From assembly GCA_030525785.1 (NCBI GenBank), contig JAUNEA010000001.1, forward strand, positions 186,001 through 250,000: 64,000 nt of DNA, written 5' to 3'. The stretch is from Cardiobacteriaceae bacterium. Lineage in GTDB: Bacteria > Pseudomonadota > Gammaproteobacteria > Cardiobacteriales > Cardiobacteriaceae. Position 1 is the stretch's first letter, and every line of letters begins with the position of its first letter. The notes beneath the pieces are model-generated. The model was not told where the DNA came from. It made no database searches and saw only the letters and a list, made by a program, of their open reading frames with translations. The position numbers and the translations under genes are program-made. Positions 1 to 64,000 of the stretch are shown in pieces.

Positions 1-1
1 A

Positions 2-529
2 TATTATCAAGCCGATGCTTATGTATGTGCTTTGGGATCTTTTAGTCGCCCTATGCTGAAACAAGTTGGACTGAATGTGCCTGTCTATCCTGTTAAAGGC
101 TATTCCTTAACGGTTCCTATCAGTAATCACGCCCAATCCCCACGCTCAACCATCATTGATGAAACCTACAAAGTTGCCATCACGCGCTTCAATGACCGCG
201 TGCGCATTGGTGGCATGGCAGAACTTTCGGGCTATGAAATCAAACTCAAACCCGAACACCGCGAAACCTTAGAATTGGTGGTCAATGATTTATTCCCTGA
301 ATCAGGCGATACGAAAAAAGGCATTTATTGGAGTGGCTTACGCCCTATGACTCCTGATAGCACGCCTATTATCGGACAAAGCGCTTTGTCTAATCTCTAC
401 CTCAACACAGGACACGGAACACTCGGTTGGACAATGTCGCTTGGCTCTGGTCGATTACTCTCCGATTTGATTTCAGGAAAAACCCCTGAAATTGATATGA
501 GCGATTTAGGACTATCTCGCTATCGCTAA
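2..529 (+). CDS. dadA: D-amino acid dehydrogenase, C-terminal part (cut by window edge)
   Basis: The reading frame is open from base 2, so this is the C-terminal part of a longer gene that starts before the window. The product looks like the FAD-dependent D-amino acid dehydrogenase DadA, which oxidises D-amino acids such as D-alanine to 2-oxo acids at the inner membrane. The entering frame reads [12 protein letters not shown], matching the family's conserved segment before the substrate-binding domain. The C-terminal part has the family's [14 protein letters not shown] and [12 protein letters not shown] motifs, the second of which belongs to the FAD-binding region. A palindrome copy encodes GQSALSN here. 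The family assignment is firm, although related FAD-dependent amino acid oxidases share this fold. Confidence 0.88.
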
Positions 530-532
530 AAC

Positions 533-590
533 ATGACCATCTCGCAAGCTATTCAGGTATAATCACGCCTTCGCGCCATCATAAGATGGC
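533..590 (+). promoter_or_regulatory. Candidate promoter and small leader hairpin upstream of the YbjN-like gene
   Basis: A perfect -10 hexamer TATAAT lies at 558-563. A weak -35-like ATGACC lies at 533-538, with 19-base spacing. Downstream, GCCATC (575-580) and GATGGC (585-590) form a 6-bp hairpin with an ATAA loop, inside the expected leader of the gene starting at 617. The -10 match is the main evidence; the -35 and the role of the hairpin are inference. Confidence 0.5.
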
Positions 591-616
591 TCGATGGTTA
601 TTATTTTTGGAGCGTA

Positions 617-1075
617 ATGATGTACGGCATGTTAGTTGATGGGAAAGACCCTGAATTCATTCTCAATATTGCGCGTGGTTTTGGCTCTGCCGATTTAGAA
701 ACCATGCATGATGATGAAAATGATCGCAGTATTTACTACATTCTTGGGCGTATTCAAGGCATTCGTTATCGGATTGTGTTCTATGAATATCGCGATGGCA
801 GCATTTCTTTGATGTTCACTGCCTCATGGAAAAGCGAAGGTAAAATTTCCTTAGAACAAGTCAATCAATGGAACAAACGCTGCCGTTTTGCCAAAGCCTA
901 TTTAGACGATGATTCAGATGTAGGCTTTGATATGGATATAGAGCTTGATGGTGGCGTGGGCAAAGAAAATCTTGAACACATTTTTGAACGTTGGACTTCT
1001 TTGCTAAGCGACTTCTCCAACTCCTTCTTAAGCGAAGCTGACGAAGATGAACAAGACGAGGAAGACGATAATTAA
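617..1075 (+). CDS. YbjN domain-containing protein
   Basis: A 152-residue soluble protein of the YbjN family, which has a fold like type III secretion chaperones. In E. coli YbjN is implicated in stress and motility control, but its molecular function is not settled. The family-typical segment around residues 85-110 is present (QVNQWNKRCRFAKAYLDDD, followed by DMDIELDGGV). The C-terminus is very acidic, ending in a run of Asp and Glu. No signal peptide or membrane segment is seen. It stands alone, with its own candidate promoter and a terminator that contains one palindrome copy. The start ATG at 617 follows GGAGCGTA. An ATG one codon later is equally possible. Confidence 0.8.
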   Translation: MMYGMLVDGKDPEFILNIARGFGSADLETMHDDENDRSIYYILGRIQGIRYRIVFYEYRDGSISLMFTASWKSEGKISLEQVNQWNKRCRFAKAYLDDDSDVGFDMDIELDGGVGKENLEHIFERWTSLLSDFSNSFLSEADEDEQDEEDDN

Positions 1076-1082
1076 ATCCTTC

Positions 1083-1116
1083 AGCCTCAAAGCGCTTTAG
1101 CTTTTGAGGCTTTTTT
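1083..1116 (+). terminator. Rho-independent terminator containing the genome palindrome
   Basis: AGCCTCAAA (1083-1091) pairs with TTTGAGGCT (1103-1111), followed by a T run to 1116. The AAAGCGCTTT palindrome occupies the end of the left arm and the loop. It ends the YbjN-like gene. Confidence 0.85.
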
Positions 1117-1235
1117 ATTGTCTATCTGAATTGCCTACCATTCTGCCCCAATGAATATCACCATTTAATTGCATCTTAGATGCAAGCATTGAAATGCAGT
1201 CCCCACCCTTCCCCCTATCCTTTGGAACCTTGATT

Positions 1236-2522
1236 ATGTTTGAAAAACTTTTCGCCCTAAAAGCTCATCAAACTTCCATCAAAACGGAAGTTTTGGCAGG
1301 CTTAACGACTTTCTTAACGATGGTCTACATCATCTTTGTCAATCCCAATATGCTCGCAATGACAGGTATGGATAAAAACGCTGTTTTTGTTGCAACCTGC
1401 TTAGCGGCTGCGGTTGGCTGCTTTATCATGGGTTTTTATGCCAACCTGCCTGTAGCACTTGCTCCTGGTATGGGCTTGAATGCCTTCTTTACCCATACTG
1501 TTGTGCTGAATATGGGTTACAGCTGGCAGGTAGCTTTGGGTTGTGTGTTTTTATCAGGCGTTGCCTTTGTGCTGATTAGCCTATTTAAAGTACGCGAATG
1601 GATTATCCAAGCCATTCCTGAGGCTCTGAAGAAAAGTATTGCCGCTGGTATTGGCGCATTCTTGGCTTTCATTGCGCTACAAGGCTCAGGCTTAGTCGTT
1701 GATAATCCAGCGACTTTGGTTCACATTGGCAACATCAAAACCTTCCCTGCCTTAATGACCGTTCTTGGCTTCTTCCTGATTGTGATGTTCCATCATTATC
1801 GTATTCAGGGTAGTGTGATTTTATCGATTATCATCATTTCAAGCTTAGGGATTTTGTTTGGCGATAATCAATACACAGGGTTGATTGCCCCGCCGCCCTC
1901 ATTGGCTCCAACCTTCTTTGAAATGGATTTACTCAAAGCGCTTGAGCCAGCGATGTTAAGCATTATTTTTGCGTTTTTATTCGTGGATTTATTCGACACC
2001 GCTGGCACATTAATCGGCGTAAGCGATCGCGCTGGTTTGACCAAAAATGGCGAAATTCCTAACCTCAAAAAAGCGCTTTTAGCCGATAGTACCGCAACCA
2101 TCATCGGCGCGGCATTAGGCACTTCCAACACCACCAGCTATGTAGAAAGCACCGCAGGCGTTGCCGTTGGTGGTCGTACAGGTTTAACCGCAGTCACTGT
2201 TGGCATACTTTTCTTACTCGCCACGTTCTTCTCCCCAACACTCTCCATGATTCCCAGCTATGCCACCACAGGCGCTGTGCTTTATGTCTCTGTTTTGATG
2301 ATGTATTCCTTAAATGGTATTGACTGGCACGATATTTCCGAAGCTGTTCCTGTTGCTTTAACCTTTTTGATGATTCCGCTCACCTACTCCATTGCTGACG
2401 GCATCTCCATTGGCTTTATCAGCTATGTCATCACCAAAGCGCTTTGCGGTCAGGCAAAATCGCTCAATATCGGCGTGGTTGTAGTCGCCATAGTTTTATT
2501 GGGACGTTTACTGTTCTTATAA
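1236..2522 (+). CDS. NCS2 (AzgA-type) adenine/guanine/hypoxanthine permease
   Basis: A polytopic inner-membrane protein of about 428 residues, with around 12 to 14 hydrophobic helices, belonging to the AzgA branch of nucleobase:cation symporters. It imports purine bases by proton symport for salvage. Family hallmarks are visible: LAGLTTFLTMVYIIFVNP in the first helix, ALAPGMGLNAFF in the third, DLFDTAGTLIG in the middle, and the GTSNTTSYVES substrate-site region. An upstream in-frame ATG at 1194 exists, but the segment before 1236 is Pro-rich and unlike the family. GGAA lies 8 bases before 1236, so I take MFEKLF as the start. Whether it prefers adenine or guanine/hypoxanthine cannot be told. 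Two palindrome copies lie inside. Confidence 0.88.
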   Translation: MFEKLFALKAHQTSIKTEVLAGLTTFLTMVYIIFVNPNMLAMTGMDKNAVFVATCLAAAVGCFIMGFYANLPVALAPGMGLNAFFTHTVVLNMGYSWQVALGCVFLSGVAFVLISLFKVREWIIQAIPEALKKSIAAGIGAFLAFIALQGSGLVVDNPATLVHIGNIKTFPALMTVLGFFLIVMFHHYRIQGSVILSIIIISSLGILFGDNQYTGLIAPPPSLAPTFFEMDLLKALEPAMLSIIFAFLFVDLFDTAGTLIGVSDRAGLTKNGEIPNLKKALLADSTATIIGAALGTSNTTSYVESTAGVAVGGRTGLTAVTVGILFLLATFFSPTLSMIPSYATTGAVLYVSVLMMYSLNGIDWHDISEAVPVALTFLMIPLTYSIADGISIGFISYVITKALCGQAKSLNIGVVVVAIVLLGRLLFL

Positions 2523-2535
2523 TCTTTCTACAGAA

Positions 2536-2563
2536 AAGCCCCCAAACTGGGGGCTTAATTTTT
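2536..2563. terminator. Bidirectional rho-independent terminator
   Basis: AAGCCCCC (2536-2543) pairs with GGGGGCTT (2549-2556). T-rich sequence follows on the + strand and A-rich sequence precedes it, so it can serve both the purine permease and the convergent PII gene. Confidence 0.85.
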
Positions 2564-2588
2564 GGGGAGCTTTCGTGCAAAGCGTTTT

Positions 2589-2936
<348 letters not shown>

Positions 2937-3983
2937 TTATAAGGTGTAAAAATCCGCATCAAAACGAGCGTAACGATTGGGACGATAGGCATGATTTGGG
3001 GTAAAGGTATCCTCCAAATCCTCTTCAACTCCCAAAACACAAGCAAACAGCGCCATACGCATGGTTAAACCATTATCAGCTTGTCGGAAAATAGCTAATT
3101 GAGGAAGCGTATCCAAATCTGTACCTAAATCAAATGCTCCTTCGCGACTATCGCGTGGCAGAGGGTGCATAATCACCACATCAGATGGAGCATAAGTCTC
3201 AATCACCGAGCGATTCAAACGCAAACCCTCGCCATAGCCCTCCATTTCTTCTCCACCAACAATGCGCTCACGCTGAATGCGCGTTGCATAAATCACATCA
3301 ACCCCAACCATTGCCTCCGCAACGCTATCAAATTCGCGAACCTCATGCCCACGCTCACGCAACAAGGCTACCAAAGCGCTTGGCACACGCAAGGCATCAG
3401 GAGCCACAAAATGAAACTGCACGCGCTCAAATTTCGACAACAATCGCGCTAAGGATTGAATCGTGCGACCATGCTTCAAATCGCCTACCATCGCAATCTT
3501 CATGCCATCAATGCGCTTACCCAAGCGAGCAAACTCACGCTCAATGGTGTAATAATCCAAAAGCGCTTGGCTGGGGTGTTCGCCTGTGCCATCGCCAGCG
3601 TTGAGCACTGGAACAAAAATATCTCGCGCAAATTCCGCCACTGACCCTGTATCAGGGTGTCTCATCACAATCACATCGGCATAGCCTGCAATCACTCTTG
3701 CGGTATCCGAAAGCGATTCGCCTTTGGAAAGAGAAGAGAACGTAAAACCTGTGGTATCACAAACCGAGCCTCCTAATTTGGCAAAAGCGGTATGAAAACT
3801 CATGCGTGTTCGTGTGCTGGCTTCAAAAAACAAATTCGCCAACACTGCCCCCTGCAATGCATGACAACGTAATCTCCCTTTAGCCACTGGCTCTAATCGC
3901 TCTGCAACCTGCTTTAAATACGCCAATTCTTCACGGCTAAAATCATCAATCGACAAAACGTGCCGCCCAACCAAATGACTCAT
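2937..3983 (-). CDS. pyrB: Aspartate carbamoyltransferase catalytic chain
   Basis: This enzyme transfers the carbamoyl group from carbamoyl phosphate to aspartate, the committed step of pyrimidine synthesis. The phosphate-binding STRTR motif is at residues 56-60, DGTGEHPSQALLD is in the middle, and HPLPR is near the C-terminus. At 348 residues it is longer than the E. coli chain of about 310, with extra sequence at the C-terminus (residues about 320-348, rich in Tyr, Arg and Asp). No regulatory pyrI and no inactive pyrC-like partner is seen nearby. GGAG precedes the ATG. PII follows downstream. The paired palindromes just upstream end the xthA transcript. Confidence 0.93.
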   Translation of the reverse strand: MSHLVGRHVLSIDDFSREELAYLKQVAERLEPVAKGRLRCHALQGAVLANLFFEASTRTRMSFHTAFAKLGGSVCDTTGFTFSSLSKGESLSDTARVIAGYADVIVMRHPDTGSVAEFARDIFVPVLNAGDGTGEHPSQALLDYYTIEREFARLGKRIDGMKIAMVGDLKHGRTIQSLARLLSKFERVQFHFVAPDALRVPSALVALLRERGHEVREFDSVAEAMVGVDVIYATRIQRERIVGGEEMEGYGEGLRLNRSVIETYAPSDVVIMHPLPRDSREGAFDLGTDLDTLPQLAIFRQADNGLTMRMALFACVLGVEEDLEDTFTPNHAYRPNRYARFDADFYTL

Positions 3984-4012
3984 CTTTTCTCCTCAAGTTT
4001 TAAACAATAAAC

Positions 4013-4050
4013 AGAAAAAAAGCGCTTTGTAGATAGCCCAAAGCGCTTTG
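4013..4050 (-). terminator. Terminator made from two facing palindromes, after xthA
   Basis: Two copies, at 4019-4029 and 4039-4050, are 9 bases apart. On the minus strand they read as an 11-bp stem followed by a T run (the A run at 4013-4020). This is the only candidate terminator between the xthA stop and the pyrB start. Confidence 0.75.
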
Positions 4051-4058
4051 CGTTCAAT

Positions 4059-4814
4059 TCAGAGCTGATATTCCATAATCACAGGCGCATGATCGGAAAA
4101 ACGCTCATCGGTGTATATCCAAGCGCTTTGCACAGTCTCTGCCAATCGCTGGCTGATGATGTGGTAATCAATCCGCCACCCAACATTCTTCGCCCTCGCC
4201 TGCCCACGATTGCTCCACCAAGAGTATACATGCTCCTCTTGATTTTTCACCCGAAACCCATCGCAATAATGTTTCGCAAACAAAGCGCTTAACCACGCGC
4301 GTTCTTGGGGCAAAAAGCCACTGTTTTTGAGATTCCCCTTCCAATTGCGGATATCTTTTTCTGTATGCGCGATATTGATATCGCCACAGAGAATGATGTT
4401 CTCCGCTGCACGTTGCTCTAAATAAGGCAAAAGCCTAGCCATCATACTCTCCTTAACCGCTTGCCTTTCCTCACCACTTGAACCTGATGGCAAATACAGA
4501 CTTATCACGCTAAAGTTCTCAAAAGCCACTTCCAAAAATCGTCCTTCCACGTCCATATCCTCCCAGCCAATGCCATGCTGCACATATTTAGGCTCGTGTT
4601 TGCTGTAAATCGCAACACCGCTGTAGCCCTTCTTCTGCGCACTGTGGTAGTAAGTGAAAGGCAGTGGGTGAAATTTGGCATCTTGCAATTGCTCTATTTG
4701 GGCTTTGGTTTCCTGAATACAAACCACATCAGGATTCTCTCGCTTTAGCCATTCAAAAAAACCTTTTTCGGCGGCGGAGCGAATGCCATTGGCGTTTAAT
4801 GTGATGATTTTCAT
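4059..4814 (-). CDS. xthA: Exodeoxyribonuclease III (AP endonuclease)
   Basis: A 251-residue Mg-dependent endonuclease/exonuclease/phosphatase-fold enzyme. It nicks DNA at abasic sites in base excision repair and degrades 3' ends. The N-terminal MKIITLNANGIRSA, the metal ligand in CIQETKA, the GDINIAH motif and the C-terminal SDHAPV are all present. The RIDYH motif belongs to the family's substrate pocket. Its start overlaps the topA stop by 4 bases (ATGA), so the two genes are probably translationally coupled in one topology/repair operon. The closest named type is ExoIII/ExoA of Proteobacteria. Confidence 0.92.
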   Translation of the reverse strand: MKIITLNANGIRSAAEKGFFEWLKRENPDVVCIQETKAQIEQLQDAKFHPLPFTYYHSAQKKGYSGVAIYSKHEPKYVQHGIGWEDMDVEGRFLEVAFENFSVISLYLPSGSSGEERQAVKESMMARLLPYLEQRAAENIILCGDINIAHTEKDIRNWKGNLKNSGFLPQERAWLSALFAKHYCDGFRVKNQEEHVYSWWSNRGQARAKNVGWRIDYHIISQRLAETVQSAWIYTDERFSDHAPVIMEYQL

Positions 4815-7363
4815 GCATTCTCCAAAGCGCTTTCAGCCGTTTTTGTAACCTTACGAGTACGCGTTTTTTTCACGCCCACATCAGTTTCTGCACTGACCTT
4901 TTGGCTTGCCCCTGTTTTCTTAGTGGCTGCTTTCTTCGTTGTGGTTTTCTTAGCAACGGCTTTCTTCGCACTTGTTTTTTTACCACTCTTAGCCTCTGCG
5001 GTAGTTTTCTTGGCAGCAGGCTTTTTCTTGGAGGATTTAGCGGTTTTTTTCGTGCTTTCCTCTTTCTTCAAAGCGCTTTCTGTTTTCTTGCTGACTTTTA
5101 AACGTTTTCTTGCACGAGCTTTTTCAAGCAACACCAATGCCTCTTGAACGCTAAGCGTTGCAGGATTAAGCGCTTTGGGGATTGAGGCGTTGATTTGCCC
5201 ATCAGTGACATAAGGTCCAAATCGTCCATTCAAAACTTGCAAGCTCTGCCCTTCATGTTCCAGCGTTTGAATAAAACGATTACGCTCCTCTTCTTTCTTC
5301 TCTTCAATCAACTGCAACGCCAATTCCAAACTCACCGTAAATGGGCTTTCCTCTTTGGGCAGAGAAACGTATTTTTTACCGTAACGAATGTAGGGGCCAA
5401 ATCGCCCATGATTGGTTGAAACCTCTTCTCCTTCATCGGTTTGCCCCAAAATGCGTGGCAATTGAAACAAGGAAAGCGCTTGCTCAAGCGTAATGGCTTC
5501 CATACGCATACCTTTAGGCAAGCTGGCAAATTGAGGCTTTTCTTCATCATCTTTGCTGCCGATTTGTGCAAAAGCTCCAAAACGACCAAACCGAACACTC
5601 ACAGGTTTTCCTGTCGCAGGGTCATGCCCAAGCTCGCGTGCCTGCATCACTTCCTCACGACTAATATCCTGCTTTTGCTCGATATTGTGAGACAAATCTT
5701 TCCAAAAATGACGCAAAACTGGCTTCCAATCTTCTTCACCACGCGAGACCTCATCAAGCGTATCTTCCAACTTAGCGGTGAAATCGTAGTTCACATAACG
5801 CTCAAAATGTGTGGTCAAGAAATCATTCACCACACGCCCTATCGTGGTAGGCATAAAGCGACGCTGCTCCAGTTCAACATATTCGCGATTTTGCAAGGTA
5901 GATAAAATGCTGGCATACGTTGATGGGCGACCAATACCATGTTCCTCAAGCGCTTTGATGAGGCTAGCTTCCGAATATCTGGGAGGCGCTTGGGTAAAAT
6001 GTTGGCTTCCTAAAATATCGTTCAGCGCCACTTTATCGCCCACCTGCAAACTGGGCAGCAAAGCGCTTTCCTCTTCTTGGGCATCATCATCTTCTTCCAG
6101 ATACAAACTCATAAAGCCTGCAAACTTGATGGTAGAGCCTGTAGCGCGGAATTGGTCTTGCTCACTTGGCGCACCCAACTCCACCGTCACCTGTTCCAAC
6201 TCCGCTGCCTCCATTTGTGAGGCAATCGCACGCTTGCGAATCAAATCATACAATTTCTGCTCATCTCCATCGAGATGACGCAGCTGCTCAACTGCCACGC
6301 TGACATCTGTTGGACGAATCGCCTCATGTGCCTCTTGGGCGTTCTTGGCTTTGGTCGTAAACACTCGCGCAACTTTAGGTAAATATACCTTTCCATACTG
6401 TTGCTCTATCAAATCGCGAATCGCCTCCACTGCCTCTTTTGCCAGATGGACGGAGTCTGTACGCATATAAGTAATATGCCCTGCTTCATACAAAGACTGA
6501 GCCACACGCATCGTTCTCTGAGCTGAAAAACGCAATTTACGCGCCGCTTCCTGTTGTAAGGTTGAGGTGATAAAAGGTGCTGCTGGCTGACGATGTTTTT
6601 TCTTCGCTTGCACTGATAACACATACAAAGCGCTTCCTGCCTGAGCTTTTAGCTGGGCAATGGCTTGTTTGACCTGTTCGCCTTCGTGAAAATCAAAAGG
6701 CTTGAGTTTTTTGCCTTGATAGACTGTTAGTTGAGCAGGGAAAAGCGCTTTGTTGACCTGAAGCTGGGCGGTAATTTTCCAATACTCTTCTGTTTTAAAT
6801 GCCTCAATTTCCCGCTCCCGCTCCACAATCATACGCAAAGCTGGTGATTGCACACGACCTGCCGACAAACCAGCCCCAACTTTTCGCCACAATAATGGCG
6901 ATAAATTGAACCCTACCAAAAAATCCAATGCTCGCCGCGCTTGCTGAGCATTCACCAAATCCATCGATAATGAGCGAGGATTTTGAATAGCCTGCACAAT
7001 AGCTGTTTTGGTAATCTCATGAAACACCACCCGATGAAGCGCTTTGCCCGCCAAAACCCCTTGCTCTTTCAACAATTCCAGCAAATGCCACGAAATAGCC
7101 TCGCCTTCGCGGTCAGGGTCAGTTGCAAGATACAGTGTTTCTGCTTTTTTGGCAGCGGAGGCAATGGCTTGAACATGTTTGGCATTGCGAGCAATGGTTT
7201 CATAATGCATGAAAAAATCATTATCCACATCAACTGAGCCATTTTTCTGCACCAAATCACGCACATGACCATACGATGCCAAAACAGTAAAATCAGCGCC
7301 CAAATATTTATGCAGCGTTTTTGCCTTCGCAGGCGATTCCACAATCAATAAATTTTTACTCAT
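4811..7363 (-). CDS. topA: DNA topoisomerase I with lysine-rich tail
   Basis: A type IA topoisomerase that relaxes negative supercoils by single-strand passage. The TOPRIM motif DPDREGE is at residues 82-88. The catalytic Tyr lies in GHITYMRTDS near residue 300, and the hinge motif GIGRPSTYASI follows. Instead of cysteine zinc ribbons, the C-terminal part has glycine-rich topo-repeats (RFGPYIRYGKKYVSLP and RFGPYVTDGQ) and a long Lys/Ala/Thr-rich basic tail of over 80 residues that probably binds DNA. I chose the ATG at 7363 (MSKNLL) because it matches the family start and follows GGGGAT. Longer in-frame starts upstream add non-conserved sequence. xthA overlaps its end. Palindrome density inside is high. 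Confidence 0.93.
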   Translation of the reverse strand: MSKNLLIVESPAKAKTLHKYLGADFTVLASYGHVRDLVQKNGSVDVDNDFFMHYETIARNAKHVQAIASAAKKAETLYLATDPDREGEAISWHLLELLKEQGVLAGKALHRVVFHEITKTAIVQAIQNPRSLSMDLVNAQQARRALDFLVGFNLSPLLWRKVGAGLSAGRVQSPALRMIVEREREIEAFKTEEYWKITAQLQVNKALFPAQLTVYQGKKLKPFDFHEGEQVKQAIAQLKAQAGSALYVLSVQAKKKHRQPAAPFITSTLQQEAARKLRFSAQRTMRVAQSLYEAGHITYMRTDSVHLAKEAVEAIRDLIEQQYGKVYLPKVARVFTTKAKNAQEAHEAIRPTDVSVAVEQLRHLDGDEQKLYDLIRKRAIASQMEAAELEQVTVELGAPSEQDQFRATGSTIKFAGFMSLYLEEDDDAQEEESALLPSLQVGDKVALNDILGSQHFTQAPPRYSEASLIKALEEHGIGRPSTYASILSTLQNREYVELEQRRFMPTTIGRVVNDFLTTHFERYVNYDFTAKLEDTLDEVSRGEEDWKPVLRHFWKDLSHNIEQKQDISREEVMQARELGHDPATGKPVSVRFGRFGAFAQIGSKDDEEKPQFASLPKGMRMEAITLEQALSLFQLPRILGQTDEGEEVSTNHGRFGPYIRYGKKYVSLPKEESPFTVSLELALQLIEEKKEEERNRFIQTLEHEGQSLQVLNGRFGPYVTDGQINASIPKALNPATLSVQEALVLLEKARARKRLKVSKKTESALKKEESTKKTAKSSKKKPAAKKTTAEAKSGKKTSAKKAVAKKTTTKKAATKKTGASQKVSAETDVGVKKTRTRKVTKTAESALENA

Positions 7364-7521
7364 AAAATCCCCAATGGGTGTCATGCACATTGGCACACGA
7401 TGAACATTAAAAAACTTCAAGATACCTTTTATAACGATAAAGGCAAGTATGGCTGATGTGCAACTGTTCTCCCATTTTCCCCTACCCAACTTCCACCAAA
7501 GCGCTTTGATTTTGCTTTTCT

Positions 7522-8697
7522 TTATGCACCATATCGTTGAAACCGACCACCTGCTACACTCATCACTCTCCCATCAAGCTCCAACATCAAAAGCTGTGAT
7601 GCCACTTGCTCTGCCTTCTGTCCTGTGCGCTCCACTAAATCATCAATGGTGCAAATTTCAAAGCCCATAGCCTCCAAAATGATACGCTCTTCTTCACTCA
7701 AAGCGCTTTGGGCTTTAACACTTGGCGCAAATTGTGGAGAAGCCATAGGCGTGGCGGAACTGGCAGGTTCAGCTTTAGCCAAAGTCTCTTTCATTTGCGC
7801 ACGAATAGGATATTGATGATTCACCACACCACGCAATTCCTCCACAATATCTTGCGCACTTTCAACCAATTTCGCCCCCTGCTTAATCAAATGATGGCAA
7901 CCTTTCGCCAGAGGATTATGAATGGAACCTGGTATAGCAAAAACCTCTCGACCCTGCTCGCTCGCCAATCGTGCTGTAATCAAAGAACCACTTTGCAATG
8001 AAGCCTCTACCACCAAAACCCCTGCCGCCAAGCCACTGATAATACGGTTACGGCGTGGAAAATGTTCGCTGCGCACCCCAACGCCAATCGGAAATTCCGA
8101 CACCATCGCGCCTTGTTTCACAATCTGATGCGCGAGTGCATGATGTTTTGCAGGGTAGACGCGATCCAATCCTGTACCCACGACAGCAATAGTCAAACCA
8201 CCTGCTGCCAAAGCGCTTTCATGTGCCGCCCCATCAACGCCTAATGCCAAGCCACTCGTAATCACCAACCCACAACTACTCAAAATACGTGCAAAATCAT
8301 AAGTATTTTGCAATGCTCCACTGCTTGCCTGCCGACTGCCAACAATTGCTACCTGTGGCAACCAAAGCGCTTTGACATTGCCCTGCACAAATAGCACAGG
8401 TGGCGGATCATCAATAGCTTTTAAAAGAGGAGGATAATCAGGGTCATCAAAGGTCAAAATGTAACGTTCTTCGCCAGCCAGCAACCAATCCACATCTTGC
8501 TTTCCTTCATCGCAACACGCACGCCAACTCTGCCAAAGTGTTTCCTTCACTTGTGGCAAAGTTGCGCGAACATCAGCATCTGAAGCATCAAAAAATGCCT
8601 TTGGCGAACCAAAGGCATTAACAATCTGAAAGAAGGTTTTGCTACCGACTTTAGGCGCTCGCCAAAGCGAACACCAAGCCGCTATTGCTTCATTCAT
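7522..8697 (-). CDS. dprA: DNA processing protein DprA (Smf)
   Basis: DprA binds incoming single-stranded DNA and loads RecA during natural transformation. The Rossmann-like core is clear: GSRQAS at about residues 118-123, SGLALGVDGAAHE, AVVGTGLDRVYP, PRRNRIISGLA, and SGSLITA..A.EQGREVFAIPG. An N-terminal helix-hairpin-helix-like region and a C-terminal winged-helix (from EERIILEAMG, about residue 325) flank it, as in many Gram-negative homologues. At 391 residues it has normal length. It lies 6 bases downstream of the LysM lipoprotein gene, a common pairing in Proteobacteria. Its presence suggests that the organism could be competent, but other com genes are not in this window. Confidence 0.93.
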   Translation of the reverse strand: MNEAIAAWCSLWRAPKVGSKTFFQIVNAFGSPKAFFDASDADVRATLPQVKETLWQSWRACCDEGKQDVDWLLAGEERYILTFDDPDYPPLLKAIDDPPPVLFVQGNVKALWLPQVAIVGSRQASSGALQNTYDFARILSSCGLVITSGLALGVDGAAHESALAAGGLTIAVVGTGLDRVYPAKHHALAHQIVKQGAMVSEFPIGVGVRSEHFPRRNRIISGLAAGVLVVEASLQSGSLITARLASEQGREVFAIPGSIHNPLAKGCHHLIKQGAKLVESAQDIVEELRGVVNHQYPIRAQMKETLAKAEPASSATPMASPQFAPSVKAQSALSEEERIILEAMGFEICTIDDLVERTGQKAEQVASQLLMLELDGRVMSVAGGRFQRYGA

Positions 8698-8703
8698 AAC
8701 ACG

Positions 8704-9906
8704 TTAGGGTCTAACCAAAGCATCAGTTAAGTAGATATTTTGAGTAGACTCCATCACCAAAGCCATACTAACATTATCCAACACCTCAATAATCATCACA
8801 TAGCCAATATCTTTGGCGGGCGCTGTGACAACTTGACCATTAACCATGCGTGATGGTGTTTGACGAACAATCTTCCAAATATCGCCTACTCTCGCGCCAT
8901 TATCACGACCAAAGCTGACAACCATCGTGTCATACTCTTTACCCATCAAGGTTTGATCAGAAGTATTGGCTAAGAAGTAGCCCTGTGAGCATTGATTGGT
9001 TGGTAATTGTGGGAAGTAATTTTGGATTTTAACTTCTGGATCTGCCAACGGTAACAATACATCACCTTCGCGCAAAGTCTGCGCCACTTCCAACAGTTTC
9101 AAGCGAGTTGCGCCTGAACCAGCATCAGTATTAATCACACCAGCTGTTGCGACATATTGCATCTCAACTGCCATAGGCTCAATATCTTTGTTGATTTTTT
9201 GCTGATCTAAATCAAAGTAAGTATTGGATTTGCGATAAATACCATAGAGGCTACCAAACTCAGGAACGCCTAAGCCTTGTGCGAAAACTTCTTCTTGTTG
9301 GCTTAAGGTCAAATAATCAATACCATCACCGTAAACAAAAGGCAGATTCTCACTTTGAGCAGGCTTCACAATACGATTTTTAGAGGCATGAGACTGAATA
9401 ATACGACCTTTGATAGAGATAGGTTCAACCGTTAAATCCAAGGTGGTCATTTTTCCTGATTTTTCAGCAACATAACGCTCAATTGGACGACCATCTTTGG
9501 TACGTTTGCCTGTATCAACAATACCATGATGAACGCTTGGCTCGCCAATAGTTACACGCTTCTCGCCATTAACATTCACCACCGTCAAAACATCGCCAGG
9601 ATAAATCAAATGTGGATTTTTGATTTTGGGGTTCGCTTGCCAAATGCGCTTCCAATGCCAAGGCTTGGTCAAGAAACGGCGAGAAATATCCCATAAAGTA
9701 TCGCCTTTTTTCACCACATACTGCATGGGGTGTTGCTCGTGGAAAACCGCTTCTTCACTTGGGAAATGCGCATTGTCTACCGCACCGCCTGCCAAGCATA
9801 ATTCTGCTGGGCGTTCGTATTTGATAGAAAAAGGATCCTTAGGAGATGAGCAGCCTGTTACCGCCAATGCAACCGCCACACCCAAAATTTTCCAAGAATT
9901 AGTCAT
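8704..9906 (-). CDS. LysM-domain lipoprotein
   Basis: A predicted exported lipoprotein of about 400 residues. A hydrophobic signal ends in a VTGC lipobox with Cys19, and a LysM peptidoglycan-binding domain follows (QYVVKKGDTLWDISRRFL, WKRIWQANP, HLIYPGDVL at about residues 62-110). The remaining 290 residues resemble the conserved C-terminal part of LysM proteins encoded beside dprA and def in many beta- and gammaproteobacteria. Their role is thought to be in the cell wall but is not defined. AAGGAGC precedes the ATG at 9906; a GTG one codon upstream is an alternative. It is divergent from def. Unlike its neighbours, this gene carries no palindrome copy. Confidence 0.85.
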   Translation of the reverse strand: MTNSWKILGVAVALAVTGCSSPKDPFSIKYERPAELCLAGGAVDNAHFPSEEAVFHEQHPMQYVVKKGDTLWDISRRFLTKPWHWKRIWQANPKIKNPHLIYPGDVLTVVNVNGEKRVTIGEPSVHHGIVDTGKRTKDGRPIERYVAEKSGKMTTLDLTVEPISIKGRIIQSHASKNRIVKPAQSENLPFVYGDGIDYLTLSQQEEVFAQGLGVPEFGSLYGIYRKSNTYFDLDQQKINKDIEPMAVEMQYVATAGVINTDAGSGATRLKLLEVAQTLREGDVLLPLADPEVKIQNYFPQLPTNQCSQGYFLANTSDQTLMGKEYDTMVVSFGRDNGARVGDIWKIVRQTPSRMVNGQVVTAPAKDIGYVMIIEVLDNVSMALVMESTQNIYLTDALVRP

Positions 9907-10061
9907 CACAAATGCTCCTTAAAAGATAGAATCTACAATTTTACTCAATAGTTAGCTTTTCGCCATTTTAGCTTGTTTTAGCGCCAATGATGGATTTTAT
10001 TTGAAAGCCATAGCTTCACGGCGCTACAATCCTATCATCAGTATACCTTTAGGAATGTCTT

Positions 10062-10604
10062 ATGTCTTTACTCGAACTCTTAATTCACCCCGATCGTCGC
10101 TTGCGAAAACGTGCGGAGGAAGTTCATCTGTTTGATGAAAATTTAGCAGAACTTACACGCCAAATGTTTGAGGTGATGTATGAAAAGAAAGGGATTGGTT
10201 TGGCAGCAACACAAGTCAATGTGCATCAAAGAGTTGTGGTTATTGATATTCCTGAAGAACGACAAACAGAAGAAGAGATGAGCACACAAAGCGCTTCAAT
10301 CCCTCAGCCACTGGTTTTAATCAATCCCAAGATTATCGAATCCTCTAAAACCTTTGCCCCTTATGAAGAGGGTTGCTTATCGTTGCCTGGTCAATATGCT
10401 GAGGTCATGCGCCCAGACTCTATTATCTACCGTTACCAAGATTTACAAGGCAATACTCACGAAGCACAAGCCACAGGACTTCTTTGCGTATGTATTCAGC
10501 ATGAGATTGACCATCTCAATGGTGTACTCTTTATTGATCACCTCTCTGCCCTAAAACGCGAACGCCTCGAGAAAAAATTAGCCAAGAGTTTGAAATATTC
10601 ATGA
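10062..10604 (+). CDS. def: Peptide deformylase
   Basis: A metalloenzyme that removes the formyl group from the N-terminal Met of new proteins. All three motifs are present: GIGLAATQ (residues 44-51), EGCLSLP (103-109, with ligand Cys105) and QHEIDH (His147 and His151 as metal ligands, Glu148 catalytic). Compared with the E. coli enzyme it has an insertion of about 14 residues after the VVVIDI strand ([16 protein letters not shown]). This insertion contains one palindrome copy (around 10287-10295). The gene is first in def-fmt-rsmB, with a 4-base overlap to fmt. TAGGAAT precedes the start. Confidence 0.95.
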
Positions 10605-11572
10605 GTACCACTAAGCCACGCCTGTGGTTTTCAGGCACTCCCGAATTTGCCGCCGTATCCCTCAAAGTGCTTTGTGAATCAGATGATTATGAGGTTGAAT
10701 ACGTTTTAACTCAGCCAGACCGACCTGCAGGACGCGGACAAAAGGCTCAAATGAGTGCTGTCAAACAATGCGCTTTGCATTACGGCATACCCATCGACCA
10801 GCCCGAAAAACTCAACGACCCAAAGCGCTTTGAAGGCAAAAATCCGCCTGATGTGATGGTGGTGGTGGCGTATGGGTTGTTGTTGCCTGAGTGGGTGTTG
10901 CAATTTCCACGCTTGGGTTGTCTCAATATTCATGGTTCACTCTTGCCTCGTTGGCGTGGCGCAGCGCCAATTCAACGCGCTATTGAAGCAGGTGATTGTG
11001 AAACAGGCATCGGCATCATGCAAATGGATAAAGGCTTGGACACAGGCGCTGTGTGGCATGAAGAACGCTTACCCATTTTACCCACTGACACAAGCGCAAC
11101 TCTGCACGATAAACTCGCTACTCTAGGCGCAAAAGCTTTATTGACCACACTTCCCCTCGTGCTGAATCAAAGCGCTTTGCCCACGCCCCAAGCTCATGAA
11201 AATGCCGTTTATGCGCATAAATTACGCAAAGAAGAAGCTTGGCTTGACTGGCAACAACCTGCCGACATGCTGGAGCGAAAAATCCGTGCATTCAATCCCT
11301 ACCCGATTGCCCAAAGTTATTTAGGCGAGCAAATTGTCAGAATCCACAGTGCTACTTTTGTCCCCAGCAATCATCAAGAAAGCGCTTTGGGAACGGTTGT
11401 TCGCCATGATAAATCTGGCATTTGGGTACAGGCACACGGCGGCTTACTCGCCCTACAAGCGGTGCAATTCCCTAGCAAAAAAATTATTCTCGCTGCTGAT
11501 TTACGCAATAGCCACAACCTCACAGGGCAACAGTTCACCAGCGCCCCTCTCCCCACTAAGGAATCTTCATGA
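10601..11572 (+). CDS. fmt: Methionyl-tRNA formyltransferase
   Basis: This enzyme transfers a formyl group from 10-formyltetrahydrofolate to initiator Met-tRNA. The N-terminal formyltransferase domain begins [13 protein letters not shown]. The folate-site region [17 protein letters not shown] contains the catalytic Asn and His, and the conserved Asp follows in [16 protein letters not shown]-terminal OB-like tRNA-binding domain begins around residue 205 ([14 protein letters not shown]). At 323 residues the length is normal. It overlaps def and rsmB by 4 bases each, so the three are translationally coupled. Three or four palindrome copies encode QSAL, PKRF and ESAL. Confidence 0.95.
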
Positions 11573-12834
11573 GCCAAAGCCAACTCAATGCTCGCCATGC
11601 TGCTTTTCTCACGCTTGAAGCTGTGATTGTTGAACAGCAAACACTGAGCAAACTCATTCCCCATTATCGCCAGCGCGTGTTTGATGCAGACAAAGCGCTT
11701 TATCAAGCGCTTTGCTATGGTGTTTTGCGCGAATTTCGCGCCCTTTCTGTGTTGCGTGATCAAATGTTGAGCAACACTTTACCCAGCCAAAATCCTGCCA
11801 ATATTTTGTTAAATATTGGGATTTATCAATTGTTGCGCATGAATTTAGGCGATCATGGCGTGCTGAATGAAACAGTGAAACTTGCGCATAAATATTCATT
11901 GCGTTACAAAGGGTTAGTCAATGCTATTTTGCGCCGCGTGCAAAGAGAGCGCGAACAGTGGCAAAGCGCTTTAAATCAACAACAACACGCTAACCTACCA
12001 ACTTGGCTGCGCACGCTTTACCCTGAACATCGTGAACGCATTGCCCAAACCATCAGCACACCGCCTCCACTCACCCTACGCCTCAACCACAAACTGAACC
12101 GCACAGATTGGCTCCATCTTCACCCCGAAGCCCATGCCAACCCCATTCACCCTCAAGCCATCACATTGCCACATGGTAGCCAACTGGAAGATTACCCTGA
12201 TTTTGCGGCAGGGAAATTGAGTGTACAAGATGCCAGCGCCCAGCACGCCACCATCATTTTGAACCCACAAGCAGGTGAACGGATTTTAGATGCTTGCGCA
12301 GCTCCTGGTGGGAAAACAGGTCATGTCTTGGAATGGGCCGATGTTGAGATGGTAGCGTTGGATATTGAAGAAGAACGATTGGAGCGCGTGCAACAGAATT
12401 TATCGCGTTTACAAAAATCCGCGCAGTTAATCTGTGCCGATGCAATCCAGCTTAAGCATTGGTATGACGGTAAACCTTATGATGGAATTTTACTTGATGC
12501 GCCTTGCTCAGGCAGTGGCGTTTTACGCCGTCACCCTGATATTTCATGGTTACGTAGCAAAACTGATTTGCAACAATACCCTAAAGTTCAATTATCGCTT
12601 TTGTTGGCATTATGGCAAACGTTAAAAGTTGGTGGACGCTTACTCTACACCACTTGCTCCATCTTGCCTCAAGAAAATGAAAAGGTTATTGCTGCCTTCC
12701 TAACACAAACCCCCAATGCGCGTGAACGACTACTGCAGCTAGAACATGCAGAAAATCGCCTACATGGCGCATTGCATCTGCCCAGCGAACATGGCGATGG
12801 TTTTTACTATGCCTTACTTGAAAAAACGGCTTAA
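11569..12834 (+). CDS. rsmB: 16S rRNA (cytosine-967-C5)-methyltransferase
   Basis: RsmB (also called Sun/Fmu) makes m5C967 in 16S rRNA using S-adenosylmethionine. An N-terminal NusB-like RNA-binding domain (residues about 1-140) precedes the Rossmann methyltransferase. The SAM-site motif DACAAPGGKTGH is at about residues 242-253. The two catalytic Cys motifs are DAPCSGSGVLRRHPDI and YTTCSI. At 421 residues it has full length. It overlaps fmt by 4 bases, and the next gene starts within its last 26 bases. Near 11694-11712 two palindrome copies lie only 2 bases apart in the coding sequence. Confidence 0.95.
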   Translation: MSQSQLNARHAAFLTLEAVIVEQQTLSKLIPHYRQRVFDADKALYQALCYGVLREFRALSVLRDQMLSNTLPSQNPANILLNIGIYQLLRMNLGDHGVLNETVKLAHKYSLRYKGLVNAILRRVQREREQWQSALNQQQHANLPTWLRTLYPEHRERIAQTISTPPPLTLRLNHKLNRTDWLHLHPEAHANPIHPQAITLPHGSQLEDYPDFAAGKLSVQDASAQHATIILNPQAGERILDACAAPGGKTGHVLEWADVEMVALDIEEERLERVQQNLSRLQKSAQLICADAIQLKHWYDGKPYDGILLDAPCSGSGVLRRHPDISWLRSKTDLQQYPKVQLSLLLALWQTLKVGGRLLYTTCSILPQENEKVIAAFLTQTPNARERLLQLEHAENRLHGALHLPSEHGDGFYYALLEKTA

Positions 12835-13426
12835 CGCTCGCCTCAAAGCGCTTTTCCTGAGAATCAACGGCTTATGGGTGTTGCATGCCATGGTGGGGGT
12901 GTGGCTGATGATAGCCATGCCCCAAAGCGCTTTGGCGACTATAGAAATTCAATCAGGACAATGCGATTTTAATCAACACACCCTCTCTCTCCAAGCAAAG
13001 CTCACACTCGATGAAGCTCCTACCGAAGCCCTGCACAGTGGCATTGGTTTATCTTTTGTGTACCACATTGAGCAAATTGGAGAAGGTTTCGGCGCACGTT
13101 GGTGGGGAGACTTTCAGAGCCATACTTATCCGCAAGAACTTTACTATAACCCCATCGCCCAAACCTACCGCCTCACAGGCATCGGCAAAGACCGTTACTA
13201 CCATCATCTTGAAAACGCTCTCGCTGATTTAGGAACACTGCATGCCAGCTATCTGGCACCTAACCAAAGCGCTTTGCCACAGCCCTATGAAGTGCGCGTC
13301 AGTTTGCGGCTGGATACCGATACACTCCCAACCTCTCTCCGTTTAACTACTCACGTCTCGCCCCAATGGAAACAACTACAAAGCGCTTGGTGGAGTTGCC
13401 CGCCCTCACCTCCCCCCTCAATTTAG
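12809..13426 (+). CDS. DUF4390 family exported protein
   Basis: A protein of about 205 residues with an N-terminal hydrophobic signal segment (LWVLHAMVGVWLMIAM, then a PQSALA-type cleavage region). The mature part matches the DUF4390 proteins that sit between rsmB and ntrY in many beta- and gammaproteobacteria. Its function is unknown; its context suggests a periplasmic role connected with the NtrY sensor. I use the ATG at 12809, 26 bases inside the end of rsmB, since it gives a basic N-terminus before the signal. The upstream ATG at 12746 would add sequence that merely shadows rsmB. Its 3' end overlaps ntrY by 61 bases. Confidence 0.7.
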   Translation: MPYLKKRLNARLKALFLRINGLWVLHAMVGVWLMIAMPQSALATIEIQSGQCDFNQHTLSLQAKLTLDEAPTEALHSGIGLSFVYHIEQIGEGFGARWWGDFQSHTYPQELYYNPIAQTYRLTGIGKDRYYHHLENALADLGTLHASYLAPNQSALPQPYEVRVSLRLDTDTLPTSLRLTTHVSPQWKQLQSAWWSCPPSPPPSI

Positions 13427-15519
13427 GCAAAAAAGCTCAATCAATTGTGGTGTTGATTGGTTTGGGTTTATTGTGTGCCAGTATCACACTGTTTTCCCTG
13501 CAGCAACTCAGCAACAGTGCCACCACACTCGAAAATGCGAACCAACATTACACTACCCTCCTCACTTTAACTGCACTCGGCTTTCTCGGCTTAAGTAGCC
13601 TAGCACTTTGGCAAATGATTCGTTTGGCAAAGCGCTTAGCTTCTCAACGCTCCGCCGCGCGTTTATCGCTTAATCTGAGCTTGAGTTTGTTTGTGGCGGC
13701 GTTGATTCCCATTGGCTTTTTGGCCAGCTTCAGTTGGCAATATTTGTCTTATAACCTAGAACAAACCTTCAACACCCATGTCAATGCAACCCTTGACCAT
13801 GCTCTCACCCTCACCCGAAATACCATCAATCTCCAATCTCAACAAGCCTTAGACACCAGTCGCCAAATCAGCACCTTGATTACCGATATGAACCACGAGG
13901 CTTTGTTGTATTACATTGAATCTCTGCGGCGTGAAAGTGGGGCAAGCGCTTTGGCCGTTTTTGATTCTAACGGGATTTTGCTTGCTTTCGCCCATCAAAA
14001 TCTTGACATCATCAACACCCCTGCCCCCAGCGCTGCTATGATTTCACGCGTCAATGAAACCCTTGAACACATCAGCTATTCTCAAGAAGCTGGGCAATAT
14101 CAAATCAATGTCTTACTCTATCTTGATAAATTCGGCTACAGCCCGTTTTATCTCCAAAGCACTTTCCCTATGCCTTTGGCATTTAATCATTTGGTTAATG
14201 AAATTGAGCAAGGTGTCATGCAGCATCGAAGCTATGGGTTTTTACGCCCTCATATTCGTGCTAATTTGTTGTTTATTTTGGGCTTGGTATTGATTTTATC
14301 GGTGCTGATTTCGGCGTATTTGAGTTTGACGCTGGCGCAGTACTTTTCACGTCCTATTCAACAACTCATTGATGCCACGCGCCACATTGCCGCAGGGCGC
14401 TATTCTGTGCAGCTAAGCGCTTTACCTAACAACGAACTCGGCGATTTGGTCAGACATTTCAACCAAATGAGTATCGGTTTACACCACGCCCATGCCATCA
14501 ACCAACAAGCCCAGCAAGCTTTACGCACCGAACAAAGCTATCTACAAACCATCATGGATAACGTTAGCGCAGGCATCATCGTTTTGAATGAACAACATCA
14601 GCTCGAACGCCACAACCAACATGCTAACTTCATTCTTCAAGCTGATTTGAACCAATCCTCCGCCAGCCTTCAAGAGCTTTTGACTCAGCTAGACAAAGCG
14701 CTTTGTAGCCCTCAAACCACTCATCAGCAAGAAGTTACCCTAAGTCAGCACAGCATGCGTAAAGTCTTGATGTGCCATCTTAGCCGACTGGCAAACGGGC
14801 ATTTGTTGGTGTTCAACGATATTACCGAATATCACCACAATCAACGCCATGCCGCATGGGAAGAAGTGGCGCGTCGCTTAGCACACGAAATCAAAAATCC
14901 CCTTACCCCCATTCAGCTGCAAACCGAACGCCTCCAACGCAAACTCTACGATGCTTTACCCAACGAACAAGAGCGACAAATTCTCACCCGCGCTACCGAT
15001 GTTATCATCAACCAAGTCAAAGCCATGCAACAGATGGTTGATGAGTTCAGCCAAATTGCTAAACCTCTGAATTTACGCCGTGAACGCATTAACATCAGTA
15101 TCCTAATCCAAGAAATCGCCGAACTCTACAGCACCCAAAGCGCTTTGGAACTCAAGCTACCTACAGACCCCATCATCTTAGAGGCCGATCGCAATCAGCT
15201 ACGACAAGTGTTGCATAATGTATTGAAAAATGCGGTGGAAGCAAGCTCTGATAAGGGTAGCCAGATTCTTATTGTGGCAGAATGCCAGAACCGTGAGCCT
15301 CAAAGCATGGTACACATTGCCATTGAAGACAATGGCACAGGCTTTATCAACCTCAACAAAGACCCCTTCGAACCCTATGTTACCCACAAAGAAAAAGGCA
15401 CTGGCTTAGGGTTAGCCATTGTGAAAAAAATCATTCAAGAACACGGTGGGCAAGTTCATGTGGGTAACAGCAGCCAACTGGGCGGAGCTTGTGTACACTT
15501 CACTTTACCCATCAGCTAA
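13366..15519 (+). CDS. ntrY: Sensor histidine kinase NtrY
   Basis: A 717-residue membrane sensor kinase. There are three transmembrane helices near residues 25-128, an extracytoplasmic sensing region, and a fourth helix near residues 300-325. A HAMP linker follows (SRPIQQLIDATRHIAAGRYSV), then a PAS-like domain (about 385-480). The dimerisation/phosphorylation helix has the H-box RLAHEIKNPLTP (His near residue 507), and the HATPase has N, G1 and G2 boxes (NVLKNAVEAS, IEDNGTGF, GTGLGLAIVKKI). The NtrYX pair is linked to nitrogen, redox or envelope responses in different Proteobacteria; the signal here is unknown. ntrX follows after 45 bases. An alternative start slightly downstream is possible, because the first 60 bases overlap the previous gene. 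Confidence 0.9.
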   Translation: METTTKRLVELPALTSPLNLGKKAQSIVVLIGLGLLCASITLFSLQQLSNSATTLENANQHYTTLLTLTALGFLGLSSLALWQMIRLAKRLASQRSAARLSLNLSLSLFVAALIPIGFLASFSWQYLSYNLEQTFNTHVNATLDHALTLTRNTINLQSQQALDTSRQISTLITDMNHEALLYYIESLRRESGASALAVFDSNGILLAFAHQNLDIINTPAPSAAMISRVNETLEHISYSQEAGQYQINVLLYLDKFGYSPFYLQSTFPMPLAFNHLVNEIEQGVMQHRSYGFLRPHIRANLLFILGLVLILSVLISAYLSLTLAQYFSRPIQQLIDATRHIAAGRYSVQLSALPNNELGDLVRHFNQMSIGLHHAHAINQQAQQALRTEQSYLQTIMDNVSAGIIVLNEQHQLERHNQHANFILQADLNQSSASLQELLTQLDKALCSPQTTHQQEVTLSQHSMRKVLMCHLSRLANGHLLVFNDITEYHHNQRHAAWEEVARRLAHEIKNPLTPIQLQTERLQRKLYDALPNEQERQILTRATDVIINQVKAMQQMVDEFSQIAKPLNLRRERINISILIQEIAELYSTQSALELKLPTDPIILEADRNQLRQVLHNVLKNAVEASSDKGSQILIVAECQNREPQSMVHIAIEDNGTGFINLNKDPFEPYVTHKEKGTGLGLAIVKKIIQEHGGQVHVGNSSQLGGACVHFTLPIS

Positions 15520-15564
15520 CCTATTTTTTATCCCCCTTTCTCAGATATTTTTCAGGAGCTTTCT

Positions 15565-16941
15565 ATGAACCCAACCGAAATTCTCATTATTGATGACGAA
15601 GTGCAGATTGTTGAAAGTCTGCGTGATATTCTGGAAGACGAAGGCTATGTCGTCCACAGCGCCCACAACGGCTCCAGCGCAAATGAACAACTCAAAAGCC
15701 TAAACCCTGATTTGATTTTACTGGATATTTGGATGCCTGACATCGATGGCATCAGCTTATTGCGCCTGTGGCAAGAAAACGATTGGCTGCGTTCTCCCGT
15801 GATTGTGATGAGTGGGCATGGCACAATTGAAACAGCAGTAGAAGCGACCAAACTAGGAGCTTACGATTACCTCGAAAAGCCTCTCTCCAGCGCAAAATTA
15901 TTACTCACCCTTGATCGTGCCCGTCAAGCCCATCAGCTCCAGTTACAAAATGCAGCTTTGAAAGCGAAAATCAGCCCACCACGCGAGCTTATCGGCAAAA
16001 GCGCTTATATGCAGCAGCTTAAAAAGCATGGTTTACAATGGGTTAGCAATACCTCTCTGCGCCACGTGCCATTGTTACTGACGGGCGCAACAGGCACTGG
16101 TAAGCAACATCTCGCCCATTATCTTCATCAAAATAGCCCAGAACATGATAATCCCTTTGTTTTCGCGCCACTCTCTGCGATGGATTCCAGCGAACACCAA
16201 AGCGCTTTGCTAGGTAATAGCAAACGTCTTGGCTTTATCGCCCAAGCTCAACACGGCACACTCTATCTCGATGAAATTGCCGAACTCTCTCACGAAGCCC
16301 AACAAACTCTCCTCCATCTTGCTCAACATCAAACCTATTTCGCTCAAGACCAAAGTAAACAACTCAAAGATAGCCAGCTACGTTTGATTATGGCAACACG
16401 TTTGCCTCTAACCCTTTTAAAAGAACAACTTATCCCTGAGCTTTACGACATCTTAACCATCATGCATCTGCATTTATTACCTCTTGCAGAGCATCGTGAT
16501 GATATTCCCGAATTGTTGGAATACTTCAGTCAACAACTTGCTGATTACGAACAACTCAGTTACCGCCATTTCAGCATCAACGCGCAAAATGTGTTACGAC
16601 AACAAACATGGCATGGCAATATCCGCGAATTACGCCATTTGGTACAACGCCTCCTCATTCAGCACGATGACCCCGAAATCAGCGCCGAAGAAGCTACCCA
16701 AGCCCTTTCCAGCCACGACGAGCAAACAAAAGACGAACTCTGGGCTCAAATTATCCCCAAAGATTTAAGCTTCCGTGATGCTCGAGAAAAATTCGAACGG
16801 CAATATCTCATGGAACAATTTCGCCGTTGTGACGGTAACATTGCACGGTTGAGTTCGCTTGTGGGTATGGATCGCACCAATTTGTATCGTAAATTGCGTA
16901 GCGTTAATATTGACCCCACCGTGAAACCAAAACAATCCTAA
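15565..16941 (+). CDS. ntrX: Response regulator NtrX with degenerate AAA+ domain
   Basis: A 458-residue regulator in three parts. The receiver domain has acidic residues Asp10 and Asp11 and phosphoacceptor Asp54 in LILLDIWMPD. The central AAA+ domain has Walker A (LTGATGTGK) and Walker B (GTLYLDEI). The C-terminal Fis-type helix-turn-helix is GNIARLSSLVGMDRTNLYRKL. The GAFTGA loop that contacts sigma-54 is missing: the segment before Walker B reads LLGNSKRLGFIAQAQHGTLYLDEI. The usual arginine-finger segment (LYYRL) is replaced by LYDIL. It therefore probably does not activate sigma-54 promoters, as known for some alphaproteobacterial NtrX/NtrC proteins. CAGGAGC precedes the ATG. Confidence 0.9.
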   Translation: MNPTEILIIDDEVQIVESLRDILEDEGYVVHSAHNGSSANEQLKSLNPDLILLDIWMPDIDGISLLRLWQENDWLRSPVIVMSGHGTIETAVEATKLGAYDYLEKPLSSAKLLLTLDRARQAHQLQLQNAALKAKISPPRELIGKSAYMQQLKKHGLQWVSNTSLRHVPLLLTGATGTGKQHLAHYLHQNSPEHDNPFVFAPLSAMDSSEHQSALLGNSKRLGFIAQAQHGTLYLDEIAELSHEAQQTLLHLAQHQTYFAQDQSKQLKDSQLRLIMATRLPLTLLKEQLIPELYDILTIMHLHLLPLAEHRDDIPELLEYFSQQLADYEQLSYRHFSINAQNVLRQQTWHGNIRELRHLVQRLLIQHDDPEISAEEATQALSSHDEQTKDELWAQIIPKDLSFRDAREKFERQYLMEQFRRCDGNIARLSSLVGMDRTNLYRKLRSVNIDPTVKPKQS

Positions 16942-16971
16942 AATCTTCTCTCAAAGCGCTTTGGAACATCG

Positions 16972-18483
16972 ATGAAACACAAATCCAACCCACATCAGCT
17001 TTTCATGCTTCTGCGTGGACATCAAGGCTCAGGAAAAACAACGTTCGCTGAACAACAAATCGCGGCATTTCAACACCAATATCCACAGGCAAAGATTGTG
17101 TGGCTGGAGAATGATCGTTTGATGATGGATAAAAATGGTATTTACCGCTTTTCTCCAGAAGCCATTGAACGCGCTATAAAAACCAATGAGCAAACCTTCC
17201 AAAGCGCTTTGAAACAAGCCAAAGATAATCGCCATCAACCTATCCTCATCATCAACTCCAACACCAACCAAAAAGCCAGTCATGTACAAAGCGCTTTGGC
17301 GCAAGCGAAAAAAGCAGGATTGGCAACAGAAGTGTATCGTTTGCATAATTTTTACCCCAATCAGCATCATGTGCCTGAGGAAGAAGTTTTAGCGGCTTAT
17401 CTTCGCTTGAATGAGCAAAAAGTGGCTGGCGAGATTCATGTAGAAGCCCATCAACCTATCTCTGCCAAACAAAGCGCTTTGTTAGCTCAAATGGAGGCGT
17501 TTCATCTCAATCCCCTACCCTTTGATGCATCGCAACAAACTTATGTCACCGCCGATTATCTACGCTTTGGCTATCAGCGTTTTACTCGAAAACGCTCCAA
17601 ACATTTTGAAAATCTTTCGGTGTTGAAATATAAACGGGAAGTGTTTTACCGCAATCTGTTTGACGAGGCTTTGCTGGAGATGCGAGGCATGGTGATTGAT
17701 AATTTTGGGCGTATCATCGTGCGGCCGTTTAAAAAAGTGTTCAATTACAGTGAACGAATTGCGCCAAACAGCCCTTATCCTTTACAGCTCGATGATGAGG
17801 CGCTGGTTGATGCAGTGGTAAAGGTGAATGGCTTTTTGGGGGTGTGTACTTATGTGGATTTACCCCCTGAACACCCCAGCCATCATGCCCATTTTAATCG
17901 CCAAATCCTCTACTCCACGACAGGCTCTCTCGATAGTGATTTTGCCCACATGACCAAAGCGCATTGCGCACGTTACAGCGCTCTGTTTGAAGCCTATCCT
18001 AATCATACTTTCCTTTTTGAAATCAATGATGAAAAAGATGTCCACATTATCCACGAGCTTCTTGGAGAAACTTTAATCGGCGTGGTGGAAGTGGCAACAG
18101 GGAGAATGTGGCGCGAAGATGAGCTGGATAATCTGGCAAAGCGCTTTCAAGATTTGGGCGTAAGAAGACCTGAAGTATTGCGTGGTATCACTTTTGGCGC
18201 ACTCAAAACGCTTTTGAAAACAGTGGAACATGAAGGGTTTATGGTTTTTGACCACCATAGCCAAGCTTTGCTGTTTAAGCTGAAATCGCCATTTTATTTA
18301 ATCTCCAAACTTCTGGGGCGTAGCAATGAGAAAAGTTTGTTGAAAAAGCTGGATAAACGCTATGTCGATGAAGAATTTTATCCGCTCATTGATTATCTCA
18401 AAGTGCATCAAAACACTTTTAACACTTTGGCAGAACAAGAAAAAATAAAATTCATTCAAGATTTTTTACGAAATCATCTGTGA
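16972..18483 (+). CDS. Polynucleotide kinase-RNA ligase fusion (Rnl1-like)
   Basis: A 503-residue two-domain protein. The N-terminal P-loop kinase has Walker A GHQGSGKTT (residues 16-24) and a likely general-base Asp48 in WLEND, followed by NGIYRFSPE, as in AAA_33/polynucleotide-kinase-type domains. The C-terminal part looks like an ATP-dependent RNA ligase of the T4 Rnl1 type. It has a conserved RGMVID strand, the RPFKKVFNYSE motif (251-261), the nucleotidyl-Lys motif KVNG (Lys284), motif III FLFEIND (347-353), motif IV EGFMVFD (421-427) and motif V FKLKSPFY (435-442). The kinase would phosphorylate 5'-OH RNA ends and the ligase would seal them. A metallophosphoesterase gene follows after 9 bases. 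Substrate is unknown. Assignment rests on motif reading, not on a search. Confidence 0.78.
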   Translation: MKHKSNPHQLFMLLRGHQGSGKTTFAEQQIAAFQHQYPQAKIVWLENDRLMMDKNGIYRFSPEAIERAIKTNEQTFQSALKQAKDNRHQPILIINSNTNQKASHVQSALAQAKKAGLATEVYRLHNFYPNQHHVPEEEVLAAYLRLNEQKVAGEIHVEAHQPISAKQSALLAQMEAFHLNPLPFDASQQTYVTADYLRFGYQRFTRKRSKHFENLSVLKYKREVFYRNLFDEALLEMRGMVIDNFGRIIVRPFKKVFNYSERIAPNSPYPLQLDDEALVDAVVKVNGFLGVCTYVDLPPEHPSHHAHFNRQILYSTTGSLDSDFAHMTKAHCARYSALFEAYPNHTFLFEINDEKDVHIIHELLGETLIGVVEVATGRMWREDELDNLAKRFQDLGVRRPEVLRGITFGALKTLLKTVEHEGFMVFDHHSQALLFKLKSPFYLISKLLGRSNEKSLLKKLDKRYVDEEFYPLIDYLKVHQNTFNTLAEQEKIKFIQDFLRNHL

Positions 18484-18492
18484 GCTAATACC

Positions 18493-19143
18493 ATGAGTCG
18501 CCTTTTTTTCACCGCTGATTTGCATTTTCATCACGCCAATATTTTAAAGCTCGCCCCTCAGTTTCGCCCTTTTGCTGACCTTCAGGAAATGGAAAGCGCT
18601 TTGGTGGAAGCATGGAATCAAACCGTTAGCCCTGATGATATTGTCTACAATCTTGGCGATTTTTCTTTGTCTCGCTCGCCTGAACAAGTGGTTTCTGTGT
18701 TACAAAAATTGCATGGGCAACACCATCTTATCCTCGGCAATCATGACCATCTCCTACTCAAGCACCAAACCCTTTTCTTAAATACTCCAAAGCATGATGG
18801 TCACCCACTCCTATCCAGCATTCAACACTATCTCTATTTGCCTTTGCCTGAAAAACCAAAGCGCTTTGCTGTGTTGCATCATTACCCTATTCAAGAGTGG
18901 GACGGCTGCTTTCAAGGCTCCTATCATCTTCACGGACATATCCACAATCGCATCGCCCCCATCAAAGGTCGCCTTTTGAATGTGGGTTGGGATTTGCATG
19001 GTAGATTGCTAAGCCTTGAGGATATTCGCCAGTTCCTCGAACCTCTCCCTGTTTTTCCCTATCCCAACACACCAACCCTCACTCATTCCGCCACCGAACA
19101 AATCGCCTACCTCCAAAGCGCTTTGCAAACATTGAATACCTAA
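18493..19143 (+). CDS. Calcineurin-like metallophosphoesterase
   Basis: A 216-residue enzyme with the complete binuclear metallophosphoesterase set: DLHFHH (residues 9-14), LGDFSL, GNHD, the His in LHHYP and GHIHN. It has no signal peptide. It lies 9 bases after the kinase-ligase gene and is almost certainly co-transcribed with it. In bacterial Pnkp a metallophosphoesterase domain heals 3' ends (2',3'-cyclic or 3'-phosphate) for a kinase and ligase in one polypeptide. Here the same three activities seem split over two genes. That function is inference from context; it could also hydrolyse nucleotides or other phosphodiesters. No strong ribosome site precedes the ATG, consistent with coupling. 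Confidence 0.8.
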   Translation: MSRLFFTADLHFHHANILKLAPQFRPFADLQEMESALVEAWNQTVSPDDIVYNLGDFSLSRSPEQVVSVLQKLHGQHHLILGNHDHLLLKHQTLFLNTPKHDGHPLLSSIQHYLYLPLPEKPKRFAVLHHYPIQEWDGCFQGSYHLHGHIHNRIAPIKGRLLNVGWDLHGRLLSLEDIRQFLEPLPVFPYPNTPTLTHSATEQIAYLQSALQTLNT

Positions 19144-19149
19144 TTAACC

Positions 19150-19193
19150 TTTGAGGCTTTACCCCACGTTTTTCTGTAAGGTAAAGCCTCAAA
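19150..19193. terminator. Long inverted repeat between convergent genes
   Basis: A perfect 14-bp stem, TTTGAGGCTTTACC (19150-19163) with its complement at 19180-19193, has a 16-base loop. It sits between the phosphoesterase gene and the convergent BASS gene. No long T run follows on either strand, so its terminator role is likely but not certain. Confidence 0.6.
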
Positions 19194-19216
19194 TAATTGT
19201 GCAACGCAATTAAAGC

Positions 19217-20179
19217 CTAAGCATCATGTTGTGCTGTATTTTTTTGCGATTTTTCTTCTTGGTTACGCCAATAATTCGCCAGTATCGAGCCCGAGAGATT
19301 GTGCCACAAGCTGAAAATAGCAGCAGGAACAGCAGCCGCTGGATTCATCAAAACTTTAGTCGCCAGATTCGCTGCCAGCCCTGAATTTTGCATACCGACC
19401 TCAATAGCAAGGGTTTTTTGAACTTTAAAAGGCAATCCGAGCCAACGAGCCGTTAAAAAGCCCAACAACAAGCCTAAGCCGTTATGCAAAATCACCACCC
19501 CAAAGACCAACCAGCCCACTTCTGAAATTCTAGCCTTACTGTTGCCCACAATTCCGCCAATCAAAATAACAATGGCCAATACTGAGATTAATGGCAAGAT
19601 TGGCTCAATTTTTGCCACCTGTGGCGCAAAATAACGATGCAGCAATACGCCCAAGGCAATCGGCAACAACACCACTTGAACAATGCTCACCAACATCGCC
19701 CACGCCGAAATCTCAAGCCATTCCTGTGCAAGAACATAGAAAATAGCAGGCGTTGCCAGAGGCGCTAACAAGGTTGTGATGGAAGTTACAGCAACCGATA
19801 ACGCAACATCACCACGAGCCAAATAAGTCACCACATTAGAAGCTGTACCGCCAGGACAAGCTCCTACCAAAATAACCCCAATAGCAATATCTGCAGGCAA
19901 ATGAAGTGCTTTAGCAAGAATATAAGCCACGCATGGCATGATGATAAATTGTGATACTACGCCAATGAGAACGGCTTTGGGGTGTTCGCCTAAAATTTTG
20001 AAATCATCAAGCGAAAGCGTCAGCCCCATGCCAAACATCACAATACCCAACAACAAGGGAATATGAGGCATCACCCATGTCAAAATGGGTGGATAAAGAT
20101 AAGCCAGCGCTGATGCAATCAAAGCCAATAACGTAAAATTTCGTGTCACCCACTGACTACAAAGAATCCATATCTTCAT
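19217..20179 (-). CDS. Bile acid:sodium symporter (BASS) family transporter
   Basis: A 320-residue inner-membrane protein with about nine or ten helices. Family motifs are the sodium-site regions GACPGGTASNVVTYLARGD (about residues 106-124) and EVGMQNSGLAANLA near residue 260. Bacterial BASS proteins carry organic anions such as pantoate or other carboxylates with sodium, and the substrate cannot be told here. The C-terminus is a short hydrophilic tail rich in Gln, Lys and Asn. It is transcribed alone. The upstream spacer (20180-20354) is shared with the divergent CDF gene. Confidence 0.88.
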   Translation of the reverse strand: MKIWILCSQWVTRNFTLLALIASALAYLYPPILTWVMPHIPLLLGIVMFGMGLTLSLDDFKILGEHPKAVLIGVVSQFIIMPCVAYILAKALHLPADIAIGVILVGACPGGTASNVVTYLARGDVALSVAVTSITTLLAPLATPAIFYVLAQEWLEISAWAMLVSIVQVVLLPIALGVLLHRYFAPQVAKIEPILPLISVLAIVILIGGIVGNSKARISEVGWLVFGVVILHNGLGLLLGFLTARWLGLPFKVQKTLAIEVGMQNSGLAANLATKVLMNPAAAVPAAIFSLWHNLSGSILANYWRNQEEKSQKNTAQHDA

Positions 20180-20317
20180 CTGATTATCCTTAAAATTGAA
20201 AGAGCTGGCATTCTAACTGCCAAACAAAGCGCTTTGACCTCTAAAAGGTTACCATTTAAGTTACCATTTTGAATGCTTCCAAAAAGCAATAGTGGCAAGA
20301 TTTTGGAAGGTTTACCG

Positions 20318-20323
20318 TATAAT
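20318..20323 (+). promoter_or_regulatory. -10 element of the CDF transporter gene
   Basis: A perfect TATAAT lies at 20318-20323, 32 bases before the ATG at 20355. I see no good -35 at the right distance. The spacer also contains one full palindrome and a repeated GTTACCATTT word (around 20248-20270). Confidence 0.45.
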
Positions 20324-20354
20324 CCCCATTTTTAAGACCTCAAAAGTTCTGTTT

Positions 20355-21263
20355 ATGCGCCTACCCTTCAACTTCTTTTCCCATTTACCACCATCTTTGG
20401 TACAAAGCGCTTTGTTCACCATCATCGCTAGCGCCCTACTTGCCCTGATCAAAGCTCAAGCTGGTATTATCGGCAATTCCTATGCCTTGATTGCTGATGC
20501 GATTGAATCAACAACCGATGTATTTTCTTCCTTATTATTGCTACTAGGTTTATCGTTTTCCCACTTGCCTGCTGACCATAATCACCCTTATGGACATGGT
20601 CGTGCTGAAACATTGGCTTGTTTTATGGTAGCGGCGTTCTTGATTGCTTCTGCCTCTGTGATTGTGGTGGAGAGTATTCAACACATTCGTACCCCACACA
20701 AAAACCCAGAACCTTTTACCTTATTGGTGTTACTGGTGGTTGTCATCATCAAAGAAAGCGCTTTTCGTTTTCTCAAGAAAATCAGCCATGAACATAACAG
20801 CATCGCCCTTGCCGCCGAATCCGAACATCAACGCAGCGATGCCATTACCTCCGCCGCCGCCTTTATTGGTATCAGCTTATCCATCACACTTGGCGAGGGT
20901 TGGGAAGCTGCAGATGATTGGGCTGCTATTTTGGCAGCAGGCATTATCTATCGTAATGCATGGCTTATCTTCCGACCCGCACTTTCCGATGCGATGGACG
21001 AAGATTGCTTTGATGAGTTAAGGTCTTATGTGAACGAATGCTTGGCGAAAGAGGCAGAGGTTGTATCGCTACAAGCTTGCTGGATACGGCGCATGGGAAG
21101 CGCTTTGTTGGTGGATTTGCGCCTTGCCGTGTCTCCACAACTAACCATTTGTCGCAGTTGTGAGCTCAATCAGCGCATTCGCCAGCAGTTGATGAGCTAT
21201 GAGCCTTGTATTCAACGTATATTCATTGAAAACTGCTGCGGACATTCATCTACCACTACCTAA
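20355..21263 (+). CDS. Cation diffusion facilitator metal efflux protein
   Basis: A 302-residue transporter of the CDF family, which exchanges divalent metals (Zn, Fe, Co, Mn, Cd) for protons. Six helices are visible. The metal-site residues lie in SYALIADAIESTTD (helix 2) and in SEHQRSDAITS (helix 5). HNHPYGHGRAE is the conserved cytoplasmic loop. The C-terminal cytoplasmic domain (from residue about 205) is short and contains several Cys and His residues, including CRSC and CCGH, which could bind metal. I chose the ATG at 20355 (MRLPF) because the upstream in-frame ATG at 20292 lies before the -10 element. Confidence 0.87.
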   Translation: MRLPFNFFSHLPPSLVQSALFTIIASALLALIKAQAGIIGNSYALIADAIESTTDVFSSLLLLLGLSFSHLPADHNHPYGHGRAETLACFMVAAFLIASASVIVVESIQHIRTPHKNPEPFTLLVLLVVVIIKESAFRFLKKISHEHNSIALAAESEHQRSDAITSAAAFIGISLSITLGEGWEAADDWAAILAAGIIYRNAWLIFRPALSDAMDEDCFDELRSYVNECLAKEAEVVSLQACWIRRMGSALLVDLRLAVSPQLTICRSCELNQRIRQQLMSYEPCIQRIFIENCCGHSSTTT

Positions 21264-21309
21264 AATCTCTCACGAAGTTCCCCAAAACGCTTTGTTCCAC
21301 GTCCAAACA

Positions 21310-21339
21310 AAAAGGGCAGACATCACTGCCCGCCCTTTT
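21310..21339. terminator. Terminator after NAD-glutamate dehydrogenase (bidirectional)
   Basis: GGGCAG (21314-21319) pairs with CTGCCC (21326-21331). On the minus strand it is followed directly by TTTTTG, a good terminator for the glutamate dehydrogenase. On the plus strand it is followed by a T-rich stretch and could end the CDF gene. Confidence 0.8.
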
Positions 21340-21361
21340 CCCTTTTGACACAGCGCTTTCC

Positions 21362-24300
21362 TTAGCCTGCCAATCCAGCCACTTCGCTCAATAACACCGA
21401 TAAAGTTGCTAAGTTAATTGCCCGACTTTCAACCTCTACAATCGCTTGATCCAAATGAATCAATTGCGCCATGTGGCGACTTTGCCATGTGTCAAAGGCT
21501 TGGTCACTGCTGAGCAGTGTCGGCACAATCGCGCGTAACGTCTGATTAAAGGCATGAATTTGCGCCATTTGTGCGCGACGATCCCAGTAATCTTCTGTTG
21601 AAAGCGCTTTGATTTTTTTCGCAAACCATTCACCATGCAAGCGATTTTGGACTTGCAGATAGAGACGCGCAACATGAACAGGCGCAACTTTTTGTTGCTC
21701 TGCCAAGAGTACAATCTCTAAGGCGTTGATGTAATGAGGAAGCAGCGCCATCTTTTGCGCCAAAGCACTTGGCACACCAGCGGCGACAAGTCTTGCCATT
21801 TCATCTTCCACCTCTGCCCCAAAACTCCGCACAAAGAAAGCATCAGAAACCAACGTTTGCACCGCGTGACCAAAGCGCTTTGACAATGCCTCCACATCAA
21901 GTGGCATCGGCAAACGCAAGAACCACAATGCACCACGCTCCAACAATCCACGAACGCGCAACAACAGACCCGTTTGCACTTGGGCTGTAACCTGATTATC
22001 CAAATTCTTAATGGCTGTCCAAAGTTCACGCACCGCAAAAGTTTCGCTTGCCAAGCTATAAGCCTTCGTCACTTCCTCAATCTGATGCCCACTTTCTTCC
22101 ATCATGCGGAAAATAAAGGAAATACCCATGTGGTTGACCAAATCATTGGTTAAATAAGTGCTGATGATTTCACGGCGCAAACGATGCTCGCCCATCTGTG
22201 CTTCATAAATTGAAAGCGCTTTGGGGAAATAGCTCAACAAATAGCGTTGATAGTAGGATTGGTCGGGCAAGTTAGAGGCTAAAACATGGTCATAGAGCCA
22301 CATTTTGCTGTAGGCCAACAACACCGCCAACTCAGAAGACACCAAACCTTTGCCAGCTGAGAGTCGCGCCTGAATCTCTTCGTCACTCGGCAAATATTCA
22401 ATAGCTCGATCCAATCGCCCTTCCTGCTCCAATCTGCGAATAATCCGCGCATGTTCACGCAAACGATATGGTGATGCCAAACTCACTGCCAAGACTTGTG
22501 GCTGCAAATCATTTTGACGCAACACCAATTCTGCTACCTCATCAGTCATACTTTTCAGAAGCGCATTGCGTTCTTCAAGGCTCATTTCACCTGATTCAAC
22601 TTTCTGGTTGAGCAAAATCTTGATGTTAACTTCATGGTCTGAACAGTTCACACCACCTGAATTATCAATGGCATCAGTGTTAAGACGTACACCATGCTGA
22701 GCAGCTTCAATACGCCCACGTTGAGTCATGCCTAAGTTTCCGCCCTCACCAATCACTTTTGCTCGCACTTCGCAACCATTCACGCGCACAGCATCATTAG
22801 CTCGGTCTCCCACTTGTGCATGGGTTTCTTGGCTATGTTTAACGTACGTACCAATGCCACCGTTCCAAATCAAATCCACAGGAGCTTTCAACAATCGCTG
22901 AATCAATTCGTTCGGCGTTAAACGGCTTTCGGAAATAGCAAAAGCGCTTTGCATTTCAGGGCTAATATCAATCCATTTATCCGAACGATTGAAGCAACCG
23001 CCGCCTTGACTGATAAGCGCTTTGTCGTAATCTGCCCAAGTAGAACGAGCGAGATTGAAAAGACGCTCACGCTCAACAAAAGAACGAGCAGCATCAGGAT
23101 TAGGGTCAATGAAAATATGCATATGGTTAAAAGCAGCTTGCAGCTTCAAATGCTTGGATAACAACATACCGTTACCAAACACATCGCCTGCCATATCGCC
23201 AATGCCTACTACCGTAATCTCATCGCGCGTTTGAATATCTTTACCCAACTCACGGAAATGACGCTTTACACTCTCCCAACCACCACGCGCTGTGATACCC
23301 ATACCTTTATGGTCATAACCTGCAGAACCACCTGAAGCAAAAGCATCGCCAAGCCAGAAGCCGTATTCTGCTGAAACGCTGTTTGCCAAATTTGAGAAAC
23401 TCGCCGTGCCTTTATCCGCAGCCACCACCAGATAAGGGTCATCAGCATCATGACGCACCACATTCGCAGGTGGCACAATCTCCCCAGCTTGCAAGTTATC
23501 GGTTACCGACAACAACGCGCCAACATAACGTTTGTAGCAAGCTTTGCCTGCTTCCATAAATGCCTCGCGCGAATTGGTTTTCTGTTTCACCACAAAACCA
23601 CCTTTCGAACCCACAGGCACAATAATGGCATTTTTCACCATCTGTGCTTTCACCAAGCCCAAGACTTCGGTGCGATAATCGTCCATGCGGTCTGACCAAC
23701 GAATACCGCCACGAGCAACTTTCCCACCGCGCAAATGTACCCCTTCAACATCAAGCGCATAAACAAAAATCTCAAACATTGGCTTGGGCTTAGGCAATTC
23801 TGGAATCTCAGAAGCTGCAAATTTAAACGCCAAAGCAGGACGATTAGGCACTTGATACAAAGCGCTTTGAGCAAGGGTTTGTTTATGATTTTGGTAGAAA
23901 TTAGTGCGCAAAGTCGCTTCAATCAAAATCATCAACCAACGCAAAATGCGGTCTTCATCTAAGCTTTTCACATCGCTCAAAGCGCTTTCCAAACGCTCTT
24001 TTGCCTTTTGCATTTCCCCTTCACGCTGACGCAAATGAGGCGAAAAACGTGCATGGAATAAGCCCAATAAACCTTCTGCAATGGTTGGATTTTGGCGAAC
24101 AGTTTGTTGGATATAATCGGCTGAAAAAGGTACGGCAGCTTGTTGCATATAGCGTGAGAGTGCGCGTAATACCAAAACATCATCACTATCCAAAGGTGTA
24201 GAGAGTATCAACTCGTAAAAACCATCACTCTCGCCATGCGTAGCTTCGTGGAGCGCGTGGAAGAAGCGATTATCGGCTTTCTCTTGAACATTCAAACCCT

Positions 24301-26113
24301 GCTTATGGCGCACATCATAACGCTGCACCCACAAAGTTTGTTCGCCATCAACCATCTCATAGGGGTGCATCGCCTCAACCTGTAAGCCAAAATGCTCCAA
24401 AATCGGTAACACATCGCTCGGCGTATACGGCTTACCAACCCCTGCCACTTTGATATACAAAGCGCTTTGGTCAGCAGGCTGTTGCAAAGCTGGATAGTAT
24501 TGAGGGATAGAAGAGGATTGAAGGATTTGTTTCCACCATGCCAAATCGTGCAAAGCTTCGACTGGGGTATTTTGTTCACGATACGCCGCAGGCAAACGCT
24601 CTGCCCACGCAATCAAAGCGCTTGCCCCTGAAAGCTCCGCAAAACTTTGTTGCCAATCCACCAAAAGCGCATTGAGCTCACGTTCTAAAATCTCTGCATC
24701 AAAAGCTGGCACTTGCCCTGCTTTGGTGCGTAAATGCAACGACAAACGCACATGATGTCCATCGCCCCAACGAACTGTAAACTCTGCTGATAAAGCCTGC
24801 AAAGCGCTTTGCAAATGGCTTTGAATTTTCTGACGACTCTCAGTGCTGAAACGATCGCGTGGCACATAAACCAACGCCGATACATAACGCTGATAAGGGT
24901 CTGTACGCAGGAATAAACGCAGGCGATTTTTATCATGTAAGGCAAACAAAGCGCTTACCACAGGATAAAGCTCATCAACGCTGGCTTGTAATAATTCATC
25001 GCGCGGCATTTCGTGTAACAAATGGCGCAGGCGTTTATCAGCATAACCAAATTGAGGCAATGCCGCACGTTCCAAAATGGCGTTGAATTTATCGCGCAAA
25101 AGCGGAATATGTTCGGGCAAATGATGATAAGCACTTGAGGTAAACAAGCCTAACAAACGGCATTCGCCAATGAGCTTGCCTGTTTCATCGTATTTTTGAA
25201 TGCCAATGTAATCCATATGCGCTGGACGATGCACAGGGGCAATACGATTGGATTTAGAAACCAATAATAATTTGGGCGCAAGCAACTCTTGTTGTAGCGC
25301 CAAAGGCAATTCACTAAAGCTACTGGATAAGCGCGTTTGCCCATCATCTCGCAACAAGCCTAAACCACTACCACCAACAGCATAAAGCGCTTTGACGCCA
25401 TTCTCTTCTTGCAACACATAATCGCGACAACCCAAGAACGTAAAATTATCTTGCAACAACCAGCTTAAAAATTCTGCTACCTGATTGGCTTGGTAATCAC
25501 TACCTACAGGCAAAAGCGCTTTTTTAGAAGCATAGCGATCTCGAACCTCTCCTAAGCGTTCACGCATAGCGCCAAAATCGCCCGCAATCAAATCCAATAC
25601 TTCAATTTTGCTACGCAATTTGGCAGCAATATTGGCAAGTTGTACCGCATCTTGTTGGCGCTCAATTTCAGCATAAATGACAGAAAGATGGCGCTCGTTG
25701 CTATCGCTTACGCCTGTAATCGCCAGTGGGCTATTATCAGCAGCGCGCTCCACATGAATAATACCGTGTAACAAATGCTTAGCTGCCAAGCCAGATTCTT
25801 CTAAGCCCATCATCAAAGTATCCACCAAAAATGGGCGATCTCGGCTAACCATCATGACTACAGTATTTGAGGTTCCCAAACCATCTTGAGCTTCAGGGTT
25901 GAAAATCTCAATCAATGGTGCGGTGCGATTGTGGCTTTTAATCAGCTGATAATGACGTACTAAGCGCTTTGCCAAAGCTGCCTCATTGAAAATAGCAGCA
26001 TCTTCGCTCGTTAAATGGCGAAAATAAACCGCTGCCAATGCCTCCAAATGGCTTGGCTCAACGCCCAACTGACGCGCGGCTTGCTCAGCAATGGTTATAC
26101 TGGCTGTACTCAT
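21362..26113 (-). CDS. gdhB: NAD-dependent glutamate dehydrogenase, giant (180 kDa) type
   Basis: A 1583-residue protein of the large bacterial NAD-GDH family, which converts glutamate to 2-oxoglutarate and ammonia with NAD. The N-terminal half (about residues 1-700) carries regulatory ACT-like modules. The catalytic core is in the middle: GGIRWSDRMDDYRTEVLGLVKAQ, the Lys-containing VPVGSKGGFV, GDMAGDVFGNGML, FIDPNPD and IGEGGNLGMTQ. The length matches the family (about 1600 residues). GGAGAG precedes the ATG. It stands alone and supports glutamate catabolism feeding the TCA genes farther on. It carries at least a dozen palindrome copies, one of the highest counts in the window. Confidence 0.95.
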   Translation of the reverse strand: MSTASITIAEQAARQLGVEPSHLEALAAVYFRHLTSEDAAIFNEAALAKRLVRHYQLIKSHNRTAPLIEIFNPEAQDGLGTSNTVVMMVSRDRPFLVDTLMMGLEESGLAAKHLLHGIIHVERAADNSPLAITGVSDSNERHLSVIYAEIERQQDAVQLANIAAKLRSKIEVLDLIAGDFGAMRERLGEVRDRYASKKALLPVGSDYQANQVAEFLSWLLQDNFTFLGCRDYVLQEENGVKALYAVGGSGLGLLRDDGQTRLSSSFSELPLALQQELLAPKLLLVSKSNRIAPVHRPAHMDYIGIQKYDETGKLIGECRLLGLFTSSAYHHLPEHIPLLRDKFNAILERAALPQFGYADKRLRHLLHEMPRDELLQASVDELYPVVSALFALHDKNRLRLFLRTDPYQRYVSALVYVPRDRFSTESRQKIQSHLQSALQALSAEFTVRWGDGHHVRLSLHLRTKAGQVPAFDAEILERELNALLVDWQQSFAELSGASALIAWAERLPAAYREQNTPVEALHDLAWWKQILQSSSIPQYYPALQQPADQSALYIKVAGVGKPYTPSDVLPILEHFGLQVEAMHPYEMVDGEQTLWVQRYDVRHKQGLNVQEKADNRFFHALHEATHGESDGFYELILSTPLDSDDVLVLRALSRYMQQAAVPFSADYIQQTVRQNPTIAEGLLGLFHARFSPHLRQREGEMQKAKERLESALSDVKSLDEDRILRWLMILIEATLRTNFYQNHKQTLAQSALYQVPNRPALAFKFAASEIPELPKPKPMFEIFVYALDVEGVHLRGGKVARGGIRWSDRMDDYRTEVLGLVKAQMVKNAIIVPVGSKGGFVVKQKTNSREAFMEAGKACYKRYVGALLSVTDNLQAGEIVPPANVVRHDADDPYLVVAADKGTASFSNLANSVSAEYGFWLGDAFASGGSAGYDHKGMGITARGGWESVKRHFRELGKDIQTRDEITVVGIGDMAGDVFGNGMLLSKHLKLQAAFNHMHIFIDPNPDAARSFVERERLFNLARSTWADYDKALISQGGGCFNRSDKWIDISPEMQSAFAISESRLTPNELIQRLLKAPVDLIWNGGIGTYVKHSQETHAQVGDRANDAVRVNGCEVRAKVIGEGGNLGMTQRGRIEAAQHGVRLNTDAIDNSGGVNCSDHEVNIKILLNQKVESGEMSLEERNALLKSMTDEVAELVLRQNDLQPQVLAVSLASPYRLREHARIIRRLEQEGRLDRAIEYLPSDEEIQARLSAGKGLVSSELAVLLAYSKMWLYDHVLASNLPDQSYYQRYLLSYFPKALSIYEAQMGEHRLRREIISTYLTNDLVNHMGISFIFRMMEESGHQIEEVTKAYSLASETFAVRELWTAIKNLDNQVTAQVQTGLLLRVRGLLERGALWFLRLPMPLDVEALSKRFGHAVQTLVSDAFFVRSFGAEVEDEMARLVAAGVPSALAQKMALLPHYINALEIVLLAEQQKVAPVHVARLYLQVQNRLHGEWFAKKIKALSTEDYWDRRAQMAQIHAFNQTLRAIVPTLLSSDQAFDTWQSRHMAQLIHLDQAIVEVESRAINLATLSVLLSEVAGLAG

Positions 26114-26188
26114 GGTGTTCTCTCCAAGATAGTAAGTAAGAAAGGTTGGTGAAAAGGTTTACTGATTATGACAGGCTTCATTTGTGCT

Positions 26189-26212
26189 TTGGGCGAACCA
26201 AAGTCCGCCCAA
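26189..26212. repeat. Inverted repeat between cpoB and the glutamate dehydrogenase gene
   Basis: TTGGGCG (26189-26195) pairs with CGCCCAA (26206-26212) with a 10-base loop, followed by TTTTA on the plus strand only. It lies between two minus-strand genes. On that strand no T run follows, so it may be a weak terminator or a leader structure. Confidence 0.45.
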
Positions 26213-26238
26213 TTTTATGATGATGCTGAGAAAGCGCT

Positions 26239-26790
26239 TTAGCGTTGTAATGCGGATACGCCTTGTTCCCTCAAAATCTGAGCATCTTCAGACCGACCAA
26301 CAGCTTCTAAGGAATGAATGAGTTTCTCGAAAGCAGGTGTGGCACGTTTATGCTGCGGTGCTTGTTGTAGAAAATCGCCAAAATAGCGTGCAGCATAATC
26401 ATAATTATGACGCATATAGTAAATATCACCCACAAAATAACGAGCTAAAAGCGCTTTTTCACCACTAGGTTGTTCACCCAAATAGCGTTCAAATAAAGGC
26501 AAAGCTTCATCAGTTTTACCCAATTGATAGAGGTTATAAGCCTTTTCGTAAGGGTCATCGGTTTGCACAGGCAACGCTACGCCTGTTGGCACAAGGCGAG
26601 ATTTGGACACTTCTGTAATCTGCCCACGCAAGTTTTGCTGCTGTTGCTCCATTTGCGCCACACGACTAGCCAATTGATTATATTGCGATTGTAGCTGATT
26701 GTGTTGCGTTAAGCTTACCATCGGCTCTTGTTGCATACACGCTGTAAGCAACATTGCTACCAAAGCGCTTTGGATTTTCATCAACTTCAT
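26239..26790 (-). CDS. cpoB: Cell division coordinator CpoB (YbgF), possible lipoprotein
   Basis: CpoB links peptidoglycan synthesis by PBP1B with Tol-Pal driven outer-membrane constriction. The order is an N-terminal signal segment, a short Gln-rich coiled coil that drives trimerisation (about residues 25-65), and C-terminal TPR repeats beginning at DPYEKAYNLYQLGKTDEA (about residue 77). Unusually, the signal ends in LLTAC, a lipobox with Cys near residue 18, which suggests lipid anchoring; E. coli CpoB is soluble. AAGGAA followed by ATGATGATG makes the exact start uncertain (26796 to 26790). I take 26790 for ribosome-site spacing. It follows pal directly. Confidence 0.87.
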   Translation of the reverse strand: MKLMKIQSALVAMLLTACMQQEPMVSLTQHNQLQSQYNQLASRVAQMEQQQQNLRGQITEVSKSRLVPTGVALPVQTDDPYEKAYNLYQLGKTDEALPLFERYLGEQPSGEKALLARYFVGDIYYMRHNYDYAARYFGDFLQQAPQHKRATPAFEKLIHSLEAVGRSEDAQILREQGVSALQR

Positions 26791-26800
26791 CATCATTTCC

Positions 26801-27520
26801 TTAGTAAACAATCACCACACGACGGTTTTTGGCGTAGCTACGCTCATCAGAACCCATCGCTGCGGGGCGTTCTTCACCATAGCTGAGTGGGTAGATTTGA
26901 TTAGAACGTACGCCTAAACGTGTCATCAAAGCTTTCACAGAATATGCACGGCGGTCTCCCAAAGCCACGTTGTATTCTTGGGTGCCTCGTTCATCGGTAT
27001 GCCCCTCTAAAGTCACGCGCACATTGGGATTGGCTGCTAAATAGCGCGCGTGTTCGCGAACCACCGCCTCTGAACGCTTATCAATGCTGGAGCTATCATA
27101 CGAGAAATAAATCACACGATCTTTTGCGCCTGAACTCGGGCCACCAACCACATTCACGCCGTAACTGCGATCTTCGTAAAAATCCCCCACGCTTGCATTT
27201 GAGCCACCACCATAGCTTCCGCCACCGTATGTATTACCGCCATAAGCATTGCCACCATATGTGTTGCCATCATAAGCTGCGCCCGTGCCGTAAGGATTTG
27301 CTCCTGCTTGGTCACCAAAGCCAAAGAAATTTCCTCCCCCATTGGCATTGCTACCCATGTCACTGCCATAAAAATTACCATCACCGCCAAACTCTGAGCC
27401 ATAAGGATAGGCTGAACCTTGAGTTCCTGCTTGTTGTGCGGCTTCATCAGCATTGTAAGACTTTGAGCAAGCGCTCAAAACCAACATCAACACACAGGAA
27501 AAGAGCATATTTTTTTTCAT
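26801..27520 (-). CDS. pal: Peptidoglycan-associated lipoprotein Pal with long Gly/Tyr/Asn-rich linker
   Basis: An outer-membrane lipoprotein that binds diaminopimelate in peptidoglycan through an OmpA-like domain and cycles with TolB. The signal ends in LSAC (Cys18). The C-terminal OmpA domain starts near residue 135 (RVIYFSYDSSSID) and has LEGHTDERGTQEYNVALGDRRA with the peptidoglycan-binding Asp and Arg. Between them lies an unusual linker of about 100 residues, rich in Gly, Tyr and Asn, with degenerate repeats such as YGGNAYGGNTYGGG. Typical Pal linkers are about half that length. The start is the ATG at 27520; a GTG directly before it is an alternative. It is in operon with tolB and cpoB. 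Confidence 0.92.
   Translation of the reverse strand: MKKNMLFSCVLMLVLSACSKSYNADEAAQQAGTQGSAYPYGSEFGGDGNFYGSDMGSNANGGGNFFGFGDQAGANPYGTGAAYDGNTYGGNAYGGNTYGGGSYGGGSNASVGDFYEDRSYGVNVVGGPSSGAKDRVIYFSYDSSSIDKRSEAVVREHARYLAANPNVRVTLEGHTDERGTQEYNVALGDRRAYSVKALMTRLGVRSNQIYPLSYGEERPAAMGSDERSYAKNRRVVIVY
27160..27360 (-). repeat. Degenerate tandem repeat encoding the Pal linker
   Basis: Imperfect repeats with a GGCAATGC/GGTAATACA-TATGGC pattern encode (Y/A)GGN(T/A)YGG units. The unit is approximately 15-18 bases, and copies have drifted. Such repeats can expand or contract by slippage. Confidence 0.6.
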
Positions 27521-27655
27521 CACTTAACATCCTTCATTTTTGAATTCTCGTGCAAACACGAATGTTCTTTCATTTGCTATAGTCTAGCCCACAAATCTCC
27601 CTATCACCAAAGCGCTTTGATAAAACGCTTTGAATCAGGTCTTTTTGTAGACAAC

Positions 27656-28933
27656 TTATTTACGTACTTCTGGAGCCCACGCTGGATTGCGCAAACGACC
27701 TTGCGGATCTGATAAAGTTTGCGCAACGCCTCCTTTGCTGTTAATTATCTTCAAAATAGATCGCCCGCCTTCATGAGTAGCATAAATCAGCATATCGCCA
27801 TTGGCTGCAAAACTTGCTCCCTCATCTAAACGACCATTGGTCAAAGCCTCAAAGCGACCATGACGCAAATCATACAAACCAATCTGAGCTCCGCCACCAC
27901 TTTGGCGTGTCAATGCCAAAAACTGCCCATCAGGCGATAAACTTGCATTGGCACTATAAGAGCCTGAAATAGGAATTCGCTGCTCACCACCACCGCTGGC
28001 ATTCATACGATAAATCTGTGGAGAGCCTGAGCGGTCAGAAGTAAAATAAATATAACGACCATCAGGAGAGAAAGTAGGTTCTGTATCGATAGCAGCGTGA
28101 TTGGTTAAACGCTGGCTATTGCCCGAAGCCAAATCAATGCTAAAAATATCCGCATTTCCATCAACCGATTGCATGTAAACCAAGCGTCTACCATCAGGAG
28201 AGAAGCTCGGTGCACTGGCTGTGTTGCGACTTTGTACCACGACTTTACTTCCTCCAGCCAAATGTTGAATCACAATCTGAGATTGGTTGCCGTTGTAAGT
28301 TGCAAAGGCAATAGCGCGACCATTAGGTGACCATGCAGGAGATAAAATTGGCGAAGCGCTTTGTACCAATTCTTTACGATTAGCGCCATCACTATCAGAA
28401 ACCACCAAAGCATAAGAACGATTGCCACCTGAGCCACGTTCCAAAACATAAGCAATAGGCGTAGCAAAAGCACCACGTTTACCCGTTAAACGTTCCAAAA
28501 TTCGGTCAGCTGATTCATGTGCGGCTCGGCGCATATCAATTTGTTGCACTTGTTCATTGGCTAAAATTTGCCCTGTTGCCACATCTGCCAACACAAATTG
28601 CACCATACTTGACTGCCCATTTAACGCTCGACCAATCACCACATAATCAGCTCCTAATCCCTGCCATTGCGAAAAATTCAACTCTTGAGGGCCTGTAGGG
28701 CGCATGGGGTAAGTTTTAGGGTCAATAGGCTGGAATTGCCCTGTTTTGTGCAAATCGCTTGAAATCACAAAATCTACTTGCCCACTACCATCAGCCACAA
28801 AAGGTACTACCGCAATGCGCTTGGTTCCTACCTTTGCCCCTGATACATTAACTTCCACTTGCGCCCATGTCGTCAGCCCAAAGCTCATCGCTACCAAGCC
28901 GATCCAAAGCGCTTTGATTGCTCTTCTTAGCAC
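27656..28933 (-). CDS. tolB: Tol-Pal system protein TolB
   Basis: The periplasmic beta-propeller of the Tol-Pal complex, which binds Pal and TolA to pull the outer membrane in during division. A signal peptide ends near TTWAQ. The N-terminal TolB domain (about residues 25-150) is followed by propeller blades with repeated SPDGR/SPAWSPNGR/TFSPDGR motifs. AAGGAG directly abuts the ATG at 28939 with no spacing but lies 6 bases before GTG at 28933, so I prefer the GTG start; both are in frame. pal and cpoB follow. tolQRA are not upstream, so in this genome they must be elsewhere. Two palindromes lie within the gene, one of them encoding IKALW in the signal peptide. Confidence 0.93.
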   Translation of the reverse strand: MLRRAIKALWIGLVAMSFGLTTWAQVEVNVSGAKVGTKRIAVVPFVADGSGQVDFVISSDLHKTGQFQPIDPKTYPMRPTGPQELNFSQWQGLGADYVVIGRALNGQSSMVQFVLADVATGQILANEQVQQIDMRRAAHESADRILERLTGKRGAFATPIAYVLERGSGGNRSYALVVSDSDGANRKELVQSASPILSPAWSPNGRAIAFATYNGNQSQIVIQHLAGGSKVVVQSRNTASAPSFSPDGRRLVYMQSVDGNADIFSIDLASGNSQRLTNHAAIDTEPTFSPDGRYIYFTSDRSGSPQIYRMNASGGGEQRIPISGSYSANASLSPDGQFLALTRQSGGGAQIGLYDLRHGRFEALTNGRLDEGASFAANGDMLIYATHEGGRSILKIINSKGGVAQTLSDPQGRLRNPAWAPEVRK

Positions 28934-28939
28934 ATTCAT

Positions 28940-29231
28940 CTCCTTCCATTATTCAATCAGCCAATAAACAAACTCTTGGCACCATGTTGGCTATTTTAGC
29001 TTGTCAGCCCTGACTTTTAAACCGCAAGCCATCTGTTTGTCTCAAAAATAATCCTCTTTTCCAAGTGGTAAATAAGTTATCCACAATTTCTGTGTATAAC
29101 TTTAAACTCATGCGCGCCAAAGCGCTTTATCATCAGATGACAACTTAGTTATTCTGCTTGAAAAGTTCAACGAAAGCACGCATAATCCCCAAAAATTAAT
29201 TTATTTTTTTCTGATACTTAAGGAGATTCTC
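28940..29231. promoter_or_regulatory. Divergent spacer with two facing DnaA-box-like sites
   Basis: This 290-base spacer separates tolB from the small secreted protein gene. It holds TTATCCACA at 29077-29085 and TGTGTATAA (reverse of TTATACACA) at 29091-29099. Together they form a 10-bp inverted repeat with one mismatch, and both match the DnaA-box consensus. One palindrome copy follows at about 29119-29128, then an AT-rich run (29190-29212). It must also hold promoters for both genes, but I cannot define them with confidence. Confidence 0.5.
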
Positions 29232-29438
29232 ATGCGTTATTTACCCTATTTTATGATGGCTGGCTTTGTTGTTTTATCTCAATCTGCCATCGCTCAAGAT
29301 ACTTGCACCACCTACTACAAAAAACTCTACGAGCAAGGCGTATCCACCCAACAAATCAATAAACTCAAAAAAGAGATTGCTGGCTTAGGTAAAGGCGAAC
29401 AGGAAGCGCATTGCGCCAGCAAGATATCTAACAAATGA
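29232..29438 (+). CDS. Small secreted protein (possibly DUF5339-like)
   Basis: A 68-residue protein with a clear signal peptide (hydrophobic segment to about residue 21, with cleavage after AIA). The mature part of about 47 residues has two Cys (about 25 and 61), could form one disulfide, and is rich in Lys, Gln and Glu. It resembles small periplasmic DUF5339-type proteins in layout, but I cannot confirm that without a search. AAGGAG precedes the ATG at good spacing, which strongly supports translation. No palindrome lies in it. Confidence 0.65.
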   Translation: MRYLPYFMMAGFVVLSQSAIAQDTCTTYYKKLYEQGVSTQQINKLKKEIAGLGKGEQEAHCASKISNK

Positions 29439-29509
29439 GTTTTTTCAAAAAATATTTTTTTAAAAATCATAAAAATAAGAAATTTTTCTCCTAATCACTC
29501 ACCAAAAGC

Positions 29510-29538
29510 TTGACCAACCTAATACCTTTCTATAAAAT
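29510..29538 (+). promoter_or_regulatory. Promoter of tRNA-Leu
   Basis: TTGACC (29510-29515) and TAAAAT (29533-29538) lie 17 bases apart, a good sigma-70 arrangement. Transcription would start about 10 bases before the tRNA. Confidence 0.65.
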
Positions 29539-29555
29539 GCACTCCATCGACTCAA

Positions 29556-29642
29556 GCCTGAGTGGCGGAATTGGTAGACGCAGTGGATTCAAAATCCACC
29601 GTTAGTGATAACGTAAGAGTTCGAGTCTCTTCTTAGGCACCA
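29556..29642 (+). tRNA. tRNA-Leu (anticodon CAA)
   Basis: An 87-base class II tRNA. The acceptor arms GCCTGAG and CTTAGGC pair with one G-T wobble. The D-loop contains TGGTAGACG, the anticodon stem GTGGA/TCCAC surrounds the loop TTCAAAA with anticodon CAA (reads UUG), and the long variable arm is GTTAGTGATAACGT. The T arm has GTTCGAGTC, the discriminator is A as expected for Leu, and CCA is encoded at 29640-29642. Confidence 0.97.
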
Positions 29643-29691
29643 TATAAAAATCCAATAAGACTTTGATGAAAAAGAAGTTTTAAAGGAACAC

Positions 29692-29721
29692 AAAAAAGCA
29701 ACCAGAAAAGGTTGCTTTTTT
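29692..29721. terminator. Terminator after tRNA-Leu, bidirectional
   Basis: AAAAAAGCAACC (29692-29703) pairs with GGTTGCTTTTTT (29710-29721). It can end the tRNA transcript and, on the other strand, the phage-like gene that stops at 29745. Confidence 0.85.
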
Positions 29722-29744
29722 ATTTTGATAAAATCAAACTGAAG

Positions 29745-30800
29745 TTATTCTGTATCATTATTAGCTTTTACACCTAAAATAGGGGTACCAAATCTACTTG
29801 TCGGCTTGATTTCTAACTCACCAAGAACCTTCTCACGGCGATGTTTGAAGTATTGGTTAATGTAAACACCACTATCATGTCTGCCATATCGTGAAGTTTC
29901 TAAAAAATCTTCACGGAGACTCTCTAAATTATCAGTCCATTGGCTCAACAGGTTGCGCTCTTCCTGAGTGGCTTGTCGTTCCTCTTGCTTCAAAGTAGCT
30001 AACAATTCAATGATTTTGATATTGGTGTTGAATTGTTTTTTTAACCCTTTGACTTCATCATTATCTTCAATAACAAAATCTTCTTCAGGTAGCTTAGACT
30101 CTGAAGTGGTAGTCTCTGTTTTTTCATCTACCTGGTGACGGCTGGGTTTATTGCTAAGAACGCTGGCAGGACTGGAAACAGCAACTCCTACCTGGTGACG
30201 GCTGGGTTTATTGCTTTCATTATCGCGTTTAGATTCTGAATAATTGATATTCTGAGAAGGGCTATCTTGCTCTTTTTTGCCTTCATTTAACGCTGATGAT
30301 TCAGAGACTCCAACCTGTGACACACTGTCACGCTTTTCTTTCTGTGTTTTATGACCCTTATTTTCTTCATCTTTTGGCGCTTGGCTTTGTTCTGTAATCG
30401 GCTTACTATCTAATTTATCGGATAGTGGTTTGTAAGTTAGCGCTTGATGGAGTATATTATGAATGTCTGTTGAAGTTAGTGAACCAGAATGCTTGCGAGA
30501 GTTTAGCTCTTGGGCGCTGGACATTCGGGGCTTCAACAGATTTTCTGATAAAATAACACTATGCAAATACATTCTTTGCGTATTTACGTCTCGATGCACT
30601 AACACCGTTAGCACATTATTAGCACCGTTAATACTTATTGGAGCAGAGACATAAAAACTATCTTCTTGGCTTTGCTGTTTATCAATAGCAACCAATGTTC
30701 CATGTTCTAGTGTATCCTTGACAGCGGAAAAGGACATGTTTTTGTATGGATTGAGTTGTTTATTATGCGCTAAACTATCTTTTACTGAACGATGCCCCAA
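29745..30800 (-). pseudogene. 5'-truncated phage MuF-C / PBECR-type nuclease domain protein
   Basis: The open frame covers up to 351 residues. The first ~100 residues (GHRSVKDSLAHNK, then DTLEHGTLVAIDK, FYVSAPISINGANNVLTVLVHRD and RMYLHSVIL) resemble the C-terminal MuF-C or Barnase/EndoU/colicin-like (PBECR) domains found at the ends of phage head-morphogenesis polyvalent proteins. The remainder is low-complexity, charged and repetitive. No proper start exists: the frame opens at a TTG without a spaced ribosome site, and an in-frame stop lies 13 codons upstream. I read it as the tail end of a larger phage gene left behind beside tRNA-Leu. It has none of the genome's palindromes, consistent with foreign origin. 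The alternative is an intact small gene starting at an internal ATG. Confidence 0.6.
30128..30215. repeat. Direct repeat pair inside the phage-like gene
   Basis: An identical 28-base segment occurs at 30128-30155 and 30188-30215, encoding NKPSRHQV twice. The 60-base period suggests a duplication of a 20-residue unit in the low-complexity part. Confidence 0.85.
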
Positions 30801-30898
30801 CCCCCTTATGCAAAGGGTTTTGGGGTTTAAGGTTTATGCTGGGGTACAGGAGCATAACACCCCTGCTGATAACTTGGGAGTACCACCCCCAAGTTATC
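30795..30898. repeat. Cluster of three inverted repeats
   Basis: Three hairpins lie in about 100 bases: CCCCAA..TTTTGGGG (30795-30825), TTATGCT..AGCATAA (30834-30857, 7-bp stem, 10-base loop) and GATAACTTGGG..CCCAAGTTATC (30868-30898, 11-bp stem, 9-base loop). The second and third loops both contain GTAC. The cluster lies at the edge of the phage remnant, downstream of lpdA on the minus strand. One could terminate lpdA, but no T run follows. Confidence 0.7.
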
Positions 30899-30921
30899 AT
30901 CGCCAATCTCAAAGCGCTTTG

Positions 30922-32331
30922 TTATTTTTTATTGACCTTATGTAAAGCACGATTATCTACCGCAAGGGCAGCTTCATGCAAAGATTCGGCAAGGGTTGGG
31001 TGTCCGTGCATAATACGTGCGATATCTTCACTGGCAGCATAAAACTCCATCGCAACAACCATCTCATGAATCAGCTCAGAAGCATTGTTGCCAATAATAT
31101 GAGCCCCTAAGATTTCGTCAGTTTCCGCATCAGCAAGGATTTTGACAAATCCTGTTGTGGCATTGGCTGCTTTCGCACGACCGTTGGCAGCAAAGGGGAA
31201 ATCGCCTTTTTTGTAGTTAACGCCAGAAGCTTTAAGTTGCTCTTCTGTTTGACCAATCCATGCGATTTCTGGGTGAGTATAGATAACCGAAGGAATCACA
31301 TCATAACGCACATGCCCTGCCTGACCTGCGATAATTTCTGCAACCATCACCCCTTCTTCACTGGCTTTATGAGCCAACATCGGTCCACGCACGCAATCGC
31401 CAATGGCATAAACGCCTGCCTCTGCTGTTGCACAATGGTCATTGACTTCAATAAATCCACGCGCATCACGCTTGATGTTCACACCATCAGCAATCACATT
31501 ATCGGTATTGGGCTTACGTCCCACCGCTACCAACAGCTTATCCACGCGCAATTCCTGAGCGCCAGTGGAAGTTTCATAACCAACCACCACTTCTTGACCT
31601 TCTACCCGCGAGCCTGTCACTTTTGCTCCCAAGCGAATATCCAAACCATTCTTTTTAAAAGCTCTTCCTGCTTCTTTTGCCAGTTGTTGGTCAGCCATCG
31701 GTAATAAATCATGAGAAGCTTCCAAAACCACCACTTCCGAGCCAACCGCATGCCACACACTACCAAGCTCCAAGCCAATCACCCCAGCGCCAATCACGCC
31801 TAAGCGCTTTGGAACTTCAGCAAAAGAAAGCGCTTCTGTAGAGCTGACAATGGTTTCACCATTCATCTTAGCAACAGGAATATCAATGGGTTGTGAACCA
31901 ACCGCCAGAATAACCGCTTTGCTGGCTTGCAAAGTGGAAACTTCACCTTGATGGCTTACTTCTACCGTTTTTTGTGGCAATAAACGACCACGACCACGCA
32001 CCCAAGCCACTCCATTTGCCTTAAACAATTGCTCAATGCCACCTGTTAATTGGCGCACAATTTCTGCTTTACGAGCAATCATTTGGCTAATATCCATGCG
32101 TACGCCTTCTGCGCTGATACCATGAACAGCAAACTCATGCTTGGCTTTTTCAAACAAAGCACTACTTTCCAAAAGCGCTTTGGACGGAATACAGCCCACA
32201 TTCAAGCATGTTCCACCTAAGGTGTTTTCCATTTCCACACAAGCCACTTTAAAGCCCAACTGTGCCGCACGAATCGCTGCGACATAACCACCTGGCCCAC
32301 CGCCAACCACAATCACATCAAACTGAGTCAT
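30922..32331 (-). CDS. lpdA: Dihydrolipoyl dehydrogenase (E3)
   Basis: This FAD-dependent E3 subunit reoxidises dihydrolipoyl groups of 2-oxo acid dehydrogenase complexes with NAD. It has the N-terminal FAD motif VVGGGPGGYVAA, the redox disulfide CLNVGC (Cys42 and Cys47), the NAD motif GAGVIGLELGSVW, and the C-terminal catalytic HAHPTLAE-like segment (HGHPTLAESLHEA). It is about 469 residues long. I use the ATG at 32331, which follows AAGGAG and matches the family N-terminus. It lies after sucA-sucB on the same strand, so it most likely serves 2-oxoglutarate dehydrogenase. The paired-palindrome terminator between sucB and lpdA may reduce read-through. Confidence 0.95.
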   Translation of the reverse strand: MTQFDVIVVGGGPGGYVAAIRAAQLGFKVACVEMENTLGGTCLNVGCIPSKALLESSALFEKAKHEFAVHGISAEGVRMDISQMIARKAEIVRQLTGGIEQLFKANGVAWVRGRGRLLPQKTVEVSHQGEVSTLQASKAVILAVGSQPIDIPVAKMNGETIVSSTEALSFAEVPKRLGVIGAGVIGLELGSVWHAVGSEVVVLEASHDLLPMADQQLAKEAGRAFKKNGLDIRLGAKVTGSRVEGQEVVVGYETSTGAQELRVDKLLVAVGRKPNTDNVIADGVNIKRDARGFIEVNDHCATAEAGVYAIGDCVRGPMLAHKASEEGVMVAEIIAGQAGHVRYDVIPSVIYTHPEIAWIGQTEEQLKASGVNYKKGDFPFAANGRAKAANATTGFVKILADAETDEILGAHIIGNNASELIHEMVVAMEFYAASEDIARIMHGHPTLAESLHEAALAVDNRALHKVNKK

Positions 32332-32374
32332 ATCAAACTCCTTCACTATCAATCCATTAATCAAATCAGCTTAC

Positions 32375-32411
32375 AAAAAAAAGCGCTTTGATAGAAAACC
32401 AAAGCGCTTTG
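32375..32411 (-). terminator. Paired-palindrome terminator between sucB and lpdA
   Basis: CAAAGCGCTTTG at 32400-32411 and AAAGCGCTTTG at 32380-32390 form a hairpin on the minus strand, followed by a T run (A run 32375-32380). It begins 6 bases after the sucB stop, so it may separate or attenuate lpdA expression. Confidence 0.75.
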
Positions 32412-32416
32412 GCGTT

Positions 32417-33577
32417 TTACACGTTCAACAAAATACGCGCTGGGTCTTCAATAGCATTTTTAATCGCCACCAAGAAGCCAACCGCCTCGCGTCCATCAAT
32501 AATGCGGTGATCATAAGTAAGCGCTAAATACATAATCGGACGAATCACAATCTCGCCATTTTCAACCACAGGGCGCTCCACAATATTATGCATACCCAAA
32601 ATAGCGCTTTGTGGTGGGTTCAGAATAGGCGTTGAGAGCATAGAGCCAAATGTACCACCGTTAGTGATAGAGAAAGTGCCACCTGACATTTCTTCAATCG
32701 TTAAGCTGCCATTTTTACTCTTAGCTGCAAAATCTAAAATACCTTGCTCAATGCCTGCTAAGCTTAAGTGTTCTGCGTTGCGTAAAATCGGCACCACCAA
32801 ACCACGTGGACTAGAAACGGCAATACCAATATCGTAATAATTGTGGTAGACAATATCATCACCATCAATCGAAGCATTCACCGCAGGATATTGCTTCAAT
32901 GCCTCAATGGCAGCTTTAACGAAGAATGACATAAAGCCCAATTTTACATCATGTTTTTTCACGAAAGCATCTTGGTATTTTTTACGTAAATCCATGATAG
33001 GCTTCATGTTCACTTCGTTGAATGTGGTCAACATGGCAGCTGTGCTTTGAGCTTCAACCAAACGCTCCGCAATGCGCTTACGCATGCGTGTCATTGGTAC
33101 ACGTTCTTCATGACGAGAACCACCACCTGCTAAATGTTTCACCACATCTTGCTTGCTAACACGTCCACCACGACCTGTGCCTGACACATCAGAAGCCGCA
33201 ACCCCATTTTCTGTTGCAATCTTACGAGCCGCTGGCGATAAAGCCTTATCATCAACTTTGGCAGGAGCAGCTGATGCTACAGGAGCTGCAGCTTTAGGAG
33301 CTTCTGTTGCAGGGACAGAAGCGCTTTGAGCAGGAGCATCAGCTGCCTCAATCAATGCCACCAAATCACCACCTTTAACTGTCGAGCCTTCTGGTGCTTT
33401 GATTTCTTTCAAAATCCCACCAACAGGCGCTGGCAATTCCAACACTACTTTATCGGTTTCCAAATCCACCAAATTATCGCCAGCGCGCACATAATCGCCC
33501 ACTTTTTTATGCCAGCTTTGCAATACGGCATCTGCCACCGATTCAGGTAATGCTGGAACTTTAACTTCTGTACTCAT
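32417..33577 (-). CDS. sucB: 2-oxoglutarate dehydrogenase E2 (dihydrolipoyl succinyltransferase)
   Basis: The E2 core of the 2-oxoglutarate dehydrogenase complex in the TCA cycle; it passes succinyl from lipoyl to CoA. There is an N-terminal lipoyl domain with Lys43 in ETDKVVLE, an Ala/Pro-rich linker (about 80-105), and a peripheral subunit-binding domain ([14 protein letters not shown]). The catalytic acyltransferase domain ends with [15 protein letters not shown], which holds the catalytic His and Asp. At 386 residues it has one lipoyl domain, as expected. It is 58 bases downstream of sucA. Confidence 0.95.
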
Positions 33578-33635
33578 ATCTATCTCTACCTCTTACATTT
33601 CATGATGGGGCGAATGAACGCCCCTCGTTCTGACC

Positions 33636-36461
33636 TTAAGCTGTAATGCCCAAAGCGCTTTGAATGACTTGCTCTTGTTCCACATTATGGGTTTTGTAAT
33701 GCCCTGCTGCGGTAGAAGCACTCTCTGCCCGTCCTGCGTACTGCAAACGGCGACCCGATAAAGCTGGCTCAATCCATTCGTAAATATTGCGCCATGCTCC
33801 TTGGTTACGCGGCTCATCTTGCGCCCAAACCAATTCTACTTGCTCAGTATATTGTGCCAAAAGCGCTTTGAGTTCATCTGCTGGGAATGGATACAGCTGT
33901 TCTACGCGGATAATGGCAATATGATTCAAGCCCAAATCTTCACGTTTTTGTGCCAAATCATAATAAATTTTGCCACTGGTCAGCACAATGCGCTTCACAT
34001 CAGACGGCTTAACCACCTTATCACCAATCACATTTTGGAAACCGCCCTCTGCTAGCTCATGTAAATCACTCACAGCTGCTTTATGGCGTAACAAAGATTT
34101 AGGCGACATCACAATCAAAGGCTTACGGAATTCGCGCAGCAATTGACGGCGTAAAACGTGGAAAATTTGCGCAGGTGTGGTTGGCACAACCACTTGCCAG
34201 TTATTCTCAGCTGATAACTGCAAATAACGCTCCAGACGGGCTGATGAATGCTCAGGGCCTTGTCCTTCGTAACCATGCGGCAGAAGCATGACCAAACCAC
34301 TATAACGACCCCATTTACTTTCGCCTGAAGCGATGAATTGGTCAATGATAACCTGTGCGCCATTGGCAAAATCGCCAAATTGTGCCTCCCAAATCACCAA
34401 ACCATTGGGTTCAGATGTAGAGTAGCCATATTCAAATCCCAAAACGGCATTTTCACTCAAAATGGAATCAATCACGCGCACCATAGGTTGCTTATCGGCG
34501 ATATGAGCCAATGGCATGTAACTATCGCCCGTATTTTGGTCATGAACCACAGCATGGCGATGTGAGAAAGTTCCACGTCCACAATCCTCACCTGATACGC
34601 GAACACTGTAACCCTGTTGCAACAGCGATGCATAAGCCAGATTCTCTGCACAACCCCAATCAAGCGGTTGCTTACCTGCGCTCATCTCTAGGCGTGTTTC
34701 ATAAACTTTTGCCACAATAGGGTGCAGTTTGAAATCTTGAGGAACGTTGAAGATTTTCTGCCCCAAAGCGCTTAGCTTTTCTTGAGAATAGCGAGTATTC
34801 ACAGGAGCTGACCAATCTTGATGACGCAAAGAACGCCATGCTTTCGCAAGTGGATCTTCTTCTGTAATTGGGCTTGGGCGAGCAACTCGTTCGCCTGCCT
34901 CCAAACGCTGACGGTAATTTTCTACCGATTCTGCATAAACGTCTGAACCAATCACCTTTTCCGCCTCTAAGCGCTTTGCATAAACTTGTGCAGGTACATC
35001 ATGGGCGCGGATTTTTTTGTACATCATTGGCTGAGTCGCTGAAGGTTCATCAGCTTCGTTATGCCCTAAACGACGGTAGCACACCAAATCAATCACAATA
35101 TCTTTTTGGAATTTATGCAAATACTCCGCCGCTAATTGGCTGACAAACACAATCGCCTCAGGGTCATCACCATTAACATGCAACACAGGCGACTGCACCA
35201 TCTTCACTGCATCAGAGCAATACATAGACGAGCGAGCATCTAACAAATTCGAGGTTGTGAAGCCGATTTGGTTATTCACGATAATATGAACTGAACCCCC
35301 AATCCGATAACCACGCACTTGCGACAACTGCAAGGTTTCTTGAATAATGCCTTGCCCTGCAAAAGCAGCATCGCCATGAATTTGAATAGCTACTGCATGA
35401 TTGGCAACACTCAAGACTTTTTCAGCCCCTTCCGCATGCATACGACGATCTAAACGTGCGCGAACAGAGCCTTGAACCACAGGATTCACAAATTCCAAAT
35501 GCGAAGGGTTGTATGCCAAACTTAAATCTACCGCACCACCTTCTGTGTCTACTGCAGAAGAGAAGCCCATGTGATATTTCACATCTCCACTACCAACCAT
35601 ATGCTTGAATTTGCCATCAAATTCATCAAACAAATCAGCAGGACGTTTGCCCAAAATATTAATCAGCATATTCAAACGACCACGATGTGCCATTGCAATG
35701 CCAATTTCTTTGGTTCCATTTTTACCCAAACGCTGAATCAAGGCTTCCATCATGGGAATCAAGCCATCGCCACCTTCCAAAGAAAAGCGCTTTTGCCCCA
35801 CATAACGTTTGTGCAAATATTTTTCCATGCCATCAGCAGCAACCAGTTGCTGGAGGATTTCGCGTTTTTGCTCGCTAGAGATGCCGTAATCCTTTAAAGT
35901 CGCAGCTTTTTCTAACTCTGTTTCTAACCAGCGACGCTCTTCTGTATTGTGAATATGATTGATTTCTGCACCAATATGTTGGGTGTAAGATTTTTTCAGG
36001 AAGGCAATCAAATCCTTCAATTTCATTTGATTGACACCTGAAATCCATGAACCCACCGCAAATTCGCGATTCAAATCTTGCTCACTTAAGCCATGATAGG
36101 AAAGCTCTAAATCAGGCACAGCTTTACGTTCACGTAAAGCAATGGGGCAAAGCTCCGCTACCTGATGACCGCGCGCCCGATACGCCGCAATCAACGACAA
36201 CACCCCAATTTGCTTTGCCATATCGGCTTCTGATGCGCCACCTTCGCAAAAAGCGGGCATTTGCGCAATTTGTTCAAAGCGCTCTTGCACTTCCAAGCGC
36301 GAAACCTCACCTTCTCGCGCTCCTAAGCTTGCAAAATAACGTTGCCATGCCTCGCTTACACTGTTTTCATCAGCCAAATACTGTTCGTACAAATCTTCAA
36401 TATACGCCGCATTGCCACCATATAAATGGGCGCTTTGGCGTTGAGACTGGTATTGACTCAT
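33636..36461 (-). CDS. sucA: 2-oxoglutarate dehydrogenase E1
   Basis: A thiamin-diphosphate-dependent E1 that decarboxylates 2-oxoglutarate and loads succinyl on the E2 lipoyl group. At 941 residues it has full length. It has the N-terminal E2-binding segment (NAAYIEDLYEQYL), GDAAFAGQGIIQETLQLS in the ThDP domain, the NNQIGFTTS motif, and the HGYEGQGPEHSSARLERYLQ transketolase-type region. AAGGAG precedes the ATG. First gene of sucA-sucB-lpdA. sdh and sucCD, often neighbours, are not in the window. Confidence 0.96.
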   Translation of the reverse strand: MSQYQSQRQSAHLYGGNAAYIEDLYEQYLADENSVSEAWQRYFASLGAREGEVSRLEVQERFEQIAQMPAFCEGGASEADMAKQIGVLSLIAAYRARGHQVAELCPIALRERKAVPDLELSYHGLSEQDLNREFAVGSWISGVNQMKLKDLIAFLKKSYTQHIGAEINHIHNTEERRWLETELEKAATLKDYGISSEQKREILQQLVAADGMEKYLHKRYVGQKRFSLEGGDGLIPMMEALIQRLGKNGTKEIGIAMAHRGRLNMLINILGKRPADLFDEFDGKFKHMVGSGDVKYHMGFSSAVDTEGGAVDLSLAYNPSHLEFVNPVVQGSVRARLDRRMHAEGAEKVLSVANHAVAIQIHGDAAFAGQGIIQETLQLSQVRGYRIGGSVHIIVNNQIGFTTSNLLDARSSMYCSDAVKMVQSPVLHVNGDDPEAIVFVSQLAAEYLHKFQKDIVIDLVCYRRLGHNEADEPSATQPMMYKKIRAHDVPAQVYAKRLEAEKVIGSDVYAESVENYRQRLEAGERVARPSPITEEDPLAKAWRSLRHQDWSAPVNTRYSQEKLSALGQKIFNVPQDFKLHPIVAKVYETRLEMSAGKQPLDWGCAENLAYASLLQQGYSVRVSGEDCGRGTFSHRHAVVHDQNTGDSYMPLAHIADKQPMVRVIDSILSENAVLGFEYGYSTSEPNGLVIWEAQFGDFANGAQVIIDQFIASGESKWGRYSGLVMLLPHGYEGQGPEHSSARLERYLQLSAENNWQVVVPTTPAQIFHVLRRQLLREFRKPLIVMSPKSLLRHKAAVSDLHELAEGGFQNVIGDKVVKPSDVKRIVLTSGKIYYDLAQKREDLGLNHIAIIRVEQLYPFPADELKALLAQYTEQVELVWAQDEPRNQGAWRNIYEWIEPALSGRRLQYAGRAESASTAAGHYKTHNVEQEQVIQSALGITA

Positions 36462-36628
36462 GCTTTTTCTCCTTCTGGTAATCTTCGATTAAGTTTATGT
36501 CATAGCCATATCAGAAATAGCCACCATGTTATCCGTATTATAAAGGGCTTTCGCTGGAACAGTCACCCCAAAACCTCACACCATACCCCAACAAAGCGCT
36601 TTGGTTGGCATAAAACTCAAGATGCCAC

Positions 36629-37510
36629 TTAAGGTTTAACCAGCTTTAATGTCCCTGACGGTTGATGATTTATAGCTGCAGGAGACAAAGCGCTTTGGGA
36701 GTGTTGAGCTCCAGCATGCCATGCCACATCACGATTAGGCATCATCAATAAATACGATTTTTCACTCACCTTAACCTCAGGTGGAACGCGCATACTTTCA
36801 AATGCCTGATAAATCGGAGCAAGCATCAGCCAGAAATCATGTTGGGGGTGAAATTTGTAGGCATTGAGCTGTTCACGTGTGAGACGGAAAGGAAAAGCAT
36901 GAACATGAACCTTATCTTGTCCATGCTTTAAAGCGCTTTCAGTCAGATCATAAATTTCTTCAATTTGCTGATCTCCCATAGCGTAACAACCTGTGGAAAC
37001 ACAATCGCCATGAATCATCAAATATTTTCCTGTGCGACCATGTGCTTTATCAAAAGTATTGGGAAAATTAAGATGCAAAGCGCGGTGATATTGACTTTGT
37101 GGACGAAGCGCTTTGCGGTCAAGATGGTAAACACCCTCAGGTGACTGCTTATCACCAATGCGAATTTTAGGCCCCAAATCACCCGAATACACGCAAATAG
37201 GATAATCGCGAAACAGACGATAACGACCATCATCATCTTGCATCCAAATTTCCAGAACATTCTCTTTCTTGAAAATACGGATAAACATTGGACTCCCCCA
37301 AGCAAAGCCTTTTGCTTGCACCTGCTCACGTAAGCTCATCTTAGATTGTGTGGCTCGAGCTTGTGTTAAAGCTTTTTGTCCTAAAGCTTGCGAACGTTGC
37401 AAAGTCTGCACCTGACCGCCCCATAAAGATTGCCCTTCTTGCCCCAAAGCGCTTTCTATACTCAGCACCATCAACCAGCATAAAGCGCTTTGTTTTACAT
37501 ACTTTCTCAT
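36629..37510 (-). CDS. L,D-transpeptidase family protein (YafK/DpaA type)
   Basis: A 293-residue exported YkuD-fold enzyme. A signal peptide covers about residues 1-23. The catalytic motif HGDCVSTGCYAM has His167 and catalytic Cys175, and the surrounding segments LGPKIRIGDKQSPEGVYHL and LNFPNTFDKAHGRTGKYLMIHG are typical of the YafK branch. In E. coli YafK (DpaA) releases Lpp from peptidoglycan rather than cross-linking, so either activity is possible. Its start overlaps the dacB stop by 4 bases (ATGA), coupling it with another peptidoglycan enzyme. Six palindrome copies lie in or beside it, including two 24 bases apart in the signal-peptide region. Confidence 0.85.
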   Translation of the reverse strand: MRKYVKQSALCWLMVLSIESALGQEGQSLWGGQVQTLQRSQALGQKALTQARATQSKMSLREQVQAKGFAWGSPMFIRIFKKENVLEIWMQDDDGRYRLFRDYPICVYSGDLGPKIRIGDKQSPEGVYHLDRKALRPQSQYHRALHLNFPNTFDKAHGRTGKYLMIHGDCVSTGCYAMGDQQIEEIYDLTESALKHGQDKVHVHAFPFRLTREQLNAYKFHPQHDFWLMLAPIYQAFESMRVPPEVKVSEKSYLLMMPNRDVAWHAGAQHSQSALSPAAINHQPSGTLKLVKP

Positions 37511-38925
37511 TGCTCAAACACCCAACGCATCAAACGATCTTGGAAGGTTCGGCTATTAACTGCCGTTTTCCCCTGCCCCAACACTACAACCAAATAAGCT
37601 CGTCCAGAGCGAGCATAAACATAGCCAGCAAAAGCACGAACCTCGCGCACCGTTCCTGTTTTTCCCCACACCTCGCCAGCCAATGGCTCACCAACAAAGC
37701 GCTTTTTCAGAGTTCCTGAACGACCAGCCACCGCCAACGAACTCAAAAACGCCTCCGCATGTGGGCTGAAATACATCACACGCAACAAGCTTGCCACCTC
37801 TCGCGCTGAGGTTTGGGTTTGGCGTGATAAACCTGCGCCATTATCCAAATACAAGCCTGAAATAGCCACACCATGCCCTGATAAAACCTGTCTGACCGCC
37901 TCACGACCTAATGCCAGCGTCCCTGTTTGACGAAAATAAGAAGCGCCTAAGTTCAACATCAATTGGCGCGTCATCACATTATTACTCATCTGATTCATCA
38001 TCGCGATTTGCTCAGCAACAGGAACCGATTCTCCAACATGCAACAATTTTGCCGTACTTGGCACGCGACCTACACGCCCTGAACCTTGAAAAGTGCCTCC
38101 CAAACTCAGCCATTGTTCGCGAAAATGATAGTAAAACTGCTCAACCGCCTCACCTGCTACCAAAGCAACCGTTTGACTTCCACAGCTTGCCTGCATGGTT
38201 CCTGATAACACCAAATTCACAAAGCCCTGCTCTGAACGTTCTAATCTTGCAGTCACCGCCAAGCCTTTACATTTGCCTTTTTGCAACTGAATATTGTTTT
38301 TCAATGTCCAACTTGCCATGTGAGGTTTAATGGAGAGGTTTAAGCCACTTTTGCTTGGTGTAGCGGTTAAATTGATGGTGCGAAAATCCACCATCAAGGG
38401 GTGAGGAACAGCGTTATACGGACTCCACGGCGCACCATCAAAGCTTCCTGCATCGCGCTCCTCTGCACTTAACACAAACAAACCATCATCAAGCACAATA
38501 TCGCCTTTAATATGCCGCACACCCTTGTGCATCAAAGCGCTTAAGGTATTGCGTAAGCGTTCTTGCACAAGATAAGGATCACCACCGCCTGCAATATACA
38601 AATTGCCCTGCAATACGCCATTGGCATCGGGTAGTTCATCAACAAAAAAACGAGTACCAAAACGATGTTCCGCCCCAAAATGAATCAATCCTGCAGCAGT
38701 GGTAAACAATTTAGCAACCGAAGCTGGGTGGCGCACAGTATCTACATTCAACGCCACCAACGGTTGCTCGGCATCTAATGCCTGCACCCAAACGCTCACA
38801 TCTCCTACATTCACATGATCTTTGCTCAACATCTCGCTCACCGCCACAGGAACATTGTGTTGTCCCCAACTCAAAGCGCTTTGCAACATCAAAGCCATGA
38901 CTAGCATCAGCCGTATAATTCTCAT
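37507..38925 (-). CDS. dacB: D-alanyl-D-alanine carboxypeptidase/endopeptidase (PBP4)
   Basis: A class C low-molecular-weight penicillin-binding protein that trims and cleaves peptide cross-links in the periplasm. The signal peptide ends near SWGQ. The three catalytic motifs are SVAK (Ser69, Lys72), SNN in MSNNVMTR, and KTG in VWGKTGTV. The large insertion between SxxK and SxN is typical of PBP4. I take the ATG at 38925 because GGGAGGAG lies just upstream; a TTG 12 bases earlier is less likely. It overlaps the L,D-transpeptidase-like gene, and darP is divergent upstream. Confidence 0.92.
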   Translation of the reverse strand: MRIIRLMLVMALMLQSALSWGQHNVPVAVSEMLSKDHVNVGDVSVWVQALDAEQPLVALNVDTVRHPASVAKLFTTAAGLIHFGAEHRFGTRFFVDELPDANGVLQGNLYIAGGGDPYLVQERLRNTLSALMHKGVRHIKGDIVLDDGLFVLSAEERDAGSFDGAPWSPYNAVPHPLMVDFRTINLTATPSKSGLNLSIKPHMASWTLKNNIQLQKGKCKGLAVTARLERSEQGFVNLVLSGTMQASCGSQTVALVAGEAVEQFYYHFREQWLSLGGTFQGSGRVGRVPSTAKLLHVGESVPVAEQIAMMNQMSNNVMTRQLMLNLGASYFRQTGTLALGREAVRQVLSGHGVAISGLYLDNGAGLSRQTQTSAREVASLLRVMYFSPHAEAFLSSLAVAGRSGTLKKRFVGEPLAGEVWGKTGTVREVRAFAGYVYARSGRAYLVVVLGQGKTAVNSRTFQDRLMRWVFEQ

Positions 38926-38997
38926 CACTCCTCCCAAACCCTAGAGCCAAAAGCCTGCTATTATAAGCCTTTTCACTTTTAACATTGGCATTCCAAG

Positions 38998-39588
38998 ATG
39001 ACACTCAAGAAAGAACATTCCCCCAAAAAAGAAAAGCAATACGATGAAGAAGGTCGTGTAATTCGTGAAAATCGTACCCAAGCCAAGCGCGAACGCGAAC
39101 CGCTCAAAGCGCTTGCCAGCGAACTACTCAAACTTCCTTCGCGCCAGTACGCCCTACTCAATATCAGCGACACTTTCCAAAGCGCTTTGGTGGAAGGGAA
39201 ACGTTTAACAGGCAATGCACTGGCACGGCATCTTTCCTTTTTAACACGATTGGTGGAAGAACATGGCTATGAATCTCTACGCGCTCGCCATGAACACATC
39301 AATCACCCCTTCCTGAAAAACGAAGGCAAAACACAACAAATCCTTTTTGAAATCAAACAACTCATCGCAGGAGATGCTGATATTTTTGCTGAGATGATGG
39401 CGCGTTACCAAGATTTTGACGCGCAACATGTTCGCCAACTCGTGCGCGAAATCCAAAAGCATCAAAAAGCCCAAAGCGCTTTGCAAGCCCAAAACCCTGA
39501 ACATAAAATCGAACCCAGCAAGCATCAAAGCGCTTTGCATAAATATCTCTCTAGCTTAAGCCTCATCGATACCGATATCAGCGAATGA
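38998..39588 (+). CDS. darP: Ribosome-associated protein DarP (YjgA, DUF615)
   Basis: A 196-residue basic protein of the YjgA/DarP family, which helps late 50S ribosomal subunit assembly. The N-terminal SKTQ-like charged segment is followed by the family core LKALASELLKLPSRQYALL and the C-terminal HINHPFLK..R..QRVRQLVREIQK-like helices. The C-terminal ~30 residues carry two palindrome copies, read as QSAL both times, in a poorly conserved region. It overlaps hemW by 4 bases. Confidence 0.88.
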   Translation: MTLKKEHSPKKEKQYDEEGRVIRENRTQAKREREPLKALASELLKLPSRQYALLNISDTFQSALVEGKRLTGNALARHLSFLTRLVEEHGYESLRARHEHINHPFLKNEGKTQQILFEIKQLIAGDADIFAEMMARYQDFDAQHVRQLVREIQKHQKAQSALQAQNPEHKIEPSKHQSALHKYLSSLSLIDTDISE

Positions 39589-40709
39589 TTCCTTTAAGTT
39601 TGTATGTGCATTTTCCGTGGTGTGTGCGCAAATGCCCCTATTGTGATTTCAATTCCCACACCCTCAAAGCTCCCATCGATGAAGTCAGCTATATCCAGCA
39701 TTTGCTTGAAGATTTCCGCCATGATTACGATGGTCGCCCGATTCATAGCATCTTTATGGGCGGCGGCACACCAAGCCTCTTCTCCGCCCAAAGCATCAAA
39801 GCGCTTTTGGCTGGTTTACGGCAAGAAGCTGACTTCGAAACCGATTGCGAAATCACTTTGGAAGCCAATCCTGGCACCAGTGAACAAGCCAAATTTTCGG
39901 GCTATCGAGAAGCTGGGGTTAATCGTCTCTCCATTGGAGTGCAAAGCTTTGATCCACGCCAACTGCATATACTTGGGCGTATCCATGATACGCATGAAGC
40001 CGAACGCGCCATAGCATTGGCAATGGAGGTAGGCTTTCAACGGATTAATGTCGATTTGATGTTTGCCTTAAGTGAACAAACCCCTGCAGAAGCGCTTTTC
40101 GATATTCAACAGGCGGCTCAATATCCCATTGAGCATCTGAGCTGGTATCAACTCACCCTCGAACCCAACACCGCCTTTTATAAAAATCCCCCTCCCCTAC
40201 CCGATACCGATACCCAACACGATATTTTTGAACAAGGAAGCGCTTTGCTCCGCGCTTTGGGTTTTCAACAATACGAAACCAGCGCATGGACACGCCAAAA
40301 CCCCTCACGCCACAACCTCAATTACTGGCAATATGGCGACTACATCGGCATTGGCGCAGGCGCACACGGCAAACAAACCCACAATGGCATCATCACCCGA
40401 AGCCACAAATTCCCTGCCCCAGCTCGTTATCAATCTCCCATCGGAACTTTTAAAAATCCCTATATTGCCCAATCCTTTACGGTTCCCAAAGAAGAACAAG
40501 CCTTTGAGTTTATGATGAATGCTTTGCGTTTAAAAGAGGGAGTTTTGCGCGAGATTTTGGAACAACGTACCCAATTAAGCATCGATGAGCTACAAAGCGC
40601 TTTGTCGCCTCTCATCGCCCAAAAGCTGATGCAAAATGATACCAAGCGCTTTGTGACGACCGATTTGGGCTTTGCTCATTTAAACCATGTCATTGAGCAA
40701 TTTTTGTAA
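39585..40709 (+). CDS. hemW: Heme chaperone HemW (radical SAM)
   Basis: A 374-residue radical SAM protein of the HemN/HemW group. The 4Fe-4S motif is C13-x3-C17-x2-C20 in FPWCVRKCPYCDFNS, and the substrate-region motif HNLNYW precedes GDYIGIGAGAHG. HemW lacks the extra Cys of true coproporphyrinogen dehydrogenase HemN and acts in heme delivery. The gene is commonly annotated as an oxygen-independent oxidase. It is coupled to darP by an ATGA overlap. Confidence 0.9.
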   Translation: MIPLSLYVHFPWCVRKCPYCDFNSHTLKAPIDEVSYIQHLLEDFRHDYDGRPIHSIFMGGGTPSLFSAQSIKALLAGLRQEADFETDCEITLEANPGTSEQAKFSGYREAGVNRLSIGVQSFDPRQLHILGRIHDTHEAERAIALAMEVGFQRINVDLMFALSEQTPAEALFDIQQAAQYPIEHLSWYQLTLEPNTAFYKNPPPLPDTDTQHDIFEQGSALLRALGFQQYETSAWTRQNPSRHNLNYWQYGDYIGIGAGAHGKQTHNGIITRSHKFPAPARYQSPIGTFKNPYIAQSFTVPKEEQAFEFMMNALRLKEGVLREILEQRTQLSIDELQSALSPLIAQKLMQNDTKRFVTTDLGFAHLNHVIEQFL

Positions 40710-40710
40710 G

Positions 40711-40762
40711 CAAAGCGCTTTGATGTCCAGAAATCGCTATAATGCCAAGCCAAAGCGCTTTG
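40711..40762. promoter_or_regulatory. Two palindromes flanking a -10 element upstream of gpmA
   Basis: CAAAGCGCTTTG stands at 40711-40722 and 40751-40762. A perfect TATAAT at 40738-40743 lies between them, the only good -10 before gpmA. No T run follows, so this is not an obvious terminator. The second copy would fall at or just after the transcription start. Confidence 0.5.
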
Positions 40763-40819
40763 GCTCTGGTCATGCGTTTGGTCTTTTGATTATTGATTAT
40801 GTTAGACAAGGAAGAAAGT

Positions 40820-41506
40820 ATGAAGCTGGTCTTGATTCGTCACGGTGAGAGCCAATGGAATTTGGAAAACCGTTTTACAGGTTGGGTTGATGTGGATTTG
40901 AGTGAAAAAGGTGTTCAGGAAGCCATTGCCGCAGGCAAAGCGCTTTCAGATATTGAGTTTGATGTCGCCTTTACCTCTTATTTGAAACGCGCCAATAAAA
41001 CATTGAATTTGGTTTTGGAACATAGCCAACAATTATGGATTCCCGTTTATAAATCATGGCGTTTAAACGAGCGTCATTATGGTGGTTTACAAGGTTTGAA
41101 TAAAAAAGAGACGGCGGATAAATATGGCGATGAACAAGTGCATATTTGGCGCAGAAGCTTTGATGTTCCACCACCTGCTGTGGGCAAAGATAGCGAATTT
41201 TATCCAGCTCAAGAACGCCGTTATCGTGAAGTGCCTGAGGCTGAAATGCCTGTCGGCGAAAGCTTGAAAGATACCATTGCCCGCGTTTTGCCTTATTGGG
41301 AAAGCGATATTGCGCCACAAATTCGCGCTGGGAAAAATGTTATTGTTGCAGCACATGGCAACAGTTTACGCGCGTTGATTAAGTATCTTTTGAATATTTC
41401 CGATGAACAAATTTTGGAATTAAACTTAGATACTGCCAAACCTTATCATTTTGAATTGAACGAGAAATTGGAAGTTCTCCAAGCTCCTGACTTCTTCAAG
41501 AAATAA
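40820..41506 (+). CDS. gpmA: 2,3-bisphosphoglycerate-dependent phosphoglycerate mutase
   Basis: A 228-residue glycolytic enzyme interconverting 2- and 3-phosphoglycerate through a phospho-histidine. The RHG motif is at residues 7-9 ([10 protein letters not shown], phospho-His8). The signature [15 protein letters not shown] and the second catalytic His ([10 protein letters not shown]) are present. I use the ATG at 40820, which follows AAGGAAG and matches the family start; an in-frame ATG upstream at 40793 is less likely. A strong terminator follows. Confidence 0.95.
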
Positions 41507-41524
41507 AGCGCTTTGATAAAAACA

Positions 41525-41560
41525 AAAGCCCTCGTTTCTTTCAAAACGAGGGCTTTCTTT
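41525..41560. terminator. Strong rho-independent terminator after gpmA
   Basis: AAAGCCCTCGTTT (41525-41537) pairs with AAACGAGGGCTTT (41544-41556), followed by CTTTTCTT. It may also serve the convergent lipoprotein gene. Confidence 0.92.
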
Positions 41561-41580
41561 TCTTGGCGCTGAGGAATTTC

Positions 41581-42363
41581 TTAGCGTTTGATTGCGCCAA
41601 AAGCGCCAGTTATCAAACCATCAGCTGCATTTTTATGGAACGTTCCGCCCAATTCTTCTGCTTTATCGCCAAAGAAATTCCCTTGCATGATGATGCCACT
41701 GTTTGAAGTTCCACCAAAAGCATTGCCTGAAATGGTGCCTTTTAAATGAATCGGTTGATAAAGATTGGCACCAATCAACCCATCAATGGTTTTGTTTGAA
41801 AAATCAACATTAAATGTCGCTTGATTATGTTTATCTTCGATATCGTTGTCATAAATATCGTGCTGTAGCCATAAAGCCTCTCCAAGATAAAGCGCTTTGC
41901 CTTGCGCAGGCATTTGCGCGGTATCGGTTAATAGGCCATGAGTGAATACTGTAGCACGAAGCATATCACCTATTTCACGATCATATATCCCAAAGCGCAT
42001 ATGCTTCATGCCACCAAACACCACCAAATCCTCATCGTGTCCATCAACATTATGGTATCTGCCAACTCTAAAGCCGAGCGGTATCAGCGTTTTGCTTTGA
42101 CCATCAATCACCACACTATCCAAGCCTGTAGAAGGCAAAGCGCTTTGTGGAGCAAGGCTTGCCACTTGATGTGTTCTTTCATTCACCACCAAGCCCACAA
42201 CAGAACCACCATACCCCTGAGCAGGTGTAACGGGTGTCACAGGTGCAACAGGCGTCAACGTTGAATTAGGGCGGCTGGGGCTAATGCTGTCACCACCGCC
42301 ACCTCCGCCACAAGCCGTTAAGCATAAAGCCAGTAACCCATTAATAATCCATAACTTTTTCAT
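41581..42363 (-). CDS. Surface lipoprotein with TbpB-like beta-barrel (possibly Slam-dependent)
   Basis: A 260-residue lipoprotein. The signal ends in CLTAC (Cys18), directly followed by six glycines, a flexible tether seen in neisserial-type surface lipoproteins. A Pro/Thr-rich stretch follows (SRPNSTLTPVAPVTPVTP). The C-terminal half resembles a transferrin-binding-protein-B-type barrel, with GNFFGDKAEELGGTF and a terminal GAFGAIKR. Proteins of this build are moved to the cell surface by Slam translocators and often bind host metal carriers or factors. No Slam gene is in the window, so surface exposure is inferred. GGAGG precedes the ATG. Confidence 0.72.
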   Translation of the reverse strand: MKKLWIINGLLALCLTACGGGGGGDSISPSRPNSTLTPVAPVTPVTPAQGYGGSVVGLVVNERTHQVASLAPQSALPSTGLDSVVIDGQSKTLIPLGFRVGRYHNVDGHDEDLVVFGGMKHMRFGIYDREIGDMLRATVFTHGLLTDTAQMPAQGKALYLGEALWLQHDIYDNDIEDKHNQATFNVDFSNKTIDGLIGANLYQPIHLKGTISGNAFGGTSNSGIIMQGNFFGDKAEELGGTFHKNAADGLITGAFGAIKR

Positions 42364-42398
42364 TTTAATACCTCCAAAATTTATCTCAATATCTGGAT

Positions 42399-43193
42399 TT
42401 ACTCCATTAATAAACGATCATCGCTTAAGCTTTCTCCTTGCTCACGTTCGAACAAACGCAACAAGTCGCCAATATTAGCTTTGGCACGCTCTTCACCACG
42501 CAAATCAAATACGACTTTCCCCTGATGCAACATAACTGTTCGCGTACCATAATCAAGAGCTTGCCTCATGCTGTGTGTCACCATCAACGTTGTAAGCTTT
42601 TGTTCTTCCACAATACGCTTGGTAATTTCCAGCACAAAATGAGCGGTTTTAGGGTCAAGCGCAGCAGTATGTTCATCAAGCAATAGCACTTCGCTATTGG
42701 TCAAGCTTGCCATCAACAAACTCACTGCTTGTCGTTGTCCGCCTGAGAGCAAGCCCATTTTATCACGCAAACGATGTTCCAACCCTAAGCCCAAAGGTGC
42801 GAGTAAATCGGCAAAGCGCTTTTGATAGCTACCTTTGACAGCCCATGAAAGATAGCGTTCTCTTCCGCGCTTAATAGCCAATGCCAAATTTTCCTCAATA
42901 CTCAAATCCGCACACGTCCCCAGCAAAGGATTTTGAAACACCCGAGAAATCCAAGCAGCGCGCTGATAGGTAGAAAGATGCGTAATTTCTCGACCACCAA
43001 CCAAAATCTGACCGCTATCAGGTATAACATCTCCTGCAAGCGCATTGAGAAAAGTCGACTTTCCTGCACCATTAGAGCCAATAACCGTCACAAATTCTCC
43101 CTGCTCAAGGCTTAAACTCAAGCCTCGCAACACGGGGTTTTCCAAAGGTGTTTGCGGATTAAACGTTTTGTACAAATCTCTGACTTCAATCAT
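42399..43193 (-). CDS. ABC transporter ATP-binding protein (TrpZ-type)
   Basis: A 264-residue ABC ATPase with Walker A GSNGAGKST, Q-loop VFQNP, signature LSGGQRQAVSL, Walker B VLLLDE and the H-loop THSMRQALDYG. It belongs with the permease and the two binding proteins upstream as an importer of the ABC_sub_bind (TrpXYZ-like) group. Its start overlaps the permease stop by 4 bases. It is the last gene of the operon. Confidence 0.9.
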   Translation of the reverse strand: MIEVRDLYKTFNPQTPLENPVLRGLSLSLEQGEFVTVIGSNGAGKSTFLNALAGDVIPDSGQILVGGREITHLSTYQRAAWISRVFQNPLLGTCADLSIEENLALAIKRGRERYLSWAVKGSYQKRFADLLAPLGLGLEHRLRDKMGLLSGGQRQAVSLLMASLTNSEVLLLDEHTAALDPKTAHFVLEITKRIVEEQKLTTLMVTHSMRQALDYGTRTVMLHQGKVVFDLRGEERAKANIGDLLRLFEREQGESLSDDRLLME

Positions 43194-44098
43194 TTTTCAC
43201 CTCCATCAGAGGCTTTGACTTGGCTTTTGGTTTTCCATTTACGTCTTGCATCAGAAAGCACAATAGCACATGTCACCAACATCGCCGTCACCAAGCTAAA
43301 GTCTTGAGTTTTCAAGCCTAGCCATTTAGCATTCAACGCCAATGCAATAGCCAGACGATAAAGTATCGCTCCTAAAACACAAGCAAGCAACGCACGCAAA
43401 ATACTTTTTGGCGACAACACTGCCTCGCCACCAATCAAAGCCGCCAAGCCTACCACAATCGTTCCTACGCCCATTTGTGCATCTGCATAACTTTGATTTT
43501 GCGCCATCAAACTGCCTGCCAAACCCACCAAACCATTAGATAACGCAATGCCTAGAATAATCATCAAAGGCGCGTTAATACCTTGTGCGCGAGCCATGCT
43601 GGGATTTGCACCTGTCGCACGCATCGCCAAGCCAATTTCTGTGTGCATAAACCACCACAAAGCGCTTAGCACCACCACAATCACCGCCAAGAAAACCCAT
43701 ATTTTCAAAACTGCTAAGGGCATATCGTAACCTGTGAGAATGGTTTGACTGCCATACAACGAGATATTGGGCGCACCCATCACGCGTAAGTTGATGGAAT
43801 AGAGTGCTGTCATCACCAAAATGGAAGATAACAAATTCATAATCCCCCATCGAACATGCAATAACGCTGTCACACAACCAGCTAACATGCCCGCCGCAAA
43901 ACCTGCCAAACAAGCAAGCCATGGGTTGTATCCTGCCGTAATGACTACCGCCGCCACACCTGCCCCTAAGGGAAAGCTGCCATCAACCGTCAAATCAGGA
44001 AAATCCAACACTCGAAACGACAAATAAATCGCAAAGGCAACCAACGCAAAAATCAAACCTGACGACACCGCGCCATAAACTTGGGCTAACGACAACAT
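43190..44098 (-). CDS. ABC transporter permease (TrpY-type)
   Basis: A 302-residue inner-membrane permease with about eight or nine helices. It begins with LSLAQVYGAVSSGLIFALVAFAIYLSFRVLDFPDLTVDGSFPLGA, characteristic of the branched-chain-like permeases paired with ABC_sub_bind binding proteins. GQTI-like and GGEAVLSPKSIL segments match that group. It pairs with the ATPase (4-base overlap) and with the binding protein just upstream (4-base gap). Confidence 0.88.
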   Translation of the reverse strand: MLSLAQVYGAVSSGLIFALVAFAIYLSFRVLDFPDLTVDGSFPLGAGVAAVVITAGYNPWLACLAGFAAGMLAGCVTALLHVRWGIMNLLSSILVMTALYSINLRVMGAPNISLYGSQTILTGYDMPLAVLKIWVFLAVIVVVLSALWWFMHTEIGLAMRATGANPSMARAQGINAPLMIILGIALSNGLVGLAGSLMAQNQSYADAQMGVGTIVVGLAALIGGEAVLSPKSILRALLACVLGAILYRLAIALALNAKWLGLKTQDFSLVTAMLVTCAIVLSDARRKWKTKSQVKASDGGEK

Positions 44099-44102
44099 GG
44101 GC

Positions 44103-45071
44103 TTATTTCACCACTTCTTGCGCTCTCGCCCAAAGCGCTTCAGAGATAGTTAAGTTCAAACGTTTGACCGTTTTCTCGTTAAGCATCAAAACGGTTTTTT
44201 GAGGATTGGTTACCGCGATTTCGCTCACTTTCTTCCCACGCAAAATCTCCGCCACTTGCTTGCCTGCCTCACGCCCAACTTCTTCATAATCAAAGCTAAC
44301 CGTTGCTAAAGCTCCCTCACGCACGGAACCTGTATCAGCACTGAAAACTGCCCAGCCTTGTTCCTCTGCTACCGTCAAAACTGCCTTAATCGCGCTAATC
44401 ACAGTGTTGTCTTGCACCACATAAACCACATCAACCTGCCCCACCAATGATTGCGCCGCCTCCATGACTTCTGAGGTTTTGGTTGCCGCCGCCTCAACTA
44501 AAGTCAAGCCACGTGTTTGCAAAGCGCTTTGTAACGCACGAATAGCAGAAACTGAATTGGCTTCGCCAGCGTTGTAAATGGTGCCAATGCGTTTGGCATC
44601 TGGTTTAATTTCCAAAATCAAATCAAGATGTTGCTCAACAGAAACTTGATCGCTTACGCCTGTAATATTGGCGCTGGTGTCCTGCCAATTGCTCACCAAA
44701 TTAGCCTCTACTGGGTCTGTTACCGCAGCAAAAACCAAAGGTTTTGAGCCTTGCAAAGCGCTTTGTAAAGCCTGCGCACTGGGTGTGCCAATAGCCACCG
44801 CCACATCAGGCGATAAGCCTGCAATTTTCTCCGCAATTTGTAAGGCTATTGCTCCATTGCCTTGCGCATTCTCGTAAACATACTGAATGCCATCAAATCC
44901 TTGTTCTTTCAGCTCTTCCTGAATACCTCGATAAACATCATTCAAAGCAGGGTGTTCCACAATCTGCGACACGGCAATCGTCTGCGCAAACGCCTGCCCT
45001 CCCCATAACAAAGCGCTTAAACCCCAATATTTGAATGAACTTAACCAACGATAATTGCCTTCCTGTTTCAT
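44103..45071 (-). CDS. ABC transporter substrate-binding protein 2 (TrpX-type)
   Basis: A 322-residue periplasmic binding protein of the ABC_sub_bind family. The signal peptide ends near GQAFAQ. The body has the family's IVEHPALNDVYRGI, YENAQGNGAIALQIAEK and FSADTGSVREGALATV segments. It is a clear paralogue of the next gene upstream (45155-46144), sharing YENAQGNGAIA and TKSSEVMEAAQSLVG-like blocks. Family members in Streptococcus import tryptophan, but the ligand here is unknown. GGGAG lies in the loop of a 6-bp hairpin just before the start. Confidence 0.88.
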   Translation of the reverse strand: MKQEGNYRWLSSFKYWGLSALLWGGQAFAQTIAVSQIVEHPALNDVYRGIQEELKEQGFDGIQYVYENAQGNGAIALQIAEKIAGLSPDVAVAIGTPSAQALQSALQGSKPLVFAAVTDPVEANLVSNWQDTSANITGVSDQVSVEQHLDLILEIKPDAKRIGTIYNAGEANSVSAIRALQSALQTRGLTLVEAAATKTSEVMEAAQSLVGQVDVVYVVQDNTVISAIKAVLTVAEEQGWAVFSADTGSVREGALATVSFDYEEVGREAGKQVAEILRGKKVSEIAVTNPQKTVLMLNEKTVKRLNLTISEALWARAQEVVK

Positions 45072-45076
45072 GTTTG

Positions 45077-45094
45077 ATAACTCCCATAAGTTAT
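45077..45094 (-). promoter_or_regulatory. Hairpin enclosing the ribosome site of binding protein 2
   Basis: ATAACT and AGTTAT (45077-45082 and 45089-45094) pair with a 6-base loop; the GGGAG ribosome site lies in and beside the loop. It may tune translation, but this is inference. Confidence 0.4.
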
Positions 45095-45105
45095 AGTTTT
45101 AAAGA

Positions 45106-45136
45106 TAAAAAACCTCGTACCCTACGATACGAGGCT
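45106..45136 (-). terminator. Terminator or attenuator between the two binding-protein genes
   Basis: On the minus strand, CCTCGTA (45134-45128) pairs with TACGAGG (45119-45113), followed by a T run (A run 45107-45112). It lies after the first binding protein gene and before the second, so it would raise the ratio of the first protein to the rest of the operon. Confidence 0.8.
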
Positions 45137-45154
45137 TGCCACAAAGCGCTTTGT

Positions 45155-46144
45155 TTACGGCACAATTTCGCTCGCTTGTTCCAACACAGCAGCAGGAATC
45201 TCTACCCCCATGCGTTTGGCAGCCGCAGGATTCAATACCGTATTCAATTTGTCCACATCAGTAACGGGAATTTCTTCAGGTTTAATGCCTTGCAAAACTT
45301 GCACAACCTGCTTGCCACTGACACGACCAACATCATAATAATCAAAGCCCAAAGCCGCAATGGTACCACGTTTAACAGAATCCGTATCGGCGCTAAAAAT
45401 CGGAAGCTTATGCTCTTCTGCAACCTGAATTACCGCTTCCAAAGCGCTTACCACTGTGTTATCCAAGCCAATAAAAACAGCATCTACCTTGCCCACCAAC
45501 GACTGAGCAGCTTCCATCACTTCCGAAGATTTGGTTGCAGGAACCGCCTCTAGCGTCAAACCTAAGGCTTCTAACTCAAGCTTTAATTTTTCTACCGTTG
45601 CCACAGAATTGGCATCACCCGTGTTATAGAGCGTACCAAAGCGCTTTGCCTCTGGCACAATCGAGCGCACCAAAGCCAATTGTTTACTTAAAGGAATATC
45701 ATCGCGTGTGCCTGTCACATTTTTCACAGGCGTTTTCAAATCAGGCACCAATTTCGCCGCCACAGGGTCTGTTACCGAGGCAAAAATAACGGGCAGCTTA
45801 CCTTCTGCCGCATTAACGGCTGCTTGCGCTGAAGGAGTGGTAATCGCCACAATCACGGTCGGATTCATGCCCACAAATTTTTCTGCAATTTGCTGAGCAA
45901 TCGCGCCATTGCCTTGCGCATTTTCGTATTCATAACGAATGCTTTTACCCTCTTCAAAGCCCGCCTCTTTGACTTCGTCCACAATGCCACGATAAATCGC
46001 ATTCAGCGAAGGGTGGTCAACAATTTGCGTAATCGCCACCACAGGAGCTTCTGCATGAGCCATGCCAACAGCCAGCGATAATGCACCTAAAACACGGCGT
46101 AAATTAGCACTGAAGGTAGGGGAAAAAGATGTTTTACGTTTCAT
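45155..46144 (-). CDS. ABC transporter substrate-binding protein 1 (TrpX-type)
   Basis: A 329-residue periplasmic binding protein of the ABC_sub_bind family, with a signal peptide ending near GMAHAEA. Conserved blocks include TQIVDHPSLNAIYRGI, YENAQGNGAIAQQIAEKF, FASVTDP and FSADTDSVKRGTIAALGFDYYDVGR. It is the first gene of the importer operon and a paralogue of its downstream neighbour. An internal terminator lies between them. Two binding proteins with one permease/ATPase suggests two related ligands or a high-dose receptor. AAGGAA precedes the ATG. Confidence 0.88.
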   Translation of the reverse strand: MKRKTSFSPTFSANLRRVLGALSLAVGMAHAEAPVVAITQIVDHPSLNAIYRGIVDEVKEAGFEEGKSIRYEYENAQGNGAIAQQIAEKFVGMNPTVIVAITTPSAQAAVNAAEGKLPVIFASVTDPVAAKLVPDLKTPVKNVTGTRDDIPLSKQLALVRSIVPEAKRFGTLYNTGDANSVATVEKLKLELEALGLTLEAVPATKSSEVMEAAQSLVGKVDAVFIGLDNTVVSALEAVIQVAEEHKLPIFSADTDSVKRGTIAALGFDYYDVGRVSGKQVVQVLQGIKPEEIPVTDVDKLNTVLNPAAAKRMGVEIPAAVLEQASEIVP

Positions 46145-46154
46145 AATGATTTCC

Positions 46155-46844
46155 TTAAGTTAGGTTACAGGTAGATGACGCTGCCAAATGCAACGTTTCC
46201 TCGATTATAGCGCGAAGTTTTGCAAAAAAAACCGCCCCCTCTTCCATACCCTCAAAATGAACCCCTGAAAGCAAATAAGCTCCCTTTCCGTACTGACCAG
46301 CAATAATAGCTGCCATACCTTGATGATGCGGATAACGCGCCACCACACGCTCCGCCTGCCCTATAAATGCACACCCACCATGATACACCACCCGATGTTC
46401 GGGAAATTCAGGCAACACCAGCTCCGAACGACTGTTTGCCGTTAAATCATACAATCGCCCCCCTGCCAAAGCCTTCCAAGAGCCTCGCGCAATCCCTGTA
46501 AAAAAACCCAACTCCCGTGAGCCATAAATACGATAACCTTCTCCTCTAAAATCAACCTGCTGACAAGCAAAATAAGCTCCTGCACAAATGCCCAGATAAA
46601 TGCCACCATTTGCCACAAAGCGCTTTATTGCCTCTGTACCTTTGCCATGCAAACGCCGACAGTAAGGCAAGTCTGCACCGCCGCCGATGACCAACATATC
46701 TGCCACAATGCCTGATTGAATCCGTTCAGCATTCACACACTCCAGCTCAATCACCCAATCTTGCCAATAGCGAGGCAAAGCGCTTTGTAATTGTGCCAAC
46801 CCTTCTTGCCCTACGCCATCATCATCATACAACCATACCAACAT
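46155..46844 (-). CDS. BPL_N domain protein (glutamine-amidotransferase-like)
   Basis: A 229-residue protein with the class I glutamine-amidotransferase-like fold of the BPL_N family (related to the N-terminus of some eukaryotic biotin-protein ligases). The candidate nucleophile Cys87 is in YLGICAGAYFAC, preceded by LVIGGGADLP and followed by YHGG. GGAGG precedes the ATG at 46844; the 21 upstream codons in frame are not conserved in character. It has no signal peptide. It is divergent from bioY, so a biotin link is suggested by both family and context. The reaction is unknown. Confidence 0.75.
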   Translation of the reverse strand: MLVWLYDDDGVGQEGLAQLQSALPRYWQDWVIELECVNAERIQSGIVADMLVIGGGADLPYCRRLHGKGTEAIKRFVANGGIYLGICAGAYFACQQVDFRGEGYRIYGSRELGFFTGIARGSWKALAGGRLYDLTANSRSELVLPEFPEHRVVYHGGCAFIGQAERVVARYPHHQGMAAIIAGQYGKGAYLLSGVHFEGMEEGAVFFAKLRAIIEETLHLAASSTCNLT

Positions 46845-46920
46845 CTTTCCTCCTCTGCCAAAGCGCTTTGTTTGATGACATGGTGTTACGGAATTACCCA
46901 ATCCCATGCCTAAATTAAGC

Positions 46921-46961
46921 TATAATCCACACCCTGCCCCCAAAAGCTTATTTTGAGGGCA
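46921..46961 (+). promoter_or_regulatory. bioY promoter -10 with downstream inverted repeat
   Basis: TATAAT at 46921-46926 is followed by an 11-bp inverted repeat with one mismatch (46935-46945 with 46951-46961, loop GCTTA). The repeat begins close to the expected transcription start, so it is either an operator for a biotin regulator or a 5' hairpin in the RNA. I see no good -35. Confidence 0.5.
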
Positions 46962-47000
46962 AATATTTTGGTTTAACTCTTAGAGCAAAAAGGATTTTCT

Positions 47001-47570
47001 ATGTCTCATACCGCTTCACTCATTCAAGCCAAACAATGGTATCTTTCTGATTCTCTCCAATCAACCCTGATTAAGGCATTTCTTGGCTCACTCATCATTG
47101 CCTTATTCGCTCAAATTTCTATTCCTCTGCAACCTGTTCCCATCACAGGACAAACTTTAGGGGTCACCATCGTTGGCTTTGCTTTAGGTGCAAAAGCTGG
47201 CACAGGAGCTGTCTTGATGTATTTGCTGGAAGGGGCTTTAGGCTTACCTGTGTTTGCAGGCGGTGCATCAGGTTATGCCGCTTTATTAGGCAAAACAGGT
47301 GGCTATTTGATTGGTTTCATTCCGAGCGCGTGGGTTTTGGGTTATGCCAGCGATAAGGGTGTTTTGAATCACAAATGGGCAACCTTAGGCGTAGCGCTGT
47401 TATCGGCTGCGATTACTTTTGCTTTTGGCTTATTGCAATTATCGTTCTTTGTGCCTGCGGATAAATTGTTACAATTTGGCTTGATTCCATTCATTCCAGG
47501 TGGGGTTATCAAAGCGCTTATTGCTAGTGCCTTAATTATTCCTGCATATAACTTCTTCAAAAAGATTTAA
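47001..47570 (+). CDS. bioY: Biotin transporter BioY
   Basis: A 189-residue integral membrane protein with six helices, the substrate-binding S component for biotin uptake. It has the family motif IPLQPVPITGQTLGVTIVGFALGAKAG, LEGALGLPVFAGGASG and GGYLIGF. No energy-coupling genes (bioMN) are adjacent; a solitary BioY can act alone or use a shared ECF module. AAAAGGAT precedes the ATG. A strong terminator follows. Confidence 0.93.
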   Translation: MSHTASLIQAKQWYLSDSLQSTLIKAFLGSLIIALFAQISIPLQPVPITGQTLGVTIVGFALGAKAGTGAVLMYLLEGALGLPVFAGGASGYAALLGKTGGYLIGFIPSAWVLGYASDKGVLNHKWATLGVALLSAAITFAFGLLQLSFFVPADKLLQFGLIPFIPGGVIKALIASALIIPAYNFFKKI

Positions 47571-47597
47571 ACCAAGCACATGGTTTATCGACAAACC

Positions 47598-47623
47598 AAA
47601 AAGCCCCCAATAGGGGGCTTTTT
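47598..47623. terminator. Rho-independent terminator between bioY and the convergent gene
   Basis: AAAAGCCCCC pairs with GGGGGCTTTT around an AATA loop (47599-47622). It has runs of A and T on the two sides and works in both directions. Confidence 0.92.
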
Positions 47624-47648
47624 CATATCGACAAGCATACAAAGCGCT

Positions 47649-48842
47649 TTATTTAATCTCTGTGATTTCCCAAGGCAAGCCATATTTCGCCAAGTCTGCC
47701 AAGAAGGGATCAGGGTCAAATTGTTCCATATTGAAAACCCCTTGACCACGCCATTTGTTTTCCAACATCATTTTAGCGCCAACCATCGCAGGCACACCTG
47801 TGGTATAGGAAATGGCTTGCGAACCCACTTCGGCATAGCATTCTTCATGAACACAAATTTGATAAATGTAATAGGTTTTTTCCACTCCATCTTTAATGCC
47901 TTTTGCCACACAACCAATGCAGGTTTTGCCTTTGGTACGTGCGCCTAAAGAAGCTGGGTCAGGTAAAAGCGCTTTGAGGAATTGAATGGGGATAATCTCC
48001 ACGCCATTGAATTTCACAGGCTCAATGGAAGTCATGCCCACATTTTCCAGAACTTTTAAGTGATTCAAATAATTATCGGAAAAAGTCATCCAGAATCGTG
48101 CCACTTTAATTTCAGGGAAATGTTTGACAATGGATTCCAATTCTTCGTGATACATCAAATAAATATTTTTTTCGCCAATGGTGGGGAAATCAAAAACCCG
48201 TTTATGGGATAAGGCTGGACTGATTTGCCAAGCACCATTTTCCCAATGTTTCGCATCAGCAGTCACTTCACGAATATTGATTTCAGGATTGAAATTGGTG
48301 GCAAAAGGATAACCATGGTCGCCTGCATTGGCATCAATGATGTCTAATTCATGGATTTCGTCCAAATAATGTTTTTTCAAATAGGCGGTAAAAACATTGG
48401 TCACACCTGGGTCAAAGCCCGAACCCAATAACGCCATAATGCCTTTTTCTTTATAGCGGTCGTGATACGCCCATTGCCATTTGTATTCAAATTTAGCTTC
48501 TTCAGGTGGTTCATAGTTGGCGGTGTCCAAATAATCCACCCCAGTTGCCAAACAAGCGTCCATAATCGGTAAATCTTGATAAGGTAAAGCAATATTTAAC
48601 ACCAAATCAGGTTGAACTTTTTTAATGAGTTCAATCATTTCACCCACATTATCCGCATCAACTTGTGCTGTTTTAACCGTTACCCCATAGCGCTTTTTCA
48701 CGGCTTCGGCAATCTCATTGCAACGGCTTAGGGTACGGCTTGCTAAAGTAATATCTGAAAATAATTCCGAAGCCTGTGCACATTTATGCACCACCACATT
48801 GGATACGCCACCTGCGCCAATAATCAAAACTTTTTTACTCAT
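47649..48842 (-). CDS. Carboxynorspermidine synthase (saccharopine dehydrogenase family)
   Basis: A 397-residue NAD(P)-dependent reductase with N-terminal Rossmann motif LIIGAGGVSNVVVHKCA and the family core LGSGFDPGVTNVFTAYL. It resembles carboxynorspermidine dehydrogenase, which condenses aspartate semialdehyde with a diamine (putrescine or diaminopropane) to make carboxy(nor)spermidine. It lies 16 bases after speA, which supports a polyamine operon. The partner decarboxylase nspC is not in the window. I use the ATG at 48842 because GGAG precedes it. Only one palindrome occurs, near its end. Confidence 0.87.
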   Translation of the reverse strand: MSKKVLIIGAGGVSNVVVHKCAQASELFSDITLASRTLSRCNEIAEAVKKRYGVTVKTAQVDADNVGEMIELIKKVQPDLVLNIALPYQDLPIMDACLATGVDYLDTANYEPPEEAKFEYKWQWAYHDRYKEKGIMALLGSGFDPGVTNVFTAYLKKHYLDEIHELDIIDANAGDHGYPFATNFNPEINIREVTADAKHWENGAWQISPALSHKRVFDFPTIGEKNIYLMYHEELESIVKHFPEIKVARFWMTFSDNYLNHLKVLENVGMTSIEPVKFNGVEIIPIQFLKALLPDPASLGARTKGKTCIGCVAKGIKDGVEKTYYIYQICVHEECYAEVGSQAISYTTGVPAMVGAKMMLENKWRGQGVFNMEQFDPDPFLADLAKYGLPWEITEIK

Positions 48843-48858
48843 ATCGGATACTCCTAGT

Positions 48859-50763
48859 TTATTGTTCATAATAAGTATAGCCACGCAAGCCATCTTCAAA
48901 TTTGCTGACCAACAATTGACGCTCACCTGCGCTGATAATACCGTTACGCACAGCTCGTTCTGCAGTTTGACGGAATTGTGCTAGTAAATTCGCAGGCTGA
49001 TACTCTACATAACTTAATACATCTGCCACCGAATCGCCCTCAACTTCACCCACAAAATCAAAGCTGCCATCATCATTGATGTACACCGAAACCACATGAG
49101 TATCGCCCAGCAAATTATGCAAATCGCCCAGTGTTTCTTGATATGCACCAACCAAGAAAACCCCCAAATAGTATTCCTCACCCTCGCGAATTTCATGAAA
49201 CGCTTGCGCTCGTTCAACTTCTGAACCATCGGTAAAGCGGTCAATTTTTCCATCACTATCGCAAGTCATATCAGCCAAAACAGCTAAGCGCGTTGGCTTT
49301 TCTAAATGACGATGCAAAGGTGCAACAGGGAAAATCTGATCAATGGCCCACGCATCAGGTAAGGATTGGAACACACTGAAATTGCCATAATAAATATCGG
49401 CCAACATGGTTTTAAACACTTCTGGCTCCGATAAAGCATCAGGGTTACGCTCAATAATCTTTGAGATTTCTGTCATCACTACCATAAAAATTTGCTCAAC
49501 TTGCGCACGCACGCGCAAATCCAAATCGCCACGCATAAAACCTTCTCGCGCTTCATCACGATAATAAACCGCATCATTGAAGCATTCTTGTGCGTTTTTC
49601 TCCGAAAGCATATGATAACTTTCCATCAAACCACGAACCAAACGGTTCTCTTGGTTTACGGTTTCTGGCAAGGTGTTGTTGGCAAAACCTGTGACATCTA
49701 AAATATTGAACATCAGCACTGTAGAATAAGCCACTGTTGCTCGTCCTGATTCTGTCACAATGGTTGGGTGTTCAATACCTTTTTCATCAAGAACCGATTG
49801 AATGGTATCCACCACATCAACACAATACTCTTCCAAGCTGTAATTACGCGAATGAACCGCTGAACTGCGTGAGCCATCGTAATCCACTGCTAAGCCGCCA
49901 CCCAAATCCAAGAACTTCATGGGCGCACCTTCTTCCACCAAATCCACATAATAGCGACAAGCTTCACGCACGCCTGTGCGAATATCGCGAATATTAGGAA
50001 TTTGTGAGCCTAAGTGATAGTGCAAAAATTGCAAACAATCCAGCATACCCGCAGCTTTTAAGCCATCAACCACCGCTACCAATTGTGAAGCATTCAAGCC
50101 AAACATCGAGCGGTCACCTGAAGTTGCGTTCCAATGCCCCGAAATCTTAGAAAACAATTTAGCACGCACACCAATCACAGGTCGCACACCCATCGCTTTG
50201 GAACTCTCCACAATAATAGGCAATTCGGCAGGTGTTTCAATCACAAAAATTACTTGGAACCCAAGCTTTGTCATGCCCAAACCCAGCTCCACAAATTCAC
50301 GATCTTTGTAGCCATTGCAAACAATCAATGGCCCTGGCTCTGATAGCATCGATAAAGCAATCATCAATTCAGCTTTGGAGCCAGCCTCTAAACCATGTTG
50401 GTAAGGCTTGCCAAAACGCACAATATCTTCAATCACTTGAGCCTGCTGATTAACCTTGATCGGAAACACTCCTCGATACTGCCCACGATAATGGGTATCA
50501 CGAATCGCCTTACGAAAACCCTCGTTAATTAGCTTGATTTGATTTTCCAATAAATTTTGCACACGAAGCAACACGGGCATCGATTTGCCGCGAACTTCCA
50601 TACCTTCAATCATATCCAACAGCGAAACCGATGCACTGCCACCATCTTTTAATGGCGCATTAACCACCAATTCCCCACGCTCATTCAAGCCAAAATAACC
50701 AGCTCCCCAACCCGAAATACGATAAAGCTCGTCCGAATCGCGAATACTCCAGTTTTGTTCCAA
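48859..50763 (-). CDS. speA: Biosynthetic arginine decarboxylase
   Basis: A fold-III pyridoxal-phosphate enzyme that turns arginine into agmatine for polyamine synthesis. The PLP-binding Lys is in GVFPIKVNQQ (about residue 103), and HYHLGSQI, LDLGGGLAVDYDGS and TESGRATVAY are hallmark segments. At about 634 residues it has normal length. AGGAGT lies 6 bases before TTG at 50763 and inside the coding region of any longer form, so I take that TTG start. The entire 1.9 kb gene has no palindrome, unusual for this genome. Confidence 0.94.
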   Translation of the reverse strand: MEQNWSIRDSDELYRISGWGAGYFGLNERGELVVNAPLKDGGSASVSLLDMIEGMEVRGKSMPVLLRVQNLLENQIKLINEGFRKAIRDTHYRGQYRGVFPIKVNQQAQVIEDIVRFGKPYQHGLEAGSKAELMIALSMLSEPGPLIVCNGYKDREFVELGLGMTKLGFQVIFVIETPAELPIIVESSKAMGVRPVIGVRAKLFSKISGHWNATSGDRSMFGLNASQLVAVVDGLKAAGMLDCLQFLHYHLGSQIPNIRDIRTGVREACRYYVDLVEEGAPMKFLDLGGGLAVDYDGSRSSAVHSRNYSLEEYCVDVVDTIQSVLDEKGIEHPTIVTESGRATVAYSTVLMFNILDVTGFANNTLPETVNQENRLVRGLMESYHMLSEKNAQECFNDAVYYRDEAREGFMRGDLDLRVRAQVEQIFMVVMTEISKIIERNPDALSEPEVFKTMLADIYYGNFSVFQSLPDAWAIDQIFPVAPLHRHLEKPTRLAVLADMTCDSDGKIDRFTDGSEVERAQAFHEIREGEEYYLGVFLVGAYQETLGDLHNLLGDTHVVSVYINDDGSFDFVGEVEGDSVADVLSYVEYQPANLLAQFRQTAERAVRNGIISAGERQLLVSKFEDGLRGYTYYEQ

Positions 50764-50837
50764 TGTGGTACTCCTAAACAACGTTACATGCCATCATGAT
50801 GAATAATGGACCCCAAAGCGCTTTGACGATATCCTTT

Positions 50838-51275
50838 CTAGGCGCTTGTTTTTCCTGATTTACTGTCTAAGCTCATCAAAAAAGCGCTTTGACAGTTCAC
50901 CAAATGATTTAGTGTCTCCATAGGATTCATGCCATCAAAATCTTGCATTTGCTCAAGAAAAAGCTGCTGATGTTGCAAAAAAACCTGTAAAGACTTCTCT
51001 AAATATTGTCCAAGTAATCCTTGCAACAAAGGATCTTGGTATCGAAGAACTTCTCGCAAAAGCGCTTTGGAAAAAATAGCTTCATGATTGGCGTCTAACT
51101 CTGCCAACAAAAGCAAAAAAACCGAACGTGTAATATCAATACCTGTGCTCGCCTCTACAATCCTAACATCTTGCCCAGAACGAACCAAATCTCGTACATA
51201 TTCGTTGCTGATGTAACGGCTTTCTTGGGTATCGTATAAACGGCGATTTGGATATTTCTTAATCAATCGGCTCAT
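50838..51275 (-). CDS. phaR: Polyhydroxyalkanoate synthesis repressor PhaR
   Basis: A 145-residue regulator with the PHB/PHA-accumulation DNA-binding domain at its N-terminus (IKKYPNRRLYDTQESRYI, residues 5-22) and the accumulation-regulatory domain after it (residues about 60-110). PhaR represses phasin and PHA genes and senses polymer granules. No phaC, phaA or phaB is near. The palindrome directly abuts the ATG (CAAAGCGCTTTGT then ATG) where a ribosome site would be expected, and no Shine-Dalgarno is visible. Confidence 0.88.
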   Translation of the reverse strand: MSRLIKKYPNRRLYDTQESRYISNEYVRDLVRSGQDVRIVEASTGIDITRSVFLLLLAELDANHEAIFSKALLREVLRYQDPLLQGLLGQYLEKSLQVFLQHQQLFLEQMQDFDGMNPMETLNHLVNCQSAFLMSLDSKSGKTSA

Positions 51276-51302
51276 ACAAAGCGCTTTGTTCTCAAGCTTG
51301 GG

Positions 51303-51545
51303 TTAAAAAATCCACCAACGCTTTGCCTGATAAGCATTAGGCGTAAACTCCCCTTCCAGCATTTCGCAATGGGTTTGCGTCATACTGTCTTGTGATTTGC
51401 ACTGTCCTTCACGGCAAGGAGCAATATTCTGGCAAATTCCTTTAGATTGGTTATGGGTTCCTGCATTGTATGGCGCACAGGCAGAAAGTGCTATAAGCAA
51501 AGCTCCCCGTGCGCATAATTGCCAAAATCGTTGTTGTCGCTGCAT
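51303..51545 (-). CDS. Small Cys-rich lipoprotein of unknown function
   Basis: An 80-residue protein starting at the ATG at 51545, after TAGGAGTA. The signal ends in LSAC (Cys23). The mature part has four more cysteines (GICQNIAPCREGQCK and HCEM), so two disulfides are possible. The longer in-frame form upstream lacks a signal at the right place. I do not recognise a family. It lies just after phaR on the same strand. Confidence 0.6.
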   Translation of the reverse strand: MQRQQRFWQLCARGALLIALSACAPYNAGTHNQSKGICQNIAPCREGQCKSQDSMTQTHCEMLEGEFTPNAYQAKRWWIF

Positions 51546-51701
51546 GATTACTCCTAAAAATGAGAGAAATGCGGATAAAAAATTGTGCTGACGAGATAAG
51601 AAACTGCCATGCGTGCGCGAATTGTAGCGCAAAAGCTTCGATTGTGTAGCCCTTTTCAGTCTAAAACTCAAGGCAGCCGTAAAAAATCCTTTGCTAAAAA
51701 G

Positions 51702-52772
51702 CTACAATCGCTGGCTTTGAATAGCTTTCAAACTGACCAAAGGAGCGCTGGGATCAATGCCTTCCATAAATTGTTGGTGGCGATCAAAATGTGTTAATTG
51801 ATATACAAGCCCTAGCCAATTAGCAAAAAGCGCTTTGGCAGTATCACCCCAAGTCATATCAATTTCCTGCTCTAACTCAGCCTCAGGGAAATAAGCCATT
51901 TCTTTACCTGAAGATAAGAATTGTTCAATCAATTCAATACCTCGTGGTGAAAAATAATGCTCAGGCAAATAACTGGCATAATCTATTTTACCTTGTAAAT
52001 AATCACTCAAATCTCGTTTAAATTCTTTCAACAAGCTCAATTTATCGTATTCTGGGTGTCCCTGAAAAAAGACTTGTCGAATACCATCTTGCGAACAAGC
52101 TAAAGCAATTTCCCCACCATCATCACGAACCAAAATGGGCAATCCTTTTTCACGCAAAGCGCTTTCCGAAACGCCATTCCAACGCGAATGTGGCATATCA
52201 AAACGTGTATTCAAATTAGACAGTAAAGGATGATAAGTATCCACAACTCGATGAGTATAAACCCCAAAGCGCTTTTTCCGCGCTCGCACTCGGTCAATAT
52301 CGTAAAAATGATGCAATGCTAAATGAGATGCCAAGCAAGAACATAAAACCGAAACTACATTTTTATCTGCCCAATCAAAAACTTGTTTTACTTCATGCAA
52401 ATAAGGCTCTTGAGATAAATTAGGATAAACAGGATTAGTTCCTGTGCAAATAATAGCATCTAATCCTTCACGCTTTAAATCATCAAATTTTTCATAATGC
52501 TCTTCAATATAATGCTGCATTTCTGGGCTACGCGGAACACCATTAACCGTAAACAAATGCACATAAATTTGTGCAATCCTATTAGAATTACCAATTAATC
52601 GCAAAAATTGTCTTTCTGTTGCCCGCAATGCGCCATCAGGCATCATATTTAAAAGCCCAATATGCAATTCACGAATATGCTGACGATTAGCACGCTCAAT
52701 CGTTAATACTTCATGACCTTCTGCTTGAATTCTTTGCAATGATTCTAATGGACGATGGGCAACCAAAGGCAT
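51702..52772 (-). CDS. metA: Homoserine O-succinyltransferase (MetA family)
   Basis: A 356-residue MetA-family acyltransferase, which activates homoserine for methionine synthesis. It has HIGLLNMMPDGALRATERQFLRLIG (residues 37-61) and IICTGTNPVY. The catalytic Cys region SVLCSCLASHLALHHF holds Cys146 as nucleophile by alignment, and the conserved His and Glu follow in GHPEY. Acyl-CoA preference (succinyl or acetyl) in this family depends on few residues and cannot be fixed here. It is the last gene of the long minus-strand run from the VWA genes, with 54 bases to the ATPase gene. Confidence 0.88.
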   Translation of the reverse strand: MPLVAHRPLESLQRIQAEGHEVLTIERANRQHIRELHIGLLNMMPDGALRATERQFLRLIGNSNRIAQIYVHLFTVNGVPRSPEMQHYIEEHYEKFDDLKREGLDAIICTGTNPVYPNLSQEPYLHEVKQVFDWADKNVVSVLCSCLASHLALHHFYDIDRVRARKKRFGVYTHRVVDTYHPLLSNLNTRFDMPHSRWNGVSESALREKGLPILVRDDGGEIALACSQDGIRQVFFQGHPEYDKLSLLKEFKRDLSDYLQGKIDYASYLPEHYFSPRGIELIEQFLSSGKEMAYFPEAELEQEIDMTWGDTAKALFANWLGLVYQLTHFDRHQQFMEGIDPSAPLVSLKAIQSQRL

Positions 52773-52826
52773 ATAAAACTCCTAATGTATCATTATCTTA
52801 GTAATAAGTATATGAGATATTCTCTA

Positions 52827-53633
52827 TTATCTCTCTCTAGCCAGCTGCTCTACTCGCTCTATGAAAGCCTCTGCTGTTTTCATTTCCCACATTTCTCTTG
52901 CGGGTAAAACAACACCAAAGCGCTTTGCCAATTTCAAACAACGTTCACGGCGATGCTTCATCATTTTTGGTGTAACAAAACGAATAAAATCATTGCTGTC
53001 AAATTTATCAGGCGATATACCACTATTCAGCGCACTGTATTCATGAATTCTTGCTTGCAAAAAATCAGGATGATAACAAATCGGCTTAGGATAAGCTAAA
53101 GCTCTTGCTTCCAATTCTGCATACAATTCCTCATCTGTATCCAAATAAACAAATAGCGTTTGAGCACCTAAAGTTTGCAAAACTTCTTCATCATCAATCT
53201 CACAAACGGAACCACCTGCATCATTGATAAAGGCTGTATAACCAAATAAACTTTGCGCTCTATGAATAAATAAACCCACGTCTCGCATAGCTTTTAACTC
53301 TGCTTCAGCGAATAATTTTTGTCTCTCTAAAAATGTTTGCGTTTGATAACCATCTCTACCTAATTTCCCTACAAAGGCTGAAACAATATGCAATCGATCA
53401 ATACTAACTTTACCCTTTACACTCACTGCATCATCTCGCATTAATGCAGATAAAGTTGGCTCACGTTGTGCTAATTGTGTTAGCCAATCACTAATAGGTT
53501 CATTTAAATAACGTGTAGCAATCCGATAATCTCCAGAATAATGAAACCAACCTGCTTGTTGTAACATAGTCGCTAAGGTTGTTTTTCCAACACCAGATGT
53601 CCCCAATAATGTAATCCTCGATATATGGCTCAT
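52827..53633 (-). CDS. P-loop ATPase/kinase-like protein of unknown function
   Basis: A 268-residue soluble protein with a clear Walker A, GTSGVGKTT (residues 11-19), right at the N-terminus. A possible acidic strand is LFVYLDTDEE. A conserved-looking INDAGGSVCEIDDEE segment and a His/Arg-rich C-terminal part follow. I do not recognise a named family; the architecture resembles small nucleotide or protein kinases more than an AAA+ motor. The ATG at 53633 gives Walker A at the usual distance. It sits between terD and metA, with a paired-palindrome terminator upstream that may separate it from terD. Confidence 0.65.
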   Translation of the reverse strand: MSHISRITLLGTSGVGKTTLATMLQQAGWFHYSGDYRIATRYLNEPISDWLTQLAQREPTLSALMRDDAVSVKGKVSIDRLHIVSAFVGKLGRDGYQTQTFLERQKLFAEAELKAMRDVGLFIHRAQSLFGYTAFINDAGGSVCEIDDEEVLQTLGAQTLFVYLDTDEELYAELEARALAYPKPICYHPDFLQARIHEYSALNSGISPDKFDSNDFIRFVTPKMMKHRRERCLKLAKRFGVVLPAREMWEMKTAEAFIERVEQLARER

Positions 53634-53652
53634 ACCTATCTCTCTTTCTGAT

Positions 53653-53696
53653 AAAAAACCAAAGCGCTTTGCCAATCATCATAACAAAGCGCTTTG
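53653..53696 (-). terminator. Paired-palindrome terminator after terD
   Basis: Two full CAAAGCGCTTTG copies (53660-53671 and 53685-53696) form a 12-bp hairpin with a 13-base loop. On the minus strand a T run follows (A run 53653-53658). It probably ends the terC-terD transcript before the ATPase gene. Confidence 0.78.
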
Positions 53697-53727
53697 TTCT
53701 AATCAATCCTAATAGAACTGTATATTT

Positions 53728-54306
53728 TTAACCAACTTGAACACCATACTGTTGACATAAGGCATAAAGACCTCCTAGATATCCTTGACCAATAGCTCGG
53801 AATTTCCACTCTTGATTATATCGGTAAACCTCACCAAAAACCATAGCTGTTTCTGTACTATAATCTTCAGATAAATCAAAACGCAAAATTTCTTCATCAT
53901 TTTCAAGATTCACCAATCTCACAAAGGCATTACTAACTTGTCCAAAATTTTGCTTTCTTGCATCAGCGTCATGTATCGTAACTGTAATGACAAGCGATTT
54001 AATATCTTGAGGAACCCTATTCAAATCAACAATTAAGCTTTCATCATCTCCATCTCCCTCGCCTGTTAAGTTATCTCCCGTATGCTCAACAGAGCCACAA
54101 GGAGATTGTAATTGATTATAGAAAATAAAGTAACTATCAGATAATACTTTACCATCATAACCAACCATAAAAACGCTAGCATCAAGGTCAAAAGGCAAAC
54201 CATTACTGCTACGCGTATCCCAGCCTAAACCAATAATAATATTTTTTAAGCTAGAATTGATTTTACTTAATGAAACATTTTGTCCCTTACTTAAACTAAC
54301 CGCCAT
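53728..54306 (-). CDS. terD: Tellurium/stress resistance protein TerD
   Basis: A 192-residue TerD-family protein, a calcium-binding beta-sandwich linked to tellurite, phage and oxidative stress tolerance. Typical features are the N-terminal [17 protein letters not shown], the Ca-site strand [29 protein letters not shown], and the [14 protein letters not shown] end. GGAG precedes the ATG. terC lies just upstream, and no other TerD paralogues (terA, terE, terF, terZ) are nearby. It has no palindrome inside and AT-rich codons. Confidence 0.92.
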
Positions 54307-54330
54307 TTTAATCTCCTCAATGATAAGATT

Positions 54331-55422
54331 TTAAATCTTGTTTTCTTCCTCTTTTTCAGGGAAAATTAATGAAGCTACAATACCCAATGCAAGCACTATC
54401 ATCACTACAACCAACGAAGCATTAGGCGAAATATCCAAACCATGATGGACAATATGGTTTGTTGCCGATAATCCCAATTTGAAAGCAATAAAGAATAGCA
54501 AGACGATAACAGCTTTTTCCAAATGAACCAAATATCCTTTTAAAGCCTCTAATACAAAATACATTGTCCGTAAGCCCAAGATAGCAAACATCATAGCGCT
54601 ATAAACAATCAATGGTTCTTTTGATACGGCAATTACTGCTGGGACACTATCAAAGGCAAACATAACATCGGTCAATTCAATCACCGCTAAACACAAAAAT
54701 AATGGCGTTGCAACCCAAGTACTTTTATTCAATGGTTTAGGCTGATGATGCTCTGGGTGTTTAACATCTTCTCCTGCCAGCTCCAAATGAACCTCTGGGT
54801 ATTTTTCACGAGCTGCCGCTAATTCCTGCTGATTGATAAAGAAATCATGTCCATGCAAACGAGGCCAAACAGGAAAATATTTATGCACCCAACGATAGGC
54901 TAAATGCTCTGAGTAATCCTCATCACCCTCGTCTTCTTCTTTACTTTTCAACATCATTACACCTGTCCAGGCAACAACCAAAGCAAAAATCAATTCCACA
55001 TAAGGACCCAGCGCAAATAATCCTGCACCAATGGCTACAAAAATCATACGGAATACAATAGCACCAATAATGCCCCAATATAAAACTCGATGACGATAGC
55101 CTTCAGGCACTTTAAACCATGTAAAAATAGCCATCATCACAAATAAATTATCAACCGATAAGACTTTCTCTAACGCATAACCTGTGAAAAATAAACTAGC
55201 GTAAGCTCCGCCATGATGAATCCATAAATAAACACCAAAAGCAATAGAAACCACAATCCAAAAGATTGACCATATTGCAGCACTTTTTAATGTTAATGGC
55301 TTATCATCACGATGAGCATATAAATCTACTAAAATAGCACCTACCGAAAAAATCACAAAAATCAGCACTGTTTCTAAGGGAAAACCCAACGATGGCAATG
55401 CTGCTTGAACAGTTTCATTCAT
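54331..55422 (-). CDS. terC: TerC family integral membrane protein
   Basis: A 363-residue membrane protein of the TerC family with about nine helices, linked to tellurite resistance and more widely to metal (Mn) handling and envelope protein export. The conserved EKVLSVDNLFV (about residues 84-94) and ELTDVMFAFDSVPAV carry the acidic residues of the membrane core. A long charged loop (about 145-215, with Glu, Asp and His) is extra. It has no palindrome inside. It pairs with terD (24-base gap). Confidence 0.92.
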   Translation of the reverse strand: MNETVQAALPSLGFPLETVLIFVIFSVGAILVDLYAHRDDKPLTLKSAAIWSIFWIVVSIAFGVYLWIHHGGAYASLFFTGYALEKVLSVDNLFVMMAIFTWFKVPEGYRHRVLYWGIIGAIVFRMIFVAIGAGLFALGPYVELIFALVVAWTGVMMLKSKEEDEGDEDYSEHLAYRWVHKYFPVWPRLHGHDFFINQQELAAAREKYPEVHLELAGEDVKHPEHHQPKPLNKSTWVATPLFLCLAVIELTDVMFAFDSVPAVIAVSKEPLIVYSAMMFAILGLRTMYFVLEALKGYLVHLEKAVIVLLFFIAFKLGLSATNHIVHHGLDISPNASLVVVMIVLALGIVASLIFPEKEEENKI

Positions 55423-55482
55423 AACTTATCCTCAATAAACTCTTAAAAATGAACACTAACATTTTTCAAAGCACTTTGATTG

Positions 55483-56976
55483 TTAATCACCAACCATTTG
55501 CACTTGAATTAATCGACCACCCTGCCCTTTTTGCAACAAAATTTGAGCATGATTATCGAGCCTTATTTTATCACCAATAGGTATATTATTTTTATTAACA
55601 ACATCATATAAATCTGGTAAAGATTCATTAACCAACCACCAGTCCCCTTGATGGAAAACAAAATAACCAACGCGCTTTGCATCTTGCACGTTTAGCTTTT
55701 CATTAGGAAAAACTCTATTGTCCACATGCCATTTAAATAAAGACTGCCCACTATAAACCATTATCCGACAATCATCTGAACGATAAGTGCCGCTAGGCGA
55801 TAAAGAATACAAATTCAACACGGGCAATTTACCTTGATAGGCTGTTTGACAAAATGGGCAAATAGGTTGATACTTATTATCAAAAGGATACCATTTTTGC
55901 TGACATTGTGGATTTTGACAAGGCTGCAATAAATCAACTGTTTTTACCAAAGCGCTTTCCCATTCATCTGCAGTTGGTCGTAAATGAGGCTGATGTAATC
56001 CTTGAACAAAAGCTCGTTCAAATAAAGATGATAAATAAGGCCCACAAACTGTGTAAGGTATTTTTTGGGTATCTTTCCAAGGTAATTCATTAGGTTTTAA
56101 GTATTCTAATTTAATTCTATTACTTGTATCTTGAGGATGTTCTACAAAAAGCGCTCTCGAACCCATTGCTAATTCTTCATCCTTTTGGCTATCTTGGGTA
56201 TCATGAATTTTATCACCTCTTAATGGGTGACGATAGAGCAAATACATATAAATTAAAACGGCCAAAGCATGCAAATCTGTTGTTCGACTAGGAAGCTTTT
56301 TTTGAGGGTCATTTTTATCCAAATAAGCCGTGGCAACAACCTCAGGAGCAATAAAATCTGGCGTTCCTGCAACCGTTGGTGGGTGAACACCTGGAACAAC
56401 CAGACCATCAATATCAATCAAACAAGCTTGCCCTGTTACAGGATCAATCAAACAATTTTTATAACTCAAATCACTGTGACTTAGTCCTGCCATATGCATA
56501 CGCCGAACTGCACGAGCCAACATAATACATATTTTCAAAAACATCATCCAATTACCTAATTCTCTTTCGTCAAGAAATCGGCGTGATGTACTCGCAAACC
56601 ATTTTCCATCTTTATCCTTTCCTTTAATTTGAAGCATGTCTTGATTGCGACTACCATATTCAAAGAAAAAACAAGAACGATAAAAGGGAGAAACCACCCC
56701 AAGCCTACCCTGATATTCCACAACAGCAACAGGCCAGCAATAAAGATTTTTTAAATAATCCCCTCCATCTTGGTTAAAAATACGTTCACGATAACGCCCT
56801 GTAATCATTTCTAACCTTTCTCGCATGGCTGCATCAGCTTTATCACGAAAAAAGGCAACAACGTACGATTTATCAGGCGAAAACATTACATCTTTCATAC
56901 CACCTTGTGCCTTAATTTCATCAACAAATTGATAAGTCTCGCCATTAGTCGCTTGAACCGTAACAATCTTACTCAT
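55483..56976 (-). CDS. Ter-associated protein kinase-like protein with zinc ribbon
   Basis: A 497-residue soluble protein. The N-terminal part (about residues 1-300) is a protein-kinase-like domain with catalytic loop HSDLSYKN (His167, Asp169, Asn174), a DFG-like DIDG (188-191) and GTPDFIAPEV. A zinc ribbon follows, with CQNPQC and CPFC near residues 355-375, then a C-terminal domain of unknown type. Such kinases are coded beside PP2C and VWA (TerY) proteins in the TerY-phosphatase-kinase triads described for Ter systems. Its start overlaps the phosphatase gene by 8 bases, so the two are coupled. Confidence 0.82.
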   Translation of the reverse strand: MSKIVTVQATNGETYQFVDEIKAQGGMKDVMFSPDKSYVVAFFRDKADAAMRERLEMITGRYRERIFNQDGGDYLKNLYCWPVAVVEYQGRLGVVSPFYRSCFFFEYGSRNQDMLQIKGKDKDGKWFASTSRRFLDERELGNWMMFLKICIMLARAVRRMHMAGLSHSDLSYKNCLIDPVTGQACLIDIDGLVVPGVHPPTVAGTPDFIAPEVVATAYLDKNDPQKKLPSRTTDLHALAVLIYMYLLYRHPLRGDKIHDTQDSQKDEELAMGSRALFVEHPQDTSNRIKLEYLKPNELPWKDTQKIPYTVCGPYLSSLFERAFVQGLHQPHLRPTADEWESALVKTVDLLQPCQNPQCQQKWYPFDNKYQPICPFCQTAYQGKLPVLNLYSLSPSGTYRSDDCRIMVYSGQSLFKWHVDNRVFPNEKLNVQDAKRVGYFVFHQGDWWLVNESLPDLYDVVNKNNIPIGDKIRLDNHAQILLQKGQGGRLIQVQMVGD

Positions 56977-58282
56977 AACTGAATCCTTTAGGCAATAAAA
57001 TAACTAACGTTCTATCGTCATGATGACCTTTTGACCAAAAACCTAGCCATTCCTCTAAAGCCTGTGCAGGATTAGGCTCATGTTTGATAAATTTTAATTC
57101 ATTCCAAAGTTCTTTCCAGTAACTCACTTGTTTCATCGATTCATCACTGGGGAATTTAGGATCTGAGACACCATCTGTCATTAAAAATAACAAAGGAACG
57201 TGGCTGGTTATATAAAGCTTACTTATTCTATCTTCTAATTCGCCACCATCTGCTTTTAGCATGATGCTTTTATGATTCAAAAATGCCGTTTCCCCTGAAA
57301 ATTGTCCCGAATCATTTTGACTTAAAATACGCACCATACCTTGACTTTGTGGTTGATAATAAGCAATAACACCATCACCAACAGAATAAGCAATGGTCAG
57401 CCATTTACCATCTTCTTGTTTAAAAACCAATGCTACCAATAAAGTACAGTACAATTTTCTAAGCGACAATTCCAATCCATCAATAGGAGAATGGCTTGTA
57501 ACAGCATGATAAAGCGCTTTATAGGCCGAATGAACCAGCCTTTGCATGAGTTTATTAGCTAAAATATCATTTTTTACTGCATTTTTGAAATCAGCCAAGC
57601 TATCATACATTTCTTGCTTAATTGCACGAACGACTAACTCTGAGCCATAACGTGAAAATTCTGCGCTTCCTGCCCCATCAGAAACAGCAAGAACATAAAG
57701 ATTTTCTTCTTCAAATGCCTGAATTATAAAATCATCATCACAACAACTGCCGACATGAGCATGCGATCTCCCTCGTACCCTTGCACCAATAACATCTGCT
57801 AAGATTGTTTTTTGATATTCATGTTCATTATCTTGCTTATAAAAGGGAACCGTAGGATTACTTGGCTTATTTTGCCATAATTTACTTGGATTAGCATTAA
57901 TATACAATTGGCTTATGTGAGATTGTTTTTGATGTAATGAATCTTGATAATACCAAAGAATTTCAACATTACCAGAATAATGAGGAATACCACAAATTTT
58001 ATTTTCCTCTTGCTTCCATATTAATCCACATTCTGGATTAAACTGAACCACCTCAATACCACCAAAAGAAGTCTCATATTCATAATATTGACCTTCCATA
58101 GCATTAGGCAAGTGTTCTTTTAATAAAGATGATATTGTTTGGTTTGGAAAGTTACTATCACGTTTATTCCCTGCAATATCCAATGGCATTGCCTTATCAC
58201 TTTCCAAAGCGCTTTGAGATGTTAAGGAATTTATTAAGTCTTGTGCATGATGTGTGCCATCTTGATGATTTTTATGATTCAT
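56969..58282 (-). CDS. PP2C-type protein phosphatase of the Ter triad
   Basis: A 437-residue protein with a C-terminal PP2C domain (from about residue 165). The metal-binding acidic residues are in RSHAHVGSCCDDDF and VSDGAGSAEFSRYGSELV, and the C-terminal FLMTDGVSD is the last metal motif. The first ~150 residues are poorly conserved and polar. It probably reverses phosphorylation made by the overlapping kinase gene, perhaps acting on VWA or TerD proteins. GAGG precedes the ATG. Confidence 0.85.
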   Translation of the reverse strand: MNHKNHQDGTHHAQDLINSLTSQSALESDKAMPLDIAGNKRDSNFPNQTISSLLKEHLPNAMEGQYYEYETSFGGIEVVQFNPECGLIWKQEENKICGIPHYSGNVEILWYYQDSLHQKQSHISQLYINANPSKLWQNKPSNPTVPFYKQDNEHEYQKTILADVIGARVRGRSHAHVGSCCDDDFIIQAFEEENLYVLAVSDGAGSAEFSRYGSELVVRAIKQEMYDSLADFKNAVKNDILANKLMQRLVHSAYKALYHAVTSHSPIDGLELSLRKLYCTLLVALVFKQEDGKWLTIAYSVGDGVIAYYQPQSQGMVRILSQNDSGQFSGETAFLNHKSIMLKADGGELEDRISKLYITSHVPLLFLMTDGVSDPKFPSDESMKQVSYWKELWNELKFIKHEPNPAQALEEWLGFWSKGHHDDRTLVILLPKGFSYE

Positions 58283-58285
58283 ATT

Positions 58286-59308
58286 TTAACCTCGTGAACG
58301 ATTAATCGAAAAATCTTCATCACTTTCTACCAAATTTAGAGGACTATAACAAGCTGGACAATGCCCATGTTGCTCATCATTAGGATTAAAACAAAAAATT
58401 TGACCACAACCACAACTCACCAAACTATAATAAGCTTGACAATGAGGACAAGGCGCTCCTCCTATCAATTGAGACACAGCAATCGATCGTTGATAAGATC
58501 CTGATTCTGACCAATCTTGATAATCTGATTCTAATGGATAAACACCTGATAAAATATATTGCTCAGATGAAGACTCTCTTTTTTCATATTTTAAAATATA
58601 GGGTAATTTTATCTGGCGACATAAAGCACTTAAAATAACAAATGGCTCATCAATTGCCATCGCTTCATTTAATTCTTTAACCCATGATAAAGCAAAGCCT
58701 ACTTCTTTTTTCTCTAAAGAAATCGGCTTATCCATACCTACACTACGGCTCTGTGTCACAATGGATTGAGTGACCCATTGAATAAATCCTCTTAACATTT
58801 TTTCTTCTGTATCTTCTAAACGCAAAACACAATGGCTTATTTCATGCAATACAGACAAGTCTGCATATTGACCAATACCAATGCTGATTAAATTAGCCTG
58901 CTTAGCATAATCATTTTTCCAACGCTCAATCGCTGAATAAGGATTATCGGTTGATTTTCCGTCAGACATTAAATAAACAATAGGTTTCCAGTCACCTTTT
59001 TTATCTACACTATTTTTGATAACTTGCCTATCTATTTCATCCATTAAATGATGAAGCGCTTTGCCCAATGAAGTTCCTGACCCTATTGGTAAACGAGGAG
59101 GATAGAATGCCATTAACTCTACCAGAGGTGTTAAGCTTTTTGCTATACCTGCAAAGCCAATAATCGATAAATAAACAGTTTCTAAGGCATGAGGATCTTT
59201 TCTCAACTCATTTATCAACCGAGTTATGCCTTCTTGCATCGTACGAAGAGGCATACCAACCATGCTTTCTGATACATCAATCACCAAAAATATAGGCAAT
59301 CGTCTCAT
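58286..59308 (-). CDS. VWA (TerY-type) protein with C-terminal zinc ribbon
   Basis: A 340-residue protein with an N-terminal von Willebrand A domain (residues 1 to about 190). Its MIDAS motif is DVSESM, with the later YLMSDGKSTD. A C-terminal part holds a Cys-rich zinc ribbon (CPHC, SCGCGQIFC and CPAC at about residues 285-325). TerY-C zinc ribbon fusions are the signature of TerY triads with PP2C and kinase. It lies 3 bases before the phosphatase gene in the operon. GAGGAG precedes the ATG. Confidence 0.85.
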   Translation of the reverse strand: MRRLPIFLVIDVSESMVGMPLRTMQEGITRLINELRKDPHALETVYLSIIGFAGIAKSLTPLVELMAFYPPRLPIGSGTSLGKALHHLMDEIDRQVIKNSVDKKGDWKPIVYLMSDGKSTDNPYSAIERWKNDYAKQANLISIGIGQYADLSVLHEISHCVLRLEDTEEKMLRGFIQWVTQSIVTQSRSVGMDKPISLEKKEVGFALSWVKELNEAMAIDEPFVILSALCRQIKLPYILKYEKRESSSEQYILSGVYPLESDYQDWSESGSYQRSIAVSQLIGGAPCPHCQAYYSLVSCGCGQIFCFNPNDEQHGHCPACYSPLNLVESDEDFSINRSRG

Positions 59309-59348
59309 ATTATCTCCTCTTAATAACCCAAAGCGCTTTGTTTTTATG

Positions 59349-59987
59349 TTAAAGCACTATATTAATTTCTGGCGGAGGTGGTGGCAATTGATTTAAATTA
59401 GGGCTTCCGACACTCATACTTGTTCCCGAAATAGTTTGCGTCACCCAAGTAAAGAATTGGCTAAAACCAGAGGAATCCATCGTATCCAGAGAAACCACAT
59501 TATCTGTTAATTGCTTTAAATAATTAACATCAGCTTTTGGCCCTGCAGCACAAGCAACAATATTGCCAAAAGAAAGCGCTTTGATTTTTGGAACCGCTTC
59601 GCGGAATACTTGCAAATCCGTTGGTTTACCATCTGTTAAAACAATCAATATGGGTCGCCAATCACCTTTTTGCTGCGCGGTACTCACAATACGATCACGC
59701 TGAACTGCCATAGCGATATGTTCTAAAGCTTCGCCCAAAAAAGTTGCCCCACTTTCAGGGCAAACAATTTCAGGCATATTGACTTGTTCCAATGCTGTTA
59801 AAGGCAATACTTCTTTAATCACGCTATCAAAAGTAACTACACTTAAATAAACACTCTCTAAAGCATAAGGATTTTGTCGCAAAGCATTCATCAAAGCGCT
59901 TAATCCTGTATTAACAGCTTCAATGGGTTCACCACGCATAGAACCTGAGGTATCAATACATAAATAAGTCAATAATCTTCTACTCAT
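59349..59987 (-). CDS. VWA (TerY-type) protein B
   Basis: A 212-residue VWA domain protein with MIDAS DTSGSM (residues 11-16), the Thr in ESGATFLGEALEH and Asp in VLTDGKPTD. The C-terminus ends in QLPPPPPEINIVL, a proline motif shared with VWA protein A. I take the ATG at 59987 (MSRRLL), in line with the paralogues; upstream in-frame TTG lacks a good ribosome site. It is the parent of the central part of the chimeric VWA gene at 60774. Confidence 0.88.
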   Translation of the reverse strand: MSRRLLTYLCIDTSGSMRGEPIEAVNTGLSALMNALRQNPYALESVYLSVVTFDSVIKEVLPLTALEQVNMPEIVCPESGATFLGEALEHIAMAVQRDRIVSTAQQKGDWRPILIVLTDGKPTDLQVFREAVPKIKALSFGNIVACAAGPKADVNYLKQLTDNVVSLDTMDSSGFSQFFTWVTQTISGTSMSVGSPNLNQLPPPPPEINIVL

Positions 59988-60014
59988 TTCTTTATTTCCC
60001 AATATCAAGAAAGA

Positions 60015-60665
60015 TTATAAAACAACATTTAATTCAGGCGGTGGAGGAGGCAATTGCCCATCATCTTTTTTATGCAAATCAATTTTGGTGCTGGTGGTTT
60101 TAATACTATCGGTTACCCATTTAAAGAAAGCGCTTAATGTTTTGGAATCTGCAGTATCTAACATGATCACAGCACCTTTTTCACCTTGCGTTTCTGCAAT
60201 GCGTTTTAGTGTTTGTGTATCAACTTGTGAACCTGCGCCACAAGCCACCAAATGAGCCAGTTTTATCGATGAAATGGCTTGTAATCCACGATTTAAATCA
60301 TCGGTTGGCATACCATCAGTCAATAAAAAAACCAAAGGTCGCCAATCGCCTTTCATTTCTACACTACCTTGACGCACTTCTCGCCCAATACAATCGCTCA
60401 CCAATTGCAAAGCGCTTCCTAATGCGGTTACACCTGTTACCTGAATAGAAGGTTCCTGAAAGGAAGGCAAATCGGAGAGTGGCACAATTTGTCTGGCATC
60501 ATTATCAAAAGTAATCACAGATAAATAAGCAGTTTCTAAAGCATAAGGATCTTGGCGTAAGCTTGAAAGCAACAAACGCAAGCCACTTCGCACAGCTTCA
60601 ATCGCCTCACCAGCCATAGAGCCTGAAGTATCCAGTAATAAATAAATGGGTAAACGGCGTGACAT
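60015..60665 (-). CDS. VWA (TerY-type) protein A
   Basis: A 216-residue VWA protein with MIDAS DTSGSM and the later FLLTDGMPTD. The C-terminus ends in QLPPPPPELNVVL like VWA protein B. Its start region (ATG, AAGGAG-type ribosome site and leader with a GGAATG..CATTCC hairpin) is almost identical to that of the chimeric copy 0.7 kb away. VWA proteins of this class are thought to act as metal-dependent adaptors in stress complexes. Confidence 0.88.
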   Translation of the reverse strand: MSRRLPIYLLLDTSGSMAGEAIEAVRSGLRLLLSSLRQDPYALETAYLSVITFDNDARQIVPLSDLPSFQEPSIQVTGVTALGSALQLVSDCIGREVRQGSVEMKGDWRPLVFLLTDGMPTDDLNRGLQAISSIKLAHLVACGAGSQVDTQTLKRIAETQGEKGAVIMLDTADSKTLSAFFKWVTDSIKTTSTKIDLHKKDDGQLPPPPPELNVVL

Positions 60666-61602
60666 ATCGTTCTCCTTTCTTATGATGAATCACAGGGTTG
60701 AGGAATGACTCAGCATTCCTTACGCGCTCTACATTACCACACAAAGCGCTTTGTTTCTAACCATGAGGAGTTTTCATGCTAAAGATTCGATAATATTTTG
60801 CGTCGTCACCCAAGTAAAGAATTGGCTAAGACCAGAGGAATCCATCGTATCCAGAGAAACTACATTATCCGTTAATTGCTTTAAATAATTAACATCAGCT
60901 TTTGGCCCTGCAGCGCAAGCAACAATATTGCCAAAAGAAAGCGCTTTAATTTTTGGAACAGCCTCACGGAATACTTGTAAATCCGTTGGTTTACCATCTG
61001 TTAAAACAATCAATATGGGTCGCCGATCACCTTTTTGCTGCGCGGTACTAACAATACAATCACGCTGAACTGCCATCACCACATGCTCTAAAGCTTCGCC
61101 CAAAAAAGTTGCCCCACTTTCAGGGCAAACGATTTCAGGTAAATGGACTTGTTCTAAGGCTGTTAAAGGCAATACTTCTTTAATCACACTATCAAAGGTA
61201 ACCACGCTCAAATAAACAAGTTCTAAAGTATAAGGATTTTGCCGTAAAGCATTCATCAAAGCGCTTAAGCCTGTATTAACAGCTTCAATGGGTTCACCAC
61301 GCATAGAGCCTGAAGTATCCAGTAATAAATAAATGGGTAAACGGCGTGACATATCGTTCTCCTTTCTTATGATGAATCACAGGGTTGAGGAATGACTCAG
61401 CATTCCATCTCTATCTACGTTACCACACAAAGCGCTTTGAACGAAGGCTAGATTTAACCCATTGTAATCAATCTTCTAAATACCATTACACGAGAGATTC
61501 TCTTTCTTACATCGGCTTGGTTGAAACAAGGACTTAGATGACGCATAATTCAGACTTTGCGCACAAAGCGCTTTGTTTCTAACCATGAGGAGTTTTCATG
61601 CT
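60652..61602. repeat. Segmental duplication including dapA start and VWA leader
   Basis: About 68 bases (60652-60719 and 61340-61407) covering the VWA start, ribosome site and leader hairpin are nearly identical. A 41-base segment (60740-60780 and 61562-61602) repeats the palindrome, the dapA ribosome site and the dapA start codon region. The junctions sit at palindrome copies, suggesting that these were the crossover sites. Confidence 0.85.
60774..61352 (-). CDS. Chimeric VWA protein C, truncated by duplication
   Basis: A 192-residue VWA protein. The N-terminus and leader (from 61352 upward) match VWA protein A, while the body is about 95% identical to VWA protein B (MIDAS DTSGSM, VLTDGKPTD). 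The proline tail of both parents is lost. After FFTWVTT the protein ends with QNIIESLA, which is read antisense from a degenerate second copy of the first bases of dapA (60774 to about 60797). It is probably expressed, with a good ribosome site, but its truncated C-terminus may alter function. GGAGAACG precedes the ATG. Confidence 0.82.
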   Translation of the reverse strand: MSRRLPIYLLLDTSGSMRGEPIEAVNTGLSALMNALRQNPYTLELVYLSVVTFDSVIKEVLPLTALEQVHLPEIVCPESGATFLGEALEHVVMAVQRDCIVSTAQQKGDRRPILIVLTDGKPTDLQVFREAVPKIKALSFGNIVACAAGPKADVNYLKQLTDNVVSLDTMDSSGLSQFFTWVTTQNIIESLA

Positions 61603-62464
61603 TAAAGGTTCGATTGTGGCGCTGGTGACGCCTATGTTTGATAATGGGGATATTCACTGGCAACAACTTGCCCAACTCATTGATTGGCATATTGAATCAG
61701 GAACCAGCGCGATTGTTTCTGTTGGCACAACAGGCGAATCCGCCACTTTAAATATTGAAGAACATAAAGCCGTGATTCATTTTACCCAGCGCCATACCAG
61801 AGACCGTATTCCTGTCATTGCTGGCGCAGGTGGCAACTCAACAGGAGAGGCGATTGAATTATCGTTAGCAGCCTATCACAGTGGTTGTTATGCTACTTTG
61901 CAAGTTGTCCCTTATTACAACAAGCCTCCACAACGTGGTTTGGTCAAGCATTTCCAAACCATTGCCGAGAAAGTTCCCATGCCTCATTTACTGTACAACG
62001 TTCCCGGTCGAACAGCGTGTGATTTAAATGCCCAAACTGTCGCTGAGCTTGCCAAGATTCCCAACATCATCGGCATCAAAGAAGCTTCTACCTTAGAGCG
62101 TTTGCGCGAACTCAAAGCGCTTTGCCCATCTGATTTCTTGATTTTCAGCGGTGAAGACGGCATCAGCGCACAAGCTTACGCTGAAGGCACGATTGAGGGC
62201 GTTATTTCTGTCACAGCAAATGTTGCGCCTCAATTGATGAGTGAAGTATTTAGCGAACGCAGTCAAGCCATCTCGCGCAACGAGGCACTGGTGGATTTGC
62301 ATAAAGCTATGTTCTGTGAATGCAATCCCTTGCCTGCCAAATGGGCGCTCCATCGTTTAGGCAAGATGGACGCTGGCATTCGCTTACCTTTGGTGCCACT
62401 TGCGCCTGAATCTTACCCTGTGGTCGAAAGCGCTTTGAAACGCGCAGGCTTATTAACGATTTAA
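61598..62464 (+). CDS. dapA: 4-hydroxy-tetrahydrodipicolinate synthase
   Basis: This enzyme condenses pyruvate with aspartate semialdehyde, the first step of lysine/diaminopimelate synthesis. It is a 288-residue TIM barrel with the Schiff-base Lys161 in IIGIKEAS, Tyr133 in LLYNVPGRT and the GTTGES motif (residues 43-48). GAGGAG precedes the ATG. It is divergent from the chimeric VWA gene. bamC follows after 18 bases, the usual dapA-bamC arrangement of gammaproteobacteria. Confidence 0.95.
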   Translation: MLKGSIVALVTPMFDNGDIHWQQLAQLIDWHIESGTSAIVSVGTTGESATLNIEEHKAVIHFTQRHTRDRIPVIAGAGGNSTGEAIELSLAAYHSGCYATLQVVPYYNKPPQRGLVKHFQTIAEKVPMPHLLYNVPGRTACDLNAQTVAELAKIPNIIGIKEASTLERLRELKALCPSDFLIFSGEDGISAQAYAEGTIEGVISVTANVAPQLMSEVFSERSQAISRNEALVDLHKAMFCECNPLPAKWALHRLGKMDAGIRLPLVPLAPESYPVVESALKRAGLLTI

Positions 62465-62482
62465 TGCTGATTTTGCGAGGAT

Positions 62483-63592
62483 ATGAACGTGAAGAAACGT
62501 TTTTTACTGGGGCTTGTAACCTTACTCACTGCCTGCAATGGTAACCAATTGGTTCCTGACCGTAGCCCTGATTATCGTCAAAGCAAAGTAGGCAAACAAT
62601 TGGTATTGCCACCAAATTTTGTGCGCACAGGTCAGCAAGACCAACTCATCATTCCACAATTGGGGCAACAAACTTCCATCGCCACCTATCAGGATTACGA
62701 GCAGAACAAAATTCGCCGTGACCAACGTGGCTTTATTGAAGTTTTGCCTGAATTGTATGGTGTGCAAGTCATTGAGCCTTCGCCTAATGCACAAGGACAA
62801 AGCGCTTTGCCCTTTATCGTGACCCAATTGGGTATTGATGAAACATGGCAAGCCACAAAGCGCTTTTGGGAACAGCAAGGTGTGGCTTTAGATGTACAAG
62901 ATACGGCTCTGGGCGTAATGGAAACTGCGTGGTTAGAAGATACCACCAAACTTCCCAAAACAGGCTTAAGCTCCATGTTGAGCTTTTTGTATGACACAGG
63001 AGAGCGCGACCGCTATCGCTTGCGTTTTAGTCGCGAAGGTAGTGGCACGAAAATTGTGTTGATGCATCGCAAAAGTGAAGATTTGCCTTCTGATACGGAA
63101 GACAACACCGCTTTCCGTTGGGTAGAAACCCAAAACATCAATCCTGAGTATCAAATCGAGATGACTCGGCGCTTAGCGGTTCAGTTGTCGCAGGAAGTCA
63201 AACGCCAACAAGGTAGCGCCCACAGCGAAGCACTTTATCAATTAACACAAATCGATGGGCAGCCAGCTTTACATCTCAACCTTGCCTATCAAAGCGCTTT
63301 TAAAGCGGTGGGCATTGCCTTAGACCGCGCGAGTTTTGCTTTGGAAAATAAAGATGCTAAGCGTGGTTTGTATCGTGTGCAGTATCAGCCCCAAAAAGGT
63401 AAACCTGTTGAGGGGATTTTTCACCAATGGTTTGCGAAAAAAGAGAAGACCCAAGAAAACCCTCACTACCACGTTCGTTTGGCTGAACAAGGGAAAAAAT
63501 CAACACTGGTGCTGATTCATGATGAAAACGGTCAAGCCGTGAGCCAAGAGGAAGCGCAAGCGTTGCTAGACACTATCATTCGATATTTCTAA
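62483..63592 (+). CDS. bamC: Outer membrane assembly lipoprotein BamC
   Basis: A 369-residue lipoprotein of the BAM complex (formerly NlpB). The signal ends in LLTAC (Cys18), followed by the flexible BamD-binding N-terminus ([20 protein letters not shown]) and two helix-grip domains (about residues 95-215 and 255-369). The dapA-bamC pairing and the VLPPNF-type motif support the call. AGGAT precedes the ATG. Palindromes encode QSAL twice and TKRF once. Confidence 0.88.
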
Positions 63593-63615
63593 ACCCTCTT
63601 CTCTCCCCCACCATA

Positions 63616-63644
63616 CAAAGCGCTTTGGGCGCTTTGTTGTTTTT
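63616..63644 (+). terminator. Terminator after bamC built on the palindrome
   Basis: CAAAGCGC (63616-63623) pairs with GCGCTTTG (63629-63636) around a 5-base loop, followed by TTGTTTTT. The right arm looks like a partly duplicated palindrome. Confidence 0.82.
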
Positions 63645-63695
63645 GGGGCTTTTCTTCTCCACCATTCTCTTTCCCAAAGCGCTTTAGGAGCCTTT

Positions 63696-64000
63696 ATGAG
63701 CCGTATCCAAGCCCTGCCCCCTGCACTTGCCCAACAAATCGCTGCAGGAGAGGTGATTGAGCGCCCTGCTTCTGTTGTCAAAGAATTGCTGGAAAACGCC
63801 ATTGACGCTGGCGCAAGCGACATTCAAATTGAGCTGGAAGGCGCTGGACAACAACGAATCCGTATCACTGATAATGGGCAAGGCATTCACCCCGATGACC
63901 TCGAACTCGCTTTTCAACTCCACACTACCAGCAAAATCCAAAGCCTTGAGGATTTGTTGCAAGTGCAGAGTCATGGCTTTCGTGGCGAGGCGCTGGCTTC
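63696..64000 (+). CDS. mutL: DNA mismatch repair protein MutL, N-terminal part (cut by window edge)
   Basis: The first 101 codons of MutL, a GHKL ATPase that couples MutS mismatch recognition to MutH or nuclease action. Visible ATPase motifs are [48 protein letters not shown] and GFRGEAL. The ATG at 63696 follows TAGGAG; the palindrome lies immediately upstream so its last T joins the ribosome site. The frame is open to the window end. Confidence 0.95.

Follow-up and report, generated by a model that had tools for sequence, protein, structure and literature searches.

A kinase-ligase gene and a phosphoesterase gene lie downstream of ntrX

The window is a stretch of 64,000 nucleotides from a Cardiobacteriaceae genome. 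Within it, KL (positions 16972 to 18483, stop included) encodes a kinase-ligase fusion of 503 amino acids. The adjacent gene, MPE (18493 to 19143, stop included), encodes a metallophosphoesterase of 216 amino acids and follows after 9 bases. Both are on the forward strand, as is the upstream gene for an NtrX-like sigma54 response regulator (15565 to 16941). Named by reading the sequence, the neighbourhood comprises ntrX, ntrY and rsmB-like, bile-acid-symporter-like, cation-efflux-like and NAD-glutamate-dehydrogenase-like genes. KL starts 30 bases past the end of ntrX. Hence, KL and MPE may share the ntrYX transcript; judged by this spacing, co-transcription is probable. A sigma54-like match at 16391 (scoring 13 of 14.7) was discarded. 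This falls inside the ntrX coding sequence, approximately 570 bp from KL, and was unmatched by a second pattern. Assignment of KL and MPE to a known defence system was also rejected, PADLOC matches being at chance level only.

The N-terminal part of KL (approximately residues 1–200; 16972 to 17571, with an approximate boundary) is a predicted 5'-OH polynucleotide kinase domain. The P-loop, GHQGSGKT, occupies residues 16–23 (17017 to 17040) and is invariant in 16 homologues save for S or T at residue 23. The Pfam model AAA_33 scored 26.7, just under its cut-off of 27 (E = 7.8e-6), and the kinase part matched phrog_2071 (3.1e-11) and phrog_505 (1.2e-5). Foldseek matched the domain to T4 PNK (2ia5; 2.4e-4, rmsd 3.7). 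By analogy, D48 is the predicted catalytic Asp and R123 the predicted lid Arg.

The remainder of KL (approximately residues 204–503; 17581 to 18480) is a predicted Rnl1-type RNA ligase domain. The predicted adenylylation site, Lys284 of KVNG, is encoded by AAG at 17821 to 17823. Nucleotidyltransferase motifs I (KxNG), IIIa, IV and V are all present, with EGFMVFD at residues 421–427 and KLKSPFY at 436–442. Across both domains, K22, D48, R123, K284, N286, G287, E350, E421, K436 and K438 are invariant in the alignment of 16 homologues, as are the rest of FLFE347-350 and G422. The ligase part matched the RNA ligase family phrog_562 at 1.1e-37. Against RNA_lig_T4_1 (PF09511) KL scored 24.4, with a cut-off of 28.3 (E = 3e-5); three sister KL proteins exceeded that cut-off (40.3, 46.9 and 38.5). 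The AlphaFold model of KL has a pLDDT of 90.3. Its top Foldseek match is a fungal tRNA ligase adenylyltransferase (9qw7, 1e-8). Matches in the PDB also include archaeal and Naegleria RNA ligases; E values for 8ucg and 5cou were 1.6e-7 and 1.9e-6, respectively. These data confirm KL as a T4-PNK-like kinase joined to a T4-Rnl1-type RNA ligase. The initial annotation had placed the gene, P-loop, Lys284 in KVNG, EGFMVFD and KLKSPFY correctly, and the structure prediction that it proposed as a check recovered the ligase fold.

MPE matched the phosphoesterase family phrog_547 (4.6e-46) and, by sequence, PDB entry 1xm7 (7.6e-8). No Pfam family was matched at E values up to 1. The metal motifs DxH, GD, GNHD, HYP and GHxH are present; in an alignment of 16 sequences DxH, GD, GNHD, the H and GHxH are invariant. 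The model has the metallophosphoesterase fold with moderate confidence (pLDDT 79.8); the best Foldseek match is again 1xm7 (2.4e-8), a protein of unknown function. MPE is thus confirmed as a calcineurin-type metallophosphoesterase, and the earlier claim of a complete gene 9 bases past KL holds. We predict that it is a 2',3'-cyclic phosphodiesterase/3'-phosphatase. Of the columns otherwise invariant among relatives, 171 in KL and 74 in MPE, the window proteins keep 164 and 67. No predicted catalytic residue or metal ligand is altered. Both proteins appear free of decay.

KL and MPE are predicted to heal and seal RNA

Metal-independent RNases leave 5'-OH and 2',3'-cyclic phosphate ends. Rnl1 ligases require a 5'-phosphate and a 3'-OH. 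Hence, the kinase and MPE would supply the missing conversions. In the proposed order, MPE would open 2',3'-cyclic phosphate ends and strip the phosphate to yield a 3'-OH. The kinase domain of KL would phosphorylate the 5'-OH end, and the ligase domain would then join the ends via Lys284-AMP.

In relatives, the two genes are paired. A scan of 84,980 species genomes located KL in Cardiobacterium, Neisseria, Alysiella, Conchiformibius, Moraxella and Campylobacter concisus. In an even, class-wide sample of 369 genomes, only the window genome was positive. We therefore consider the pair rare and patchy, and found in bacteria of the mouth and mucosa. Among Neisseriaceae, 18 of the 83 genomes searched had KL matches, some of them fragments. 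MPE adjoins KL in 15/15 loci with intact KL in the scan of genome contigs, and in all 10 Moraxellaceae with KL. The pair is therefore retained in every intact homologue with enough flanking sequence. Two Neisseria loci have KL broken by a stop or frameshift (L026, 10345–10362, and L092). In two others (L016 and L031), a protein of approximately 190–210 amino acids, with a signal-peptide-like start, is encoded between KL and MPE.

Fused versions also exist. A Variovorax megaplasmid encodes a kinase-MPE-Rnl1 ligase protein matching AAA_33 (5.8e-19), Metallophos (1.4e-11) and RNA_lig_T4_1 (4.6e-11). In a Moraxellaceae genome, the same kinase-MPE-ligase fusion was identified by reading motifs. The genes map to L056:2567-4858 (Variovorax, adjoining recA) and L070:1440-3785. 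Each is apparently an uncharacterised, putatively trifunctional repair protein. Since all three parts can occur in one chain, kinase, MPE and ligase are likely to act in one pathway. The initial annotation had treated them as one unit, and both the pairing and the fusions bear this out.

The metallophosphoesterase superfamily acts on many substrates, which counts against a specific 3'-healing assignment. In another reading, KL would seal RNA but the target of MPE would be a signal of RNA damage, either small 2',3'-cyclic nucleotides or dinucleotides, and another enzyme would heal the 3' end. The second Foldseek match of MPE, a weak one, is the cyclic-nucleotide phosphodiesterase Rv0805 (0.012), and a weak NCBIfam match is to bis(5'-nucleosyl)-tetraphosphatase (0.031). 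However, KL and MPE are paired across four groups, the triple fusions place MPE between kinase and ligase, and an Rnl1 ligase needs a 3'-OH. We consider a signalling role quite unlikely, and favour 3' healing by MPE.

In relatives, the pair lies beside RtcR, Ro60 and Y RNA genes

RtcR is encoded divergently, next to KL, in 7 of 10 Moraxellaceae (PF06956, for example 1.6e-61). It also occurs at the KL loci of Alysiella, Cardiobacterium and N. elongata. A Ro60/Rsr homologue (vWA_Ro60, 7.8e-19; PDB 2nvo Rsr, 1.5e-19) is encoded 5' of KL, in the same orientation, in 3/3 genomes of the genus Cardiobacterium, three Neisseria loci and Alysiella. Upstream of Ro60, YrlA Y RNAs exceeded the Rfam cut-off in five of six loci searched; YrlA in Alysiella scored just under it. 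Tandem YrlA copies precede Ro60 at L015 (C. hominis, 7829–8089), L025 (5130–5416) and L029. At a further locus in C. hominis, Ro60 and YrlA copies accompany a KL reduced to a truncated kinase part.

A full-consensus sigma54 site occurs in the interval from rtcR to the first YrlA, at 6875 in Alysiella (YrlA from 6909) and at 6717 in N. elongata (YrlA from 7003); 200 shuffles gave no match. Six Moraxella loci have TGGCAYN5TTG sites 5' of KL; these sigma54-like sites need a looser -12 box, and are missed when GC at -12 is required. G009, which belongs to the same family as the window genome, has rtcB as the divergent neighbour of rtcR, in place of KL and MPE. Moraxella has KL and MPE plus an RtcB encoded elsewhere in the genome. 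Hence, replacement of RtcB by the pair is not universal. By gene content and order, the locus of the relatives is an RtcR RNA-repair operon, in which KL and MPE take the usual place of RtcB and RtcA.

The published ligands and activators of RtcR are tRNA 5' halves with a 2',3'-cyclic phosphate terminus (PMC7790460). Since this is the signal, and since the pair fills the RtcB slot in an RtcR/Ro60/Y-RNA operon, tRNAs cut in the anticodon loop would be the likeliest substrates, presumably under stress. A role in tRNA repair had been suggested by the initial annotation, and the linkage in relatives lends it indirect support. The real substrate might instead be rRNA, mRNA or broken DNA ends, with the Ro60/RtcR link reflecting general nucleic-acid damage. 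In its favour, the RNA-repair operon of Salmonella is DNA damage-induced, and a part in DNA repair has been suggested for RtcB and Rsr (PMC7790460). We think this unlikely. The ligands of RtcR are tRNA halves, the top fold match of KL is a tRNA ligase, and both YrlA and an RNA of approximately 235 nt upstream of some KL genes are tRNA-like. We favour tRNA as the substrate.

In the literature searched, we did not find a kinase-ligase with MPE in an RtcR/Ro60/YrlA operon; Burroughs & Aravind 2016 was outside that search, and prior description is possible. The domains and their chemistry are already known. It is their occurrence together within such an operon that is apparently new, subject to that proviso. 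Absent from the initial annotation were the link to RtcR/Ro60 operons, the replacement of RtcB and the phage proteins nearest to the ligase and MPE.

A candidate tRNA-like RNA precedes some KL genes

Three Moraxella loci and one Conchiformibius genome have a putative tRNA-like RNA of 230–242 nt upstream of KL (L017:9750-9979, L022:9756-9989, L028:9743-9976 and L021:3121-3362). The predicted structure includes D-arm-like and T-arm hairpins and finishes in ACCA; its acceptor stem, of 7 bp, shows compensatory changes. Double compensatory changes occur in 20 of 65 pairs. Overall, 98.8% of cells pair, compared with less than 56% in slid controls, a contrast inflated because the structure was derived from the same four sequences. 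The RNA was reported neither by Rfam at gathering score nor by ARAGORN. On these four sequences, its existence is well supported, not proven. Queried with the Ro60 protein, the Moraxella/Conchiformibius genomes tested (G399, G404 and G401) had no Ro60.

We tentatively suggest, at slightly less than even confidence, that RtcR/Ro60 operons swapped their enzymes, a phage-type KL plus MPE taking over from RtcB/RtcA. In some Moraxella and Conchiformibius, Ro60 and YrlA would in turn have given way to the tRNA-like RNA, which would be a decoy or scaffold for the repair enzymes, or their ligand. The window would represent the minimal, enzymes-only form.

The window genome has the enzymes and none of the operon partners

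The window genome (G000; 1.617 Mb, 93.7% complete) is of the same family as Cardiobacterium. No RtcR was found in it. No Ro60 was detected with the TROVE Pfam model, which is too weak for these divergent proteins, nor with the Ro60 protein itself, which we used as query instead. RtcB had no match in the window genome, C. hominis or G011. Hen1, noted as missing by the initial annotation, is absent well beyond the window: 0/11 genomes, that of the window and its relatives, had a match, with a control genome positive. Since the assembly is 93.7% complete, the absence of RtcR, Ro60, RtcB and Hen1 is provisional. Two YrlA candidates, at 39 and 29 bits, were rejected against a cut-off of 69; unrelated control genomes gave similar sub-cut-off hits, and these are probably tRNA-like sequence. 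Hence, the window carries an orphan copy of KL and MPE. RtcR, Ro60 and YrlA were either lost or never acquired, and the operon argument reaches the window only through homology.

An orphan copy could be a passenger, that is, a captured phage-type repair cassette with no regulated function in its host. The closest relatives of the KL ligase and MPE are phage protein families (phrog_562 and phrog_547), and Vibrio phage Thalassa encodes a ligase and an MPE approximately 0.7 kb apart. The missing RtcR, Ro60 and YrlA fit this reading. So does the tree, where window KL has a long branch; its position, next to Alysiella and outside Cardiobacterium, has weak support, and separate acquisition is thus possible. 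A search of viral contigs gave one distant kinase match only. However, both reading frames are intact, catalytic residues are kept, and no phage genes are among the immediate neighbours in the window. The GC content of the pair (43–46%) is similar to that of the window (44%). Furthermore, KL and MPE contain seven copies of the host palindrome AAAGCGCTTT. We consider a passenger very unlikely.

The palindrome deserves caution. There are four copies in KL (17201, 17288, 17471 and 18138), not three as claimed in the initial annotation, and three in MPE. Another lies outside the two genes, between ntrX and KL (16953 to 16962). The window contains 113 copies, compared with 0.39 expected, and the genome 3149 in 1.617 Mb, or approximately one per 514 bp; a reversed control occurs three times. 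Hence, AAAGCGCTTT is not specific to this locus. Since it is everywhere in the genome, its presence is weak evidence for the long residence that had been claimed; the palindrome may spread by drift, uptake bias or recombination. Small loci from other Cardiobacteriaceae genera have no copy or one. The sequence resembles HIP1 or a DNA-uptake signal, and a description of it as either was not found in the literature searched.

Taken together, it is likely that KL and MPE are a complete, classical healing-and-sealing RNA-repair kit, with tRNA the likeliest substrate, and that the window copy is an enzymes-only version.

Comparison with known repair systems

In relatives, the operon resembles Salmonella rsr-yrlBA-rtcBA, which is RtcR-regulated (PMC7790460). 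Both have divergent RtcR, a sigma54-type site, YrlA RNAs and Ro60/Rsr, then repair enzymes. The relatives differ in carrying a kinase-ligase and MPE, not RtcB/RtcA, and the window copy differs further in having no regulatory or Ro60 parts. That RtcB and a kinase with Rnl1 can sit behind the same switch, with the same Ro60/Y-RNA partners, suggests that RtcR is a damage sensor independent of the repair chemistry. The role of Ro60 and Y RNA in RNA repair thus becomes testable by swapping enzyme modules. The tRNA-like RNA, if true, would be a new RNA family in RtcR-type operons.

The closest sequence families are phrog_562 and phrog_547, with the triple fusions, and Thalassa links ligase and MPE. 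These phage genes and fusions differ in being separate genes or a single protein, with no tie to RtcR or Ro60 where examined. Phage T4 Pnkp and Rnl1 likewise combine a PNK-type kinase with an Rnl1-type ligase, and heal before sealing. In KL, however, the kinase is fused to the ligase and the gene is on a bacterial chromosome. For 3' healing, T4 has a DxDxT phosphatase fused to the kinase, whereas a separate calcineurin-type MPE is predicted to do this here.

Bacterial Pnkp also uses a phosphatase of the MPE type. As in bacterial Pnkp-Hen1 and Pnkp1-Rnl-Hen1 (PMC4411300), kinase, phosphatase and ligase activities come together, as predictions in our case. The differences from Pnkp-Hen1 are the lack of Hen1, an MPE on its own polypeptide and an Rnl1-type ligase, with no Pnkp-ligase family among the Pfam hits of KL.

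Fungal Trl1 also has kinase and ligase on one chain, and provides the best Foldseek match of the KL ligase domain. The domain order of KL is reversed, and Trl1 relies on a 2H phosphodiesterase for 3' healing (PMC3400036), unlike the MPE here. KL and MPE would give tRNA ligation of the fungal type a natural counterpart in bacteria.
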